In this document: positions 1 through 64,000 of the stretch, piece by piece | Layout: each line of letters starts with the position of its first letter | Position numbering within the stretch: position 1 is the first letter of the stretch | DNA from: Mycolicibacterium baixiangningiae | GTDB taxonomy: Bacteria > Actinomycetota > Actinomycetes > Mycobacteriales > Mycobacteriaceae | Assembly: GCF_016313185.1 (NCBI RefSeq) | Contig: NZ_CP066218.1 | Location: 2,418,001 to 2,482,000 of the forward strand | DNA length: 64,000 nt | Reading direction: 5' to 3' | Program-made: the position numbers and the translations under genes | Notes under the pieces: generated by a model | Told to the model about the DNA's origin: nothing | What the model saw: the letters and a program-made list of their open reading frames with translations, nothing else | Database searches by the model: none

Positions 1-148
1 CGCAGCCGGGGACGTCACCGTGCAGATGCCGCAGGTGGCCGCCGCGATCGCGGCCGGCGCGAAAGCCGCGGCAGCAGTGGTGCAGAGCCTGCTCGCTGAT
101 GAGTTCGGATTGCCGGTTCCGGCATGGAAGGAGTACGAGAATGTCTGA
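1..148 (+). CDS. NAD(P)/FAD-dependent oxidoreductase, C-terminal fragment
   Basis: Only the last 48 codons are in the window. They read in frame from position 2 to a TGA at 146-148. The fragment begins AAGDVTVQMPQVAAAIAAG and ends with an alanine-rich helix. This matches the C-terminal 'GD(V/A)xxxxQVxxAxxxG' segment that closes the FAD site in thioredoxin-reductase-like flavoproteins. The stop overlaps the following methyltransferase start by 8 nt, so the two genes are translationally coupled. A flavin reductase next to a small methyltransferase is, as I recall, a common mycobacterial pair. The substrate cannot be told from this fragment. Confidence 0.75.
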   Translation, partial: AAGDVTVQMPQVAAAIAAGAKAAAAVVQSLLADEFGLPVPAWKEYENV

Positions 149-758
149 GACAGTGGAGTTCTGGGAGCAGCACTACGGGGCGAAGGACCGGGTGTGGAGC
201 GGTCGGGTCAACGTGCGGCTCGCCGAGATCGTCGAACCGCTCGCACCAGGACGTGCGCTCGACCTCGGCTGCGGGGAGGGCGCCGACGCCATCTGGCTGG
301 CCCAGCGCGGATGGCAGGTGGTGGGCGTCGACGTCTCGACGACCGCGCTGAATCGGGCCGCCGAGGACGCCGCGGCGGCCGGTGTCGCCGAACGCATCCG
401 GTTCGAACGACACGACCTCGCGGAGACCTTCCCCAAGGGGAGTTTCGACTTGGTGTCGGCGCAGTTCTTCCACTCGCCACTGGACGTCGACCGCAACGCC
501 GCCCTGCATCGGGCGGCCGATGCCGTGGTGCCCGGGGGTCTCCTGCTGGTCGTGGACCACGGCGCCACGCCGGAGTGGACCTGGAAGGACGGTCACCCGC
601 ACAACCTGCCGTCGCTGCAGGAGGTGCTGACCGCGCTGGCACCCGATCCCGAGCGCTGGGAACAGCTACGGGCCGAGGAGGTCGAGCGGGCAGGGGAGAG
701 CCCCGACGGCGAACCGGTGACGTGGCTGGACAACGTGATCCTGCTGCGGCGGCGTTGA
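141..758 (+). CDS. Class I SAM-dependent methyltransferase
   Basis: A 205-residue soluble protein. Residues about 35-60 carry the SAM-binding motif I (LDLGCGEGADAIWLA) followed by an acidic motif II end (VVGVDVS). A later DLVSAQFFHS stretch fits motif IV. This is the standard Rossmann methyltransferase fold of ubiE/tehB-like enzymes that act on small molecules. The ATG at 141 was chosen because it overlaps the upstream flavoprotein stop and begins MSETVEFWEQHYG, the usual start of this family; a longer in-frame opening from 99 adds unrelated residues. The acceptor substrate is unknown. It probably works with the upstream oxidoreductase. Confidence 0.85.
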   Translation: MSETVEFWEQHYGAKDRVWSGRVNVRLAEIVEPLAPGRALDLGCGEGADAIWLAQRGWQVVGVDVSTTALNRAAEDAAAAGVAERIRFERHDLAETFPKGSFDLVSAQFFHSPLDVDRNAALHRAADAVVPGGLLLVVDHGATPEWTWKDGHPHNLPSLQEVLTALAPDPERWEQLRAEEVERAGESPDGEPVTWLDNVILLRRR

Positions 759-769
759 GCCGACGCCGT

Positions 770-2764
770 TCACCTCCACCGATCGCGCGCGGTCGGGACC
801 GGCATCCGTTGCGCGCGTAGCGGTTCGGTGTAGCTGTGCGGTGACACCGGAGGCGGTGGCGTGTTCGCCGTCTGCCGCCGGCGGTTCGCTTCGTCGATGC
901 CGTCGGACAGCCGGCCGAGGTATCCGATGAGCACGGCGACGTCGCCGTCATCCCAGCGGCTCAGCACGGATTCGAGCCCGGCGATGTTCTCCGACCGCTG
1001 GCGCTCGAAGATCGCCCGACCCCGCGGGGTCAGCGTGAAACGCGGTGGCGCGGCGTGATCGGGGGTGGGGACCCGGCCGACGAGCCCGTCGCGGATCAGC
1101 GTCGTGAGGCGGTCTTCGACCGCGCGGCTGGGGCTGTCGAGGGCGCGGCCGAGTTCGTCCAGCGTCATGGGTCCGGAACCACCCAGGTAGGCGGCGATCA
1201 CATAATCCCCGCGGTCCAGCCGCTTGGGCATCGACGGGATCTGCAGTCCCACCGCGGCCTGTCGGCCGAGCGCGGTCATCACGTTCTCGAGACGCTGCGC
1301 GCGCCGGTGGACCGGCGCCGGGGCCAGCACCGGTTCGATGGGCGACGGCGCCGGCACCGGAGCCGCGGTGGGGATCGCCGTCGCGATCAGGGCCGCGACC
1401 ACCGCGGCGCCCGCCGCGATGAGTAGCGCTGTCCGGAACGCCGCGAGCGACGGGATGGCGTGGCCGGCGAACGTCACGGTCATCTGCACCAGCACCGCAG
1501 CCATGACCGCACTCGACACCGAGGTGCCCAGCGATCGCGCCAGCGAATTGATGCCGTTGGCGGCAGCGGTTTCCGAGACCGGGACCGCGCCGTTGATGAG
1601 CGTTGGTAGCGCGGCGAACGCGAAACCCACACCGATGCTGACGACGACGCTGAACGCCAGGACACCGCCGGGCGAACCGAGCAACTGGGTGCCACCGAGA
1701 TAACCGGCAGCGATGACGACGGCGCCGACGATCAGCGCGAACCGGGGCCCGCGGGCGGCGATGATCCGGGCCGCGATGGGGGCCGCGGCCATCATCGCCA
1801 GACCGCCGGGCGCCATCCACAGGCCGGCGGCCACCATGGTCTGGCCCAGCCCGTAACCGGTGGCGCTGGGCATCTGGAGCAGCTGCGGCCCGATCAGCGA
1901 CATCGCGAACATGCCGAACCCGATCGCGATCGAGGCGAGGTTGGTCAGGAGCACCGGTTTCTTGACCGTGGTGCGGATGTCGACCAGCGGGGTAGATGCC
2001 CGGGTCTGCCACCACCCGAATACCGCGAACACCACGAACGAACCGACCAGCAGACCGATCGTGCTCGGACTCGACCAGCCCCAGCTCGAACCCTTCGAGA
2101 TCGGCAGGAGCAGCATGACGAGGCCCGCGGCCAGTCCGACCGCGCCGAACACGTCGAAACGGCCCATGTTCGCGGACGGGACGATGTCGGGAACCAGGGT
2201 GGCGAAGATCAGGCAGCAGCCGAGGCCAAGGGCGGCAGCGGACCAGAAGAGCGCATGCCAGCTGAGGTGTTCGGCGATGACGGCCGAGAGTGGAAGGCCC
2301 AGTGCGCCACCCACTCCCAGCGAGGCGCTCACCATACCCATTGCGCCGCCGACACGTTCGGCGGGCAGCGAGGCGCGCAGCACACTGATGCCCAGCGGGA
2401 TGACCGGGGCGCCGAAGCCCTGTAGGGCGCGGCCGATGATCAGCGGCACCAGGCTACTTGTCAATGCGGCGACGACCGAGCCCACGGTGAGCAGCGCCGC
2501 GCAGACGACGAGGACGCGTTTGGCGCCGAACATGTCGCCCAGGCGTCCGAACATCGGCGTGGCGACGGCACCGGTCAACAGTGTCGCCGTGACCGCCCAC
2601 GAGGCGTTGGATGCTGAGGTGTTCAGGAGGGTGGGGAGCTGCGGGACAAGGGGGATGACCAAGGTCTGCATCAAGGAGACGCTGGTGCCCCCGGCGGCCA
2701 GTGCCGCGATCAGCAGGCCGCCACCCGTTGGCGCCGCCGGACTCTCCGCCAGTTGGTTAGCCAT
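770..2764 (-). CDS. MFS (DHA2-type) drug transporter fused to a MarR-like winged-helix domain
   Basis: A 664-residue fusion. Residues about 15-470 are a multi-helix major facilitator with a GRLGDMFGAKR loop and a GRALQGFGAPVIPLG motif, as in 14-TM DHA2 drug/H+ antiporters. After a proline/alanine linker, residues about 500-620 form a winged-helix domain resembling MarR: MTLDELGRALDSPSRAVEDRLTTL would be the helix-turn-helix, then a GLVGRV wing and an LTPRGRAIFERQ helix. Pump and DNA-binding domain in one chain suggests a membrane-tethered regulator that may control its own promoter. The ATG at 2764 lies 7 nt after a -10 box, consistent with a leaderless message. Substrate specificity is not deducible. 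Confidence 0.85.
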   Translation of the reverse strand: MANQLAESPAAPTGGGLLIAALAAGGTSVSLMQTLVIPLVPQLPTLLNTSASNASWAVTATLLTGAVATPMFGRLGDMFGAKRVLVVCAALLTVGSVVAALTSSLVPLIIGRALQGFGAPVIPLGISVLRASLPAERVGGAMGMVSASLGVGGALGLPLSAVIAEHLSWHALFWSAAALGLGCCLIFATLVPDIVPSANMGRFDVFGAVGLAAGLVMLLLPISKGSSWGWSSPSTIGLLVGSFVVFAVFGWWQTRASTPLVDIRTTVKKPVLLTNLASIAIGFGMFAMSLIGPQLLQMPSATGYGLGQTMVAAGLWMAPGGLAMMAAAPIAARIIAARGPRFALIVGAVVIAAGYLGGTQLLGSPGGVLAFSVVVSIGVGFAFAALPTLINGAVPVSETAAANGINSLARSLGTSVSSAVMAAVLVQMTVTFAGHAIPSLAAFRTALLIAAGAAVVAALIATAIPTAAPVPAPSPIEPVLAPAPVHRRAQRLENVMTALGRQAAVGLQIPSMPKRLDRGDYVIAAYLGGSGPMTLDELGRALDSPSRAVEDRLTTLIRDGLVGRVPTPDHAAPPRFTLTPRGRAIFERQRSENIAGLESVLSRWDDGDVAVLIGYLGRLSDGIDEANRRRQTANTPPPPVSPHSYTEPLRAQRMPVPTARDRWR

Positions 2765-2800
2765 TCAAACCATGGTAAATGGTTAGTTCAACTATGTGAA
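2765..2800 (-). promoter_or_regulatory. Promoter with two embedded palindromes (candidate MarR-type operator)
   Basis: On the minus strand the region reads -35 TTCACA (2800-2795), a 17-nt spacer, -10 TACCAT (2777-2772), 7 nt, then ATG. This predicts leaderless transcription. An inverted repeat AACCAT-N5-ATGGTT (2768-2784) covers the -10 box. A second perfect palindrome, TAGTTCAACTA (2784-2794), fills the spacer. A protein bound here would block RNA polymerase. The MarR-like domain of the gene itself is the obvious candidate, but that is inference. Confidence 0.7.
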
Positions 2801-2813
2801 ATCTCGAAAGTTG

Positions 2814-3698
2814 CTAGTCGCCGACCGCCGGCCGCTTACCGCCGGTGTGGCCGGTGAGAACCACCACGAGCACGTAGGGCAGCAGGGCCACACACAGCAG
2901 GACTGTCGTGCCGGTGATCCCGACGGCGTCGCCGAACACCATCGTCATCCCGAGCGCCGCCACCATGTTGCTGCCGGCGTGCAGCATCGCGCCTGGCCAC
3001 ACCGATGCCGTCTCGGACCACAACCACCCGATCAGGAACTCGAGCAAAATGCTGAGCGGCAGCCACCACAGCATTCCCCACACCGCGTCCGACACCGGCG
3101 CGTCGCCACCGAAGTAGCCGACCCAGGGCAGCGGCCAGTGCCACACACCCCAGACCAGACCTGTGAGGAACGTCGTCAGGATCGGACGACCCGGAACCAG
3201 GCGGTCCCGCAGATACGCCGTCCAGCCGTACTCCTCACCCCAGAAGATCGGGGACAGCGCGATGCAGACGACCGGGCCCGCGGCCAGGTACAGCCATGAC
3301 GAGCCGCTCACCGAGTGCGGCGTCCACATTCCGGCCGCGGCCGCGATGAGGACGGCGAGGATCAGCACACCCCAGGGGATGGTCACGGCCGCCGCGTAGT
3401 GCCGCCACGAGCCCCTCAGGTTCAGGCGCAGCCCGGAATTGCGGAAGCCCTGCCTGGTGATCCACCGGCGCACCACGCAGGCGGCCAGCGCCGGAACGAA
3501 GGCGGCAGTGAGCAATTGGACCACCGGATCGTCCAGCGATCCGCCTGCCAGGTATACGGCGAACCAGGGCACCCAGGCGCATCCGAACGCCAGAATCAGA
3601 AACCATCGAACCCCGCGGCGTCGCAGGTCGGTAGGCTCCGCCCACGCGTGGACGGCAGGATGCTGTTCTCGGAAGTCGGCATCGGGAAGAGGGCACAC
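2814..3698 (-). CDS. CPBP family intramembrane glutamic endopeptidase
   Basis: A 294-residue polytopic membrane protein with the three CPBP (CAAX protease and bacteriocin-processing) motifs: EEYGWTAYL near residue 155, a WHWPLP motif near residue 190, and HAGSN near residue 250. These give the paired glutamates and histidines of the active site. The family is related to Rce1; bacterial members process peptides or are linked to immunity and signalling, and most have no known substrate. The GTG at 3698 starts 10 nt after the stop of the DHFR-like gene, so the two probably share a transcript. Function beyond the fold is unknown. Confidence 0.85.
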   Translation of the reverse strand: MCPLPDADFREQHPAVHAWAEPTDLRRRGVRWFLILAFGCAWVPWFAVYLAGGSLDDPVVQLLTAAFVPALAACVVRRWITRQGFRNSGLRLNLRGSWRHYAAAVTIPWGVLILAVLIAAAAGMWTPHSVSGSSWLYLAAGPVVCIALSPIFWGEEYGWTAYLRDRLVPGRPILTTFLTGLVWGVWHWPLPWVGYFGGDAPVSDAVWGMLWWLPLSILLEFLIGWLWSETASVWPGAMLHAGSNMVAALGMTMVFGDAVGITGTTVLLCVALLPYVLVVVLTGHTGGKRPAVGD

Positions 3699-3708
3699 CC
3701 TTACATCA

Positions 3709-4350
3709 CTACCGCCAGAAGAGGTGGTGTGTCACCCCGCTCGAACTCGGCACGAAGTCGTGGTGGAACCGGTCCTCCAACTCCTCGGGGGACTCCCACA
3801 GTCGCGTTCCCCGCCCGATCTCCACGTCGGAGACCGCGACGTGAAGGGTGTCCACGAGGCCGGCGGCGAGGAACTGCCGGATGACGGTGGCCCCGCCGCC
3901 CAGCCGGACGTCCTTGCCGTGGGCGTCCTCGCGGGCCCGTGCGAGTACCGTGGCCGGGTCATCGTCGACGAAGTGGAACGTGGTGTCTGACAGGGTGAAC
4001 GACGGACGCACGTGATGGGTCATGACGAACACCGGGGTGTGGAAAGGCGGTTCGTCGCCCCACCAGCCCTGCCATGCATGATCCCGCCAGGGGCCTCGCT
4101 GGGGGCCGAACTTGTTCCGGCCCATGATCTCGGCGCCGATGTTGTTCGAGAAGTCGCGCGTGAAGTAGTCGTCGAGTCCCCGGCTGCCGCCCGGCTCGGT
4201 GCGATTGGGCCAGCTGGCGGTGGCGCCGGCCCACGTGAACATGTCGGCCGGGTCGGCATGTCCGAAGGGCCGCTCCATGGTCTGGTTCTCGCCGGCGCCG
4301 AACCCGTCGCGCGAGACGGTGAAGTTCTGGACCTTGAGCAGTTGGGGCAC
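3709..4350 (-). CDS. Dihydrofolate reductase-like (RibD C-terminal family) protein
   Basis: A 213-residue protein of the RibD-C/DHFR-like reductase fold. Visible hallmarks are an N-terminal strand with VSRDGFGAG, the segment IGAEIMGRNKFGP, and a C-terminal nucleotide-binding stretch KDVRLGGGATVIRQFLAAGLVDTLHV. Family members bind NADPH, but most bacterial paralogues have no defined substrate. The GTG at 4350 was chosen because AGGAGG (4362-4357) lies 6 nt upstream; a longer open frame to 4410 would place that ribosome-binding site inside the gene. It is followed after 10 nt by the CPBP protease. Confidence 0.85.
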   Translation of the reverse strand: MPQLLKVQNFTVSRDGFGAGENQTMERPFGHADPADMFTWAGATASWPNRTEPGGSRGLDDYFTRDFSNNIGAEIMGRNKFGPQRGPWRDHAWQGWWGDEPPFHTPVFVMTHHVRPSFTLSDTTFHFVDDDPATVLARAREDAHGKDVRLGGGATVIRQFLAAGLVDTLHVAVSDVEIGRGTRLWESPEELEDRFHHDFVPSSSGVTHHLFWR

Positions 4351-4671
4351 GCTTTTCCTCCTCGGCAGACGACCGACGGCTATTGGACTTCCCGGGTCGG
4401 CGCAATTCATCGCGAGCTGTCTGGCGTCACGGGCGTGACACGAGTCCCTCGGCGGGACAGTATGCGGGTTGCCCGGCTCTTAGCGACAGGGTCGCTGGGT
4501 TGTCGCTGGTCGTGGACTCGGCGCTGGTCTCTCGCGACTTGTCAGCGACTCTGTCGCGCACAGGCGGGCAATTGCACGAGTGACTCCGGGCCGCCTCGCA
4601 GCCGGCCTGCCCAGTTCTACGCCAGGGTCGTGGAGGCAGCGGATCAACGACCCTCACGTCGATCTCGACGC
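4351..4671. other. 321-nt intergenic gap with GTCGC inverted repeats
   Basis: No convincing coding frame is visible. The first 15 nt hold the ribosome-binding site of the DHFR-like gene. Between 4482 and 4558 the motif GTCGCT/AGCGAC recurs: AGCGAC-N3-GTCGCT at 4482-4496, GTCGCT at 4502-4507, AGCGAC at 4544-4549, and CGCGAC...GTCGCG around 4533-4558. These could form small hairpins or be protein-binding repeats. No function is assigned. Confidence 0.5.
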
Positions 4672-5100
4672 TTATCCGGCAGGCACCTCTGCCAGCTGCG
4701 TCACGCGCACGCTGTTACCCGAGGGATCGCGGAATCCGGAGTCGATACCGTACGGCATCTCATGCGGCGCCTCGGTGAATTCCACTCCGCGCGCGGACAA
4801 TTCCTCGTAACTGCCCCGGCAGTCCTCCGTGGTGAGGAAAACCGTGCCGGCGAAACCCTTCGCGGTCAGATCGAGCACCTGCCTGCGGGTGGCGTCGTCC
4901 ATCATGGGCGGGCCCGGAACGGCCATGAGGACGATCGAGACGTCGTCCTGGCCGGGCGGGCCGACGGTCAGCCACCGGAAGACACCGTCGACGTCGGGAA
5001 GCGAAACATCCTGACGCACTTCCATTCCGACCTTCGAGGTCCAGAATTCGAGCGCGACTTGCTGGTCGTGAACCCACAGATGGGCACTGGCGATTCTCAT
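4672..5100 (-). CDS. VOC (glyoxalase/bleomycin-resistance fold) protein
   Basis: A 142-residue single-domain vicinal oxygen chelate protein. It starts MRIASAHLWVHDQQVALEFWTSKVGMEV, the typical first beta-alpha unit, and ends GIDSGFRDPSGNSVRV, the metal-ligand strand of the second module. Members include glyoxalases, dioxygenases and antibiotic-sequestering proteins; the substrate cannot be predicted. The neighbouring AraC-type regulator gene (5111-5433) is transcribed in the same direction just upstream, an arrangement I recall in other mycobacteria, but that regulator is broken here. Confidence 0.85.
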   Translation of the reverse strand: MRIASAHLWVHDQQVALEFWTSKVGMEVRQDVSLPDVDGVFRWLTVGPPGQDDVSIVLMAVPGPPMMDDATRRQVLDLTAKGFAGTVFLTTEDCRGSYEELSARGVEFTEAPHEMPYGIDSGFRDPSGNSVRVTQLAEVPAG

Positions 5101-5110
5101 AGGAGCGACG

Positions 5111-5433
5111 CTACGACCGGACAGGTGGCGCCGTCTTCTCCCTGTGTGCTGTCTTCACCCGGCTGTCGGCGGGTGGGCGGGTGTCACGCATGAGGATGCA
5201 CGTCGGCACGCGGGCGTGAAGAGCCGCCGGCGGCAGGCTGGCCCGGTAGGCCGCCGACTCTGCAGATACTCGCGCGGCGACTCCCCGAAGGTGCGGGTGA
5301 ACATGCGGCTGAAATGCGCCCGCGACAAGCCCGCAGCGGACGCCAGGTCGTCGACGGTGATCGGATCCGCGTAGCGGGCGTCCACGAGGTCGCGCGCCCG
5401 CTGCAGATATCGGGCCGGCGGCACCTGCGGCAT
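5111..5433 (-). pseudogene. AraC-family transcriptional regulator, internal deletion and frameshift
   Basis: The first part starts at ATG 5433 and reads YLQRARDLVDARYADPITVDDLASAAGLSRAHFSRMFTRTFGESPREYLQS, a complete first AraC helix-turn-helix unit. At about 5250-5262 the match switches to a different frame, which reads AAYRASLPPAALHARVPTCILMRD to a stop at 5111. That is the expected C-terminal end of the same family. The second helix-turn-helix, about 35-45 codons, is missing between the two parts. The simplest reading is a deletion of non-triplet length. The residual frame encodes at most a 92-residue product with one DNA-binding helix-turn-helix. Confidence 0.75.
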
Positions 5434-5444
5434 GAGTATGAGGG

Positions 5445-5450
5445 TACGGT
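5445..5450 (+). promoter_or_regulatory. -10 box of rnpB
   Basis: TACGGT lies 7 nt before the first base of the RNase P P1 helix (5458), which places the transcription start at about 5457-5458. No clear -35 box is seen. The -10 box lies just upstream of the start codon of the broken AraC gene on the other strand. Confidence 0.55.
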
Positions 5451-5456
5451 GATCTG

Positions 5457-5868
<412 letters not shown>

Positions 5869-5870
5869 CA

Positions 5871-7388
5871 TCACGTGCCCTTCGTCCCGGCCTTGCGCAC
5901 CGACTTGTCGAGGTTGCGCAGTGCGTCGTCCAACTGCTCACGCGCCCGGTCGGCGACCTCGGTCTCCAGCTGGTACAGCAGCCCGTAGGTGAACGTGTCC
6001 TCACCTGCGGCATGGGCGACGTCGGACTGCTGGGTCAGATGCGTGCGGCTGACCACGCTGTCCTGATGGTCGCCGAGCAGCGACTGGATCGTCTTCGCCC
6101 GCTCCGATACCTTGCCCGCCCCGGTGGCCGCCGCTGTGTAACGAAGGCGCTTGGCGCCCTTGCGGATTCGGTGCAGCGCCTCGTCGTGTTCGATGTCCTC
6201 GGCCGCCGCCGCCGCCCGTTTGGCTGCCTTGCGGACCCGCTTGTAGGCGGAGTCGATCGTGGTCGGCGCCGGTTCCTTGCCCTTCTGTGCGGCCGGCGGT
6301 TCGGCGGCCACCAGACCTTCGAGCGCATCGAGCAGGCGGAAGTACCGCTGCGAGCGCATCGCGATCAGCGACCGGCGCAACCCGGATTCATACCGCCGCT
6401 CGGCGCCGTCGACCAGCCGTGCGCGCACCGGCCCGCGCACCAGTTCCGGCGGCAGTGCGCCGAGCGCCTGCTCGTACCGTTCGGCCAGCACCTCGGCGTC
6501 GCGGGCCACCCCGAGCACCGCGGCGAGCTGCCGCAACTCGTCGAGCACCCAGGCGTCGTCGGAGATGCCGAACACGTCCTCGGCGGACTGCAACAGGCTG
6601 CGGATCTTGCGTGTGGTCACCCGCATCTGGTGCACCGAGTCGTAGACGTCGGCTCGCACCGCGCGGTCCCACGTCACCAACTCCTCGACCTGTTCGGCGA
6701 CGGCGCGGTGCACCGGATCCTCCGCGCGGGTCTTCACCTCGTGGTCGGTCTGCCCGGTGTCGAGCACCCTGCCGAGCTTCGATCCGTGTCCGGCGGGTGA
6801 CGCCCCGGCGTCCAGCACCCGGTTCGTCAGCCGGTCGAGCAACGCGGCGTCACCCGCGCCGACGAGTTCCAGTTCCCACTCCCGCCAGCGCTGCTCTGCG
6901 CCGCCCTCCGCGGACGCCGTCACCTCGTCATCGCAGAATTCGGCCACCGCCTCACCGTCGGGCCCGAACAGCATGTCGACGGTGCGGTGCGTACTGATCC
7001 GGGCGACGGGCGCCAGCGGGCGGTCGCGGACGATCGCCAGCACGACATCGCGCAGTTCGTCGGGCACGTCATCTCTGTCGGGGTCGCCCCCGAGTGGGAC
7101 CCGCACTTCGGTGCGCGTATCGGCACCGGCGGGGAGTTTGAGATGCCAGCCGGCATCGGTCCCGCCGGTGCGGCGCCGCAACGTGATCCGGTGCGCGGCG
7201 AGGTCGCGCCCAGGGGTGTCGAAGTAGATCGCGTCGAGGTGCTGGACCGGCAACCGTTCCACGCGTGTGACCGCATTGAGCCCGTCGAAGGACGGCGACA
7301 CGGTCGACTCGACGCCGTTGGATTCCGTGACCTCGAACTTCCGCTCCACCTCGGTGTGCCGAGAGGTCTTGGGCGTCTTACGTGCCAT
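5871..7388 (-). CDS. CYTH and CHAD domain protein
   Basis: A 505-residue protein. The N-terminal CYTH domain (about residues 10-200) starts with the EVERKFEV signature whose acidic residues bind metal and triphosphate. The C-terminal CHAD domain (about residues 215-500) is helical, with the conserved HQMRVTTRKIRS and LHRIRKGAKRLRY histidine/basic segments. CYTH proteins hydrolyse or bind triphosphates, and CHAD domains bind polyphosphate, so a role at polyphosphate is likely. The ATG at 7388 was chosen because GAAGGTG sits just upstream; a longer frame to 7430 lacks this. It appears to be the counterpart of M. tuberculosis Rv2226. Confidence 0.88.
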   Translation of the reverse strand: MARKTPKTSRHTEVERKFEVTESNGVESTVSPSFDGLNAVTRVERLPVQHLDAIYFDTPGRDLAAHRITLRRRTGGTDAGWHLKLPAGADTRTEVRVPLGGDPDRDDVPDELRDVVLAIVRDRPLAPVARISTHRTVDMLFGPDGEAVAEFCDDEVTASAEGGAEQRWREWELELVGAGDAALLDRLTNRVLDAGASPAGHGSKLGRVLDTGQTDHEVKTRAEDPVHRAVAEQVEELVTWDRAVRADVYDSVHQMRVTTRKIRSLLQSAEDVFGISDDAWVLDELRQLAAVLGVARDAEVLAERYEQALGALPPELVRGPVRARLVDGAERRYESGLRRSLIAMRSQRYFRLLDALEGLVAAEPPAAQKGKEPAPTTIDSAYKRVRKAAKRAAAAAEDIEHDEALHRIRKGAKRLRYTAAATGAGKVSERAKTIQSLLGDHQDSVVSRTHLTQQSDVAHAAGEDTFTYGLLYQLETEVADRAREQLDDALRNLDKSVRKAGTKGT

Positions 7389-7464
7389 GTTCACCTTCGC
7401 TGATCCTGGAGGGAAAACACAGCCTGCCACACCGAGGTGAACGCGTTCGGGCGATGCGGATCGC

Positions 7465-7470
7465 TACAGT
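7465..7470 (+). promoter_or_regulatory. -10 box, leaderless promoter of the enoyl-CoA hydratase
   Basis: TACAGT followed by 6 nt and then the GTG start at 7477. There is no ribosome-binding site. Confidence 0.5.
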
Positions 7471-7476
7471 CCCCCT

Positions 7477-8256
7477 GTGAGCGATTACCAGGCAGTCACG
7501 TTCGAGCAGTCCGGTCCGGTGGCCAGGATCCTGTTGAACCGCCCGGAGGCGGCGAATGGGATGAACGACACCATGACCGCAGAACTCGCCGACGTCGCCG
7601 CACGCTGTGACACCCCGGCGACCAAGGCCGTGGTGCTCACCGGATCCGGTCGATTCTTCTGTGCCGGCGGCGATCTCAAATCGTTCGCGGCCGCACCGTC
7701 GCGGGGCCGGTTCATCAAGGGCGTCGCCGACGACCTGCACCGGGCGATCTCGACGTTCGCCCGGATGGACGCTGTACTGGTCACCGCCGTCAACGGCGCC
7801 GCGGCGGGTGCCGGATTCAGCCTCGCGGTGGCCGGAGACCTGGTGCTCGCCGCCGAGTCGGCGTCGTTCACGATGGCCTACACCAAGGTCGGGCTGAGCC
7901 CGGACGGCAGTTCGTCCTATCACCTACCGCGACTGGTCGGGATGCGTCGCGCACAGGAACTCATGCTGACCAACCGGACCCTGTCGGCCGCGCAGGCCCA
8001 GGAGTGGGGCCTGGTGACCGACGTTGTGCCCGACGCCGAACTCGGCGACCGCGCGACCGCACTGGCCGAGCAGTTGGCGGGCGGGTCGGCGCCGTCGCAC
8101 GGTGCGGTGAAGACGCTGCTTCTCGCCTCGCTCAAGAACAGCCTCGAAGAGCAAATGGAACTCGAGGGCCGACTGATCGCGCAGCGCGCCGACTCCGCCG
8201 ACGGACACGAAGGTGTCGACGCATTCCTGGGCAAGCGCAGGCCGGACTTCGCGTAA
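7477..8256 (+). CDS. Enoyl-CoA hydratase/isomerase family protein
   Basis: A 259-residue crotonase-fold enzyme. It has the oxyanion-hole strand VLTGSGRFFCAGGDLKSF (about residues 50-70) and the second motif NGAAAGAGFSLAVAGDLVLAAESASFTMAYTKVGLSPDGSSSYHLPRLVG. The position of the usual catalytic Glu144 (rat hydratase numbering) is occupied within GLSPDGSSS, where many isomerase-like paralogues have Asp/Ser. An isomerase or a different acyl-CoA reaction is therefore as likely as hydration. The GTG start at 7477 follows a TANNNT box by 6 nt. It stands alone, divergent from the CYTH/CHAD gene and convergent with panB. Confidence 0.88.
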   Translation: MSDYQAVTFEQSGPVARILLNRPEAANGMNDTMTAELADVAARCDTPATKAVVLTGSGRFFCAGGDLKSFAAAPSRGRFIKGVADDLHRAISTFARMDAVLVTAVNGAAAGAGFSLAVAGDLVLAAESASFTMAYTKVGLSPDGSSSYHLPRLVGMRRAQELMLTNRTLSAAQAQEWGLVTDVVPDAELGDRATALAEQLAGGSAPSHGAVKTLLLASLKNSLEEQMELEGRLIAQRADSADGHEGVDAFLGKRRPDFA

Positions 8257-8265
8257 AAGGGGGGC

Positions 8266-9114
8266 CTAGAAGCTGTGCTCTTCGGCGGGGAAGGCCCCGG
8301 CCGCCACCTCGTCGGCGTATTGCGTTGCCGCGCGGCGCAACTCGGCGCCCACATCGCCGAAGCGCTTCACGAACTTCGCGGTCTTGCCCGAGGTGAGTCC
8401 GGCCATGTCCTGCCAGACCAGCACCTGCGCATCGCAGTTGGGCCCGGCCCCGATGCCGACGGTCGGAATGGTCAGCTTGCCGGTGATCTGGGTGGCCAGT
8501 TCGGCCGGCACCATCTCCATCACCACCGAGAACGCACCGGCCTCCTGGACAGCGATCGCGTCGGCGATGGTCTGGTCGGCGGCGTCGCCACGGCCCTGGA
8601 CCTTGAAGCCGCCGAGGCCGTTGACGCTCTGCGGGGTGAAACCGATGTGCGCCATGACCGGAATGCCCGCCGCGGTCAGAACCGCGATCTGCTCGGCGAC
8701 GCGTTCGCCGCCCTCGAGTTTGACCGCATGCGCCCCCGTCTCCTTGAGGAAGCGGGTGGCTGTCGCAAGAGCCTGTGCCGGGCCCGATTCGTAACTGCCG
8801 AACGGCAGGTCGGCCACGACCAGTGCGTGCGGTGCGCCGCGCACCACGCCGCGCACGAGCGGGATGAGTTCGTCGATCGTGATCGGCACCGTGGTGTCGT
8901 AGCCGTAGACCACGTTGGCCGCGGAGTCGCCGACGAGTAGCACCGGGATGCCGGCGTCGTCGAATGCGCGGGCGGTCGAGAAGTCGTAGGCGGTGAGCAT
9001 GGCCCACTTGTGGCCTTCGGCCTTCCACTTCTGCAGGTGGGTGGTGCGAACCTTGATGCGCGGCTTGGCGGTGGACTGATCACACGCAGCGCCGTAGACA
9101 GTCTGCTCAGACAT
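8266..9114 (-). CDS. panB: 3-methyl-2-oxobutanoate hydroxymethyltransferase
   Basis: A 282-residue TIM-barrel enzyme that makes ketopantoate from 2-ketoisovalerate and methylene-tetrahydrofolate, the first step of pantothenate (vitamin B5) synthesis. The [15 protein letters not shown] start, the metal-binding loop [35 protein letters not shown] and [20 protein letters not shown] segments are all present, and the length is normal. ATG 9114 is preceded by AAGGGA. As in M. tuberculosis (Rv2225), it lies next to the Hip1-like hydrolase region, with an acyltransferase gene inserted between them here. Confidence 0.96.
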
Positions 9115-9200
9115 CGTTGTCCCTTGCGATGGTCGGGTCGATCCTCGTGGCCCATCCGGGTCCCCGGGTTCGTCTGACCCACCAAGTGTGCCACTCCGGC

Positions 9201-9221
9201 ACACCGTGGTGAACACGGTGT
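9201..9221. promoter_or_regulatory. Palindrome between panB and the wax ester synthase gene
   Basis: A perfect inverted repeat ACACCGTG-N5-CACGGTGT lies in the 155-nt divergent region. Its size and spacing fit a dimeric repressor site. Which gene it controls is unknown. Confidence 0.4.
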
Positions 9222-9256
9222 TGAGTGGATTTCCTCACACCGGCGTCGTCGCCACT

Positions 9257-9262
9257 TACGCT
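9257..9262 (+). promoter_or_regulatory. -10 box, leaderless promoter of the WS/DGAT gene
   Basis: TACGCT, then 7 nt, then ATG 9270. Confidence 0.55.
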
Positions 9263-9269
9263 GAGGCCC

Positions 9270-10661
9270 ATGCAACGGCTCAGCGGGCTCGACGCCAGCT
9301 TCCTCTACCTCGAAACCGCTCAGCAGCTACTGCACGTGTGCTCGATCCTCGAGCTGGACACCTCCACGATGCCCGGCGGCTACACCTTCGGCAAACTTCG
9401 TGACGCGCTGTCCCGGCGGATCGAATCCATGCCGCAGTTCCGGGAAAAGCTGGCCGACAGCCGGTTCAACCCGGACCATCCGGTGTGGGTGGAGGACAAG
9501 GACTTCGACGTCGACCGGCATCTGCACCGGGCCGGGCTGCCCGCGCCCGGCGGCCGCGAGGAACTGGCGGACTTCATCGGCCACATCGCCTCGATGCCAC
9601 TGGACCGGTCGCGCCCGCTGTGGGAGAAGTGGGTCATCGAGGGCATCGACGGTACCGACGCCCGCGACGGGGGACCGCTCGTGGTGGTGACCAAGGTGCA
9701 CCACGCCGCGGTCGACGGCGTCACCGGAGCCAGCCTGATGTCGCAGTTGTGCAGCACCGAACCCGACGCACCCGACCCCGAACCGGTCGCCGGTGTCGGC
9801 GGCGGCAGCCAGGTGGAGATCGTCGTCAACGGCGCGATCAAGTTCGCCACCCGGCCGCTCAAACTGGTCAACGCGGTGCCGGCGACGGTGACCACGGTGC
9901 TCGACACCGTCAAGCGCGCGCGGGCCGGACTGTCGATGGCCGCGCCGTTCGCGGCGCCGCAGACCGTGTTCAACGCCAACGTCACCAGCCACCGCAACAT
10001 CGCGTTCGCCCAACTCGACCTGGACGACGTCAAGACGGTCAAGAACCACTTCGGCGTCAAGCTCAACGACGTGGTCATGGCGCTGGTGTCGGGGGTGCTC
10101 CGGAAGTTCTTGGCCGACCGCGGCGAGCTGCCGGACAGCACGCTGATCGCGGCGGTACCGGTGTCGGTGCACGATCAGTCCGACCGACCCGGCCGCAATC
10201 AGGTGTCGGCGATGTTCTCCCGCCTCGAGACCCACATCGAGGATCCGGTCGAACGGATCAAGGCCATCTCCGAGGCCAACTCCGTTGCCAAACAACACAA
10301 TACGGCGATCGGCGCGACCCTGCTCCAGGACTGGACGCAGTTCGCCGCGCCCGCGGTGTTCGGCACCGCGATGCGGGTGTATGCGGCCAGCCGGCTCTCC
10401 GGCGCCCGCCCGGTGCTCAACCTGGTGGTCTCCAACGTGCCCGGTCCCCAGGTGCCGCTGTACTACCTCGGTAGCGAGGTCAAGGCGATGTACCCGATCG
10501 GGCCGATCTTCCACGGCTCGGGACTCAACATCACGGTGATGTCGCTCAACGGCAAACTCGACGTCGGAATCGTCTCCTGTCCCGAACTGCTGCCCGACCT
10601 GTGGGACCTCGCCGACGACTTCGGTCACGCGCTCGAGGAGCTGCTCAGCGCGACCCGATAG
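9270..10661 (+). CDS. WS/DGAT O-acyltransferase (wax ester / triacylglycerol synthase)
   Basis: A 463-residue enzyme that transfers acyl groups from acyl-CoA to diacylglycerol or fatty alcohols, building storage lipid. The catalytic HHxxxDG motif is HHAAVDG at residues 144-150. The N-terminal MQRLSGLDASFLYLE, the PLWEKWVIEG segment and the C-terminal NLVVSNVPGPQVPLYYLGS are family hallmarks, and the length is typical. ATG 9270 was chosen over an upstream in-frame start (9225) because it begins the conserved MQRLSG and sits 7 nt after a -10 box. Mycobacteria carry many paralogues; I cannot say which one this is. Confidence 0.93.
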   Translation: MQRLSGLDASFLYLETAQQLLHVCSILELDTSTMPGGYTFGKLRDALSRRIESMPQFREKLADSRFNPDHPVWVEDKDFDVDRHLHRAGLPAPGGREELADFIGHIASMPLDRSRPLWEKWVIEGIDGTDARDGGPLVVVTKVHHAAVDGVTGASLMSQLCSTEPDAPDPEPVAGVGGGSQVEIVVNGAIKFATRPLKLVNAVPATVTTVLDTVKRARAGLSMAAPFAAPQTVFNANVTSHRNIAFAQLDLDDVKTVKNHFGVKLNDVVMALVSGVLRKFLADRGELPDSTLIAAVPVSVHDQSDRPGRNQVSAMFSRLETHIEDPVERIKAISEANSVAKQHNTAIGATLLQDWTQFAAPAVFGTAMRVYAASRLSGARPVLNLVVSNVPGPQVPLYYLGSEVKAMYPIGPIFHGSGLNITVMSLNGKLDVGIVSCPELLPDLWDLADDFGHALEELLSATR

Positions 10662-10707
10662 CCGCGCCCGCCAGGGCCGGTGCCGGTCCATGGCAGCATG
10701 TGGTGCC

Positions 10708-12225
10708 ATGAGGCTTCGGATCGGGGTCGCGGCGACCGTTATCGCACTGCCGCTCGTCGCAGGTTGTAGCAACCTGGTCGACGGTCGCGCGATGATCGCG
10801 GTGCCGCGTCCGGGAACTCCGATCCAATGGGCGCCGTGCCAGGCCGGCGCGCCCTCGGACGAATCACGCATCCCGGCCGGTGCGGAGTGCGGTCTGCTGT
10901 CGGTGCCCGTCGATTACGCGAAGCCCGACGGCGACGTCGCCCGCCTCGCGATGATCCGGTTCAGGGCCACCGGCGACAAGATCGGCTCGATGGTGATCAA
11001 CCCCGGCGGCCCGGGGGAGTCCGGAGTCGAGGCGGCCGCGTCGATGGTCTCGACCGTGCCGCAGTCGGTCCGGGAACGGTTCGACGTCGTCGGATTCGAC
11101 CCGCGCGGTGTGGCCTCGTCGACTCCGGCGGTCTGGTGCAACTCCGACGCCGACAACGACCGACTGCGCGCCGACCCCCAGGTCGATTACACGCCGGAGG
11201 GCGTCGAGCACATCGAGAGCGAGACCAAGGCGTTCATCGAGCGCTGTGTCGACAAGTCCGGCGAGGACTTCCTCGCCAACATCGGCACCGTCAACGTCGC
11301 CAAGGACCTCGACGCCATCCGGGCCGCGCTCGGGGACGAGAAGCTGACCTACCTCGGCTACTCGTACGGCACCCGTATCGGCGCCGCCTACGCCGAGAAC
11401 TTCCCGCAGAACGTGCGCGCGATGATCCTCGACGGCGCCGTCGACCCCAACGCCGATCCGCTGCAGGCCGACATCCGTCAGGCCGCCGCCTTCCAGACCG
11501 CGTTCAACGACTACGCCGCCGACTGCGCCAAGCAGCCGGACTGCCCGCTGGGCACCGATCCGGCGAAGGCCGTCGAGGTCTACAAGAGCCTGGTCGACCC
11601 GCTCGTCGAGAAACCGGCGGAGACCGACGACCCCCGCGGGCTGAGCTACAGCGACGCCGTCGTCGGCACCATCCAGACGCTGTACTCACCCAACCTGTGG
11701 CGCTACCTCACCCAGGGCCTGACCGAACTCGAAGCCGGCCGCGGCGACACCATGCTGGCGTTGGCCGACCTCTACATGCGCCGAGATGCCCAGGGCCACT
11801 ACAACAATTCGACAGACGCCCGCGTGGCGGTCAACTGTGTGGACCGGCCGCCAGTGACCGATCGCGACAAGATCGTCGACCAGGACCGCAAACTGCGCGA
11901 GGCCGCGCCGTTCATGAGCTACGGCGAGTTCACCGGTCACGCCCCGCTCAGCACGTGTGCCTTCTGGCCGGTCCCGCCGACCAGCAAGCCGCACGAGATC
12001 AAGGTCGGTGGACTGCCCCCGATTCTGGTCGTGTCCACCACCAACGACCCGGCCACGCCGTACCAGGCCGGCGTCGACCTCGCCCGTCAGCTCGGCGGCA
12101 CCATGCTCACCTACGAGGGCACCCAGCACACCGTGGTGTTCCAGGGCAACGCCTGCGTCGACGACATCGCCGCCCGGTACCTGATCGACCTCGTCGTCCC
12201 ACCGCCGGACACCCGGTGCCGCTGA
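10708..12225 (+). CDS. caeA: Exported alpha/beta-hydrolase lipoprotein, CaeA/Hip1-like
   Basis: A 505-residue serine hydrolase or protease of the envelope. The signal peptide ends in a lipobox (LVAGC, lipidated Cys20). The alpha/beta-hydrolase core has an oxyanion NPGGPG at about residues 98-103, the nucleophile elbow GYSYG with Ser219, and C-terminal Asp and His within TTNDPATPY and GTQHTVVF. The last part is the TAP-like C-terminal domain. In M. tuberculosis the homologue next to panB (Rv2224c, Hip1/CaeA) cleaves the chaperone GroEL2 and affects envelope integrity. A paralogue follows directly, so the gene symbol is by synteny and best guess. ATG 10708 is the start giving a proper signal peptide. 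Confidence 0.85.
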   Translation: MRLRIGVAATVIALPLVAGCSNLVDGRAMIAVPRPGTPIQWAPCQAGAPSDESRIPAGAECGLLSVPVDYAKPDGDVARLAMIRFRATGDKIGSMVINPGGPGESGVEAAASMVSTVPQSVRERFDVVGFDPRGVASSTPAVWCNSDADNDRLRADPQVDYTPEGVEHIESETKAFIERCVDKSGEDFLANIGTVNVAKDLDAIRAALGDEKLTYLGYSYGTRIGAAYAENFPQNVRAMILDGAVDPNADPLQADIRQAAAFQTAFNDYAADCAKQPDCPLGTDPAKAVEVYKSLVDPLVEKPAETDDPRGLSYSDAVVGTIQTLYSPNLWRYLTQGLTELEAGRGDTMLALADLYMRRDAQGHYNNSTDARVAVNCVDRPPVTDRDKIVDQDRKLREAAPFMSYGEFTGHAPLSTCAFWPVPPTSKPHEIKVGGLPPILVVSTTNDPATPYQAGVDLARQLGGTMLTYEGTQHTVVFQGNACVDDIAARYLIDLVVPPPDTRCR

Positions 12226-12292
12226 CGATCACGCCGGCTCGACCCGTGATCACAGCCCGGTCACCGTTTGCCTGCGGGCAGCGACTCACCCT

Positions 12293-13855
12293 GTGACCCG
12301 TGCGACCATGATCGCCATGTGGCGGGTAGGGCGGCGGTCGGTGCTGGCTGTGTTGGCACTTGTCGTGGTCTCAGGAGGCGCGGTCTCCGGCGGTGCCGCG
12401 GGCCCGGCGTCGGCCACCCCTGAGGGGGACGCCACTCAGCGCTACGGGCAGCCGCCGGTGTGGGCCGGCTGCGAGCAGGTCGTCACCGATCCGGGGCGAA
12501 TCCCCACCGCCCAGTGCGGAACCGTGTCGGTCCCGGTGAACTACGACCAGCCTGGCGGCGCCCAGGCACAGCTCGCCGTCATCCGGGTACCGGCCACCGG
12601 CGACCGCATCGGGGCGCTCATGGTCAACCCGGGCGGGCCCGGCGCCTCCGCGGTCGACACCGTCGCCGGGATGGGCGCCGCGCTGGCCGGCACCGAGATC
12701 GGAAGGCGCTTCGACCTGGTGGGCTTCGACCCGCGCGGCGTCGGGCATTCCACCCCGCAACTGCGCTGCCGCACCGACGCCGAGTTCGACGCCTACCGAC
12801 GCGAACCGATGGTCGACTACAGCCCCGCGGGCGTCGCGCACATAGAGGGGCTCTACCGCGGGCTCGCCCAGCAGTGCCTCGACCGGATGGGCGCCGACTT
12901 CCTGGCCAACGTGGGTACCGCGTCCGCGGTGCGCGATATGGACATCGTGCGCGCGGCGCTGGGGGAGAACCAGCTGAACTACCTCGGGTTCTCGTACGGC
13001 ACCGAGTTGGGTGCGGCCTACGCCGAGCGTTATCCCGACCGCGTACGTGCAATGGTGCTCGACGGCGCCGTCGACCCCAGCTTGGACCCGATCACCGAAT
13101 CGATCGCCCAACAGACCGGGTTCCAGCGGGCCTTCGACACCTACGCGGCGGACTGCGCCAAAGCGGCGGGCTGCCCGCTGGGGGCCGACCCCGCCCAGTT
13201 CGTCGCCCGCTACCACCAGCTTGTCGACCCGCTGGTGGCCCGGCCCGCCGTCACGTCCGATCCGCGCGGACTGAGCTATCAGGACGCGATCACCGGTACG
13301 GGAAATGCGCTGTACAGCCCGCGGTTCTGGCCTTACCTGACAAGCGGACTGCTCGGCCTCGCCCGCGGCACGGACCCCGGTGATCTGCTGACGCTGGCCG
13401 ACGAGTACCAGCGCCGCGACGCAGGTGGCCACTACAGCAACCGCCAGGACGCGTTCACCGCGATCCGCTGCGTCGATGCGCCCGCGCCGACCGATCCCGC
13501 GGTGTGGGTGCAGGCCGATCAGCGCTCACGGGCGGCGGCGCCGTTCCTGTCCTACGGCCAGTTCACCGGCTACGCGCCGCGCGACGTGTGCGCGCTGTGG
13601 CCGGTGCCCGCGACGTCGGCGCCGCACCCCGCGACGAACCCCGGCCCCGGCAAGGTCGTGGTGGTGTCCACCACCGGCGATCCGGCCACACCGTACGAGG
13701 CCGGGGTGGAGCTGGCCCGGCAGATGGGTGCGGCGTTGATCACGTTCGAGGGCAAGCAGCACACCGTCGTGTTCAACGGCGACGCCTGCGTGGACACGGC
13801 CGTGGTGCGGTACCTGGTCGACGGCGTCCTGCCGCCCAGCGGATTGCGGTGCTAG
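12293..13855 (+). CDS. Exported alpha/beta-hydrolase, second tandem copy (Rv2223c-like)
   Basis: A 520-residue paralogue of the preceding hydrolase. It has the same NPGGPG oxyanion motif, a GFSYG nucleophile elbow (Ser234), a TTGDPATPY aspartate strand and a KQHTVVF histidine. The N-terminus has RVGRRSVLAVLALVVVSGGAV and ends near ASATPEG. That is a secretion signal with a possible twin arginine but no lipobox cysteine, so this copy is probably released or soluble while its neighbour is lipid-anchored. Starts at GTG 12293, ATG 12308 and ATG 12317 are all possible. It lies 67 nt downstream of the first copy. Confidence 0.85.
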   Translation: MTRATMIAMWRVGRRSVLAVLALVVVSGGAVSGGAAGPASATPEGDATQRYGQPPVWAGCEQVVTDPGRIPTAQCGTVSVPVNYDQPGGAQAQLAVIRVPATGDRIGALMVNPGGPGASAVDTVAGMGAALAGTEIGRRFDLVGFDPRGVGHSTPQLRCRTDAEFDAYRREPMVDYSPAGVAHIEGLYRGLAQQCLDRMGADFLANVGTASAVRDMDIVRAALGENQLNYLGFSYGTELGAAYAERYPDRVRAMVLDGAVDPSLDPITESIAQQTGFQRAFDTYAADCAKAAGCPLGADPAQFVARYHQLVDPLVARPAVTSDPRGLSYQDAITGTGNALYSPRFWPYLTSGLLGLARGTDPGDLLTLADEYQRRDAGGHYSNRQDAFTAIRCVDAPAPTDPAVWVQADQRSRAAAPFLSYGQFTGYAPRDVCALWPVPATSAPHPATNPGPGKVVVVSTTGDPATPYEAGVELARQMGAALITFEGKQHTVVFNGDACVDTAVVRYLVDGVLPPSGLRC

Positions 13856-13894
13856 TTCTAGCAGCGACGTAACACGGAATTAACAGCCGGAACC

Positions 13895-13900
13895 TACGCT
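13895..13900 (+). promoter_or_regulatory. -10 box, leaderless promoter of glnA2
   Basis: TACGCT, 7 nt, ATG 13908. A partial GlnR-like half-box GTAAC-N6-TTAAC lies at 13869-13884, one mismatch from GTNAC-N6-GNAAC. Confidence 0.5.
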
Positions 13901-13907
13901 CGCGGTC

Positions 13908-15248
13908 ATGGATCGCCAGAAGGAATTCGTGCTGCGCACGCTGGAGGAACGCGACATCCGCTTCGTCCGGCTGTGGTTCACGGATGTCCTCGGTTACCTC
14001 AAGTCCGTGGCCATCGCGCCCGCTGAACTCGAGGGCGCCTTCGAAGAGGGGATCGGCTTCGACGGATCGTCGATCGAGGGCTTCGCTCGCGTCTCGGAAG
14101 CCGATATGGTCGCCCGCCCCGATCCGTCCACCTTCCAGGTGCTGCCGTGGGCCGACGGCTCGGGTAAGCACCATTCGGCCCGGATGTTCTGCGACATCAC
14201 GATGCCCGACGGTTCGCCGTCGTGGGCGGATTCGCGCCACGTGCTGCGCCGCCAGCTGGCCAAGGCCAGCGATCTTGGGTTCTCCTGCTACGTCCACCCC
14301 GAGATCGAGTTCTTCCTCCTCAAGCCCGGCGCGGACGACGGCACCCCGCCCATCCCCGCCGACAATGGCGGATATTTCGACCAGGCCGTGCACGATTCGG
14401 CGCCGAACTTCCGCCGACACGCCATCGACGCGCTGGAACAGATGGGCATCTCGGTGGAGTTCAGCCACCACGAAGGCGCCCCCGGCCAGCAGGAGATCGA
14501 CCTGCGCTACGCCGACGCGCTGTCGATGGCCGACAACGTGATGACGTTCCGCTACGTCGTCAAGGAGGTCGCGCTCGGTGACGGTGTGCGGGCCTCGTTC
14601 ATGCCCAAGCCGTTCGCCGAGCACCCCGGTTCGGCCATGCACACCCACATGAGCCTCTTCGAGGGCGACACCAACGCCTTCCACAGCCCCGAGGACCCGC
14701 TGCAGCTCTCCGACGTCGCCAAGTCGTTCATCGCCGGCATCCTCGAACACGCCCAGGAGATCAGCGCCGTCACCAATCAGTGGGTGAACTCCTACAAGCG
14801 CCTGGTGCACGGCGGAGAGGCGCCGACCGCGGCGTCCTGGGGTGCGGCAAACCGTTCGGCGTTGGTGCGGGTGCCGATGTACACGCCGCGCAAGGCGTCG
14901 TCGCGCCGCGTCGAGGTGCGTAGTCCCGATTCGGCATGCAATCCGTACCTGACGTTCGCGGTGCTGCTGGCCGCCGGACTGCGCGGTGTCGAGAAGGGTT
15001 ACGTGCTTGCGCCGCAGGCCGAGGACAACGTGTGGAGCCTGACGCCCGAGGAGCGTCGCGCGATGGGCTACAAGGAGCTCCCGGGCAGCCTGGGCGCCGC
15101 GCTGTCGGAGATGGAGAACTCCGAGCTCGTCGCCGAAGCGCTGGGGGAGCACGTCTTCGACTACTTCCTGCGCAACAAGCGCGCCGAGTGGGAGACCTAC
15201 CGCAGCCACGTCACGCCGTACGAGCTGCAGGCCTACCTGTCCCTGTAG
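13908..15248 (+). CDS. glnA2: Glutamine synthetase type I, GlnA2 paralogue
   Basis: A 446-residue GS-I enzyme that condenses ammonia and glutamate using ATP. Conserved pieces include EEGIGFDGSSIEGF, CDITMPDG, the metal-binding YVHPEIEFFLL, AMHTHMSLF and [31 protein letters not shown]. Where GlnA1 has its adenylylated tyrosine, this protein reads NVWSLTPEER with no tyrosine, so GlnE should not modify it. The start follows a leaderless -10 box. It is followed after 24 nt by glnE, the same order as in M. tuberculosis (Rv2222c-Rv2221c). Confidence 0.95.
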   Translation: MDRQKEFVLRTLEERDIRFVRLWFTDVLGYLKSVAIAPAELEGAFEEGIGFDGSSIEGFARVSEADMVARPDPSTFQVLPWADGSGKHHSARMFCDITMPDGSPSWADSRHVLRRQLAKASDLGFSCYVHPEIEFFLLKPGADDGTPPIPADNGGYFDQAVHDSAPNFRRHAIDALEQMGISVEFSHHEGAPGQQEIDLRYADALSMADNVMTFRYVVKEVALGDGVRASFMPKPFAEHPGSAMHTHMSLFEGDTNAFHSPEDPLQLSDVAKSFIAGILEHAQEISAVTNQWVNSYKRLVHGGEAPTAASWGAANRSALVRVPMYTPRKASSRRVEVRSPDSACNPYLTFAVLLAAGLRGVEKGYVLAPQAEDNVWSLTPEERRAMGYKELPGSLGAALSEMENSELVAEALGEHVFDYFLRNKRAEWETYRSHVTPYELQAYLSL

Positions 15249-15259
15249 AGCGGGGGTTG

Positions 15260-15265
15260 TAACGT
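15260..15265 (+). promoter_or_regulatory. -10 box, leaderless promoter of glnE
   Basis: TAACGT, 7 nt, GTG 15273. This suggests glnE can be transcribed separately from glnA2. Confidence 0.5.
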
Positions 15266-15272
15266 CAGCAGC

Positions 15273-18236
15273 GTGGCCAAACCTTCGACCGAACGCTCCA
15301 AGCTGCCCAGTGTCGGGCGCCTCGGGCTGGTGGAGGAGCAGGCCCCCGCACACCTCGACCGGCTGGGCTGGACCACCGAACGCCACGTCGAACTGCTGTG
15401 GTCGCTGTCGCGCGCACCGGACGCCGACAGCGCGCTGCACACGATGGTGCGACTCGCCGACGCACTCGGCGACGACTGGGACGAACTCAACCAGGCATTG
15501 CTGACCGACAAGCCCTTGCGCGGACGGCTGTTCGCGGTCCTGGGCTCGTCGCTGGCGCTCGGCGACCACCTCGTCGCGCACCCCGACACGTGGCGGCTGC
15601 TCGCGGGCAAGGTCGAGCTGCCGACTGCCGAGGCGCTGCGCGACGATTTCACCGGGTTGGCCGAATCCGCCTCCGACGCAGCGACGGCCATGCTCCCGAT
15701 GCGCACCCTGTACCGCGACCGGCTGCTGGTGCTGGCCGCACTCGACACCGCGCCCACGGTGGAGAACGAACCGGTGCTGCCGTTCCCGACGGTCGGCCAG
15801 CACCTGTCGGACCTGGCCGACGCCGCACTCGCCGGCGCGCTCGAGGTGGCGATGCGCTCGGTGTGCGGTGACGGCGACAGACCGCGCCTCGCCGTCATCG
15901 CGATGGGCAAATGCGGTGCGCGCGAATTGAATTACGTCAGCGACGTCGACGTCATCTTCGTCGCGGACCCGGCCGACGCGACCACCACCCGGGTGGCGGG
16001 GGAGATGATGCGGTTCGCCGCCGACGCGTTCTTCGAAGTCGATGCGGCGCTGCGCCCGGAGGGTAAGCACGGCCAGCTGGTCCGCACGCTCGAATCGCAC
16101 GTCGCGTACTACCAGCGCTGGGCCAAGACGTGGGAGTTCCAGGCCCTGATGAAGGCGCGGCCCGCGGCCGGCGACGCCGACCTGGGCCGCGAGTACATCG
16201 ACGCGCTCACGCCGATGGTGTGGATCGCTTGTGAGCGTGAGGATTTCGTCCCCGAGGTGCAGGCGATGCGGCGTCGGGTGGAGGAACTGGTGCCCGCGGG
16301 GGTGCGGGCACGGGAGCTCAAGCTCGGCACCGGCGGCCTGCGCGACGTCGAGTTCGCCGTCCAGTTGTTACAGCTCGTGCACGGCCGCAACGACGAGTCG
16401 CTGCACGTGGCGTCGACCGTCGACGCGCTGGCCGCGCTCGGCGGGGGCGGTTACGTCGGCCGCGACGACGCCGCCAACCTGACCGCCTCCTACGAGTTCC
16501 TGAGGCTGCTCGAGCACCGGTTGCAGCTTCAGCGGCTCAAGCGGACCCACATGCTGCCCGAGGCCGACGACGACGAGGCGCTGCGCTGGCTCGCCCGCGC
16601 CGCACACGTGCGGCCCGACGGGCAGCGCGACGCGCTCGGAGTGCTGCGCGAGGAACTCAAGCGCCAGAGCCTGCGGGTGTCGCGGCTTCACGCCAAGCTC
16701 TTCTACCAGCCGCTGCTGGAATCGGTGGGGCAGCCGGCGCTGGGCATCGAACCGGGGATGAGCACCGCCGCGGCCGAACGTCAGCTCGCCGCACTGGGTT
16801 ACGAGGGTCCGCAGAGCGCGCTCACGCACCTGGCCGCGTTGACCAGTGAGGGCGGACGGCGTGGCCGGGTCCAGCGGGTGCTCCTGCCGACGCTGCTGGA
16901 CTGGCTCTCCGACACCCCTGACCCCGACGCCGGTCTGCTGGCCTACCGCCGCATCAGCGAGGCGCTGGCCGAACAGCGGTGGTATCTGGGCACCCTGCGC
17001 GACGAGGGTGCGGTCGCCAAGCGGTTGATGCGGGTGCTCGGCACCTCGGCCTATGTGCCGGAGCTGTTGATGCGCGCGCCCGAGGTCATCCAGCTCTACG
17101 CCGACGGCCCCAACGGTCCGAAGCTGCTCGACACCGAACCCGAGGCGATGGCACGGGGTTTGGTGGCCTCGGCGGGCAGGCACGCCGATCCGGTGCGCGC
17201 CATCGCCGCGGCGCGCACGCTTCGGCGCCACGAACTCGCGCGCATCGCCTCGGCCGACCTGCTGGGCATGCTCCAGGTCACCGAGGTGTGCCGCGCGCTG
17301 ACCGCGCTGTGGGTGGCGGTCCTGCAGGCCGCACTGGATGCGGTGATGCGCGCCAACGCCCCCGCGGGCGGCCCGCCGGCACGCATCGCGGTGATCGGTA
17401 TGGGCCGTCTCGGTGGCAGTGAACTGGGATACGGCTCCGACGCCGACGTGATGTTCGTGTGCGAACCGTGCAGCGGTGCCGACGAGTCCGCCGCGGTGCG
17501 GTGGGCGACCAGCATCGCCGAGCAGGTGCGGTCGCTGCTGGGCACGCCCAGTGCCGACCCGCCGCTCGAAGTCGACACCGGGCTGCGGCCCGAGGGACGC
17601 AACGGCCCGCTCGTGCGCACGCTGGCGTCCTACGAGGCGTATTACACCCAGTGGGCACAGACCTGGGAGGTGCAGGCGCTGCTGCGCGCACACCGGGTGG
17701 CGGGGGATCTCGAACTGGGCGAGCGGTTCCTGCTGATGATCGACAAGACGCGCTACCCGGCGGGCGGGGTGTCGGCCGAAGCGGTGCAGGAGATCCGGCG
17801 GATCAAGGCGCGCATCGACGCCGAGCGGCTGCCCCGGGGCGCCGATCCGAACACCCACACCAAACTGGGCCGTGGCGGCCTGGCCGACATCGAGTGGACC
17901 GTGCAGTTGATGCAGCTGCGGTTCGCGCACAAGATACCGGCTCTGCACTGCACGTCGACCCTGGAGGCGCTCAACGCGATCGGTGCCGCGGAACTCATCG
18001 CCGAAGGCGACATCGACCTGCTGCGGCAGGCCTGGCTCACGGCCACGCGGGCCCGCAACGCGCTGGTGCTGGTGCGGGGCAAACCCACCGACCAGCTGCC
18101 GGGCCCGGGCCGGATGCTGAACGCCGTCGCGGTGGCCGCCGGCTGGGGCAACGACGACGGCGGGGAATTCCTCGACAACTACCTGCGGGTGACGCGGCGC
18201 GCGAAGGCCGTGGTGCGCAAGGTCTTCGGTGGCTGA
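15273..18236 (+). CDS. glnE: Bifunctional glutamine synthetase adenylyltransferase/deadenylylase
   Basis: A 987-residue enzyme that adds and removes AMP on GlnA1 Tyr406, switching its activity with nitrogen state. Both nucleotidyltransferase halves are visible: the N-terminal deadenylylase has [19 protein letters not shown] and the C-terminal adenylyltransferase has [19 protein letters not shown]. Each is followed by a RPEGxxGxLVRTL strand and a KLGxGGLxDxE motif. Length is typical. The GTG start at 15273 lies 7 nt after TAACGT. GlnE was reported essential in M. tuberculosis. The last codons overlap the start of the thioesterase gene by 8 nt. Confidence 0.96.
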
Positions 18237-18879
18237 GGCGCACCCCGGGGCCGAATGGCCCTTCGACGTGGTCAGCGGTGACGAGTACGCCCGACTGGCC
18301 GCGCTCTACGAACCGCTGACACAGGCGATCCGCGATCTCGTCGACGCCGGATTGCGCACCGGCGTCGACGACGCGACCATCGCCGCGGCCCGGGCGTCGG
18401 TCGAATCGGTCACGCAGACCCTGAACAGCAGGCAGCACGAACGCACCCGCACCCTGCGCCACGCCGACACCGGCCGTCCGCTGGCATGGGCGAATCCCGC
18501 TGTTGGCCTTCGGAATGCGATCGCGCCGCCGATGCGCATCGAGCGCACCGACGACGACCGGTGGGTCAGCGACTTCACCCTCGGCGCCGCCTACGAGGGA
18601 CCGCCGAACCTGGTGCACGGCGGGATCTGCGCGCTGGTCCTCGACCACCTCCTCGGTGAGGCCGCCAGCGACGGGCTGACCAAACCGCTGTTCACCGGCA
18701 CCATCACGCTGCGCTATCTACGCGGCACACCGCTCGGACCCCTGCACGCCGAGGCGTGGATCGACCGCGCCGACGGTGTCAAGACCTTCGCCCGCGGTGA
18801 GCTCAGCGACGCAGACGGCGTGACCGTCGAGGCCGAGGGGATCTTCATCAGGCCGGCGTGGGCGAGGGACGCCGGATGA
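18229..18879 (+). CDS. PaaI-type hotdog-fold thioesterase
   Basis: A 216-residue protein. The C-terminal 130 residues are a hotdog fold with the [23 protein letters not shown] signature, containing the catalytic-helix Asp and the HGG turn, and the [14 protein letters not shown] strand. Members hydrolyse acyl-CoA thioesters. The first 80 residues are a helical extension seen in mycobacterial THEM4-like thioesterases. GTG 18229 overlaps the glnE stop by 8 nt, and the stop overlaps the next ATG by 4 nt, so the three genes form one operon. This gene is not next to glnE in M. tuberculosis as far as I recall. Confidence 0.85.
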
Positions 18880-19736
18880 AGTACTACGTCAGCCCGGCGT
18901 TCGTGGACACCAGCGAGATCGTCGACATCGCCCGTGCCGCAGACGAACTCGGGTATGACGGCCTCGGTGTCCCGGACCACGTGGTGAATTTGGAGTCTCT
19001 CGATACGCCTTACCCCTACACCCGCGACGGACAACGGCGGTGGCAGCCGTTCACCCACTGGCCCGACCCGTGGGTTCTCGTCGGCGCCCTGGCGCAGGTC
19101 ACTTCGCGGCTGCGGTTCGTCACCACGGTGTACGTCCCGGCGATGCGGGACCCGTACTCGGCCGCCAAGGCCATCGGCACCGCGGCGTACCTGGCCGGCG
19201 GGCGCGTCGAACTCGGCATCGGTGTGGGGTGGTGCGAAGACGAATTCCGGCTGATGGGGCAGCGATTCGACCGCCGCGGCCGACGCACCGACGAGATGCT
19301 CGACCTGTTCCGGGCGTTGTGGCAGCCGGGTTGGACCGAGTTCGACGGCGAGTTCTACCCGACACCGCGCCTGGAGATGGAGCCCACGCCGCCGCACATC
19401 CCGATCTTCGTGGGCGGCCTCAGCGATATCGCACTGCGTCGCGCGGCGCGCAACGACGGCTGGATCGGTGACCTGATCACCACCGACCGGGCCATCGCCG
19501 TAGCGGCCCGGCTGCGCGAATTACGCGCTGCGGCGGGGTCTCACGACGACTTCACGATCCTCACCCCGCTGACCGACGCGCTGGTGCGCGCCGACTACGA
19601 CCGCGCGGAAGCCGCGGGGATCACGCACATCCTGACCATGCCGTGGATGTTCTACACCGGCGCGGACGCGACGCTGGCGGAGAAGATCGACGGTATGAAG
19701 CGGTTCCGCAAGGATCTCCGGCTCGACGCTCAGTAG
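18876..19736 (+). CDS. LLM class F420-dependent oxidoreductase
   Basis: A 286-residue luciferase-like TIM barrel. It starts [36 protein letters not shown] and contains RLRFVTTVYVPAMRDPYSAAKAIGTAAYLAGGRVELGIGVGWCEDEFRLMG, the cofactor-binding pattern of F420-dependent LLM reductases or dehydrogenases. The ATG at 18876 overlaps the thioesterase stop (ATGA), which decides this start over an upstream one at 18858. Its stop overlaps the stop of the convergent DoxX gene by 7 nt. The substrate is unknown. Confidence 0.88.
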   Translation: MKYYVSPAFVDTSEIVDIARAADELGYDGLGVPDHVVNLESLDTPYPYTRDGQRRWQPFTHWPDPWVLVGALAQVTSRLRFVTTVYVPAMRDPYSAAKAIGTAAYLAGGRVELGIGVGWCEDEFRLMGQRFDRRGRRTDEMLDLFRALWQPGWTEFDGEFYPTPRLEMEPTPPHIPIFVGGLSDIALRRAARNDGWIGDLITTDRAIAVAARLRELRAAAGSHDDFTILTPLTDALVRADYDRAEAAGITHILTMPWMFYTGADATLAEKIDGMKRFRKDLRLDAQ

Positions 19737-20272
19737 CGCGGCCGGCGGAACCGGCTGAGCAGGCCACCCCGGCGGACCGGCTGACCGGTCGCGTACCCGG
19801 CGGGTGCATTGGTTCCGGTCACGACGCGGTTGGGCGCGACGCCACCGCCTCCGCCGACGTGGGTGCGGCGGCGAGCGTCGGCCGACCAGACGCCGGCGCC
19901 CAGTCCGGCGATCGCCAGGAATGCGAAGCAGTACAGCAGCGCAGGCTCACCGCCGTTACCGCCCATGCCCTGGTCGTACGGCCAGAACCCGTTCGGCAGG
20001 TGCTTCCACAGGTAGGCCACGGCCATCTCGCCGGAGGCGATGAACGCCGCGATGCGGGTGAAAAGCCCGATGGTGATCAGGATGCCGAGGACGAACTCGA
20101 TGAGACCGGCCCACCAGGACGGCCAGGTGCCGACCGGAACCGACTCGCCGAGTGGCCAGCCGAACAGCTTCATCGAGCCGTGCAGGGTGTATGCCAGCCC
20201 GAAGACGATGCGGAAGATGCTCAGAACGGGGGACGAGTAGTTCGCCAGCCGAGTGTCGAAATTGGTCGCCAT
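19730..20272 (-). CDS. DoxX family membrane protein
   Basis: A 180-residue protein with four transmembrane segments in the first 125 residues. It carries the DoxX signature RIVFGLAYTLHGSMKLFGWP and later AFIASGEMAVAYLWKHLPNGFWP. The C-terminus is a glycine- and arginine-rich tail (VGGGGGVAP...RFRRPRY), probably cytoplasmic. In mycobacteria a DoxX protein forms a membrane oxidoreductase complex with SodA and SseA; whether this is that paralogue is not evident. It starts at ATG 20272, 6 nt after TAGGGT, and is convergent with the LLM gene. Confidence 0.85.
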   Translation of the reverse strand: MATNFDTRLANYSSPVLSIFRIVFGLAYTLHGSMKLFGWPLGESVPVGTWPSWWAGLIEFVLGILITIGLFTRIAAFIASGEMAVAYLWKHLPNGFWPYDQGMGGNGGEPALLYCFAFLAIAGLGAGVWSADARRRTHVGGGGGVAPNRVVTGTNAPAGYATGQPVRRGGLLSRFRRPRY

Positions 20273-20278
20273 GGGTTG

Positions 20279-20284
20279 ACCCTA
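20279..20284 (-). promoter_or_regulatory. -10 box, leaderless promoter of the DoxX gene
   Basis: TAGGGT, 6 nt, ATG 20272 on the minus strand. Confidence 0.5.
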
Positions 20285-20304
20285 CGCGCAGGCGCGCTGG
20301 ATTT

Positions 20305-20736
20305 TCAGAGCTCCAACAGCACTGTTACCGGACCGTCGTTCACCAGTTCCACTTTCATATCCGCACCGAAGACTCCCGTGTGCACATCGGCGCCCTGTGC
20401 GGTCAGCGCCTCGCAGAGCGCGACGACGAGAGGCTCCGCGACGGGCCGGGGCGCGGCGGCGTTCCACGAGGGGCGGCGGCCCTTCGCGGTGTTGGCGTAC
20501 AGCGTGAACTGGCTGACCACCAGGATCGGCGCCGCTTCGTCGGAGGCGGACCGCTCTCCGTCGAGAATGCGCAACTGCCAGAGCTTTTCGGCCATCTTCT
20601 GCGCGGTGTCGGTGTCGTCGGTGTGGGTGACGCCCACCAGAGCCAGCAGCCCCTGGTGCGCGGGCGCGATGGCGCCCACCACCTCACCGTCGACGGTCAC
20701 GCTGGCCGAGGACACCCGCTGCACCAGGACACGCAT
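20305..20736 (-). CDS. dtd: D-aminoacyl-tRNA deacylase
   Basis: A 143-residue enzyme that removes D-amino acids and glycine wrongly attached to tRNA. It begins [23 protein letters not shown], has the catalytic [17 protein letters not shown] motif (Thr of SQFTL) and ends with [11 protein letters not shown], whose NDGPVT is the cross-subunit GP motif. Full length. ATG 20736 was chosen because it gives the invariant MRV N-terminus; a frame open to 20811 adds unrelated residues. It lies between the DoxX gene and the SDR gene on the same strand, about 32 nt from the DoxX start. Confidence 0.95.
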
Positions 20737-20780
20737 GGATCCATTGTCAGGCTTCGGTGCCGGGTTTCGGCTGAAGCGGG

Positions 20781-21536
20781 CTATACCTGAGCCATACCGC
20801 CGTCGATGCAAAGTTCTGCACCTGTCATGAAACTGCTCTCGTCCGAGGCGAGAAACAGTGCCCCGTTGGCGATCTCCTCGGGAAGGCCGAGGCGGCCCAT
20901 CGGGACGAGGGTGCTCATGTGGGCTCGGAGAGCCGCCGGGTCTTGGCCGAAATACCCGGCCTGTCCGTCGATGATAGGTGTGTCGATCGGTCCCGGACTC
21001 AGCACGTTGACCCGAATACCCCGGTCGCCGAACTCCGCTGCCCAGGTGCGCGCGTAGGAGCGCACGGCGGCCTTCGCCGCGCTGTAGGCCCCCGCCCCGG
21101 GATGTCCCGTGAAGGCCGTGACCGAGCCCAGCAGAATGATCGATCCGCCCGTTCGTAAAAGCGGCAGCGCCTTCTGGACGGTGAACAGGGTGCCGCGAGC
21201 ATTGAGGTCGAAGGTGCGGTCGAAATGTTCCTCGGTCACGTCCCCGAAGTTCATCCGCTCAATGCTCCCAGCGTTGGCGACGACGACGTCGAGGTGCCCG
21301 CTCTCCTGACGGACCACATCGATGAGATGGTCGAGATCACCCGACACCGTGGCGTCTGCCGAGACGGCCGTGACCCGTCCCTCGATCGACGCCTTTGCGG
21401 CGTCGAGCGCCTCCTTACGTCGCCCCGTGATGTAGACGTGGGCGCCTTCGCGGCCGAATTTCTGGGCGATCGCCAGACCGAGGCCCGCGCTCCCGCCGGT
21501 GACGAGAGCTACCTTGTTCGCGAGACGCATGGTCAT
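20781..21536 (-). CDS. SDR family oxidoreductase
   Basis: A 251-residue short-chain dehydrogenase. It shows the [16 protein letters not shown] dinucleotide-binding motif at about residues 14-29, NAG near residue 90, the active-site Ser and YSAAK near residue 150, and the C-terminal [18 protein letters not shown] typical of classical SDRs. TGRRKEA after beta-2 suggests NADP(H) preference. ATG 21536 overlaps the stop of the upstream LLM gene (ATGA); an internal ATG at 21530 is also possible. With the LLM gene it forms a two-gene operon divergent from a LysR regulator. Substrate unknown. Confidence 0.9.
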
Positions 21537-22348
21537 TGCTGCGCCCTGCGCCAGGCGAGCATCTCGGTGAGGACAGAAAAGTCGTAGCCCCCATCGGTCG
21601 GGTGGATCTCGGTTGTGAACGTCGTCGCTCCGGCGTCACGGAAGGCGTTGGCGCTGGCGGCGTTCTCCCAACCCACGGACCGCTCGATGTCGGCGCCGGC
21701 GCGGCCTGCGGCGACGGCGAGATCGTCCAGGCGCGCGCTGGCATCGTGGAACTTGTCGAGACCGATGTAGGTGTGCCAGATGTCAGCGTGTCGGGCGACC
21801 GCAGGTAGCGTGCGCTTGACGCCGGAGCCGCCGATCAGGATGGGAATCTTGCGAACCGGGGCGGGCTTGAGGACCGCAAGACGCGCTGCGATGCGGTCCA
21901 AACCGGCGTCGAGTAGATCGAAGCGCGTCTTCCAGGTGCCGAAGTCGTATCCGTATACGGTGTAATCCTTTTCGTACCAGCCAGCACCGAGGCCGAGGAT
22001 CAGTCGGCCGCCGCTGATGTGATCGACTGTGCGGGCCATGTCGGCCAGCAGGTCGGGATTGCGATATCCGATCCCGCTGACCTGGAGCCCGATCTCGGCG
22101 CGGTGAGTGATTTCGCCCCACGTCGCCAGCGCCGTCCACCCCTCGAAGTTGTTCACGTCGGGTTGGATGTCGTCCAGCACCGGCATCCCGTCGACGATCT
22201 CGGTGAAGTGCGGACGATGGAAGTGGTCGTAGCCGAGGATCATGTCGGTGCCGAGGTCTTCAGCGCGCAAGACCGCGTTGCGCCAGCTCTGGTAGTCCGG
22301 TGTCCCACCGGGCCACAGTTGGACTCCGATGCGTAGTGGTCGACTCAT
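21533..22348 (-). CDS. LLM class F420-dependent oxidoreductase (LysR-linked operon)
   Basis: A 271-residue luciferase-like protein starting MSRPLRIGVQLWPGGTPDYQSWRNAVLRAEDLGTDMILGYDHFH. The segment SGGRLILGLGAGWYEKDYTVYGYDFGTWKTRFDLL and the later KIPILIGGSGVKRTLPAVARHADIWH are the family cofactor-site signatures. ATG 22348 gives the conserved start; frames open to 22447 have no support. It is the first gene of an operon with the SDR gene and is divergent from the LysR gene. The pair probably performs a two-step redox conversion of one compound, sensed by the regulator. That is inference from layout. Confidence 0.88.
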   Translation of the reverse strand: MSRPLRIGVQLWPGGTPDYQSWRNAVLRAEDLGTDMILGYDHFHRPHFTEIVDGMPVLDDIQPDVNNFEGWTALATWGEITHRAEIGLQVSGIGYRNPDLLADMARTVDHISGGRLILGLGAGWYEKDYTVYGYDFGTWKTRFDLLDAGLDRIAARLAVLKPAPVRKIPILIGGSGVKRTLPAVARHADIWHTYIGLDKFHDASARLDDLAVAAGRAGADIERSVGWENAASANAFRDAGATTFTTEIHPTDGGYDFSVLTEMLAWRRAQQ

Positions 22349-22442
22349 GTGCTGTCCCGTCGTTTTGGTTGGTGCGGTTGATGATTGGGGCGGGCCCGGG
22401 TGTGCACCACGGTAGGACCGTCGCAACATAGGCGCAAATAGT

Positions 22443-22471
22443 GGCAACGTATGATGTGCATTGACGTTGCC
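22443..22471. promoter_or_regulatory. Inverted repeat in the LysR / LLM-SDR divergent region
   Basis: GGCAACGT and ACGTTGCC are exact reverse complements separated by 13 nt. A third related half, GCAACATAGG, lies at about 22432-22441. The site sits 21 nt before the LysR start and within the 143-nt divergent promoter region. It is a good candidate LysR operator controlling both directions. Confidence 0.6.
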
Positions 22472-22491
22472 TATCTCGACGGAGGAGTCGA

Positions 22492-23400
22492 ATGAATCTG
22501 CGCCAATACGAATATGCGTTGGCCGTCGCCGACGAGGGCTCGATGACAGCGGCGGCAGAACGGCTGCGGGTCACTCAACCCTCTCTGTCACAGCAGATCG
22601 GCAGCTTGGAGAAGCACCTCGGGGTTCAGCTGTTCACCCGCACCCCGAGCGGGGTGACGGTGACGGTGGCCGGGCGGGCTTTCCTGGTCGAGGCGAAGAT
22701 CGCGACGACTGCATCCAGGCGTGCCATCACCGCCGCCCGCGCCGCCGAGGGGGACCTGGCGGGCGAACTGATCATCGCCGTTCACATGGGCCTGGGAGCG
22801 CGTCAGCTGCCCCAGGCATTGGGACAGCTGCGTCAGCGCCACCCGAAGCTGCAGGTGACTCTCTACGAGGAGCCCGATCCCGCCGATATGGAACGACTGG
22901 CCCGTCAGGGAACCCTCGACATGGTTCTCGTCCACCGCGTGCCCACCGGGTGCACCTTCGACGTTCATCGGCTGGGCGAGGAAGCCTACGTCGCCGTCCT
23001 ACCGAAGGGGCACCCGCTTCTCTCGGGTGGCGTCGCCCTGCGGCTGGATGATCTGGCGTCGGAGGGGTGGATCCGGTTCCGGCGAACCAGCCTGCTCGAC
23101 GAGTACCTCGCCCGCGTGCTGGCCGACGCGGACCTCAGCCCCCACACGGTTGCCCGAGCGTCGCAGATCTCCACTGCGGTTCGGCTTGTCGCGCAGGGCT
23201 TGGGCGTCACGGTGGTCCCGGCCTCGGCCGTCCCCGAGGGCTTCGAGGAGCTGGCTTGCCCGCTACTGCCCACCCTGACCGAGCCCGTCCTCGTCGGGGT
23301 GCGGCGCAATCCGGGTTCGGCAGAGGCGGCGATGCTCGACCAGCTCAACCAGCAGAACTGGTGCGGCACAGGCCTTCTCTGTCGTCCTGCGACTGCATGA
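22492..23400 (+). CDS. LysR family transcriptional regulator
   Basis: A 302-residue LTTR. The N-terminal helix-turn-helix is MNLRQYEYALAVADEGSMTAAAERLRVTQPSLSQQIGSLEKHLGVQLFTR. The rest is a periplasmic-binding-fold effector domain. A GGAGGA ribosome-binding site precedes ATG 22492. It is divergent from the LLM-SDR operon, the usual arrangement for LysR activators that respond to the operon's substrate. Its stop is 5 nt before a strong hairpin terminator shared with glnA1. Confidence 0.93.
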   Translation: MNLRQYEYALAVADEGSMTAAAERLRVTQPSLSQQIGSLEKHLGVQLFTRTPSGVTVTVAGRAFLVEAKIATTASRRAITAARAAEGDLAGELIIAVHMGLGARQLPQALGQLRQRHPKLQVTLYEEPDPADMERLARQGTLDMVLVHRVPTGCTFDVHRLGEEAYVAVLPKGHPLLSGGVALRLDDLASEGWIRFRRTSLLDEYLARVLADADLSPHTVARASQISTAVRLVAQGLGVTVVPASAVPEGFEELACPLLPTLTEPVLVGVRRNPGSAEAAMLDQLNQQNWCGTGLLCRPATA

Positions 23401-23404
23401 GCAA

Positions 23405-23434
23405 AGGGCCGGGTGGATTGCTCCACCCGGCCCT
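23405..23434. terminator. Bidirectional hairpin terminator between the LysR gene and glnA1
   Basis: A perfect 13-bp stem (AGGGCCGGGTGGA and its complement) with a TTGC loop lies between two convergent stops (23400 and 23468). There is no strong T-tract on either side, as is common for mycobacterial terminators. Confidence 0.8.
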
Positions 23435-23467
23435 GTGACGCGTCGACTGCTTACACGTCGTCGCTAT

Positions 23468-24904
23468 TTACACGTCGTAGTACAGCGAGAATTCGTACGG
23501 GTGAGGACGGATCTGGATCGGCATGATCTCGTTCTCCCGCTTGTAGGAGATCCACGTCTCGATCAGGTCCTCGGTGAACACGCCGCCCTCGGTGAGGTAC
23601 TCGTGATCGTCCTCGAGCCTGTCGATCACCGCGGCCAGCGAAGTCGGGGCCTGCGGGATGCTGGCGGCCTCGTCCGGCGGCAGCTCGTAGAGGTCCTTGT
23701 CGACCGGCGCCTGCGGCTCGATCTTGCGCTTGATGCCGTCGATGCCTGCCATCAGCATCGCCGCGAACGCGAGGTACGGGTTGCCCGAGCTGTCCGGGCA
23801 GCGGAACTCGAGGCGCTTGGCCTTCGGGTTGTTGCCGGTGATCGGGATGCGGACGCACGCCGAGCGGTTGCGCTGGCTGTACACCAGGTTGATTGGCGCC
23901 TCGTAGCCCGGCACCAGACGCTTGTAGGAGTTCACCGTCGGGTTGGTGAACGCCAGCAGCGACGGCGCGTGGTGCAGGATGCCGCCGATGTAGTGGCGGG
24001 CGAGATCCGACAGGCCCGCGTAACCCGACTCGTCGTGGAACAGCGGCTGGCCGTCCTTCCACAGCGACTGGTGGGCGTGCATACCCGAACCGTTGTCACC
24101 GAACAGCGGCTTGGGCATGAACGTGACGGTCTTGCCGTTCTTCCATGCCGTGTTCTTGATGATGTACTTGAACAGCAGCACGTCATCAGCCGCGTGCAGC
24201 AGCGTGTTGAACTTGTAGTTGATCTCCGCCTGGCCCGCGGTGCCGACCTCGTGATGGCCGCGCTCGAGGACGAACCCGGCGTTCTGCAGGTTGGTCGCCA
24301 TCTCGTCGCGCAGGTCGACGTAGTGGTCGTACGGCGCCACCGGGAAGTAGCCGCCCTTGGGGCGGACCTTGTAACCCAGGTTGGGGCTGCCGTCGGCCTC
24401 GAATGGCTCACCGGTGTTCCACCAGCCCGACTCGGAATCCACCTCGTAGGACGTGCCGTTGATCTTGGAGTCGAACGTCACCGAGTCGAAGATGTAGAAC
24501 TCGGCCTCGGCGCCGAAGAAGCAGGTGTCGGCGATTCCGGTGCTGGTGAGGTAGTTCTCCGCCTTGCGCGCCACGTTGCGGGGGTCACGGGAGTAGGCCT
24601 CACGCGTGAACGGATCGTGCACGAAGAAGTTCATGTTGAGCGTCTTGGCGTGCCGGAACGGGTCGATGCGCGCCGTCGCGGGGTCGGGCAGCAACATCAT
24701 GTCCGACTCGTGGATCGACTGGAAGCCGCGGACAGACGAGCCGTCGAACGCCAACCCGTCTTCGAAGACGCTCTCGTCGAACGCCGAGGCCGGGATCGAG
24801 AAGTGCTGGACGACACCCGGAAGATCGCAGAACCGGATGTCGACGTACTCGACCGATTCGTCCTTGATCTGCTTGATGATGTCGTCGGCCGTCTTATCTG
24901 CCAC
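23468..24904 (-). CDS. glnA1: Glutamine synthetase type I (principal, adenylylated)
   Basis: A 478-residue dodecameric GS, the main ammonia-assimilating enzyme and a secreted factor in pathogenic mycobacteria. It contains [11 protein letters not shown], the metal-site [19 protein letters not shown] strand, [11 protein letters not shown] and the ATP-loop [34 protein letters not shown]. The adenylylation tyrosine is Tyr406 in [10 protein letters not shown], the target of GlnE. The GTG start at 24904 is preceded by AGGAGA with 7-nt spacing. Upstream at 24955-24992 lies a double GlnR box. The last codons overlap a short direct repeat of TTACACGTCGT (23451 and 23469). Confidence 0.97.
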
Positions 24905-24954
24905 TTAGTTATCTCCTTTACTGGTAACCCGCGCGTTGACGCTAAGGACACGAT

Positions 24955-24992
24955 GTTGCACGGTCGTCAACCACATGTTGCGCCCAAGTTAC
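24955..24992 (-). promoter_or_regulatory. Double GlnR-binding box upstream of glnA1
   Basis: Read on the minus strand: GTAAC-N6-GCAAC, then 6 nt, then TTGAC-N6-GCAAC. The actinobacterial GlnR consensus is two GTNAC-N6-GNAAC boxes spaced by 6 nt; there is one mismatch in the four half-sites (TTGAC). The boxes lie 51-88 nt before the GTG start of glnA1. A candidate -10 TAGCGT is at 24944-24939. GlnR control of glnA1 under nitrogen limitation is established in M. smegmatis. Confidence 0.8.
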
Positions 24993-25038
24993 GGCGGAGC
25001 GTCACACCCGGGTCTGCGGCAGGCTCCGAGGGCCCGCC

Positions 25039-25044
25039 TATCCT
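25039..25044 (+). promoter_or_regulatory. -10 box, leaderless promoter of the RDD gene
   Basis: TATCCT, 6 nt, ATG 25051. Confidence 0.5.
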
Positions 25045-25050
25045 GACAGT

Positions 25051-25530
25051 ATGGCCCGCGCGCTCGGGTCCTGGCTGTCCGGTCCGGAATCGAATCGCGG
25101 ACCCGGCGGCCCGGGCCAACCACCGAATGAATATCCGGGTCACCGGCTCGGTCTGCCCGAGAACGGCCCCGGCTCGATGGCGCGGTTCGGTCGCCGGGTG
25201 GCCGCCATGCTGGTCGACTGGTTCATCGCCTACGGTCTCGCCGCGCTCGCGATGACGGTCGGGCTGGTCTCGGCGGGCGCGATGTCGACGGCGATCCTCG
25301 TCATCTGGTTCGTCATCGGGGTGGTGTCGGTGCGGCTGTTCGGCTTCACCCCGGGACAGCTCGCCCTCGGGGTGATGGTGGTGTCGATGGACGACCGCGA
25401 GCAGGTCGGCGTCGGCCGCGCCGTGGCCCGTGGGCTGCTCATCGCGTTGGTGATCCCGGCGTTGTTCACCGATTCTGATCTGCGCGGCCTGCACGATCTG
25501 GCCACCAAGACGGCGGTGGTGAAGCGGTAG
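25051..25530 (+). CDS. RDD family membrane protein (Rv2219A-like)
   Basis: A 159-residue protein. A proline/glycine-rich N-terminal 40 residues precede the RDD domain, which has RFGRRVAAMLVDWFIAYG (the R...D pattern that names the family) and three predicted transmembrane helices. It ends DLRGLHDLATKTAVVKR, the family's conserved DLHDxxxxT(x)V tail. RDD proteins are poorly defined; some affect ion transport or osmotic stress. The same position beside glnA1 is held by Rv2219A in M. tuberculosis. The stop is 6 nt before the left hairpin element. Confidence 0.85.
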   Translation: MARALGSWLSGPESNRGPGGPGQPPNEYPGHRLGLPENGPGSMARFGRRVAAMLVDWFIAYGLAALAMTVGLVSAGAMSTAILVIWFVIGVVSVRLFGFTPGQLALGVMVVSMDDREQVGVGRAVARGLLIALVIPALFTDSDLRGLHDLATKTAVVKR

Positions 25531-25535
25531 CCGGT

Positions 25536-25596
25536 GCCGAACGTGAGCTCGTGTTCGACTTTCGGCCAGGAACTCGCGCACAAGTTCACGCTCGGC
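25536..25596. repeat. Hairpin repeat element A, left copy
   Basis: Arms at 25536-25553 and 25579-25596 are reverse complements at 15 of 18 positions, around a 25-nt centre. The right arm contains the TGA stop of the DUF559 gene. The element matches the copy at 26493-26549 in arm sequence, orientation and centre length. It may act as a bidirectional terminator for the RDD and DUF559 genes. Confidence 0.75.
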
Positions 25597-26449
25597 GAAG
25601 GTCAGCGCGGGCATCGGCCAGCGCGGCCTGCGTGCGACCGACGATGACCGCCGGCCGGTAGCGCAGCATCTCGGCGTTGACGTGGACGATGCGCCAGCCC
25701 AGTGCCGCCAGTCGGGCCCGCCGCTCGAGGTCGCGGTCACGGACGCGAGGGTCAGTCCAGTGTTGCGGCCCGTCGTATTCGACGCCGACCTGCCATCGGG
25801 GATAACCCATGTCGATGCGGGCCACGAAGTCGCCGTGGTCGTAGACCTCGATCTGCGTACGGGTCGGCCGCATCCCGGCGGCGGTGAGGACCAACCGCGT
25901 CCGGGTCTCCTGCGGCGACTCCGCTCCGGCATCCGATAGCACCAGGGCTTGGCGAAGCGCCACGATGCCGCGGGCACCTCGATGACGTTCGACGAGCGCC
26001 TGGACGTCGTCGACGCGCAGTCGAGTCGCCTGCCTGAGCGCATCAAGTCGCATCACTGCGGTCGTCATACCCTTGCGACGGCCCAGGTCGAACGCCGTCC
26101 GCGCAGGTGTCGTCGCGCAGATGCCCCGCACCAGGCAGATCTCGTCGTCGACCAGGGTGTCGCTGTGCAGCAGGATGTTCTCGGTCTTGTGCCGACTCGC
26201 CTGGTTGAGCTCGGCGGGCAGCGTCGCGTCGATCCACTTCGTCCCGTGCAGCGCCGCGGCCGACAGACCCGCGGCGGTGGCCCGCCTACCCGACCAGAGC
26301 CACGCGCCGACCGCCTTGTCGACCGGCGTCACCGCCTGCCCCTTCGGCACGTACACGTTGCGGAACAGCGCATCGTGGCGCGTCGCCAGCTGATACCGGT
26401 TGACGACTCCGGCCGTCAGGGCCTCGGTGCCGAGAAATGGCCACTGCAC
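25586..26449 (-). CDS. DUF559 (Vsr/PD-(D/E)XK-like) protein with AbiEi-like N-terminus
   Basis: A 287-residue protein. The C-terminal 110 residues match the DUF559 endonuclease-like fold: the strand RIDMGYPRWQVGVEYDGPQHW carries D and E-Y-D residues in a PD-(D/E)XK spacing, and RRARLAALGWRIVHVNAEML closes the domain. The N-terminal part (ALTAGVVNRYQLATRHDALFRNVYVP, then SAAALHG) resembles the winged-helix of AbiEi antitoxins. Family function is unknown; nuclease activity is an inference from the fold. The GTG at 26449 is the first sensible start. The gene is bracketed by two copies of one hairpin element, one overlapping its stop. Confidence 0.8.
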   Translation of the reverse strand: MQWPFLGTEALTAGVVNRYQLATRHDALFRNVYVPKGQAVTPVDKAVGAWLWSGRRATAAGLSAAALHGTKWIDATLPAELNQASRHKTENILLHSDTLVDDEICLVRGICATTPARTAFDLGRRKGMTTAVMRLDALRQATRLRVDDVQALVERHRGARGIVALRQALVLSDAGAESPQETRTRLVLTAAGMRPTRTQIEVYDHGDFVARIDMGYPRWQVGVEYDGPQHWTDPRVRDRDLERRARLAALGWRIVHVNAEMLRYRPAVIVGRTQAALADARADLRRA

Positions 26450-26492
26450 CCCGATAGGACGGCGTCACCGCCCGCGCCGGTTCCGCCCAGAT

Positions 26493-26549
26493 CGAACGTG
26501 AGGTTGTGCTCGACAATCCGCGCAAGACTCGCGCACAAGCTCACGTTCG
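26493..26549. repeat. Hairpin repeat element A, right copy
   Basis: Arms CGAACGTGAGGTTGTG (26493-26508) and CACAAGCTCACGTTCG (26534-26549) are complementary at 15 of 16 positions around a 25-nt centre. The centre shares TCGAC and ACTCGCG with the left copy. It begins 4 nt after the stop of the amidohydrolase remnant and lies 44 nt upstream of the DUF559 start. Confidence 0.75.
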
Positions 26550-26552
26550 GCG

Positions 26553-28107
26553 TCAGGCCTCGTGGCGGATCCGGCCGTTCATCATCGTCAGCACCACGTT
26601 CGCGCGGTGGATGTCTTGCGGGTCGATCTCGAAGATGTTCTGGTCGAGCACGATCAGGTCGGCGAACTTCCCGACCTCGACGGACCCTACCTTGTCGTCG
26701 AGCCGGATCTGGTAGGCGGAGCCGATCGTGTTGGCGTGCACCGCCTCTGCGACCGACAGCTTCTGATCCACCGGCTCCAGCACCGGCGCGTCGAGTTCGC
26801 CGACCAGCTGGCGCGTCACCCCGACCTGGATCGAGTCGAGCGGTTTGTACGTCGAGTAGTAGCCCGCCGCAGGCCAGTCCGTGCCAAGGGAGATGCGGCC
26901 GCCGGATCTCAGCACCGCCTGCGGCCGGTAGAGCAACTCCTTGCGCGGCGATCCGTATCGCGCGCCCATGTTCTCGATGGTGTCGGGATCCGCCGACATC
27001 CAGTTCGCCGAGAACTGTGCGGTGACGCCGAGTTCACCGAAGCGGGGGTTGTCGCTGTCCTCGACGAACACCAGGTGGGCGACGGCGTGGCGCCGGTCGC
27101 GGGGAGGATTCGCGGCGATCGCGCGTTCGACGGCGTCGAGTGCGACGCGCGCGGTGCGCTCCCCGCAGGCATGGACGTGCACGTCGTAACCGGCCGCGTC
27201 GACCGCCCCGATGAGTTGATGCCACTGCTCCTCGGTGAACGGAGACCCGCCGGTGGAGTCCGGTTTGTCGGCGTAGGGCTCGACGAGCCAGGCGGTGTAA
27301 CCGCCCTGGGTGCCGTCCCCCACGATCTTGACGACGTCCACCGACACCAGTTCCCCGGACACCTCACGGCGGATCGCGTTGAGCGCGTCGACCGCCCCCT
27401 CGACCGGAGCCGACCGGACCGAATACGACGCGACCACGCGGAACGGCAGCGCACCGCGTTGCTCGACGTCGGTGTACAGGCGCAGCAGCGCGGCCTGGTC
27501 GTCACCGATGGGCGGCACACCGGCGTCGAACACCGAGGTGATGCTGGCCGCGGAGGCCTTCGGTAGCCAGCCCTCCATCAGCGTGCCCATGGTGTCCGGC
27601 GAGATCGGCTCGACGGCGTCGACGAGGCCGAGTACCGCGTTGACCTCGAGGATGTAGCCGGTCGGGTCACCGTTCGCGTCGCGGGCGTAGTAGCTGAAAC
27701 CCGGTATCGGATCAGGGGTGTCGCGTGTGACCCCGGCGATCTCGAGTGCCGTGCTGTTCGCCCACAGGCTGTGCCCGTCGATGGCGAAGAAGAACGCGGG
27801 CCGGTCGGGGAGGATGCGGTCCAGGTCGGCCCGGGTGGGGCCGTCGGGCCCGAACATGTCCACCCGCCAACCGAATCCGCGGATCGCACCGGTGGGATTG
27901 TCTTTGGCGTAACGCTCGATCGCGCCCAGCGCATCGGCGAGTGTGGACACCTGCAGCGCCGCCCGGCGAGGTGCCCGGCGACGGGGCGGCGCAGGCGCTC
28001 GCCGCGGTCACCGCGGTCACCGTCGCGGCGGCCCGCAACATGGTACGTCGGGTGGCCCGGCCACCAAACGACGCGAAATGTGGCGCCCACTCACACGCTG
28101 TGCACAT
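26553..28107 (-). pseudogene. Exported YtcJ-like amidohydrolase, internal deletion and frameshift
   Basis: The 5' part from ATG 28107 reads a secretion signal with a possible twin arginine and a lipobox-like cysteine (ATRRTMLRAAATVTAVTAASAC). About 27955-27965 the frame changes, and from there to 26553 a 465-residue frame encodes the middle and C-terminal parts of a metal-dependent amidohydrolase. These include DVHVHACGERTAR, RRHAVAHLVFVED and SLGTDWPAAGYY. The expected N-terminal beta-sandwich and HxH metal-binding strand are absent, so a non-triplet deletion of perhaps 60-100 codons is likely. The remaining frame could still be translated from GTG 27950 but lacks two metal ligands. Confidence 0.7.
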
Positions 28108-28155
28108 CCGCGGAAGTATCGCGGGTGCGTGGGTGGTTCGCGCTGCGGCGCGCCG

Positions 28156-28908
28156 CTAACGCCTGCGCACGGTGCGCTGCACACCGCGCATCTTGGCCTG
28201 GGCCGGCATCGGGCCCTTCGGCATCGCGGCCGGTCCGATCTTGCTGCCGAGGGCGGCCAGTCGTGACTCGAGGGCGTCCATCTGCTTGACGGTGATGTTG
28301 GCCGGCAGCTTGTTGAGGTGGCGCTCGAGCTTGGCCAGCGGCACCTCACCCTCGCCGTTGCCGACGATGACGTCGTAGATCGGGGTGTCCCCGATGAGCC
28401 GCGCGGTGCGCTTCTTCTCCTGCGCGAGCAGCGGCTTGACCCGGCTGGGGGAGCCCTCGGCGACGAAAATCACCCCGGGACGGCCGATCACCCGGTGGAC
28501 GGCGTCGAAGTTGCCGGTCGCGGCCACGCCGGGCGTCACCCGCCACCGTCCGCGCAGGTTGTCGAGCGCCCACGCCGCGGCACCGGTCTGGCCCTCGGCC
28601 TTGCGGTACACCGATTTCTGCGCCCGCCGGCCGAAGATGATGAACGCGACCAGCACACCGAGCACCACGCCCAGCGGGATCAGCGTGTACATCGCGAACC
28701 CGCCGACGAGGACGCCGATCGTCACCGACACCGCCACGATCACGACGAATGCGCCGATCATGTACGGCAGCAGCCGCTTGTCCTCTTTGCGCTGGATCTG
28801 GAACGCCTGCCACAGCTGGCTGCGCCGCTGCTTCGACGCGGCCTTGCGGGCGGCCTTCGCCTCGGCCTTGGCGGCCTTGGTGGCAGCGGGTTTGCGGGTC
28901 TTCGCCAT
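28156..28908 (-). CDS. DUF4191 membrane protein (Rv2219-like)
   Basis: A 250-residue protein. A lysine/alanine-rich cytoplasmic N-terminus (about 30 residues) is followed by LWQAFQIQRKEDKRLLPYMIGAFVVIVAVSV and a second transmembrane helix. A soluble domain then has NLRGRWRVTPGVAATGNFDAVHRVIGRPGVIFVAEG. This is the DUF4191 architecture, conserved in actinobacteria next to lipA; the function is unknown. ATG 28908 sits 7 nt after TATCCT, which overlaps the lipA stop, so it may be transcribed on its own as well as with lipBA. Confidence 0.85.
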   Translation of the reverse strand: MAKTRKPAATKAAKAEAKAARKAASKQRRSQLWQAFQIQRKEDKRLLPYMIGAFVVIVAVSVTIGVLVGGFAMYTLIPLGVVLGVLVAFIIFGRRAQKSVYRKAEGQTGAAAWALDNLRGRWRVTPGVAATGNFDAVHRVIGRPGVIFVAEGSPSRVKPLLAQEKKRTARLIGDTPIYDVIVGNGEGEVPLAKLERHLNKLPANITVKQMDALESRLAALGSKIGPAAMPKGPMPAQAKMRGVQRTVRRR

Positions 28909-28913
28909 GGCTC

Positions 28914-29861
28914 TCAGGATACGGGTGGGGCGGCGGCCGGTTTCAGCCGCGCGGCCTGGGCGTACAGCCGTCCCGCGCGGTACGACGATCGCACCAGCGG
29001 ACCGGCCAGCACCCCGGCGAATCCGAGCTCCTCGGCGAACGCCGCGAACTCGACGAATTCCTCCGGTCTCACCCAGCGTTCCACCGGGTGGTGGCGCGGC
29101 GACGGCCGCAGGTACTGGGTGATGGTGATGATGTCGCAGCCCGCCTCGTGCAGGTCGACCAGCGCGGTGCGCACCTCGTCGGGCGTCTCACCCATGCCGA
29201 GGATCAGGTTGCTCTTGGTGACCAGACCGAAGTCGCGGGCGGCGGTCAGCACCCCGAGGCTGCGCTCGTAGCGGAACGCCGGACGGATCCGCTTGAAAAT
29301 GCGCGGCACCGTTTCGACGTTGTGCGCCAACACTTCCGGACGCGCCTCGAAGACCTGCGCAAGCTGTGCGGGGTCACCGTTGAAGTCCGGGATCAGCAAC
29401 TCCACACCGGTGTTGGGGTTGAGCCGTTTGATCTCGCGCACCGTCTCGGCGTAGAGCCAGGCGCCGCCGTCGGGCAGGTCGTCACGCGCAACACCGGTCA
29501 CCGTCGAGTACCGCAGGCCCATGGCCTGAACGCTTTCGGCGACCCGGCGCGGTTCGTCGCGGTCGAGTTCGGCCGGCTTACCGGTGTCGATCTGGCAGAA
29601 GTCGCAGCGCCGGGTGCACTGTTCCCCGCCGATCAGGAACGTCGCCTCGCGGTCCTCCCAGCATTCGAAGATGTTGGGACAGCCGGCTTCCTCGCACACC
29701 GTGTGCAGGCCCTCACGCTTGACCAGCGCCTTGAGCTCTTTGTACTCCGGGCCCATCTTGGCGCGGGTCTTGATCCACGGGGGTTTGCGCTCGATGGGCG
29801 TCTGCGCGTTGCGTACCTCGAGACGCAGCAGCTTGCGACCCTCAGGCGGCGTGACTGTCAC
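28914..29861 (-). CDS. lipA: Lipoyl synthase
   Basis: A 315-residue radical-SAM enzyme that inserts two sulfurs into octanoyl groups on E2 and GcvH proteins. The auxiliary cluster motif [12 protein letters not shown] and the radical-[11 protein letters not shown] motif are intact, and the C-terminal RSSY that ligates the auxiliary cluster is present (LVRSSYRAG). GTG 29861 overlaps the lipB stop (GTGA) and also lies 7 nt after TAGCAT, so both translational coupling and a leaderless start are possible. Frames open further upstream are the lipB gene read out of frame. Confidence 0.97.
28916..28921 (-). promoter_or_regulatory. -10 box, leaderless promoter of the DUF4191 gene
   Basis: TATCCT, 7 nt, ATG 28908; it overlaps the end of lipA. 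Confidence 0.45.
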
Positions 29862-30556
29862 TTTGTCGATGCTACGCCCGCGACCGCGCCCGCAGCGACC
29901 GGCAGGCGGCCGTCGAGCGCGTCGCAGACCTGATGGGCGACGGCGTCGGCGACCTCGTCGACCGTGACGCGCCGGCCCAGCTCGCGGGTCAGCGACGTGA
30001 CACCGGCGTCGGCGATACCGCACGGCACGATCGCCGAGAACGCCGACAGATCGCAGTCGCAGTTCAGCGAGAAACCGTGCAGCGTGGTGCCCCGCGACAC
30101 CCGGATGCCGATCGCCCCGATCTTGCGGGCCGGGCGGCCGGCATCGGCGGGCAGCCACACCCCGGAGCGGCCATCGACCCGGCCGGCGTCGAGTCCCAGG
30201 TCGGCGCACACCGCGATCAGCGCCTCCTCGATGCGACGCACGAAGTTCACCACGTCGAGCGGTTCGGCGAGGCCGACGATCGGATAGCCAACCAGCTGGC
30301 CGGGGCCGTGCCAGGTGATCTTGCCGCCCCGGTCGGTGTCGACCACCGGCGTGCCGTCCACCGGACGCTCGTGGTCTTCGGTGCGCTTACCCGCGGTGTA
30401 CACCGACGGATGCTCGAGCAGCAGCAGCGTGTCGGGGCCGCCGGCCACCCGGGCGTCGACGAGCCGACGCTGCCGGTCCCAGGCGTCGAGGTAGTCGACG
30501 GTGCCCAGGCGCTCTACTTCGACGGGACGGGCCGACGACCTGATGGAAATGGCCAT
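29858..30556 (-). CDS. lipB: Octanoyl-(acyl-carrier-protein):protein N-octanoyltransferase
   Basis: A 232-residue transferase that moves octanoate from ACP to lipoyl domains, the step before LipA. Visible motifs are [39 protein letters not shown] (catalytic lysine of the Lys/Cys dyad) and [13 protein letters not shown] (catalytic cysteine). ATG 30556 follows TAGCGT by 7 nt. It starts a lipB-lipA pair with overlapping stop and start, near the E2 gene whose lipoyl domains are the targets. Confidence 0.96.
29869..29874 (-). promoter_or_regulatory. -10 box, possible internal leaderless promoter of lipA
   Basis: TAGCAT, 7 nt, GTG 29861; it lies within the last codons of lipB. Confidence 0.4.
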
Positions 30557-30563
30557 GTGTTCG

Positions 30564-30569
30564 ACGCTA
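30564..30569 (-). promoter_or_regulatory. -10 box, leaderless promoter of lipB
   Basis: TAGCGT, 7 nt, ATG 30556. Confidence 0.5.
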
Positions 30570-30573
30570 CCCG

Positions 30574-31482
30574 TCAGGCGTCGCGAGGGCCGGTGGCGTA
30601 GGCGAGCGCTTCGCCGACGGTGTTGTGGTGGAACGTGAAACCGGCGCGCTCGAGCGCAGCGGGTATCGCGCGCTGACCACCGAGCAACCCTTCCTCGGCG
30701 AACTCGCCGAGCAGTGTGCGCAGCGCGAACCCCGGCACCATCAGCGCGGTGGGCCGGTTGACCGCGTGGCCGAGCGCGGTGGTGAACTCCGCGTTGGTCA
30801 CCGGTGCGGGCCCGGTCAGGTTGAGCGGCCCCGACAGTTCGTCGTGTCCGACGGCGAACAGCACGGCGCGCACCTGATCCTCGAGGCTGATCCACGGCAT
30901 GTATTGCCTGCCGTTGCCCAACCGCGCACCCAGGCCCAGGTTGAACAGCGGTTTGAGCCGGGCCAGCATCCCGCCGGCGGGCGACAGCACCAGGCCGGTG
31001 CGCAACAGCACCACCCGGGCGCCGTCGTCGGTGGCGGCCGCCGTCGCGGCTTCCCAGTCGACGCACAGCTGGGCGAGGAAACCCTCACCCGCGGGCGCGG
31101 ATTCGTCGGTGATCCGGCCCCGGGTGTCGCCGTAGTACCCGACGGCGCTGGCGTTGACCAGGACCGGCACCCCGGCGTCGGCGACGGCGTTGGCGAGCAC
31201 CTCGGTGGGGGCGATGCGACTGTCGCGCAGGCTCTGCTTGAACGCCCCCGACCAACGCCGACGGCCGACGTTGACGCCGCACAGGTTGACCACGGCGTCC
31301 ACCCCACGCAGCGCCGCGGCGTCGAACTCACCGGTGTCGGGGTTCCAGTACAGCTCGTCGGCGTTCGATGGTGCCCTGCGCACGATCCGCACCACCCGGC
31401 GGTCGGCGGAGCGCAACGCAGAGACCAGCGCCGATCCGATGAGCCCGGAGGACCCTGCTATCGCGACGACGGCATCACTCAC
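30574..31482 (-). CDS. TIGR01777 family epimerase-like protein (Rv2216-like)
   Basis: A 302-residue extended-SDR protein of the SulA/YfcH group. It has [31 protein letters not shown] at the N-terminus (Rossmann GxxGxxG), [27 protein letters not shown], an active-site [11 protein letters not shown] with YYG in place of YxxxK, and the C-terminal [37 protein letters not shown]. The biochemical role is unknown. GTG 31482 lies 5 nt after the sucB stop, so it is almost certainly co-transcribed with sucB, as in M. tuberculosis Rv2215-Rv2216. Confidence 0.88.
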
Positions 31483-31487
31483 TGCGG

Positions 31488-33302
31488 CTAGAGCCCCAGA
31501 TCCGCCTCGAACGCACCCTCTTCGAGCCGCCGCTTGATCGTCGTCAGGAACCGACCGGCGTCCGCACCGTCGATGAGTCGGTGGTCGTAGGTCAGCGGCA
31601 GGTAGCAGATCGACCGCACACCGATCGACTCGTTACCGAACTCGTCGACAATCACCCGCGGCCGCTTGACGATCGCGCCGGTGCCCAGCATCGCCGCCTG
31701 CGGCGGGACCAGGATCGGCGTGTCGAACAGCGCGCCCTGGCTGCCGATGTTGGTGATCGTGAAGGTGCCGCCGGACAGTTCGTCGGGTTTGAGGTCACCC
31801 GAGCGGGCGCGCCCCGCGATGTCGGAGATCGCCCGGGCCAGCCCGCCGAGCGACAGGTCGCCCGCGTTCTTGACGACCGGAGAGAGCAGGCCCTGCTCGG
31901 TGTCGACCGCGAAACCGAGGTGCTCGGCGTCGTAGTAGGTGATCTCCTTGGAGTCCTCGCTGTAGCTCGCGTTGACGTTCGGGTGCATCTTCAGCGCGTC
32001 GATGGCGGCCTTCGCGATGAACGGCAGGTAGGTGAGGTTCACGCCTTCCCGCTCGGCGAAACCGGCCTTGGCCTTGGCGCGCAGGGCCACGATCTTGGTC
32101 ATGTCGACTTCGTGAACCTGCGTCAATTGCGCTGTGGCCTGGAGGGATTCACGGGTCTTCTTCGCCGTCAGCTGACGGATGCGGGTGGCCTTCTGCTTGG
32201 TGCCACGCAGATGGGCCAGCGGGGCGTCCGCGGCGTTCGCGCCGGCCGTCGCCGCGGCAGGTGCCTTACCCGGTGCCTCGGCGGCGTCCTCAGTGGAGGC
32301 GGCCGGTGCCTTCTTCGCCTCGGCGGCGGCGAGCACATCCTGTTTGCGGACGCGGCCGCCTACCCCGGTGCCCTTGATGGCGCCCAGGTCGACGTCGTGT
32401 TCGGCGGCCAGCTTGCGCACCAGCGGGGTGACGTACGGGCCGCTGCCATCAGACGGCTCGGAGTCGTCCTGTTCGGGCTCGGGCTTGGCCTCTTGCTTCG
32501 GTTCGGGCTCGGGCTCGGGCTCCGGTTCCGGCTTGGGCTCTTCCTTCGGCTCGGCCTTGGCTTCCTTCTCAGGCTCGGGTTCGGGCTCGGGTTCGGGCTC
32601 GGGCTCGGGCTCGGGCTCAGGTTCGGGCTCGGGTTCGGGCTCGGGTTCCGGCTCTGGTTCAGACTCCGCCTGATCGGCGTCGCCGATCTTGGCGAGCTCG
32701 CCGCCGACCTCGACCGTGTCGTCCTCTTCGGCGATGATCTCCAGCAGCGTGCCGGCCACCGGCGACGGAATCTCGGTGTCGACCTTGTCGGTGGACACCT
32801 CGAGCAGCGGCTCGTCGACCTCGACGCTGTCGCCGACCTTCTTCAGCCAGCGGGTGACCGTGCCCTCGGTGACGGACTCACCGAGTTCGGGCATCTTCAC
32901 CGGCGTCGACGACCCGGACGACTTCGGCTTCGACTCCTTCTTCGGCTCGGGCTCGGGTTCCGGCTCCGGCTCGGGCTCGCTTTCGGCCTCCTCGGCGGCC
33001 GGCTCCTCGGCGGGCGCGTCCTCGTCCTCGTCGGAGGAGGCGTCCGACTCACCCGAATCCTCGCCGCCCTCGCCGATCACGGCCAGCTCCCCGCCCACCT
33101 CGACCGTGTCGTCCTCCTGCGCCACGATCTTCTGCAGCACACCGGAGGCCGGCGACGGAATCTCGGTGTCGACCTTGTCGGTCGAGACCTCGAGTAGGGG
33201 CTCGTCCTGTTCGACGGTGTCACCCTCTTGCTTGAGCCACCGGGTGACGGTGCCTTCGGTGACGCTCTCACCGAGTGCGGGCATCTGGACAGAGACGGCC
33301 AT
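31488..33302 (-). CDS. dlaT: Dihydrolipoamide acyltransferase E2 with two lipoyl domains
   Basis: A 604-residue E2 subunit serving the pyruvate dehydrogenase (and antioxidant) complex in mycobacteria; older annotation calls it sucB. Two lipoyl domains carry the DKVDTEI lipoylation loop at Lys43 and Lys173. Acidic linkers follow each, the second a long (Glu-Pro)n run. Next come the peripheral-subunit-binding domain ([32 protein letters not shown]) and the catalytic domain with [13 protein letters not shown], giving HxxxDG. AAGGAG precedes ATG 33302. Ligation and sulfur insertion on its lipoyl domains need the neighbouring lipB and lipA. Confidence 0.95.
32568..32666 (-). repeat. Hexanucleotide repeat coding the Glu-Pro linker of dlaT
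   Basis: About 16 near-perfect 6-bp units (plus strand GGCTCG/GGTTCG) encode alternating Glu-Pro codons. Length is a multiple of three, so expansion or loss of units keeps the frame. Confidence 0.85.
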
Positions 33303-33451
33303 GTGTGTTGGCTCCTTCGAACGATCAGTCGCAGGGGTGGGCGAACGTCACAAGCCATCCTTCCACGTCCGTCCCCGGGTTTCGTGGAGAGACTCGGCAA
33401 CGGAGAGCTCTGGCACTATCGAAAGGAGTCTGAGGAGAGCCGAGGGAGACG

Positions 33452-33802
33452 GTGGGACTGTTCAACAAGTTGCGCGGCCGCCGCGCCGCGCGCGCCGACG
33501 GCCGCGATCCCGCGGCCGATCTGCGTTACCTGCAGCAATGGGTGTCCGAACATCGTGGCGTCGAGGCGTACGTCGAACCGAAGACGACGGTCACCGACGT
33601 CACGGTGGTGCTCGTCGCCGCCGACGGCGAGTGGACGCGGCGGCGCGCCGGGGGAGACGCCGGCGCCCGGCGGCTCTCCGATCGGCTCAAGATCCCGGTC
33701 TACGACGTGCAGAAGGTCGGCTATCCGCAGCGCATGCGCGACTATGACGCGCGGCAGCGCATCGAACGCAAACGCGCCGCGCGCCGCGAACTCGAAGGGT
33801 GA
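33452..33802 (+). CDS. Small conserved hypothetical protein upstream of ephD
   Basis: A 116-residue basic protein. The visible pattern is an N-terminal [29 protein letters not shown], a central strand-rich TTVTDVTVVLVAADGEWTRRR, then RLSDRLKIPVYDVQKVGYPQRMRDYDARQRIERKRAARREL. The shape suggests a small alpha/beta protein with a charged C-terminal helix. I recognise it only as a mycobacterial family of unknown function. GTG 33452 follows GAGGGAGAC. Its stop overlaps the ephD start (GTGA), so the two are translationally coupled. The gene is divergent from dlaT. Confidence 0.8.
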   Translation: MGLFNKLRGRRAARADGRDPAADLRYLQQWVSEHRGVEAYVEPKTTVTDVTVVLVAADGEWTRRRAGGDAGARRLSDRLKIPVYDVQKVGYPQRMRDYDARQRIERKRAARRELEG

Positions 33803-35574
33803 CACGAATGCCGCGACCTGCCCCCCGATTCGTCGACAGCACCGACGGCGTGCGCGTCGCGGTCTACGAAGAGGGCAACGCCGACGGGCCCACGCTGATC
33901 CTCGTGCACGGCTGGCCCGACTCACACGTGGTCTGGGACAGCGTCGTCGCAGCGCTCCGCGATCGGTTCCACCTCGTGCGCTACGACAACCGCGGCGTCA
34001 GCCCGACCTCGGCGCCGAAACCCGCCTCGGCATACACCACGGCCCACTACGCCGACGATTTCGCCGCGGTCGCCGAAGCCGTCGCGCCGGGGCGGCGGGT
34101 GCACGTGCTGGCGCACGACTGGGGATCGACGGGCATGTGGGAGTACCTGACGCGGCCCGAAGCCGCCGAGCGGGTCGCGTCGTTCAGCTCGCTGTCGGGG
34201 CCGAGCGTCGACCACGTCTACCGGTATGTGCTGGACGGGCTGAAGCGCCCCTACCGTGTCCGCCGGCTGGGCCGTGCGCTGAACCAGTTCGCGCGGCTGA
34301 GCTACATGATCTTCCTGTCCATTCCGGTGATCGCCCCGATCTCGGTGCGCGCGTTCATCGCCGAGGGTCTGCGGCAGTTCCAGCGGGTCGCCGAGGGCAT
34401 CCCCGCCGATCGGCTGTTGCACTCCGACACCTATCGGGCCGACGCCGCGCGCAGCGTGAAGGTGTACCGCGCCAACTACTTCCGCTCGCTGCTGACCAAG
34501 CGCACGGCTCGCGTCGTCGACGTGCCGGTCCAGCTCCTCGTCAACACCGGCGATGCATTCATCCGTCCGTATGTGTACGACGAGATCTCGCAGTGGGTTC
34601 CGACGTTGTGGCGCCGCGAGCTGCGTGCCGGCCACTGGTCGCCGATGTCGCACCCGGACGTCATCGCGGACGCCGTCGCGGAGCTCGTCGGGCACCTCGA
34701 CGGCAGGCCCGCCTCTCGGGAGCTGCGCCGGGCCCGGTTCGGTGTGCCGCGCGAATACTTTTCGGACACATTGGTTTCGGTGACCGGCGCGGGCAGCGGC
34801 ATCGGGCGCGAGACCGCGCTGGCATTCGCACGCGAAGGCGCCGAGCTGGTGGTCAGCGACATCGACGAGGCCGGCGCGAAGCAGACCGCGGCCGCGATCG
34901 AGGCGCGCGGCGGTATCGCCCACGCCTACGTCCTCGACGTCTCCGACGCCGATGCGGTCGAGCGGTTCGCCGACGAGGTGTGCACTGCGCACGGGGTGCC
35001 CGACATCGTCGTCAACAACGCCGGTGTCGGGCAGGCCGGCCGCTTCCTGGACACCCCGCGCGAGCAGTGGGACCGGGTCCTCGACGTGAACCTCGGCGGT
35101 GTGGTCAACGGCTGCCGGGCCTTCGCGAGCCGGCTCGTCGAACGGGGCAGCGGCGGGCACATCGTCAACGTCGCGTCGATGGCGTCATACGCGCCGCTGC
35201 AGTCGCTGAACGCCTACTGCACGTCGAAGGCCGCGGTGTACATGTTCTCCGACTGTCTGCGCGCCGAACTCGACGAGGCGGGGATCGGGCTGACGACGAT
35301 CTGCCCGAGCACCGTCAACACCAACATCGTCCGCAACACGCGGATTCACGCCCCGGCCGACCGCAGCGGCGACGTGGCCGGCCGGCGGGGTCAGCTGCAG
35401 AAGATGTTCGCGATGCGCCGCTACGGCCCGGACAAGGCGGCCAAAGCGATCGTCGCGGCGGTCAAGGCGAACAAGGCGATCCGGCCGGTGATGCCGGAGG
35501 CCTACTTCGTCTACGGCGTCTCGCGGGTGCTGCCGCAGGCGCTGCGCAGCACGGCCCGCGGCCGCGTCCTCTAG
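33799..35574 (+). CDS. ephD: EphD-like fusion of alpha/beta hydrolase and SDR
   Basis: A 591-residue two-domain enzyme. Residues about 10-300 are an epoxide-hydrolase-type alpha/beta hydrolase with the HGWPDSH oxyanion motif and AHDWGS, where Asp is the nucleophile. Residues about 320-590 are a short-chain dehydrogenase with [27 protein letters not shown] and the YCTSK active site. In mycobacteria EphD acts in mycolic acid metabolism, on epoxy or keto mycolate precursors. GTG 33799 overlaps the preceding stop. Its TAG stop shares the palindrome CTAG with the convergent pepB stop. Confidence 0.92.
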
Positions 35575-37097
35575 CCAGCCCTGGCGATGTCTTCGAGGGC
35601 CGCGAACATGGTCCGCGTCGGAACCCCGGTGCCGCCCTTGGGGGTGTACCCCCACGGGCCGCCCGAGTTGTATGCCGGGGCCGCGACGTCGATGTGCGCC
35701 CACTCCACCCCGTCGGCGACGAACTCGCGCAGGTAGGTGCCCGCTACCAGCATCCCCGCGTAGCGCGAGCCGCTGACGTTGGCGAGGTCGGCGACCGTCG
35801 ACTTGAGGTCGTCGCGCAGTTCCTCGGGCAATGGCATCGCCCACGCGTTCTCACCGACCTCCTGCGACAGCGTCGCCACCCGGTCGCGGAACGCGTCGCT
35901 GCCCATGACGCCGGGGGTGCGCGCGCCGAGCGCGACGGTCTGGGCGCCGGTCAGCGTGGATGTCTCGATCAGGTAGTCGGGGTTGTCCTCGCAGGCCCGC
36001 ACGATCGCGTCGGCCAGGATCAACCGGCCCTCGGCGTCGGTGTTGAGCACCTCCACGGTGGTGCCGCCGTACTGCGTCAGCACGTCACCGGGCCGCTGCG
36101 CGGTCGCCGACGGCATGTTCTCGGCCATCGGCACGGTGGCGATCACGTCGAGCGGCAGGTTCTGCTTCGCGGCCAGGACGACGGTGGCGATCACCGCGGC
36201 GGCGCCGCCCATGTCGGAGGTCATGTGGTGCATGTTGGCGGCCGGTTTGATCGAGATGCCGCCGGTGTCGAAGGTGATGCCCTTGCCGATGAGCGCGACC
36301 GTCTTCGCTCGATTCTTCCCACGCATTTTGGCGCCCTTGTGGGTCAACCGCACCAGCCGCGGCGGCCGCGACGAACCCTTTCCGACCCCGACGATGCCGC
36401 CGTAACCGGCCTTCGCCAGCGCCTTGTCGTCGAGGATCTCAACGCTCAGGCCGGCCGCTTCACCCAAAGCCTTTGCGCGCTTGGCGAATTCGTCAGGGTA
36501 GAGGTGGCTGGGCGGGGTGTTGACGAAGTCGCGGGCCGTGGCGACGGCCGTCGCGATGTCGGTGGCGCGCTGTGCGGCGTCGCGGGCGCGGCCCTTGGGC
36601 TCCTGCGACAACGCGGTGATCGCGCGCAGACCGCCGTCCTTGGGCGCGGTCTTGTCGCTGCGGAACTCGGTGAAGCGGTAGGACCCCAGGATCAGGCCCT
36701 CGATCGCCGCCTCGAGATCCAGCGCGGACAACGTGGTCAGCACCGTGGCCACCTTGTCGAGCGACCGGGCCGCGGTGCCGGCCACCCGCCGCACGGTGTC
36801 GGCGGGCCACTGGTCGCGGTCCTTGCCCATGCCGATGGTCAGCACGCTGGCCACCGGGAGCGAGCCCACCACCAGGCGGTGGGTCTGACCTTCACCGCCG
36901 GTAGCGCCGAGCGCTTTGAGCGCCGACTCGATCTCGCTGACCGCGTCGCCGTCGAGGAAGGGTGCCGCGGCGAGCACCGTCGCCGCGTCGTCACGGGTGA
37001 CGACGGGCACGATGAGGACGGCCTCACCCACACCGCGACGCGGGATGGAGGAACTGACGGTGACGATGGGGGCCTGGTAGCCGGGATCGGAGCTCAC
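35571..37097 (-). CDS. pepB: Leucyl aminopeptidase (M17)
   Basis: A 508-residue cytosolic aminopeptidase. The C-terminal catalytic domain has the metal and active-site motifs [29 protein letters not shown] and the family signature [12 protein letters not shown]; the ends [30 protein letters not shown] are typical. It removes N-terminal residues from peptides and aids peptide turnover. GTG 37097 was chosen because it starts the conserved region and lies 8 nt after TAGGGT. Its promoter overlaps that of gcvT. The adenylyl cyclase gene that separates pepB from gcvT in M. tuberculosis (Rv2212) is absent here. Confidence 0.94.
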
Positions 37098-37105
37098 GAG
37101 AATCC

Positions 37106-37115
37106 ACCCTAAGGT
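37106..37115. promoter_or_regulatory. Overlapping divergent -10 boxes of pepB and gcvT
   Basis: Plus strand TAAGGT (37110-37115) is 7 nt before gcvT GTG 37123. Minus strand TAGGGT (37111-37106) is 8 nt before pepB GTG 37097. The two boxes share 2 bp inside the near-palindrome CACCCTAAGGTG, so polymerase binding in one direction should exclude the other. Confidence 0.55.
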
Positions 37116-37122
37116 GTCAGGC

Positions 37123-38217
37123 GTGAGTGAACCTCTGCACGGCCCCCTGGAAGACCGGCACCGCGAGCACGGAGCCACCTTCGCCGAGTTCGGCGGCTGG
37201 CTGATGCCGGTGTCCTACGCGGGCACCGTCAGCGAGCACACCTCGACCCGCACCACGGTCGGGTTGTTCGACGTCAGTCACCTCGGTAAGGCGCTGGTGC
37301 GGGGTCCCGGCGCCGCGGCCTATGTCAACGCCGCGCTCACCAACGACCTCAACCGCATCGGTCCCGGTAAGGCGCAATACACCTTGTGCTGCAACGACTC
37401 CGGCGGCGTCATCGACGATCTGATCGCCTACTACGTCTCCGACGACGAGATCTTCCTGGTGCCCAACGCCGCGAACACGGCTGCCGTGGTGGCTGCGCTC
37501 GCCGAACGCGCGCCGGACGGGCTGACAGTCACCGACGAGCACCGCTCGTTCGCCGTGCTCGCGGTGCAGGGGCCGAAGTCCGCCGACGTGCTGAGCTCCC
37601 TGGGCCTGCCCGTCGACATGGACTACATGGGCTACGCGGATGCCGACTTCAACGGCGTCGTCGTGCGGGTGTGCCGCACCGGCTACACCGGCGAACAGGG
37701 CTATGAGCTGCTGCCTGCGTGGGATGACGCCCCCGCGGTGTTCGACGCGCTGCTCGCGGCGGTGCGCGAGGCCGGCGGTGAACTGGCCGGCCTGGGTGCG
37801 CGCGACACGCTGCGCACCGAGATGGGCTATCCGCTGCACGGCCACGAACTGTCCACGGAGATCTCGCCGCTGCAGGCGCGGTGCGGGTGGGCGGTCGGGT
37901 GGCGCAAGGACGCCTTCTGGGGCCGCGACGCGCTGCTGGCCGAGAAGGAGGCGGGTCCGAGGCGGCTGCTGCGGGGGCTGCGCGCGGTCGGACGCGGGGT
38001 GCTGCGGCCGGATCTGACGGTGTTCGACGGCGACACCGCGGTCGGGGTGACGACGTCGGGGACCTTCTCACCGAGCCTGAAGGCCGGCATCGCTCTTGCG
38101 TTGATCGACACCTCCCATGACGTCGCCGACGGCAGCCGGGTGGAGGTGGACGTGCGCGGCCGGCGCGTCGAGTGCGAGGTCGTCAAGCCTCCGTTCGTCA
38201 CGGCGAAAACCCGCTAG
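37123..38217 (+). CDS. gcvT: Aminomethyltransferase (glycine cleavage system T protein)
   Basis: A 364-residue enzyme of the glycine cleavage system that transfers the aminomethyl carbon from GcvH to tetrahydrofolate. It has [45 protein letters not shown] and [18 protein letters not shown], all typical of GcvT. GTG 37123 was preferred over an in-frame GTG at 37114 because it lies 7 nt after the -10 box. The H and P proteins are not in this window. No glycine riboswitch is seen upstream; there is room for only 25 nt. Confidence 0.95.
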
Positions 38218-38227
38218 CCACCGGAGA

Positions 38228-38233
38228 TACAAT
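38228..38233 (+). promoter_or_regulatory. -10 box, leaderless promoter of ilvE
   Basis: TACAAT, a close match to the SigA consensus TATAAT, then 7 nt, then ATG 38241. Confidence 0.55.
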
Positions 38234-38240
38234 TCCTTCC

Positions 38241-39347
38241 ATGACTGACGGCCCCCTCGAGTTCACCGTTGACCGCAACGCGGAACCGGCGACCGACGAG
38301 GTACGTGCCGAAATCCTGGCCAACCCGGGCTTCGGGCGCTTCCACACCGACCACATGGTGTCGATCGACTACACCGCGGACGCCGGCTGGCACCACGCCA
38401 GGGTGATGCCCTACGGCCCGATCGAACTCGACCCGTCGGCGGTCGTGCTGCACTACGCGCAGGAGATCTTCGAGGGGCTCAAGGCCTATCGGTGGGCCGA
38501 CGGTTCTGTGGTGTCGTTCCGTCCGGAGTCCAACGCCGCGCGGCTGCGGTCCTCGGCGCGCCGGCTGGCCATCCCGGAGCTGCCCGATGAGGTGTTCCTC
38601 GAATCGCTGCGCCGCCTCGTCGAGGTCGACGAACAGTGGGTGCCGCCGGCCGGCGGCGAGGAGTCGCTCTACCTGCGGCCCTTCGTCATCGCCACCGAAC
38701 CGGGTCTCGGCGTCCGCCCCGCCAACGAGTACCGCTACCTGCTGATCGGCTCGCCGGCCGGCGCGTACTTCCCGCGCGGGATCAAACCGGTCAGCGTGTG
38801 GCTGTCGCACGAATACGTGCGGGCCAGCCCCGGCGGCACCGGTGCGGCGAAGTTCGGCGGGAACTATGCGGCGTCGCTGCTCGCGCAGGCGCAGGCCACC
38901 GAGCACGGCTGCGATCAGGTGGTGTGGCTGGACGCGATCGAACGCCGCTACGTCGAGGAGATGGGCGGTATGAACCTCTTCTTCGTGTTCGGCAGCGGTG
39001 GTTCGGCGCGATTGGTGACTCCTGAACTGAGCGGGTCGCTGCTGCCCGGTATCACGCGTGATTCGTTGCTGCAGTTGGCCACTGATGCCGGCTTCGCCGT
39101 CGAGGAGCGCAAGATCGACGTCGACGAGTGGCAGAAGAAGGCCGCCGCGGGGGAGATCAGCGAGGTGTTCGCGTGCGGCACGGCCGCGGTCATCACCCCG
39201 GTCAGCCACGTCAAGCACACCGACGGCGAGTTCACGATCGCCGACGGCGAGCCCGGCGAGGTCACGATGGCGTTGCGCGACACGCTCACCGGGATCCAGC
39301 GCGGGAAGTTCGCCGACACCCACGGTTGGATGACCAGGCTCAAGTAG
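38241..39347 (+). CDS. ilvE: Branched-chain amino acid aminotransferase
   Basis: A 368-residue fold-type IV PLP enzyme that interconverts Leu/Ile/Val and their 2-oxo acids. [32 protein letters not shown], the PLP-lysine context [17 protein letters not shown], and [13 protein letters not shown] are conserved. The start was set at ATG 38241, which begins the family's [13 protein letters not shown] and follows a strong -10 box by 7 nt. It is 23 nt downstream of gcvT, as in M. tuberculosis Rv2210c, and convergent with cobS. Confidence 0.96.
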
Positions 39348-39373
39348 CCGAGCCATAAAGGCACACTCGACCG

Positions 39374-40120
39374 CTACCGGATCACCAGACCGAGCGCGAC
39401 CAGCGTCGTCGTCACCTCGATCGCGGCACCCAGCACGTCGCCGGTGATCCCGCCGAAGCGGCGCACGCAATGCCGCACCAGCAGCGCCGCCACGGCGACA
39501 GCGAGCAGCACCACCAGCGGGCCCTGCCAGATCCGTTCGGTGGCCGGGACCGCAAGCGCGGCAACAGCGATCACCCACAGCGTGATCGCCCCGACCGGTT
39601 GAGTGCCCGCCACGCTGCCCCCGAGCGCGCTGCCGTCGGCGGCGGGAATCCCGCGCCGGCAGGCCACCAGCGCCGCGACCCGGCCCGCCGCCACCGCCGT
39701 GACCACCCCCGCGGCACCGGCCCACCCGCCGGGCAGCAGCGAGAACGCCAACGCCTGCGCACCCACGGACACCACCACCGCCGCCACGCCAAACGGACCG
39801 GCGGTTCCGTCGCGCATCACCGTCAGCGCGCGCTCCGGCGGGCCGTAACACCCCAGCCCGTCGACGGTGTCGGACAGCCCGTCGATGTGCATACCGCGAG
39901 TAGCCAGCAGGAGTACGGCCACCGCCGACAGACCCGCCAGTGCGCTGTGCGGTCCGAACGCCCACGACCCCGCCCACCACACCGCGGCCGCCATGACACC
40001 GAGCGCGAGCCCGACGACCGGGAGCGCGGTCAGCACGCCGCGTCCCAACATCGCGGTGCGACCCGCAGGCACCGGCAGTACCGTCCCGAATGCGAACGCC
40101 CCTGCCAGTGAACGGATCAC
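39374..40120 (-). CDS. cobS: Adenosylcobinamide-GDP ribazoletransferase
   Basis: A 248-residue membrane enzyme that joins alpha-ribazole to adenosylcobinamide-GDP, the last step of coenzyme B12 assembly. About six hydrophobic segments are visible, with [37 protein letters not shown], the acidic metal-binding signature, near residues 80-120. GTG 40120 overlaps the cobT stop (GTGA). It is the third gene of cobU-cobT-cobS, all joined by short overlaps or gaps. No cobalamin riboswitch is visible. Confidence 0.95.
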
Positions 40121-41184
40121 GACGAGACGCCGGCCTCGTCGAAGGTGGCCATCCCCGCCAGCGCGCCCACCGCGGCACGCACGATCGGCAGGGCGACCGC
40201 GGCGCCGGTGCCCTCGCCGAGCCGCATGCCCAGGTCGAGGATCGGTGTCAGCCCGAGGCTGTCGAGGGCCAGCGTGTGCCCGGGTTCGGGGGACCGGTGC
40301 CCGGCCTGCCACCACTGTCGCGCACCCGGTGCGAGCCGGTCGGCGACCAGCGCGGCGGCAGTCACGACGAGACCGTCGAGCAGCAGCGGGGTCCGGCGGA
40401 CCGCGGCCTGCGCGCAGAAGCCGGCCATCGCGGCCAGATCGGCACCACCGCAGACCCGCAGCAGTGCCACCGGATCCGCCGCCACCGTCCGCGCGCGGTA
40501 CATGGCGTCGCGCACGGCCGCGGTCTTGCGCGCCCAGCCGGCGTCGTCGATCCCGGTGCCGCGCCCGACCACGGCGACGGGTTCGGAATGCGTCAGGATC
40601 GCGATCAAAGCCGTTGCGGCCGTGGTGTTCCCGATACCCATATCTCCGGCGATCAGAAGGTCCGCACCGGAGTCGACCTCGTCGTCGGCGATCCGGCGGC
40701 CCGCTGCCAGCGCCGCCTCGGTCTCGTCGTCGCTCAGCGCGTCCTCGACCGCGATGTTGCCGCTGCCGCGGCGCACCTTCGCCGAGCCGATCGCCGGCGT
40801 CAGCGGTTCGTCGCAGTCCACCGCGATGTCGACCACGCGCACCCCGGCGCCGGCGACCTCGGCCAGCGCGTTGATGGCGGCGCCACCCGCGGCGATGTTG
40901 GCGACCATCTGCGCGGTGACCTCTGCCGGATACGCCGACACGCCCGCCGCGGCGACACCGTGGTCGCCGGCGAACACCACCACCCGCGGCCTGCTGAACT
41001 GACGGGGCGGGCAGACGCCCTGGCAGGCCGACACCCACACCGAGAGCTCCTCGAGCCGCCCGAGCGCCCCCGCCGGTTTGGTGAGCCGGCCCTGACGGGC
41101 CCGCGCCTCGGCCGCGGCACCCGGGTCCGGTGGCGCCACATCGGCGAACTCCACATCGCCAGAACCCCCGACGGCGAAGTTCAC
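40117..41184 (-). CDS. cobT: Nicotinate-nucleotide-dimethylbenzimidazole phosphoribosyltransferase
   Basis: A 355-residue enzyme that makes alpha-ribazole phosphate from dimethylbenzimidazole and nicotinate mononucleotide. It has [53 protein letters not shown] and the C-terminal catalytic [23 protein letters not shown] 41184 overlaps the cobU stop (GTGA). It supplies the nucleotide loop used by CobS. Confidence 0.95.
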
Positions 41185-41705
41185 GACGGCTCCTTCACGG
41201 TGATCGGCTGGCCGGCGACGATCAGCACCACACGCTCACACGTCGCCGCCAGCCGCTGGTTGAGGGATCCGAGTTCGTCGGCGAAGCGCCGCCCGGCCGC
41301 GGTTGCGGGCACCACGGTCAACCCGACTTCGGGGCTGACCAGGGCCAGGGGAGCGGTGAACCCGACCACCGCGGCCACCAGCGCGTCGGCAGCCGACGTC
41401 ACCGAACCGCCCGTCCACGCATCGCAGCGGTCCATCTCCGCGGCCAGCCAGCCGCCGATGTCGTCGACCAGGGTCGCGGTGGTGGGATCGGCAAGCAGCG
41501 CGCCCGGCACATCGGTGGTCTCCGCGGTCACCCAACCGCTCGGCCTGCGTTCGCGGTGCGCGGCGACCCGCTGAGCCCACTCGTCGTCGGAACCGGGTCG
41601 CGCTCCGGTGGCCACGTAGCGGACGGCGGCCGACCCCGCGGCGATATCGGCTTCAGCCCACTGCGATTTGCCCGAGCGGATTCCGCCGAGGACGAGTGTG
41701 CGCAC
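41181..41705 (-). CDS. cobU: Adenosylcobinamide kinase / guanylyltransferase
   Basis: A 174-residue P-loop enzyme that phosphorylates adenosylcobinamide and attaches GMP. It starts [18 protein letters not shown] with the P-loop GGIRSGKS at about residues 7-14, followed by [28 protein letters not shown], where the His that carries GMP lies in [11 protein letters not shown] 41705 was chosen since it puts the P-loop at the expected distance; the frame open to 41816 overlaps the DUF3043 gene. First gene of cobUTS, 14 nt downstream of the DUF3043 gene. Confidence 0.93.
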
Positions 41706-41719
41706 CGTCGCCGGTCGCC

Positions 41720-42397
41720 TCAGGCGACTTTGGCGCCGCGCTCGACCTGCGGCCGCGGTGCCCGCATCCGGCGCAGCTGAGAGGCCCGGCTGGCTGCGTA
41801 AAAGCCGAGCTTCCAACCGGATTCGGTGTTGTCCGGGAACTTCTCGTCGACCAGGCGGTTGACCTTGCGGCCGACGACGAACCCGTCGATGATCATGATC
41901 AGCACCAGGACGAGCATGGCCGGTGACAGCAACCGCTGCACCTCGACCGACGGCACTGCGAGCATCACGAAGATCAGCGCCAGCGCGGCGGGCATGAAGA
42001 GGCCGAGCACGTTGCGCCGCGCATCGACCAGATCGCGCACGTAGCGCCGGACCGGGCCCTTGTCGCGGGGCAGCAGATAGCCGTCGTCGCCGGCCATCAT
42101 CTTCTCGCGGCGCTCCGACATGGAGGCTCGGCGCTCGAGCTTCTCGGCCTTGCGCTCTTCCTTGCTGAGCTTGGGCCCGCGCAGTTCCTTGCGGCGGCGG
42201 CGGGCCTCGGCGGCGGTCAGCGGCGCGGGCGCCACCGGGCCACGCCGTTTGGCGGCGTCCCGCTTGGGGGTGGGCTTGCCCTTGGGTGCGGTTTTGCGCT
42301 CCCGGGCTTCGGCTTCGGACTCGTTAGGCGCCGGAGCCGCGGACACCGCAGTGTCCTCGGGTCCCTCGTCGTTGCTTTTCCGGCCCAGCAGTTTCAC
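41720..42397 (-). CDS. DUF3043 membrane protein (Rv2206-like)
   Basis: A 225-residue protein. The first 110 residues are highly charged and low complexity (KxxPKRDAAKRRGP..., ERKAEKLERR). Two transmembrane helices follow (NVLGLFMPAALALIFVMLAV and LLSPAMLVLVLIMIIDGFVV), then a basic tail. This is the DUF3043 layout of actinobacteria, function unknown. GTG 42397 lies 7 nt after TAACCT. The cob genes follow closely on the same strand, so they may be co-transcribed. Confidence 0.85.
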   Translation of the reverse strand: MKLLGRKSNDEGPEDTAVSAAPAPNESEAEARERKTAPKGKPTPKRDAAKRRGPVAPAPLTAAEARRRRKELRGPKLSKEERKAEKLERRASMSERREKMMAGDDGYLLPRDKGPVRRYVRDLVDARRNVLGLFMPAALALIFVMLAVPSVEVQRLLSPAMLVLVLIMIIDGFVVGRKVNRLVDEKFPDNTESGWKLGFYAASRASQLRRMRAPRPQVERGAKVA

Positions 42398-42404
42398 ATC
42401 TGCC

Positions 42405-42410
42405 AGGTTA
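42405..42410 (-). promoter_or_regulatory. -10 box, leaderless promoter of the DUF3043 gene
   Basis: TAACCT, 7 nt, GTG 42397. Confidence 0.5.
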
Positions 42411-42552
42411 CTTGCCGGTCGACGGGCTCCGGCCGGGCGGGAGTCACCTCGGGAATAGCGCCGAAGCAAGGTACCGTTGAGATAGTGGACCGCTAGCGGG
42501 TTTCGCCAGCGTGGTCCCCACAAACCAGCAGCAGGGATGCAAAGGGAGAGCA

Positions 42553-42915
42553 ATGACTGTTCAGGACGAGTCGGCGACCGCCACCGCAACCCACGGTGTG
42601 GTTCTCAGCGACGCCGCGGCCACCAAGGCGAAGGCCCTGCTCGACCAGGAGGGCCGCGACGACCTGGCGCTGCGCATCGCCGTGCAGCCGGGCGGATGCG
42701 CCGGCCTGCGCTACAACCTGTTCTTCGACGACCGGGCACTCGACGGCGACCTGAACGCGGAGTTCGGCGGCGTCCGGCTGACCGTCGACCGGATGAGCGC
42801 CCCCTACGTGCAGGGCGCCACGATCGACTTCGTCGACACCATCGAGAAGCAGGGCTTCACGATCGACAACCCGAACGCGACGGGCTCCTGCGCTTGCGGC
42901 GACTCGTTCAACTGA
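42553..42915 (+). CDS. erpA: A-type iron-sulfur carrier (HesB/ErpA-like)
   Basis: A 120-residue protein of the IscA/ErpA/HesB family that delivers Fe-S clusters to target enzymes. The three cluster-binding cysteines are present: Cys49 in QPGGCAGLRY and Cys113/Cys115 in GSCACGDSF. ATG 42553 is preceded by GGGAGAG. LipA, qcrA and other Fe-S proteins in this window are possible clients. The erpA name is by similarity to Rv2204c and is less certain than the family. Confidence 0.93.
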   Translation: MTVQDESATATATHGVVLSDAAATKAKALLDQEGRDDLALRIAVQPGGCAGLRYNLFFDDRALDGDLNAEFGGVRLTVDRMSAPYVQGATIDFVDTIEKQGFTIDNPNATGSCACGDSFN

Positions 42916-42931
42916 CCTTCGGTCACACCCG

Positions 42932-43570
42932 CTAGTACTGGCTGCCGGTCCGGAGCAGGTACGAGCACACCAGCACTTCGTTGTCCCGGATGAGCAGTTG
43001 GGCGACCGCTTGCTCTTCCTCATTGGGAGGTTCCTGTCCACGGGACGTACCGCGGGCAGGCGCCACCCGCATGGTGAACAGCACCTGGGCCTGGTTGGCC
43101 GACCACGGCACGACCGTGTCGATCGACGACACCTCGGCGCGGCTGAACTGTTTGCGGAACGCGTCACCGGCGAGTCCCGCCAGGGCGAGGTCCGACCGCT
43201 TCTCCTTCACCGCGTCGAACAACCCGCAGAGCGCATGCCGGGCGATCTGCTCGTCGTCGCCGTTGGACAGCGCGTCGAGATAACCCTGGATGGCCGTTCG
43301 GGCGGAGGCGTCGCTGAGGGGCCCTGACGTCTGCGCCGGGCCGCTGTCGCGGGTGGCGAAGACCACCGCGCCGACCAGCGCGGCCACCAGGACCGCGGCG
43401 GCCAACGCCCACAGCACCCGTTTGCGGCCCCGCTTCGGATACTGCACCGGTGGGGGCAGCATGCCCGGATATGCCGCCGGAACCGGACCCGGATAAGGTT
43501 GCGGTGCACCTTGCTGAGGCGGAAGCGGTTGCTGGGGATAGGGCTCCGGATACGGGTACGGACCAGCCAT
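42932..43570 (-). CDS. Single-pass membrane protein, proline/tyrosine-rich N-terminus (Rv2203-like)
   Basis: A 212-residue protein. The first 48 residues are a Pro/Tyr/Gln-rich cytoplasmic tail. One transmembrane helix follows (RVLWALAAAVLVAALVGAVVFAT). The extracytoplasmic domain ARTAIQGYLDALSNGDDEQIARHALCGLFDAV resembles the NTF2-like, DUF4878-type lipoprotein domains of mycobacteria. Function is unknown. It is convergent with the Fe-S carrier gene (16-nt gap). Confidence 0.8.
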   Translation of the reverse strand: MAGPYPYPEPYPQQPLPPQQGAPQPYPGPVPAAYPGMLPPPVQYPKRGRKRVLWALAAAVLVAALVGAVVFATRDSGPAQTSGPLSDASARTAIQGYLDALSNGDDEQIARHALCGLFDAVKEKRSDLALAGLAGDAFRKQFSRAEVSSIDTVVPWSANQAQVLFTMRVAPARGTSRGQEPPNEEEQAVAQLLIRDNEVLVCSYLLRTGSQY

Positions 43571-43736
43571 CGAGAATGTCGCTCCAAGGAATCGTGAGAT
43601 CAGATCGCCTGTCTACAGCGACCGCGCGGGCACTTGTACGCAGGTTAGCGCACCATGGGTGTGCCGCCCCGGGGACGACGGGGTACCAGGCCGGGCCGCT
43701 AAGGTCGGTAAGTCGAGTTGACGAAATGAAGGGTGA

Positions 43737-46652
<2,916 letters not shown>

Positions 46653-46779
46653 CGCGCCAGTATGCCTAATGCCGAGGTGTGTCGAGACCGCCACCCAGGC
46701 GTGGTCTACGCTGCGTAGTATTCAACGGTGGCATGGACCGCACAGCGGTCGGCTTAGCGGAAATCTAGGAGGCGCCAAC

Positions 46780-47838
46780 GTGACCCCTCGCGGGCTGAAG
46801 GCGGTGGCACGAAAAGCCGCATTGGTCGTGGTGCTGGGTGCCACTGCACTGGTGCTGAGTGGCTGCAGCTGGTCAGAGGTGCTCGGCCTGGGCTGGCCGA
46901 ACGGCATCACCCCGGAAGCGCATCTCAACCGTGAATTGTGGATCGGTTCGATGATCGCCGCGCTGGTCGTGGGTGGCATCGTCTACGTGCTGATCTTCTG
47001 GACCAGCGCGTTCCACCGCAAGAAGGCTTCCGACACCGAGTTGCCGCGCCAGTTCGGCTACAACATGCCGCTGGAGCTGGCCCTGACGGTCATCCCGTTC
47101 CTCATCATCTCGGTGCTGTTCTATTTCACCGTCGTGGTGCAGGAGCAGATGCTGTCCAAGGAGGACAACCCCGAGGTCGTCGTCGACGTGACCGCCTTCC
47201 AGTGGAACTGGAAGTTCGGCTACAACAAGGTGAACTTCGCCGACGGAACCATCGCCTACGACGGGGCCGACGACGAGCGCAGCGCCGCTGTCGCCTCGCG
47301 CCCCGGTGGCGAAGGTGCGGGCGCGGTGGGCGAGGAAGAGTCGGCCCACACCGAGCAGGGTGCGATCGCCGGGCAGAGCCCCGAGGACCGCAGCTACCTG
47401 GCCTTCGACAAGGTCGAGACGCTCGGCACCAGCACGGAGATCCCCGTCCTGGTGCTTCCGGCCGGCAAGCGCATCGAGTTCCGCATCGCCTCGGCCGACG
47501 TCATCCACGGGTTCTGGGTTCCGGAATTCCTGTTCAAGCGCGATGTCATCCCGAATCCGCAGCAGAACAACTCCGACAACATCTTCCAGATCAGCGAGAT
47601 CATGCAGACGGGGGCTTTCGTCGGGCGGTGCACCGAGATGTGCGGCACCTACCACGCGATGATGAACTTCGAGGTGCGCGTGGTCGAGCCCAACGACTTC
47701 AAGGCATACCTCGACCAGCGCATCGCGGGGAAGACCAACGCCGAGGCGCTGATCGACATCAACCAGTCACCCACCGCGGTCACGACGCGGCCGTTCGACA
47801 CGCGGCGCGGCGAGATGGCCCCGCAAGCGAGCAGGTAG
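46780..47838 (+). CDS. ctaC: Cytochrome c oxidase subunit II
   Basis: A 352-residue membrane-anchored subunit of the aa3 oxidase carrying the CuA centre. The lipoprotein-type signal ends LVLSGC; two transmembrane helices follow (residues about 50-75 and 95-120). The CuA ligands are in [11 protein letters not shown] and [16 protein letters not shown]. Residues about 165-200 are an insert rich in Gly/Glu/Ala ([20 protein letters not shown]), typical of mycobacterial CtaC. GTG 46780 is preceded by AGGAGG (46767-46772). A -10 TACGCT at 46707-46712 gives a 5' leader of about 60 nt. The ctaF gene follows 9 nt later. Confidence 0.96.
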
Positions 47839-47847
47839 GACTTCGCA

Positions 47848-48267
47848 GTGCATATCGAAGCCAGGTTGTTCGAGTTCCTGACGGCGTTCTTCGCCCTGTC
47901 GGCTGTCGTGTACGCCACGCTGACCGCGATGTTCGGCGGTGGCGGCGTGGAGTGGGCCGGTACCACCGCGCTGGTGCTGACGACCGGACTGACACTCATC
48001 GTCGGCACCTTCTTCCGCTTCGTGGCCCGGCGCTTGGACACCCGACCCGAGGACTACGAGGACGCCGAGATCAGCGACGGCGCCGGGGAACTCGGGTTCT
48101 TCTCGCCGCACAGCTGGTGGCCGATCCTGATCGCGCTGTCCTTCTCCACCGCCGCGGTGGGCGCCGCGCTGTGGCTGCCGTGGCTGATCGTGACGGGCGT
48201 CGTGTTGGTGCTCACCGCGGCCGGCGGCCTGGTCTTCGAGTACTACTGGGGTCCGGAGAAGCACTGA
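47848..48267 (+). CDS. ctaF: Cytochrome c oxidase subunit IV (actinobacterial type)
   Basis: A 139-residue protein with four hydrophobic helices, [45 protein letters not shown] at the N-terminus, then an [33 protein letters not shown] loop. This matches the small actinobacterial subunit IV of the aa3 oxidase (Rv2199c), a part of the bcc-aa3 supercomplex. GTG 47848 lies 9 nt after the ctaC stop. Confidence 0.93.
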
Positions 48268-48434
48268 CCCAGGCGCGTCAGGGGCGGGAAGATCACGAAT
48301 CGGGCAACACTTGGCCGGTGAACCGCGCCGTGTCGGTCGCCGGTCACCTGTCGTTGGGTAGTGTTGCCGGGGCGCGGTGAGCCGTTGAGGCCGCATGCCC
48401 GCGCCGGTGACGCAGTCGAGAAGGATAGGCGTAG

Positions 48435-49325
48435 ATGAGCGGGCCGAACCCCCCAGGGCCGGACTCGCCGGGAGCGGACCAGCCCGATCGGGAGGGCGGC
48501 AGGCACTCGGCACCCGACGAACCGACCGAACAGGTCGGTGGCGTCAACGAACCGGTCCCCGTCACGGGCGAGACCGAGATCTATTCGCAGGCGTACTCCG
48601 CCCCCGAATCCGAACAGTTCAGCGCGGGACCGTACGTACCCGCGGATCCGGCGCTCTACGACTACGACAGCTACGAGCCGGTGTCCGACCCGGCCGACGG
48701 GCAGGACCCGCCGCGCTGGCCGTGGGTGGTCGGTGTCACTGCCATCGTCGCCGCCATCTCGCTGGTCGTGTCGGTGGCGCTGTTGGTCACCAAGACCGAC
48801 TCCGACCAGTTGGCCACCCCCGCCACGAGTACGACCACACCTGCGCCGCCGGCCCAGGACGAGATCACGACGACGACGCCCCCGCCTCCTCCGCCGCCAC
48901 CGCCCACGACCGAACCCCCGCCGCCTCCGCCGCCGGAGACGGTGACGGTCACCGAGCCACCGCCGCCTCCACCGGCCGAAGAGGCGCCGCCGCCGCCGCC
49001 TGAGCAGACGACGACACCGCCGCCGCCACCGCCGACCACCACCACACCGGCCGGCCCGCGGCAGGTCACGTATACGGTGACCGGGACGAAGGCGCCCGGG
49101 GACATCATCACGGTCACCTACGTCGACGCGTCGGGCCGCCGCAGGACCCAACGCAACGTTTACATTCCGTGGTCGTTGACCGTCACCCCGATCTCGCAGT
49201 CCGAGGTCGGATCGGTGCAGGCGTCGAGCCTGTTCCTGGTCAGCAGGCTGAACTGTTCCATCACGACGAGCGACGGGACGGTCTTGTCCTCCAACACCGG
49301 CAACGCCGCACAGACGAGCTGCTGA
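48435..49325 (+). CDS. mmpS3: MmpS3-like membrane protein with proline-rich linker
   Basis: A 296-residue protein. A disordered cytoplasmic N-terminus (about 95 residues) is followed by one transmembrane helix ([24 protein letters not shown]), a long extracytoplasmic Pro/Thr/Glu linker with several runs of 6-9 prolines, and a C-terminal MmpS domain: [39 protein letters not shown]. MmpS proteins usually partner MmpL exporters, but no MmpL gene is nearby, as in M. tuberculosis Rv2198c. Cys residues near the end could form a disulfide. ATG 48435 follows AAGGA. Confidence 0.93.
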
Positions 49326-49948
49326 TGGCCGCCAGCGATACAGCCTCCGCCCGTACCGGCGCGGAGACCGAGAACCTCAACCGCATCCTGCTCGGAGTCT
49401 GCGCGGCTGTCTGGCTGGCCGTGCTGGGCACTGCCGTCGCGGCGATCGTGGCCCTCGCCGACATGGGCCGTACCCGGCCTGTCGTGTCGGCCGACGGCGA
49501 TACCCCGTGGCTGCTGTACACCGTCATCGGGGTATCGGCGGTGGTCATCATCGGTGCGGTGCCGCTGCTGCTGAGGGCGCGACGGACGGCGCAGCCCGAG
49601 CCGGTGCCCGTCGTGCTACCCCGTGAAAGGGTTACGGCGACAAGCGAACCGGCAACCGAGAAGCTGCGGGCGGTCAGCCCACAGGCGCGGCCGGTGCCCA
49701 GCAGGCTGGCTCCCGGCGATCCGGCGGGCGCGATCGACTGGCTGACACTGCAGTGCGCCCTGGTGCTCGGCATCGCGATCGGCGTCGCAAATGTCGCCAT
49801 CGGCGCCGCGACCTATCTGATGGCCGTCGACAACGACACGATCTCGTGGGTGCTCTACGGGGTGGCCGGGGTCGTCACGCTGGCGATGCCGGTGGCGCCG
49901 TGGTGGTATCTGCGCCGCATGCGCGAAGAGTTCGAACCGGCTGCCTGA
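49325..49948 (+). CDS. Membrane protein with four helices (Rv2197c-like, DUF2561)
   Basis: A 207-residue protein with two pairs of transmembrane helices, roughly residues 22-45, 62-82, 138-163 and 170-190. A charged cytoplasmic loop (RARRTAQPEPVPVVLPRERVTATSEPATEKLRAV) lies between the pairs. The layout matches Rv2197c. Function unknown. ATG 49325 overlaps the mmpS3 stop by one base (TGATG), so it is translationally coupled. A repeat-rich gap follows. Confidence 0.85.
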   Translation: MAASDTASARTGAETENLNRILLGVCAAVWLAVLGTAVAAIVALADMGRTRPVVSADGDTPWLLYTVIGVSAVVIIGAVPLLLRARRTAQPEPVPVVLPRERVTATSEPATEKLRAVSPQARPVPSRLAPGDPAGAIDWLTLQCALVLGIAIGVANVAIGAATYLMAVDNDTISWVLYGVAGVVTLAMPVAPWWYLRRMREEFEPAA

Positions 49949-49997
49949 CCGAGGTTCCGCGGTACCGCCTTTCGCGTGCGCGCGTGCCTCCGTGCGG

Positions 49998-50032
49998 GTG
50001 CCCCGTGCCCCGTGCCCCGTGCCCCGTGCCCC
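49998..50032. repeat. Five tandem GTGCCCC heptanucleotides
   Basis: Five exact copies of GTGCCCC run directly into the first copy of hairpin repeat B. The array is in the gap between the Rv2197c-like gene and the qcrB terminator. Confidence 0.9.
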
Positions 50033-50100
50033 GTGCGCGAGATTGAAGCGACGCAGGGATCGTGCGAGAAGGGGCCTGCGGGAGTTCGATCTCGCGTCAA
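50032..50100. repeat. Hairpin repeat element B, copy 1
   Basis: A 69-nt imperfect palindrome with outer arms GCGAGATTGAA (50037-50047) and TTCGATCTCGC (50085-50095, one mismatch). It is about 90% identical to copy 2 in the same orientation. Confidence 0.8.
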
Positions 50101-50166
50101 GCCTCGCGAGGGGCTGTTTGGCAAGCGGTCGAAGTGGCTGGGCGGGCCTGGTGCGCGCGTGCTCCC

Positions 50167-50235
50167 CGTGCGCGAGATTGAAGCCACGCAGGGAACGCCC
50201 GAGAAGGGGCCTGCGGGAGTTCAATCTCGCGTCAA
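50167..50235. repeat. Hairpin repeat element B, copy 2
   Basis: Outer arms CGCGAGATTGAA (50171-50182) and its exact complement (50220-50231). Inner arms CGCAGG/CCTGCG are at 50187-50192 and 50210-50215, and a CCC/GGG tip closes on GAGAA. Almost the whole 69 nt can pair into one long stem. It is 135 nt from copy 1, same direction. Confidence 0.8.
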
Positions 50236-50295
50236 AGGCTCGTGCGACACTCGCGACACCTCACGCGCAGCGCTGGTGGGGGAGCGGGGTCTCAC

Positions 50296-50345
50296 AAAAA
50301 CGAAACGGCCGCCGCGACCTCCGGTGGGAGGATCGCAGCGGCCGT
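50296..50345 (-). terminator. Intrinsic terminator of the qcrCAB operon
   Basis: Read on the minus strand, an 18-nt GC-rich arm (50345-50327) pairs with its partner (50322-50305) around a short loop, with ACGGCCGC at the base. It is followed by TTCGTTTTTG. This is the only clear stem plus T-tract terminator in the window, 15 nt after the qcrB stop. Confidence 0.85.
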
Positions 50346-50359
50346 ATCGCTGTCGGGGA

Positions 50360-52030
50360 CTAGTGGTGGCCGTTGGAGCCGTTGCCGTCGCCGTGCCCGT
50401 TGGCAGAACCGTTGCCGTCCTGCCGCTCACGCAGCGCGGTGAGTGCGCGGCGATGCGAGGCGTGCGCGGCCTCGGTCAACGCCTCGTGCTCGACCATCGG
50501 ATCGGCGAACAGGAAGCTGCCACTGCCCGGGGCCCCGCTGGAGCCGAGCTTGTTCATCCGCTTCGGCAGGGGAGCGCCCTGGTACTCCAGCGGAATCGGA
50601 TGCCCGTGCTCGTCGACCGGTCCGAGCGGCTGGTGCAGTTCGATGTAGGCACCGTGCGGCAACCGCTTGATGATGCCGGTCTCGATGCCGTGCTCGAGCA
50701 CCTCGCGGTCGCTGCGCTGCAACGACACCGCCCAGCGGTAGGTGACGAAGTAGACGATCGCAGGCAGCACCACCATGCCGATACGCCCGATCCACGTCGT
50801 CGCGTTCAGCGAGATCTGGAACTTGAGCGCGATGATGTCGTTCATGCAGGCGAAGGTCAGCAGGATGTAGAACGCGATCGCCATCGCGCCGATCGCCGTG
50901 CGGACCGGAGCGTCACGCGGGCGTTGCAACAGGTTGTGGTGCGCGTTGTCCCCGGTCATCTTCTTCTCCAGGAACGGATACACCGTCAGCAACCCGAGGA
51001 TCAGGCCCATCAGCACCGCGATCCACACGGGCTGGGGAATCGTGTAGTTGCCGATGTAGAACTCCCACGCCGGCCACAACCGGATCAGGCCGTCCGTCCA
51101 CATCATGTAGAAGTCCGGCTGGCTACCCGCGGACACCTGAGAAGGCTTGTACGGGCCCAGCACCCAGATCGGGTTGATCTGCAGGAGACCGCCCATCAGG
51201 CCGAGGATGCCGACGGTCACCGCGAAGAACGCACCGGACTTCACCGCGAACACCGGCATGACGCGCACGCCGACGACGTTCTTCTCGGTGCGTCCCGGTC
51301 CGGGGAACTGGGTGTGCTTCTGGAACCACACCAGAGCCAGGTGGGCGCCGATGAGCGCGAGCATGATGCCGGGGATCAGCAGGATGTGCAGCGCGTAGAG
51401 CCGCGGGATGATGATCGTGCCCGGGAAGTCGCCGTTGAACAGTGCCCAGTGCATCCACGTGCCGACCACCGGGATGCCCATCGTGATGCCGGACAGGGCG
51501 GCCCGCAGGCCGGTGCCCGACAGCAGATCGTCGGGCAGCGAGTAGCCGAAGAAGCCCTCGAACATGGCCAGGATCAGCAGCAGTGAGCCGATCACCCAGT
51601 TGGCTTCACGCGGTCGCCGGAATGCGCCGGTGAAGAAGATGCGGGCGAGGTGGACCATGATCGACGCCGCGAACAGCAGCGCCGCCCAGTGGTGGATCTG
51701 GCGGACGAACAGCCCGCCACGGATCTCGAAGCTGATGTCGAGCGCCGAGGCGTAGGCCCGCGACATCTCCACACCGCGCAACGGCTGGTACACGCCGTCG
51801 TAGACGACCTCGGCCATCGACGGATCGAAGAACAGAGTCAGCCAGACGCCGGTGATCAGCAGGATGAGGAAGCTGTACAGGGCGATCTCACCGAGCAGGA
51901 ACGACCAGTGGGTGGGGAAGACCTTGTTCAGCTGCCGGCGGACCGCTGCCGACGGGTGGTAACGCGAATCGATCGCGTCACCCTGTGCCGCAAGCCGGGC
52001 GGCGACTTTGGAACCACTCTGTGCACTCAT
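50360..52030 (-). CDS. qcrB: Cytochrome bc1 (bcc) complex subunit B
   Basis: A 556-residue integral membrane subunit holding hemes bL and bH and the quinone sites; target of Q203-type inhibitors. It has eight or more helices, [36 protein letters not shown] with heme histidines, [13 protein letters not shown] and the PDFYMMW (PEWY-like) Qo motif. The last 100 residues form a cytoplasmic tail ending in a Gly/Asn/His-rich stretch. ATG 52030 overlaps the qcrA stop (ATGA). Last gene of qcrC-qcrA-qcrB, followed by a strong terminator. Confidence 0.97.
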
Positions 52031-53259
52031 GTTGTCTTCCGTTCCCAGAATGCCGGCCCGACGGGTTCGATGAAGTCGCCGTTGGCGACCAGGTACCCGT
52101 CCTGGTCAATGGTGATGGGCAACTGCGCGAGAGCGCGCGCAGCCGGACCGAATATGGGTTTCGCGAAATGCAGCGCGTCGAACTGCGACTGGTGGCACGG
52201 GCACAGGATGCGGTGGGTCTGCTGCTCGTACAGCGACGACGGGCAACCCAGGTGCGAGCAGATCTTCGTGTAAGCGAAGAACTCACCGAAGTTGAAGCTC
52301 TCCTGGCCCTTGCGCTTGACCACCTTCGGCATGTCCTCGGCCCGAAGGCGGATGAGCATCACGGGATTTCGCACACCCATGATGATCTCGGTGTTCTTGT
52401 GGCTCGACTCCACCGTGGTGCCGTCACCATCGGACTCACGCCACGGGTACACCGTCTCCATACCGCCGGCGTCGAGATCCTCCGGACGCATCTTCGCGAA
52501 AACCGATCCGTGACCGGTGTTTCCGGTCGCCCGGGCCAGGTAGATCGTCTCGCCCTGAAACCGTGGGGTCCACCCGGAGGTCCACAGCACGGCCTTGGGG
52601 CCGTCGGCGGTCGGCACCACCGGCTTCCACGGGTTCTTGATCAGACCGCCGATGAAGGCCACCGCCGTGCCGAGACCGAACGCGCCGAGCCCGACACCGA
52701 GCGACACGCCGATCATCTTGCGGCGCTTGATCGTCGAACCCTCGAGTGCATCGGTCAGATTCGCCGCGGCCGTCTTGCGCTGGAGCTCGGCGGAGCGGCC
52801 GTCGTGGCGGTCCTGGATCGAGATCTCTTCGGGGATGAACCGCTTCTGGAACAGCACTGCGCCGATGCCGATCGCGAGGATCGACAGCCCGAAGAGCAGG
52901 CCGTAGAGCGGCGTGGCCAGCGAGTACAGGAACTCGCCTTCAGAGCCGTAGGGCTGGTACTCCCAGGGCCAGAACAGGAACACCACCAGCAGTGCCAACC
53001 CGGCGACGCCGCCGATCAGCAACCACGCAGAGACCGAACGCTCCGCGCGCTTCTCGGCGCGCGTGCCGGGCACCGGCCACCGAGGCTCCTTGAAGACCGT
53101 TTCGACGCCGTCGAGCTTGCCGCCGAGTTCGACGAGTTCCTCACGCGACATCGCAGCCAGTTCGGCGTCGGTCGGCTGACCCGGCTCGCCGGCATGGCCG
53201 GGTGCGTCGGTGCCCTTCGGCGCGTCCTTGGCCAGATCGTCGTTGCGCTCGTCGCTCAT
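52027..53259 (-). CDS. qcrA: Rieske iron-sulfur subunit of the bcc complex
   Basis: A 410-residue subunit. A long charged N-terminus and three transmembrane helices precede the Rieske domain, whose [2Fe-2S] ligands are in CSHLGCP and CPCHQSQFD near the C-terminus. It passes electrons from quinol to QcrC. ATG 53259 overlaps the qcrC stop (ATGA), which sets the start; a longer frame to 53316 adds nothing recognisable. Extra helices and N-terminal extension are normal for actinobacterial Rieske subunits. Confidence 0.97.
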
Positions 53260-54059
53260 GCCCGTGCCCCGATCCAGAGAGCCGCACCGATGACGGCGAC
53301 CATTCCGATGATCCATGCGGCCATGCCCTCAGAGGTCGGGCCGAAGCCGCCGAGGCCGTATCCGCCGGGGGGCGGGGTCTCCCGCGACTCCTCGACGTAG
53401 GCCACGATGTCGCGCTTCTCCTCGGGGCTGAGCTGACGGTCGGAGAACTTCGGCATGTTCTGGGGACCGGTCTGCATCGCGGTGTAGATCTGCGCCGGAT
53501 TCGCCTCGAGTTCGGGGGCGTACTTGCCGGACGACAATGCACCGCCGCGGCCGGTGAAGTTGTGGCATGAGGCGCAGTTGAGCCGGAACAGGTCGCCGCC
53601 GCGAGCGACGTTGTCGCCGATCAGCGACTGGCTCGCGATCTGGCCGTTCTCGTCGCGGGGGACGACGGGTCCGCCGCCGTTGGCCTGGATGTAGGCGCCG
53701 ATTGCATCGGTCTGCGCCTCGTCGAAGTCGGCCGGCTTGTCCGGTGCCTGGGCCTCGTTGCGGCGTGCGGGCATGCGGCCGGTGGAGACCTGGAAGTACA
53801 CCGCGGCCTCGCCGACGCCGACGAGGCTCGGGCCGCGATCGGCGACACCCTGCAGGTTGCTGCCGTGACAGCTGACGCATGACATGTCGTACAGCTCTTT
53901 GCCCGTGCGCAGCAGCGCCGACTGTGACTCGTCGGCCACGGCCACCTGCGGTGCGGGCGTCAGCGTGGCGGCGACGCCACCTGCGGCGCCAAGTCCGATC
54001 AGCAGCAGCGCCGCTGCCGACAGGCGCCGGCGAAACCGTCGGCGGGACTTGCTGGTCAT
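53256..54059 (-). CDS. qcrC: Diheme cytochrome c subunit of the bcc complex
   Basis: A 267-residue membrane-anchored diheme cytochrome. An N-terminal signal/anchor ([25 protein letters not shown]) precedes two c-type domains with CVSCH and CASCH heme motifs and the Met-ligand segments GRMPAR and [13 protein letters not shown]-terminal helix follows ([21 protein letters not shown]). It feeds electrons directly to the aa3 oxidase. ATG 54059 was chosen because AAGGGG lies 5-9 nt upstream; frames reaching further up overlap ctaE. The ctaE gene is 47 nt upstream on the same strand. Confidence 0.96.
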
Positions 54060-54106
54060 CGAACCCCTTCTCGTCGGCTGCGAATCCTGGGAGCCCATCG
54101 TCGAGC

Positions 54107-55894
<1,788 letters not shown>

Positions 55895-57640
55895 GCGGTC
55901 GGTCTGTTCGGCGGCCAGCCGCGCCGAGCGGGCCGTCTCCGCCCACCCCTGCCAGCGGCCCGCGGCACCGATGGGCGTGGCGTACCCGGGGTCGCAGCGC
56001 ACGATGCGCACTCCCGGATGGCCCAGCCAGCGCGCGATGAGCGCGGTCTCCTCGACCAGTGCTCCGCCCAGCGGTGCGGCATCGGGCAGCACGGTCTGCG
56101 CGCCGGCGGTCAGCGCATCGACGACCGGCATCGGTGGCACCCCCCGACGGGCGCAGCCGGCGGCGGCCAGGCGCCCGTACCGCACCACGGCCAGATGCCA
56201 TCCGCCGCCGCCGTCCGGACGCGCCGCGACCAGTTCGGTCTGCTCGGCCAACGCGCGCAGCCGCTGTCCGCGCCAGAGCACCTCGATGCCCGTGGCGGCG
56301 TGGTCGCGCAGCCGCGCCGCCGTCTCGTAGCGGTTGACCGTGGCCAGCGCCGCGATCCCGTCGACCACCGCGGTCAGCGCGGAATCGTCACGGCCCTCGA
56401 TCAGATCGGCCGCGCGGCGCGGGGCGGGCGCGTACGCAGCCGCGTCGATGTCGCGCGGCGCCGGGCACGGTGACAACTCCCGCTCCGGGCAGGCCGCGCC
56501 GTGCCGGGCCGCGCGGGCGAGCCGGGTGGCGCAGGTCCGCACACCGGTGAACCGGGCGAGCAGCTCGGCGGTTTGCACGGCGTCGGCGCGGGCGCGGAAC
56601 GGCCCGACGGCCGAACCGTGGCGCGGGGCGCGGACCACCGAGAACCGCGGGAATGCCTCGTCGGTCAGCACCACCCACCACCAGCGCTGCGGGAATTTCG
56701 ACCGTCGGTTGTAGGGCGGCGCGTGGGCGGCCAGTAGACGCAGCTCCCGCACACCCGCCTCGAGGTCATGGGCGCATTCGACATGGTCCACGCGGGTGGC
56801 CAGCGACGCCATCTCCTTCATCCGCGTCCGGGGATCGGCGCCGGTGAAGTACTGCCCGACGCGGCGGCGCAGGTCCACCGCGGTGCCGACGTAGAGCACC
56901 TCCTCACCCGGGCCGCGGAACAGGTAGACACCCGGCCGGTGCGGCAGCCCGTCGGCCAGCCGGCGGTTGCGGCGCTGCGCCGGTGTCACGTCGGGCAGGT
57001 AGGCGCGCAGGTCGGTGTAGCTGTGCACGCCCTGATTGCCGATCCGCTCGATCAGCCCGTGCAGCACGTCGACCGTGGCGCGGGCGTCGTCGAGGGCCCG
57101 GTGCGTCGGGGTCGTCTTCGCGCGGAACAGCTGCGCGAGTGCGGACAACCGCACGCTGGGCGCTTCCTCGCGGGTGAGCACCCGGCGGGCGAGTTTGACC
57201 GTGCACAGCACCGGTGGGCGCGGCCAGGTCAGCTGGCACTGTTCGGCGGCCGCCCGCAGGAAGCCGATGTCGAAGCCGGCGTTGTGGGCCACCAGCACTG
57301 TGCCGCGGGCGAATTCGAGGAAGGCGGGCAGCACCGATTCGATGCGGGGGGCGGCGCAGACCATCGCCGTGGTGATCCCGGTGAGCGCGACGATCTGCGG
57401 TGGGATGGCCCGCCCGGGGTCGATCAGGGTGGCGAGTTCGCCGATCACCTCACCGCCGCGGACCTTCACCGCGCCGATCTCGGTGATCGCATCGGGGTGG
57501 TCGCCGGTCGCACGGCCCCCGGTGGTCTCCAGGTCGACGACGACGAACGTCGTATCGCGCAGCGACAGCGACTCCATGTCGAACGCCAGCTGCTCCGCCG
57601 GCTGTCCGACGGCACCGACGCTGCGCTGGCCCATGCGAGA

Positions 57641-57646
57641 AACGTA
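57641..57646 (-). promoter_or_regulatory. -10 box, leaderless promoter of the exonuclease gene
   Basis: TACGTT, 6 nt, ATG 57634. Confidence 0.45.
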
Positions 57647-57745
57647 GGGAACGGCACCGACAGCGCGGCGGTGCCACGCGGGTGTGGCCGGTCTGTCGGT
57701 GGCCGTCGTTAGCGTGCGGGCAACACCGATTGAGAGGACGGCCAG

Positions 57746-58084
57746 ATGGCGAAGGGCAACCAACCGTGGGGTGACCGACCATGGGACGAGCAACTACGGA
57801 GCGAGCAACCGTGGGACGACCAACCGTGGGACAACCATCCGTGGGGCAACCAACCGCGCGAAGCGGATCCGGGCGCGGATGCGGAGACGGTCATCATCGA
57901 TTGCGACGACTGCGCGGTGCGCGGCCCAGGGTGTCAGGATTGTGTCGTCAGTGTGCTGCTGGGGGTCCCCGAGACGTTGCTCGTCGACGAGCGTCGCGCA
58001 CTGGAAGTGCTGGCCGAAGCCGGATTGGCACCGCGACTGCGGCTGGTTCCCATTCACAGGCAAAAGAATTCGGGCGTTGCCTAA
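57746..58084 (+). CDS. Small protein with Pro-Trp pentapeptide repeats and a four-cysteine module
   Basis: A 112-residue protein. Residues 6-40 are seven tandem pentapeptides with consensus QPW(D/G)(D/N), encoded by 15-bp repeats at 57761-57865. Residues about 48-72 contain [14 protein letters not shown], two CxxC pairs that could bind zinc or a cluster, then [36 protein letters not shown]. The cysteine-containing half resembles a small actinobacterial protein found beside NlpC/P60 genes; the repeat half I do not recognise. GAGAGGAC precedes ATG 57746. Function unknown. Confidence 0.75.
57761..57865 (+). repeat. Seven 15-bp tandem repeats coding Pro-Trp pentapeptides
   Basis: Units such as CAACCGTGGGACGAC repeat in phase with the reading frame. 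Units 4 and 5 differ by one base; units 3 and 7 are the most diverged and lack tryptophan. Confidence 0.9.
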
Positions 58085-58159
58085 CGCTTGCCTCGAACCA
58101 CGCGCCGGGAGGTAGGGGAAGAAAAACCCCCCTGACACCTGTTAAATTTGGCCCTTCTG

Positions 58160-58189
58160 TTGGACAAGCCCGATGCCGTTTCGTAACCT
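58160..58189 (+). promoter_or_regulatory. Promoter of ripC
   Basis: TTGGAC (58160-58165), 18-nt spacer, TAACCT (58184-58189). This predicts transcription from about 58196 and a 50-nt leader before the TTG start. The preceding stretch from 58085 has an AT-rich segment around GTTAAATTT, unusual in this DNA. Confidence 0.55.
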
Positions 58190-58247
58190 GTCTGAGACCT
58201 TAGAGCAGTTCGAGGCGGCTCGTTACGCCAGTTGAAGGACGCAAATC

Positions 58248-59369
58248 TTGAGGCTCGTTCGCGCGCAGTGGGGCATCCGTGTTCTTAAGCGACCCGCCGT
58301 CGGTGCGATTGCGGCTCTGGCCGTGTTCTCATCGGTCCTGGGCGGCAGTGCGCTGGCCGACCCGGCAGAAGATGCCTTGGCAAAGCTCAACGAACTGTCG
58401 CGGCAGGCTGAGCAGACCACCGAGGCCATGCACTCGGCGCAGCTCGATCTCGGCGACAAACTGGCCGCACAGCAGGCCGCCGAGGCCAGGCACGGCGCTG
58501 ACCTCGCCGCCGCCGCCGAGGCCAAGTCTCGATTGGCGACCTTCCAGTCGGCCGTGAACAAGGTGGCCGCCACCCAGTACATGGGCGGACGCACCGACGG
58601 TATGAGCGCGATCCTCACGGCAAACTCGCCGCAGCAGTTCATCGACCAGCTATCCGTACAGCGCGTCATGGCGGGGGAGATGGCTGCCCGGATGGCGGGC
58701 TTCCGCGACGTCAGTGCCCGGGCCGCCGCGGCCGAACTGGCGTCGGCGAAGTCCGCGGCCGATGCGAAGACCGCCGCCGAACAGGCCGCCCAGGTCCGCG
58801 CCGACCTGCAGAACAAGCAGAGCCGGCTGCAGACCCAGATCGCCGTCGTCAAGTCGCAGTACGAGGCGCTGACGCCGAACCAGCGTGAGGCGCTCGCCGC
58901 CCTGCCGCCTGCGCCCGCAGTGCCGCCGCCGCCGGCCGCGGTGCCTCCCGCCAACGATCCCGGTGTGCTGGCCGCCCCGCCCGGGGCCATCCCGCCGGGT
59001 GACATCGCCCCTCCGTCGGGTGGGGCCAACCGCGCCGTCGCGGTACAGGCCGCGCTCAGCCGCATCGGGTCGCCTTACTCGTGGGGCGGGTCCGGCCCGA
59101 GCGCCTTCGATTGCTCCGGGCTGGTGATGTGGGCCTTCCAGCAGGAGGGCGTCTCGCTGCCGCACTCCAGCCAGGCGTTGGCCCGCGGCGGGCAACCGGT
59201 GTCGACGGACCAGATGCAGCCCGGTGACCTCGTCACCTACTACTCCGACGCCTCGCACGTCGGCATCTACATCGGTGACGGGATGATGGTGCACGCCTCC
59301 ACCTACGGCACGCCGGTGCGTGTCGCGCCGGTGAACAACGCCCCGATCTACAACGTCCGTCGTTACTGA
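58248..59369 (+). CDS. ripC: Secreted NlpC/P60 peptidoglycan endopeptidase
   Basis: A 373-residue secreted D,L-endopeptidase that cuts peptidoglycan stem peptides. The signal peptide ends near GGSALADPA. Residues about 40-215 form a coiled coil that inhibits or positions the enzyme. A proline-rich linker and the NlpC/P60 domain follow, with catalytic Cys289 (FDCSGLVMW), His337 (SHVGIYIGDG) and His349. The start is a TTG at 58248, supported by GAAGGA 7-12 nt upstream and by the signal peptide it gives. Homologue of Rv2190c. Its last codons are the first unit of a 15-bp tandem repeat. Confidence 0.92.
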   Translation: MRLVRAQWGIRVLKRPAVGAIAALAVFSSVLGGSALADPAEDALAKLNELSRQAEQTTEAMHSAQLDLGDKLAAQQAAEARHGADLAAAAEAKSRLATFQSAVNKVAATQYMGGRTDGMSAILTANSPQQFIDQLSVQRVMAGEMAARMAGFRDVSARAAAAELASAKSAADAKTAAEQAAQVRADLQNKQSRLQTQIAVVKSQYEALTPNQREALAALPPAPAVPPPPAAVPPANDPGVLAAPPGAIPPGDIAPPSGGANRAVAVQAALSRIGSPYSWGGSGPSAFDCSGLVMWAFQQEGVSLPHSSQALARGGQPVSTDQMQPGDLVTYYSDASHVGIYIGDGMMVHASTYGTPVRVAPVNNAPIYNVRRY

Positions 59370-59447
59370 GCCCGTCGTTACTGAGCCCGTCGTTACTGAG
59401 CCCGTCGTTACCCGGCCCGTCGTCACCCAGTCAGTCGTCACCAGATC
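59358..59447 (+). repeat. 15-bp minisatellite across the ripC stop codon
   Basis: Six 15-bp units. The first three are identical (CGTCGTTACTGAGCC), each containing the ripC ending CGTTACTGA, and the next three diverge progressively. The array runs into the 5' region of the zincin gene in the frame of that gene. Confidence 0.9.
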
Positions 59448-59493
59448 TCGGCGGCTGATCCTCGGCCTGCTACTGGCCGAGTTCCTCTCCGCC

Positions 59494-60246
59494 GTGCTGC
59501 TGCTCAACCGGTCCGAGCCGGCACCGGCGCCGCCGCTCGCGGTGGTCGCCGACCAGCCGACCCCAGCCGGTCCCGACCCCACCACGACGACACCGTTGCC
59601 CGACGGGCGCCACGCGCAGCTCATCGCACTCGGCGGGGCGCACAGCGCACCGCTGCTGTCCCGGATCGCCGCCGAACTCCCCGGCGCCGCCGATGCGGTG
59701 AGCCGGTTCTGGGGGCCGGACTGGCGGCAGGAGATCGTTATCGTCGCGACGGCGTCGGATCGGCAGTTCGCCGCGCTCGCGGGCGGGGGAGCCGACGTCG
59801 CGGCCGCCACCACCGCCGAGCGCATCGTGTTCGCCCCCGGCGCCGCGCGGATGACCGACGAGGCCCTGCGGCTCGTGGTGCGTCACGAACTGTTCCACCA
59901 CGCCGCGCGACAGGCGACCGCCGCCGACGCCCCGCGCTGGCTGACCGAAGGCGTCGCCGACTACCTCGCCCGCCCGCCGGAATCGGCGCCCGCCTCCGAT
60001 CCGGTGGCTGCCCTACCGGCCGACAGCGATCTCGACACCCCCGGCCAAACCCGGTCGCAGGCATACGACCGGGCGTGGCGGTTCGCCTCCTACGTCGCCG
60101 ACCGGTACGGCCCGCAGCGCCTACGGGCGCTGTACGTGCACGCCTGCAGTCCCGGTCATCCCGACGTGGCCACCGCCGTGCGCGACACGCTCGGCAGCAG
60201 CCTCGACGAGGTGCTGGCCGGGTGGCGGCACTGGCCGCAGGGCTAG
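59494..60246 (+). CDS. Membrane-anchored zincin (peptidase MA-like, Rv2189c-like)
   Basis: A 250-residue metalloprotease-like protein from GTG 59494. The zinc site is HELFH (His131, Glu132, His135) with the third ligand in WLTEGVADYLA (Glu152), the gluzincin arrangement. The frame is open upstream to 59335 and encodes RSRRLILGLLLAEFLSAVLLLNR, a basic-hydrophobic membrane anchor. No ATG, GTG or TTG occurs in frame before 59494, so the annotated start cuts the anchor. The true start may be a non-standard codon or was lost when the 15-bp repeat expanded. Function unknown; the setting between ripC and pimB' suggests the envelope. Confidence 0.75.
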   Translation: MLLLNRSEPAPAPPLAVVADQPTPAGPDPTTTTPLPDGRHAQLIALGGAHSAPLLSRIAAELPGAADAVSRFWGPDWRQEIVIVATASDRQFAALAGGGADVAAATTAERIVFAPGAARMTDEALRLVVRHELFHHAARQATAADAPRWLTEGVADYLARPPESAPASDPVAALPADSDLDTPGQTRSQAYDRAWRFASYVADRYGPQRLRALYVHACSPGHPDVATAVRDTLGSSLDEVLAGWRHWPQG

Positions 60247-60249
60247 CCT
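60244..60249 (+). promoter_or_regulatory. -10-like box before pimB'
   Basis: TAGCCT, 8 nt, ATG 60258; it includes the TAG stop of the preceding gene. Confidence 0.35.
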
Positions 60250-60257
60250 GGGCTCCG

Positions 60258-61385
60258 ATGTCCCGAGTCCTGCTGGTCACCAACGACTTTCCGCCGCGTG
60301 CCGGCGGCATCCAGAACTACCTCGAGGCCTTCGTCGACCAGGTCGTCGCGGCGGGCGCGCACGAGGTGACCGTCTACGCCCCGGCGTGGAAGAACGCCCC
60401 GGACTACGACCGCGCCGCCGCGTTCGAGGTGATACGCCACCCCGGCACCCTGATGCTCCCCGAACCGTCGGTGGCGGGGCGCATGCGCGGGCTCATCGCG
60501 AGCCACGACATCGACACGGTGTGGTTCGGTGCGGCGGCACCGCTGGCGCTGCTCACACCGATCGCCCGCCGCGCGGGCGCCGACCGGGTGATCGCCAGCA
60601 CGCACGGCCACGAAGTGGGCTGGTCGATGCTGCCGGTCGCGCGCACGGCGCTGCGCCGCATCGGCGACGACACCGACGTGGTGACGTTCGTCAGCCGCTA
60701 CACGCGGGGACGGTTCGCCGGGGCGTTCGGACCGCGCGCGGCGTTGGAGCATCTGCCGCCCGGTGTCGACACCGACCGGTTCACTCCCGACCCCGCCGCG
60801 CGAGCGGAGCTGCGGGCGCGCTACGGCCTGGGCGAGCGCCCCGTCGTGGTGTGCCTGTCTCGGCTGGTGCCCCGTAAAGGCCAGGACATGCTGATCCGGG
60901 CGATGCCCGCGATCCGGCGACGGGTGCCGGGTGCGGTGCTGGTGATCGTCGGCGGCGGCCCCTACCGTGACACGCTGCAGCGCCTGGCCCACCAGCACGG
61001 CGTCGACGAAGACGTGCGGTTCACCGGCGGCGTCCCCGGCGACGAGCTGCCCGCACACCATGCGATGGCCGACGTGTTCGCGATGCCCTGCCGCACCCGC
61101 GGCGCAGGCCTCGACGTCGAAGGGCTCGGGATCGTGTACCTCGAGGCGTCGGCGACCGGGGTGCCGGTGGTGGCGGGCCGCTCGGGCGGCGCGCCGGAGA
61201 CCGTGCGGGACGGCGAGACCGGGCTCGTCGTCGAGGGCACCGACGTCAGCGCGGTGGCGATCGCGGTGAGCGGCCTGCTCGCCGACCCCGCCCGTGCCGC
61301 CGCCATGGGCGCCGACGGCAGGCGGTGGGCGCTCGAGAACTGGCAGTGGCCCACCCGCGCAGCGCGATTGGGTCAACTGCTGTAG
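60258..61385 (+). CDS. pimB: GT4 mannosyltransferase, phosphatidylinositol mannoside synthesis
   Basis: A 375-residue GT-B glycosyltransferase matching PimB' (Rv2188c), which adds the second mannose to phosphatidylinositol monomannoside using GDP-mannose. It begins MSRVLLVTNDFPPRAGGIQNYLEAF and has THGHEVGWSMLP, HLPPGVDTDRFTPD, VVCLSRLVPRKGQDMLIRA and the nucleotide-binding ExxxE stretch GLDVEGLGIVYLEASATGVPVVAG. ATG 60258 sits 12 nt after the zincin stop. Product precursors feed lipomannan and lipoarabinomannan of the cell envelope. Confidence 0.92.
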   Translation: MSRVLLVTNDFPPRAGGIQNYLEAFVDQVVAAGAHEVTVYAPAWKNAPDYDRAAAFEVIRHPGTLMLPEPSVAGRMRGLIASHDIDTVWFGAAAPLALLTPIARRAGADRVIASTHGHEVGWSMLPVARTALRRIGDDTDVVTFVSRYTRGRFAGAFGPRAALEHLPPGVDTDRFTPDPAARAELRARYGLGERPVVVCLSRLVPRKGQDMLIRAMPAIRRRVPGAVLVIVGGGPYRDTLQRLAHQHGVDEDVRFTGGVPGDELPAHHAMADVFAMPCRTRGAGLDVEGLGIVYLEASATGVPVVAGRSGGAPETVRDGETGLVVEGTDVSAVAIAVSGLLADPARAAAMGADGRRWALENWQWPTRAARLGQLL

Positions 61386-61387
61386 GC

Positions 61388-62911
61388 CTACAGCGGCCGC
61401 AGATCGTCCTCGGCGTCGAGCAGCGCCGCGGCACGCAGCGCCAGCCACAGCGCGGCGAGCGCATCCGTGTCGGCGAGGTTGAGGCCGGTCAGTTCCGCGA
61501 TGCGTTTGATCCGGTAGAGCACCGTCTGTCGGTGCACGCAGAGCGCCGTGGCGGTCAGCTGCAACGACCGCTGGTGGCGCAGATAGGCGTCCAGCGTCGC
61601 GACCAGATTGGACTGGTGCTGTTCGTCGTAGGTGCGCAGCGGTGCGAGCACCCGGTCGACGAGGGCCTGGGCGTCGCCGACGTTCGACAGGCCCAGCCAC
61701 GGCTCCTCGCTGCCGTACCGCGACACCGGGATGTCGCGGCGGCTGGCCAGCGAGAACGCCCACGACCCCTCGCGGACTGCTTCCGGGAACCGGCTTATCG
61801 TGGAAAGTCGCGCGCTGATCCCGATGCGCGCCGACGGCCCCAGAGCCCGGGACAGCACACCCTCGAATCCCGACTGGTCGGGCACCAGCGCGTAGAGCAG
61901 ACCCTCCCGTAGCGTGCAGAGATACGGAATACCGTTGCGCCACAGCGAATTATGAATGGTCAGCGCTCGCCCTTCGTCACTGCTCCGCGCCACGACCAGG
62001 ACGGTCGACGGGGGATCGAGGCGCAATTCGCCGAGCCGGGCTTCGACCGCGTGCCGGTCGATGCGGTTCTCCAGCAGGCGCTCCATCAGCGCGGCCCGTT
62101 CGCGCCGTTCGTGTTCGAGCGCCAGTTGCATCTCGGACAGCGCGAGACTGATCACTGTGGCGGTGTGTTGCAACCGAATCGGATCCACCCGTTCGGTGAT
62201 GCGCGGGATCACCACGAGCGCGGCTTCGGGATGGCGCTGGATGTCGGTGAGCATCGCTGCCCGCGTGCCGTCAACGGGCAGCCCGTAGACTCCCGCCGCC
62301 ACGTTGGTCGAGGACTCGGACAACTCGACGACGGCCTCGCGCAGGGCGGGGGCCAGCGGTGAGGTGTCCGGAAACCACGGATCACCGGTCCGGCGATCGC
62401 AGACGTGCAATTCGCAACCGAGTTCCCGGGCAAGCGCGGCAACGAGATTGGCCGGCGGCGAGGCGCTCGCGATGTGCCGCCGCAGCAGGTCGTAGATCCG
62501 CATGGTCCGCGACAACCGGTCTGACTGGTCGAGCAGCGTCGCTTCGGCAACCGCGCGCGAGATCGCCACGAACGGTAGGGGATAGCGGATCCGCAGGACC
62601 GGGAAGCCCAGCTGTTCGCTTCGGCGGGTGAACCGCTGCGTCAACCGTGGGCAGTACATCTTCTCGCCTATCGCCAGTCCCGCGATACCCGACTCCTCGA
62701 GTTTGGTGAGCAGCGCCTCCTGATCGGCGGCGGCTTTCGGGAACGACAGCCCGTTGGTCATCAGCAGTTCGCCGCCGGTGATCCACCGCCAGGGTTCGGG
62801 CAGGTCCGAGGTATGGGTCCAGGACACCGACCGGCCCAGCCCGGCCCCGCCCGAGAGCACCTCCAACCCGAGGTGCGGCGTCTCGACGAGGTCACCGACG
62901 GTGACGGTCAC
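61388..62911 (-). CDS. PucR family transcriptional regulator
   Basis: A 507-residue regulator. Residues about 1-125 are the PucR effector domain (VGDLVETPHLGLEVLSGGAGLGRSVSWTHTSDLPEPWRWITGGELLMTNGLSF). The middle is a GGDEF-like CdaR domain. The C-terminal 65 residues are the PucR helix-turn-helix (LVATLDAYLRHQRSLQLTATALCVHRQTVLYRIKRIAELTGLNL). PucR proteins activate purine, amine or aromatic catabolic and transport genes. GTG 62911. It is divergent from an MFS transporter that it probably controls, and its stop is 2 nt from the pimB' stop. Confidence 0.92.
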   Translation of the reverse strand: MTVTVGDLVETPHLGLEVLSGGAGLGRSVSWTHTSDLPEPWRWITGGELLMTNGLSFPKAAADQEALLTKLEESGIAGLAIGEKMYCPRLTQRFTRRSEQLGFPVLRIRYPLPFVAISRAVAEATLLDQSDRLSRTMRIYDLLRRHIASASPPANLVAALARELGCELHVCDRRTGDPWFPDTSPLAPALREAVVELSESSTNVAAGVYGLPVDGTRAAMLTDIQRHPEAALVVIPRITERVDPIRLQHTATVISLALSEMQLALEHERRERAALMERLLENRIDRHAVEARLGELRLDPPSTVLVVARSSDEGRALTIHNSLWRNGIPYLCTLREGLLYALVPDQSGFEGVLSRALGPSARIGISARLSTISRFPEAVREGSWAFSLASRRDIPVSRYGSEEPWLGLSNVGDAQALVDRVLAPLRTYDEQHQSNLVATLDAYLRHQRSLQLTATALCVHRQTVLYRIKRIAELTGLNLADTDALAALWLALRAAALLDAEDDLRPL

Positions 62912-63005
62912 GCCGGTTGTCGATTGTGCACATGCTCAAACTTCATCGGAGGATTGTGTCAAACGTCGACTCGACACGCATCGGCGCCGCCCGCACGCTG
63001 GGTCA
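62912..63005. promoter_or_regulatory. Divergent control region of the PucR gene and the MFS transporter
   Basis: Contains the palindrome TGTGCACA (62925-62932) and two direct GATTGTG copies (62922-62928 and 62952-62958), 30 bp apart, about three helical turns. These are candidate PucR sites. Confidence 0.4.
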
Positions 63006-64000
63006 ATGCCCCACACCGGTCATGTGATCGACGATGCGCCGATCACCGCATTCCACAAGAAGCTCACGCTGTTCTCCTCAGGCGGGCCGTTCATCGACGG
63101 CTATGCGCTCTCGATCATCGGAGTGGCGCTGATAACGCTCGAGCCCGCGATGGATCTGAGTTCGGTGGAGCTCGGTCTGATCGGCGCGGCCAGCCTGATC
63201 GGGATCTTCGTGGGCGGCGGCCTTTTCGGCTACCTGACCGATCGCATCGGGCGACACCTCATGTACATCGTCGACTTGCTCGCGCTGGCCGTGTTCTCGG
63301 TTCTCTCCGCGTTCGCCGGCGAGCCCTGGCAGATCATCGCGCTGCGGTTCCTCCTGGGTGTGGCGATCGGCGCGGACTACCCGATCGCCACCTCACTGCT
63401 CGCGGAATTCCTGCCCAAGAAGCAGCGTGGCCGGTACCTCGGCGGCATGTTCGTCGTGTGGGCGCTGGGTGCCGCGGTCGCCTACGTCGTCGGATTCCTG
63501 TTGCGCGACTTCGGTCCCGACGCCTGGCGGATCCTGCTGGCGAGCCCGGCGATATTCGCGATCATCACGTTGCTGGCCCGCCTCGGCACGCCGGAGTCAC
63601 CGCGGTGGCTGGTGTCCAAGGGCCGGCGCGAGGAGGCCGACGCGGCGATCAAGCAGGCTTTCGGGCCCCAGTACAGCGTCGACGATCTCACTGAGGAGAA
63701 GGTCGCCACAACGTCGTTCACTCGTGTGTTCACACGTCCCTACCTGCGGCGGACCGTATTCGTCGCGGTGTTCTGGACGGCGCAGGTCATCCCGCTGTTC
63801 GCGGTGTACACGTTCGCGCCGGATTTGATGGCGTCATTCGGCTTGGAAGGCGATTCCAACCTCTACGGCGGCTCGCTCATCATCGCGCTGCTGTTCGTCG
63901 TCGGTGGAATCCCGGGACTGTACCTGGTCGAACGGATCGGCAGGCGCGCCCTGCTCGTGGGGTCGTTCGCGATCATTGCTGCGGCCCTTGCCATTCCAGC
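63006..64000 (+). CDS. MFS transporter, sugar-porter type, truncated by the window end
   Basis: 331 codons are visible from ATG 63006 and the frame is open to the last base. The first helix has FSSGGPFIDGYALSIIGVAL; the loop motif GYLTDRIGRHLMYIVD matches GxxxDRxGRR. RFLLGVAIGADYPIATSLLAEFLPKKQRGR and GTPESPRWLVSKGRREEA are signatures of the sugar-porter and related aromatic acid/H+ symporter families, and VERIGRRALLV is the second-half repeat. Six helices plus part of the second half are present. It is divergent from the PucR regulator, so an uptake system for the regulator's ligand is likely. Confidence 0.88.
   Translation, partial: MPHTGHVIDDAPITAFHKKLTLFSSGGPFIDGYALSIIGVALITLEPAMDLSSVELGLIGAASLIGIFVGGGLFGYLTDRIGRHLMYIVDLLALAVFSVLSAFAGEPWQIIALRFLLGVAIGADYPIATSLLAEFLPKKQRGRYLGGMFVVWALGAAVAYVVGFLLRDFGPDAWRILLASPAIFAIITLLARLGTPESPRWLVSKGRREEADAAIKQAFGPQYSVDDLTEEKVATTSFTRVFTRPYLRRTVFVAVFWTAQVIPLFAVYTFAPDLMASFGLEGDSNLYGGSLIIALLFVVGGIPGLYLVERIGRRALLVGSFAIIAAALAIP

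Follow-up and report, generated by a model that had tools for sequence, protein, structure and literature searches.

The window analysed here, a 64,000-nt stretch of the Mycolicibacterium baixiangningiae genome, contains a nuclease-like gene that lies between an RDD-family gene and an amidohydrolase gene and is bracketed by two imperfect palindromes, H1 downstream and H2 upstream (Table 1). The stop codon of the RDD gene is followed after 5 nt by H1, one arm of which contains the TGA stop codon of the nuclease gene (25586-25588). On the other side, 43 nt separate the GTG start from the near edge of H2, and H2 directly abuts the stop codon of the amidohydrolase gene.

Table 1. Features of the hairpin-flanked nuclease locus, in coordinates of the window
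Feature	Position	Strand	Description
RDD-family gene	25051..25530	+	left anchor of the orthologous site
Downstream hairpin H1	25536..25597	.	same family as H2; nuclease stop codon inside
Nuclease gene	25586..26449	-	287 aa, GTG start at 26449
MTES_1575/Vsr-like nuclease domain	25640..25819	-	residues 211-270
AbiEi-like part	25994..26359	-	residues 31-152; PADLOC AbiEi models
Upstream hairpin H2	26493..26552	.	same family as H1
Amidohydrolase gene	26553..27950	-	right anchor of the orthologous site

According to the original prediction, made from the letters of the window, the gene is flanked by two same-direction copies of one hairpin element, one of them lying over the nuclease stop codon, and each of these points was borne out. 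With H2 as the query against the 6.18-Mb genome, H1 was recovered at 82% over 61 nt (E = 4.3e-9), and the pair has an alignment score of 30.5 in direct versus 17.0 in inverted orientation. As single-stranded DNA, H2 folds strongly (z of -5.3 and -4.1 for the two strands) and H1 more weakly (-1.3 and -2.6). H1 and H2 are real and above chance, and the phenomenon is general. No run of T was seen by eye beside either hairpin; a GTAG a few bases to the left of H1 is part of the RDD stop codon, and there is none beside H2. Inside the nuclease gene, Rfam returned a match to the ALIL pseudoknot (window 25927-26049, minus strand) that was sub-threshold and likely due to chance; there were no others.

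The gene had been described as encoding a DUF559-like endonuclease. A nuclease domain is indeed present, and PF18741 MTES_1575 fits it better (31.2 bits, below the Pfam cut-off of 38.2) than DUF559 does (17.4 bits, below the cut-off of 20.6). The MTES_1575-type profile was matched by 33 of 33 relatives (E up to 0.1), among which D213, D226 and H230 are invariant and E224 is nearly so; the acidic residues of this set would suit a Vsr-like active site. PMC3710099 introduced MTES_1575 as a new nuclease domain with a Vsr fold, occurring in giant proteins. The first half of the protein resembles AbiEi antitoxins, with PADLOC AbiEi models covering residues 32-152 and 31-147 (best E 2.4e-9) and PF09407 AbiEi_1 found in 19 of the 33 relatives scanned (E up to 0.1), a set outside which the window protein falls. 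Pfam scans of the window protein and the 33 relatives found no Y1_Tnp or other HUH transposase domain and returned no DDE family among the matches, and no solved structure was matched by sequence. Additionally, the nuclease domain weakly resembles parts of candidate anti-phage proteins (NCBIfam ProA, E 1.2e-4; PADLOC PDC-S37, E 2.9e-5).

The family occurs in all 60 of the 60 genus genomes with 2 to 16 matches each, and the relatives number 3480; where names are given, among the matches listed, they are mostly hypothetical protein, DUF559 or endonuclease-type. In five pairs aligned over about 280 codons dN/dS is 0.13-0.26, so that purifying selection acts on the nuclease where it is intact. Six pairs with shorter alignments gave 0.14-0.43, and their shortness suggests broken copies of the nuclease. 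Carriage as phage or plasmid cargo was considered and rejected: at the limits used, a search of 72,556 plasmid records gave 3 matches, one being to a record of 11.9 Mb, and a search of 50,697 phage records gave none.

A lineage-specific repeat brackets the nuclease gene at most of the loci tested, and in the usual case it is an imperfect palindrome about 50-65 bp long. The loci came from the 60 genus genomes and from named genomes, and form a non-random sample that favours the nearest relatives and is nearly all mycobacterial, with one locus from Antrihabitans. Matching repeats on both sides (score of at least 17) were found in 144 of 177 related loci, or 134 of 167 after removal of loci identical over 300 nt, compared with 2 of 299 control segments located 2 to 2.6 kb from the named loci; a matching pair was absent at this threshold in 33 of the 177. 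The first locus set was drawn from about 493 matches and comprised 89 loci from other genomes near the top of the list plus 14 from the own genome, with L070 and L170 left out for their short flanks and L041 and L042 for the lack of a tblastn match in that pipeline, the latter two being read by eye instead (L043 is the second piece of L038). Here, 75 of 99 loci matched at a threshold of 17.006 and 77 of 99 at 17, and 4.2% of mismatched pairs reached the threshold. In the second set, chosen by similarity and consisting of 80 of 97 confirmed named loci with L280 and L323 left out for short flanks, 67 of 78 matched, and mismatched pairs reached the threshold at 18% because close relatives share hairpins.

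Among 179 loci, a hairpin scoring at least 12 was present in the upstream flank of 91 and in the downstream flank of 80, versus 1/179 in shuffled sequence, 6/179 inside the gene and 6/175 beyond. The end of the upstream hairpin lies a median of 43 nt before the estimated start. Both flanks are palindromic in 72 of the 144 matching loci, the downstream repeat runs over the stop codon of the nuclease in 83, and 20 have inverted repeats without a hairpin on either side. When the 14 loci of the own genome, including that of the window, were read by eye, 11 had matching repeats on both sides, with a repeat sequence varying from locus to locus; L041 has hairpins on both sides that are common only at the outer end, and L036 and L037 have a hairpin upstream only. 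Of these loci, 12 could be scored automatically, and 9 of them passed. Further, a class-level search found relatives in 40 of 60 genomes, and with slightly wider flanks, 21 of 25 usable loci outside the genus had matching flanks versus 17 of 702 mismatched pairs (23 of 27 loci passed when L251 and L258, which have truncated contigs and artefact scores, were counted). Two loci show arrangements of their own: in L034, single arms in inverted orientation, resembling terminal inverted repeats, flank the nuclease gene instead of full hairpins, and in the downstream flank of L032 the tail of the nuclease gene and the hairpin appear duplicated in tandem.

The sequence of the hairpin follows that of the protein. 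Among pairs of loci at different chromosomal sites, from which syntenic pairs had been removed by tblastx, hairpins were shared in none of 2145 pairs below 50% protein identity (0/431 and 0/1714), in 10 of 1859 at 50-55%, 18 of 693 at 55-60%, 36 of 228 at 60-65%, 48 of 83 at 65-70%, and 43 of 45 at 70% or above. In a Mantel test on a blastn-filtered set of 9136 pairs, the observed value was reached in 0 of 500 permutations. Sharing was best predicted by residues 1-50 (AUC 0.79) and 51-100 (0.75), followed by 201-245 (0.73), in 972 pairs of the blastn-filtered set at 57-72% identity; these pairs are non-independent, and the ranking is therefore a lead to the reading domain rather than proof. 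Judged by these sequence comparisons, each nuclease lineage has its own hairpin.

A search for the window hairpin across the 60 genus genomes, with an E limit of 0.001, found it in 11, namely in 8 of 17 with a nuclease at least 60% identical to that of the window versus 3 of 43 others (Fisher p = 9e-4; 7 of 16 and p = 0.0024 without the own genome), the 60% line having been drawn post hoc, after the Mantel analysis. The remaining 9 of the 17 genomes with such a nuclease gave no hit to the hairpin at this limit. One of the three other hairpin-bearing genomes, G042, has an internally deleted nuclease gene, and in G052 (87% complete) and G014 the best nuclease match is 51% identical. It had been asked whether copies cluster around nuclease genes, and they are strongly enriched at these genes and matched to them in sequence. 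The pattern named beforehand as favouring a terminator or generic repeat, with copies at gene ends, no enrichment near DUF559 genes and presence in genomes lacking them, is therefore found only in part: copies do lie at gene ends and G052 and G014 do carry the hairpin with only a 51% identical nuclease, but the lack of enrichment is contradicted.

Counting the copies of the element, as had been proposed, showed it to be dispersed, and the same holds for the other two families searched in the own genome. The window family occupies 7 places (2 bracketing and 5 solo; weakest E = 0.027), and the L030 family 9 nearly full-length places (2 bracketing; weakest E = 0.002 and 0.016) along with two shorter matches. 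For the L042 family 27 places were listed, 25 of them aligned over 53 nt (2 bracketing and 23 solo), and its copies have sharp ends and unrelated flanks. The window and L042 families together have 28 solo copies for which position was assessed; 27 of these fall between genes, and 25 are at most 15 nt from a predicted gene end, versus 8.4% of the intergenic points in the window (binomial 3e-24); gene ends were predicted with a purpose-made codon-usage gene finder, which was checked only by its recovery of six training genes in the window. In the L042 family, read by eye, the hairpin edge often completes or contains the TAG or TGA at the end of the neighbouring gene. Across copies L360-L387 of the own genome, edges reading GTGA, or a G beside TA, form TGA or TAG, sometimes on both sides. 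No conserved bases such as a GTAG or CGTC tag were seen by eye beside 33 listed stretches of this family, a list in which one place recurs and a few rows are spurious. By eye there is hardly any variation in the outer stem, and covariation therefore says little.

The simpler view, that the hairpins are terminators at gene ends, retains its force for the position of the solo copies. Plain terminators are rejected as the whole account, because the repeats on the two sides of the gene agree in sequence with one another and also follow the lineage of the protein.

Comparison of orthologous loci had been suggested as a way to detect gain and loss, and it revealed sites that are empty, hold one hairpin, hold the whole unit, or hold the hairpin of another family. 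At the RDD-amidohydrolase site, where the junction was read in 12 other genus genomes, five (G014, G019, G034, G035 and G039) lack a hairpin, a 9-nt gap in G044 resembles a hairpin end, G052 has an intact and G002 a decayed solo hairpin, and G056 has 175 nt of other sequence. The full hairpin-gene-hairpin unit is present in G040, in G042 with an internal deletion in the nuclease gene, and in G028 next to another gene on the right, read by eye as the end of a DUF4191 gene. By eye, the unit also lies between the RDD and amidohydrolase genes in the named loci L268 and L269, and adjoins the amidohydrolase gene in L286. About 1.3 kb of extra sequence at this site in L090, L091 and L100 contained no nuclease in the stretch examined. 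To the right of the unit, L085 and L270 read as the end of a DUF4191 gene, so that the presence of the amidohydrolase gene, which intervenes in the window, also varies.

The same comparison was made at two solo sites, with the hairpins in the gaps judged by eye. At the first, 23 of 29 loci were resolved (the 6 with one anchor only were left out), and these have the same hairpin in 1, a different hairpin in 2 and none seen by eye in 20. At the second, 16 of 29 were resolved (13 with one anchor only were left out), with a decayed hairpin of the same family in 1, different hairpins in 5, a hairpin split by an IS30 insert in 1, no hairpin seen by eye in 7 and other inserts without a nuclease in 2. 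The gaps of these two sites in L175, L201 and L211 hold a hairpin of another family, of the type GCGAGCAGACGC...GCGTCTGCTCGC. The split hairpin (L214:209-1500, genome G054), also a solo copy of another family, was considered as a nuclease element inside hairpin arms and rejected, as no nuclease was found in it and it holds an IS30-family transposase gene (217 bits); it recalls the insertion sequences that reportedly target REP palindromes. In L089, an element located elsewhere, the similarity to the window spans the unit from the outer end of one hairpin to that of the other and stops there. The junctions read showed no regular target-site duplication; in L084 (G042) an 11-nt direct repeat, GCGGCGCTAGA, lies on both sides of the unit and is a possible target-site duplication. 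The empty, solo, full-unit and other-family states at orthologous sites together imply that hairpins of several families come and go at the same gaps.

Based on these observations, we consider it fairly probable that the window contains one member of a class of small chromosomal hairpin-nuclease-hairpin (H-nuc-H) elements, working in the manner of REPIN/RAYT systems with a non-homologous enzyme. In such an element, the AbiEi-like first half would read the cognate hairpin sequence, either as a duplex palindrome or as an extruded hairpin, and the Vsr-like domain would nick or cut at or beside it. Repair or strand transfer would then copy the hairpin, and occasionally the whole unit, into a new intergenic gap, with new copies mostly at gene ends, where harm is small, and a solo hairpin would result where the gene is lost from between its repeats. 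From the sequence comparisons we infer that the nuclease itself may move the hairpin. As described in PMC7319586, antitoxins of the AbiEi family bind to inverted repeats within the promoters of their own genes; this lends plausibility to hairpin reading and equally feeds the view of the upstream hairpin as an operator. The earlier suggestion of a RAYT/REP-like unit thus holds for the architecture, with cognate bracketing and dispersed hairpins of the same family, and extends to the gene family; the identity with RAYTs does not hold, as neither a HUH domain nor a conserved GTAG tag was found.

The likeliest of the alternatives, in itself an unlikely one, is a homing-type element, the nuclease of which would cut solo hairpins or hairpin-bearing gaps so that the gene is copied in by break repair, with the hairpins spreading otherwise. 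A hairpin on each side of the gene would provide ideal arms of homology, one orthologous site is known in hairpin-free, solo-hairpin and full-unit states, and the Vsr-like fold is common to the EDxHD homing enzymes. However, the gene usually lies between two hairpins and does not split one, save for arm-only cases such as L034, and solo hairpins occur at sites where relatives have none visible by eye, so that the hairpins move too.

It is distinctly unlikely that the hairpins are instead immobile regulatory sites, with the upstream copy serving the AbiEi-like part as its operator, the downstream copy working as a terminator, and the nuclease acting elsewhere, for instance on foreign DNA. The promoter binding by AbiEi-family antitoxins noted above (PMC7319586, in excerpt), the steady position of the upstream hairpin at a median of 43 nt before the estimated start, the location of the solo copies at gene ends and the similarity of the nuclease domain to parts of candidate anti-phage proteins would all fit such a role. 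A terminator, however, need not match the operator in sequence or co-diversify with the protein, and hairpins of the same family are dispersed away from nuclease genes and present or absent in relatives. That another, unrecognised enzyme spreads the hairpins, with the nuclease as a passenger or a housekeeper trimming extruded hairpins, is very improbable: two genomes (G052 and G014) do have the hairpin without a close nuclease and hairpins of the GCGAGCAGACGC type are present at the compared gaps, but the tight match between hairpin family and nuclease lineage and the bracketing are unexpected for a passenger.

Returning to the H-nuc-H element as the preferred reading, the unit has the look of a very small selfish DNA of an undescribed type, which may spread together with the nuclease it encodes. 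Among the matches listed, titles and abstract openings in the open-access literature tied no DUF559 or MTES_1575 genes to flanking palindromes, and earlier work may exist; in the same literature, again among the matches listed, we found no description of a DUF559 system of this kind, in agreement with the initial statement that none was known in mycobacteria. A broader proposal, which we regard as evenly poised, is that hairpin-specific nucleases of this type occur throughout much of the class Actinomycetia. Each AbiEi-Vsr protein would recognise and propagate its own palindrome at gene ends, even at stop codons, in a REPtron-like selfish partnership, and because the relatives number 3480 the set of mutually orthogonal protein-hairpin pairs would be very large. 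If hairpins are driven by nucleases in this way, the system would account for species differences in sequence at gene ends, would represent a second, independent origin of REP-like elements, and would provide a large natural set of matched hairpin-nuclease pairs from which a recognition code could be read.

Four known kinds of system invite comparison. Like the AbiE type IV toxin-antitoxin, the protein has an AbiEi-like first half, the antitoxin being a binder of inverted repeats, but in place of an AbiEii (DUF1814) toxin gene its neighbours in the window are the RDD and amidohydrolase genes, and its second half consists of a nuclease domain. MITEs and insertion sequences with terminal inverted repeats similarly combine small non-autonomous copies with a gene-bearing copy that has the same ends; in contrast to these, the H-nuc-H element has no DDE transposase and no regular target duplication was seen at it, and each of its ends is usually itself a palindrome. 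The Vsr-fold EDxHD homing endonucleases and the DUF559/MTES_1575 nucleases have in common with the element a related nuclease domain and a possible route of spread by break and repair. The EDxHD enzymes are known from introns, inteins or split genes, whereas the gene described here is intergenic and has palindromes on both sides. For the fourth kind, REPIN/RAYT, excerpts of two sources state that RAYTs are HUH enzymes and that E. coli-type REPs carry a GTAG tag (PMC8266576, PMC3116915). The H-nuc-H element differs in having an AbiEi-like plus Vsr/MTES_1575 protein, in which no HUH domain was found, in the absence of a conserved GTAG tag, and in its several paralogous pairs per genome with a lower copy number (7-25 places in three families). 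It resembles REPIN/RAYT in its short, imperfect, extragenic and dispersed palindromes of the same family as those flanking the gene of a DNA-cutting enzyme, and in that each enzyme has palindromes of its own.
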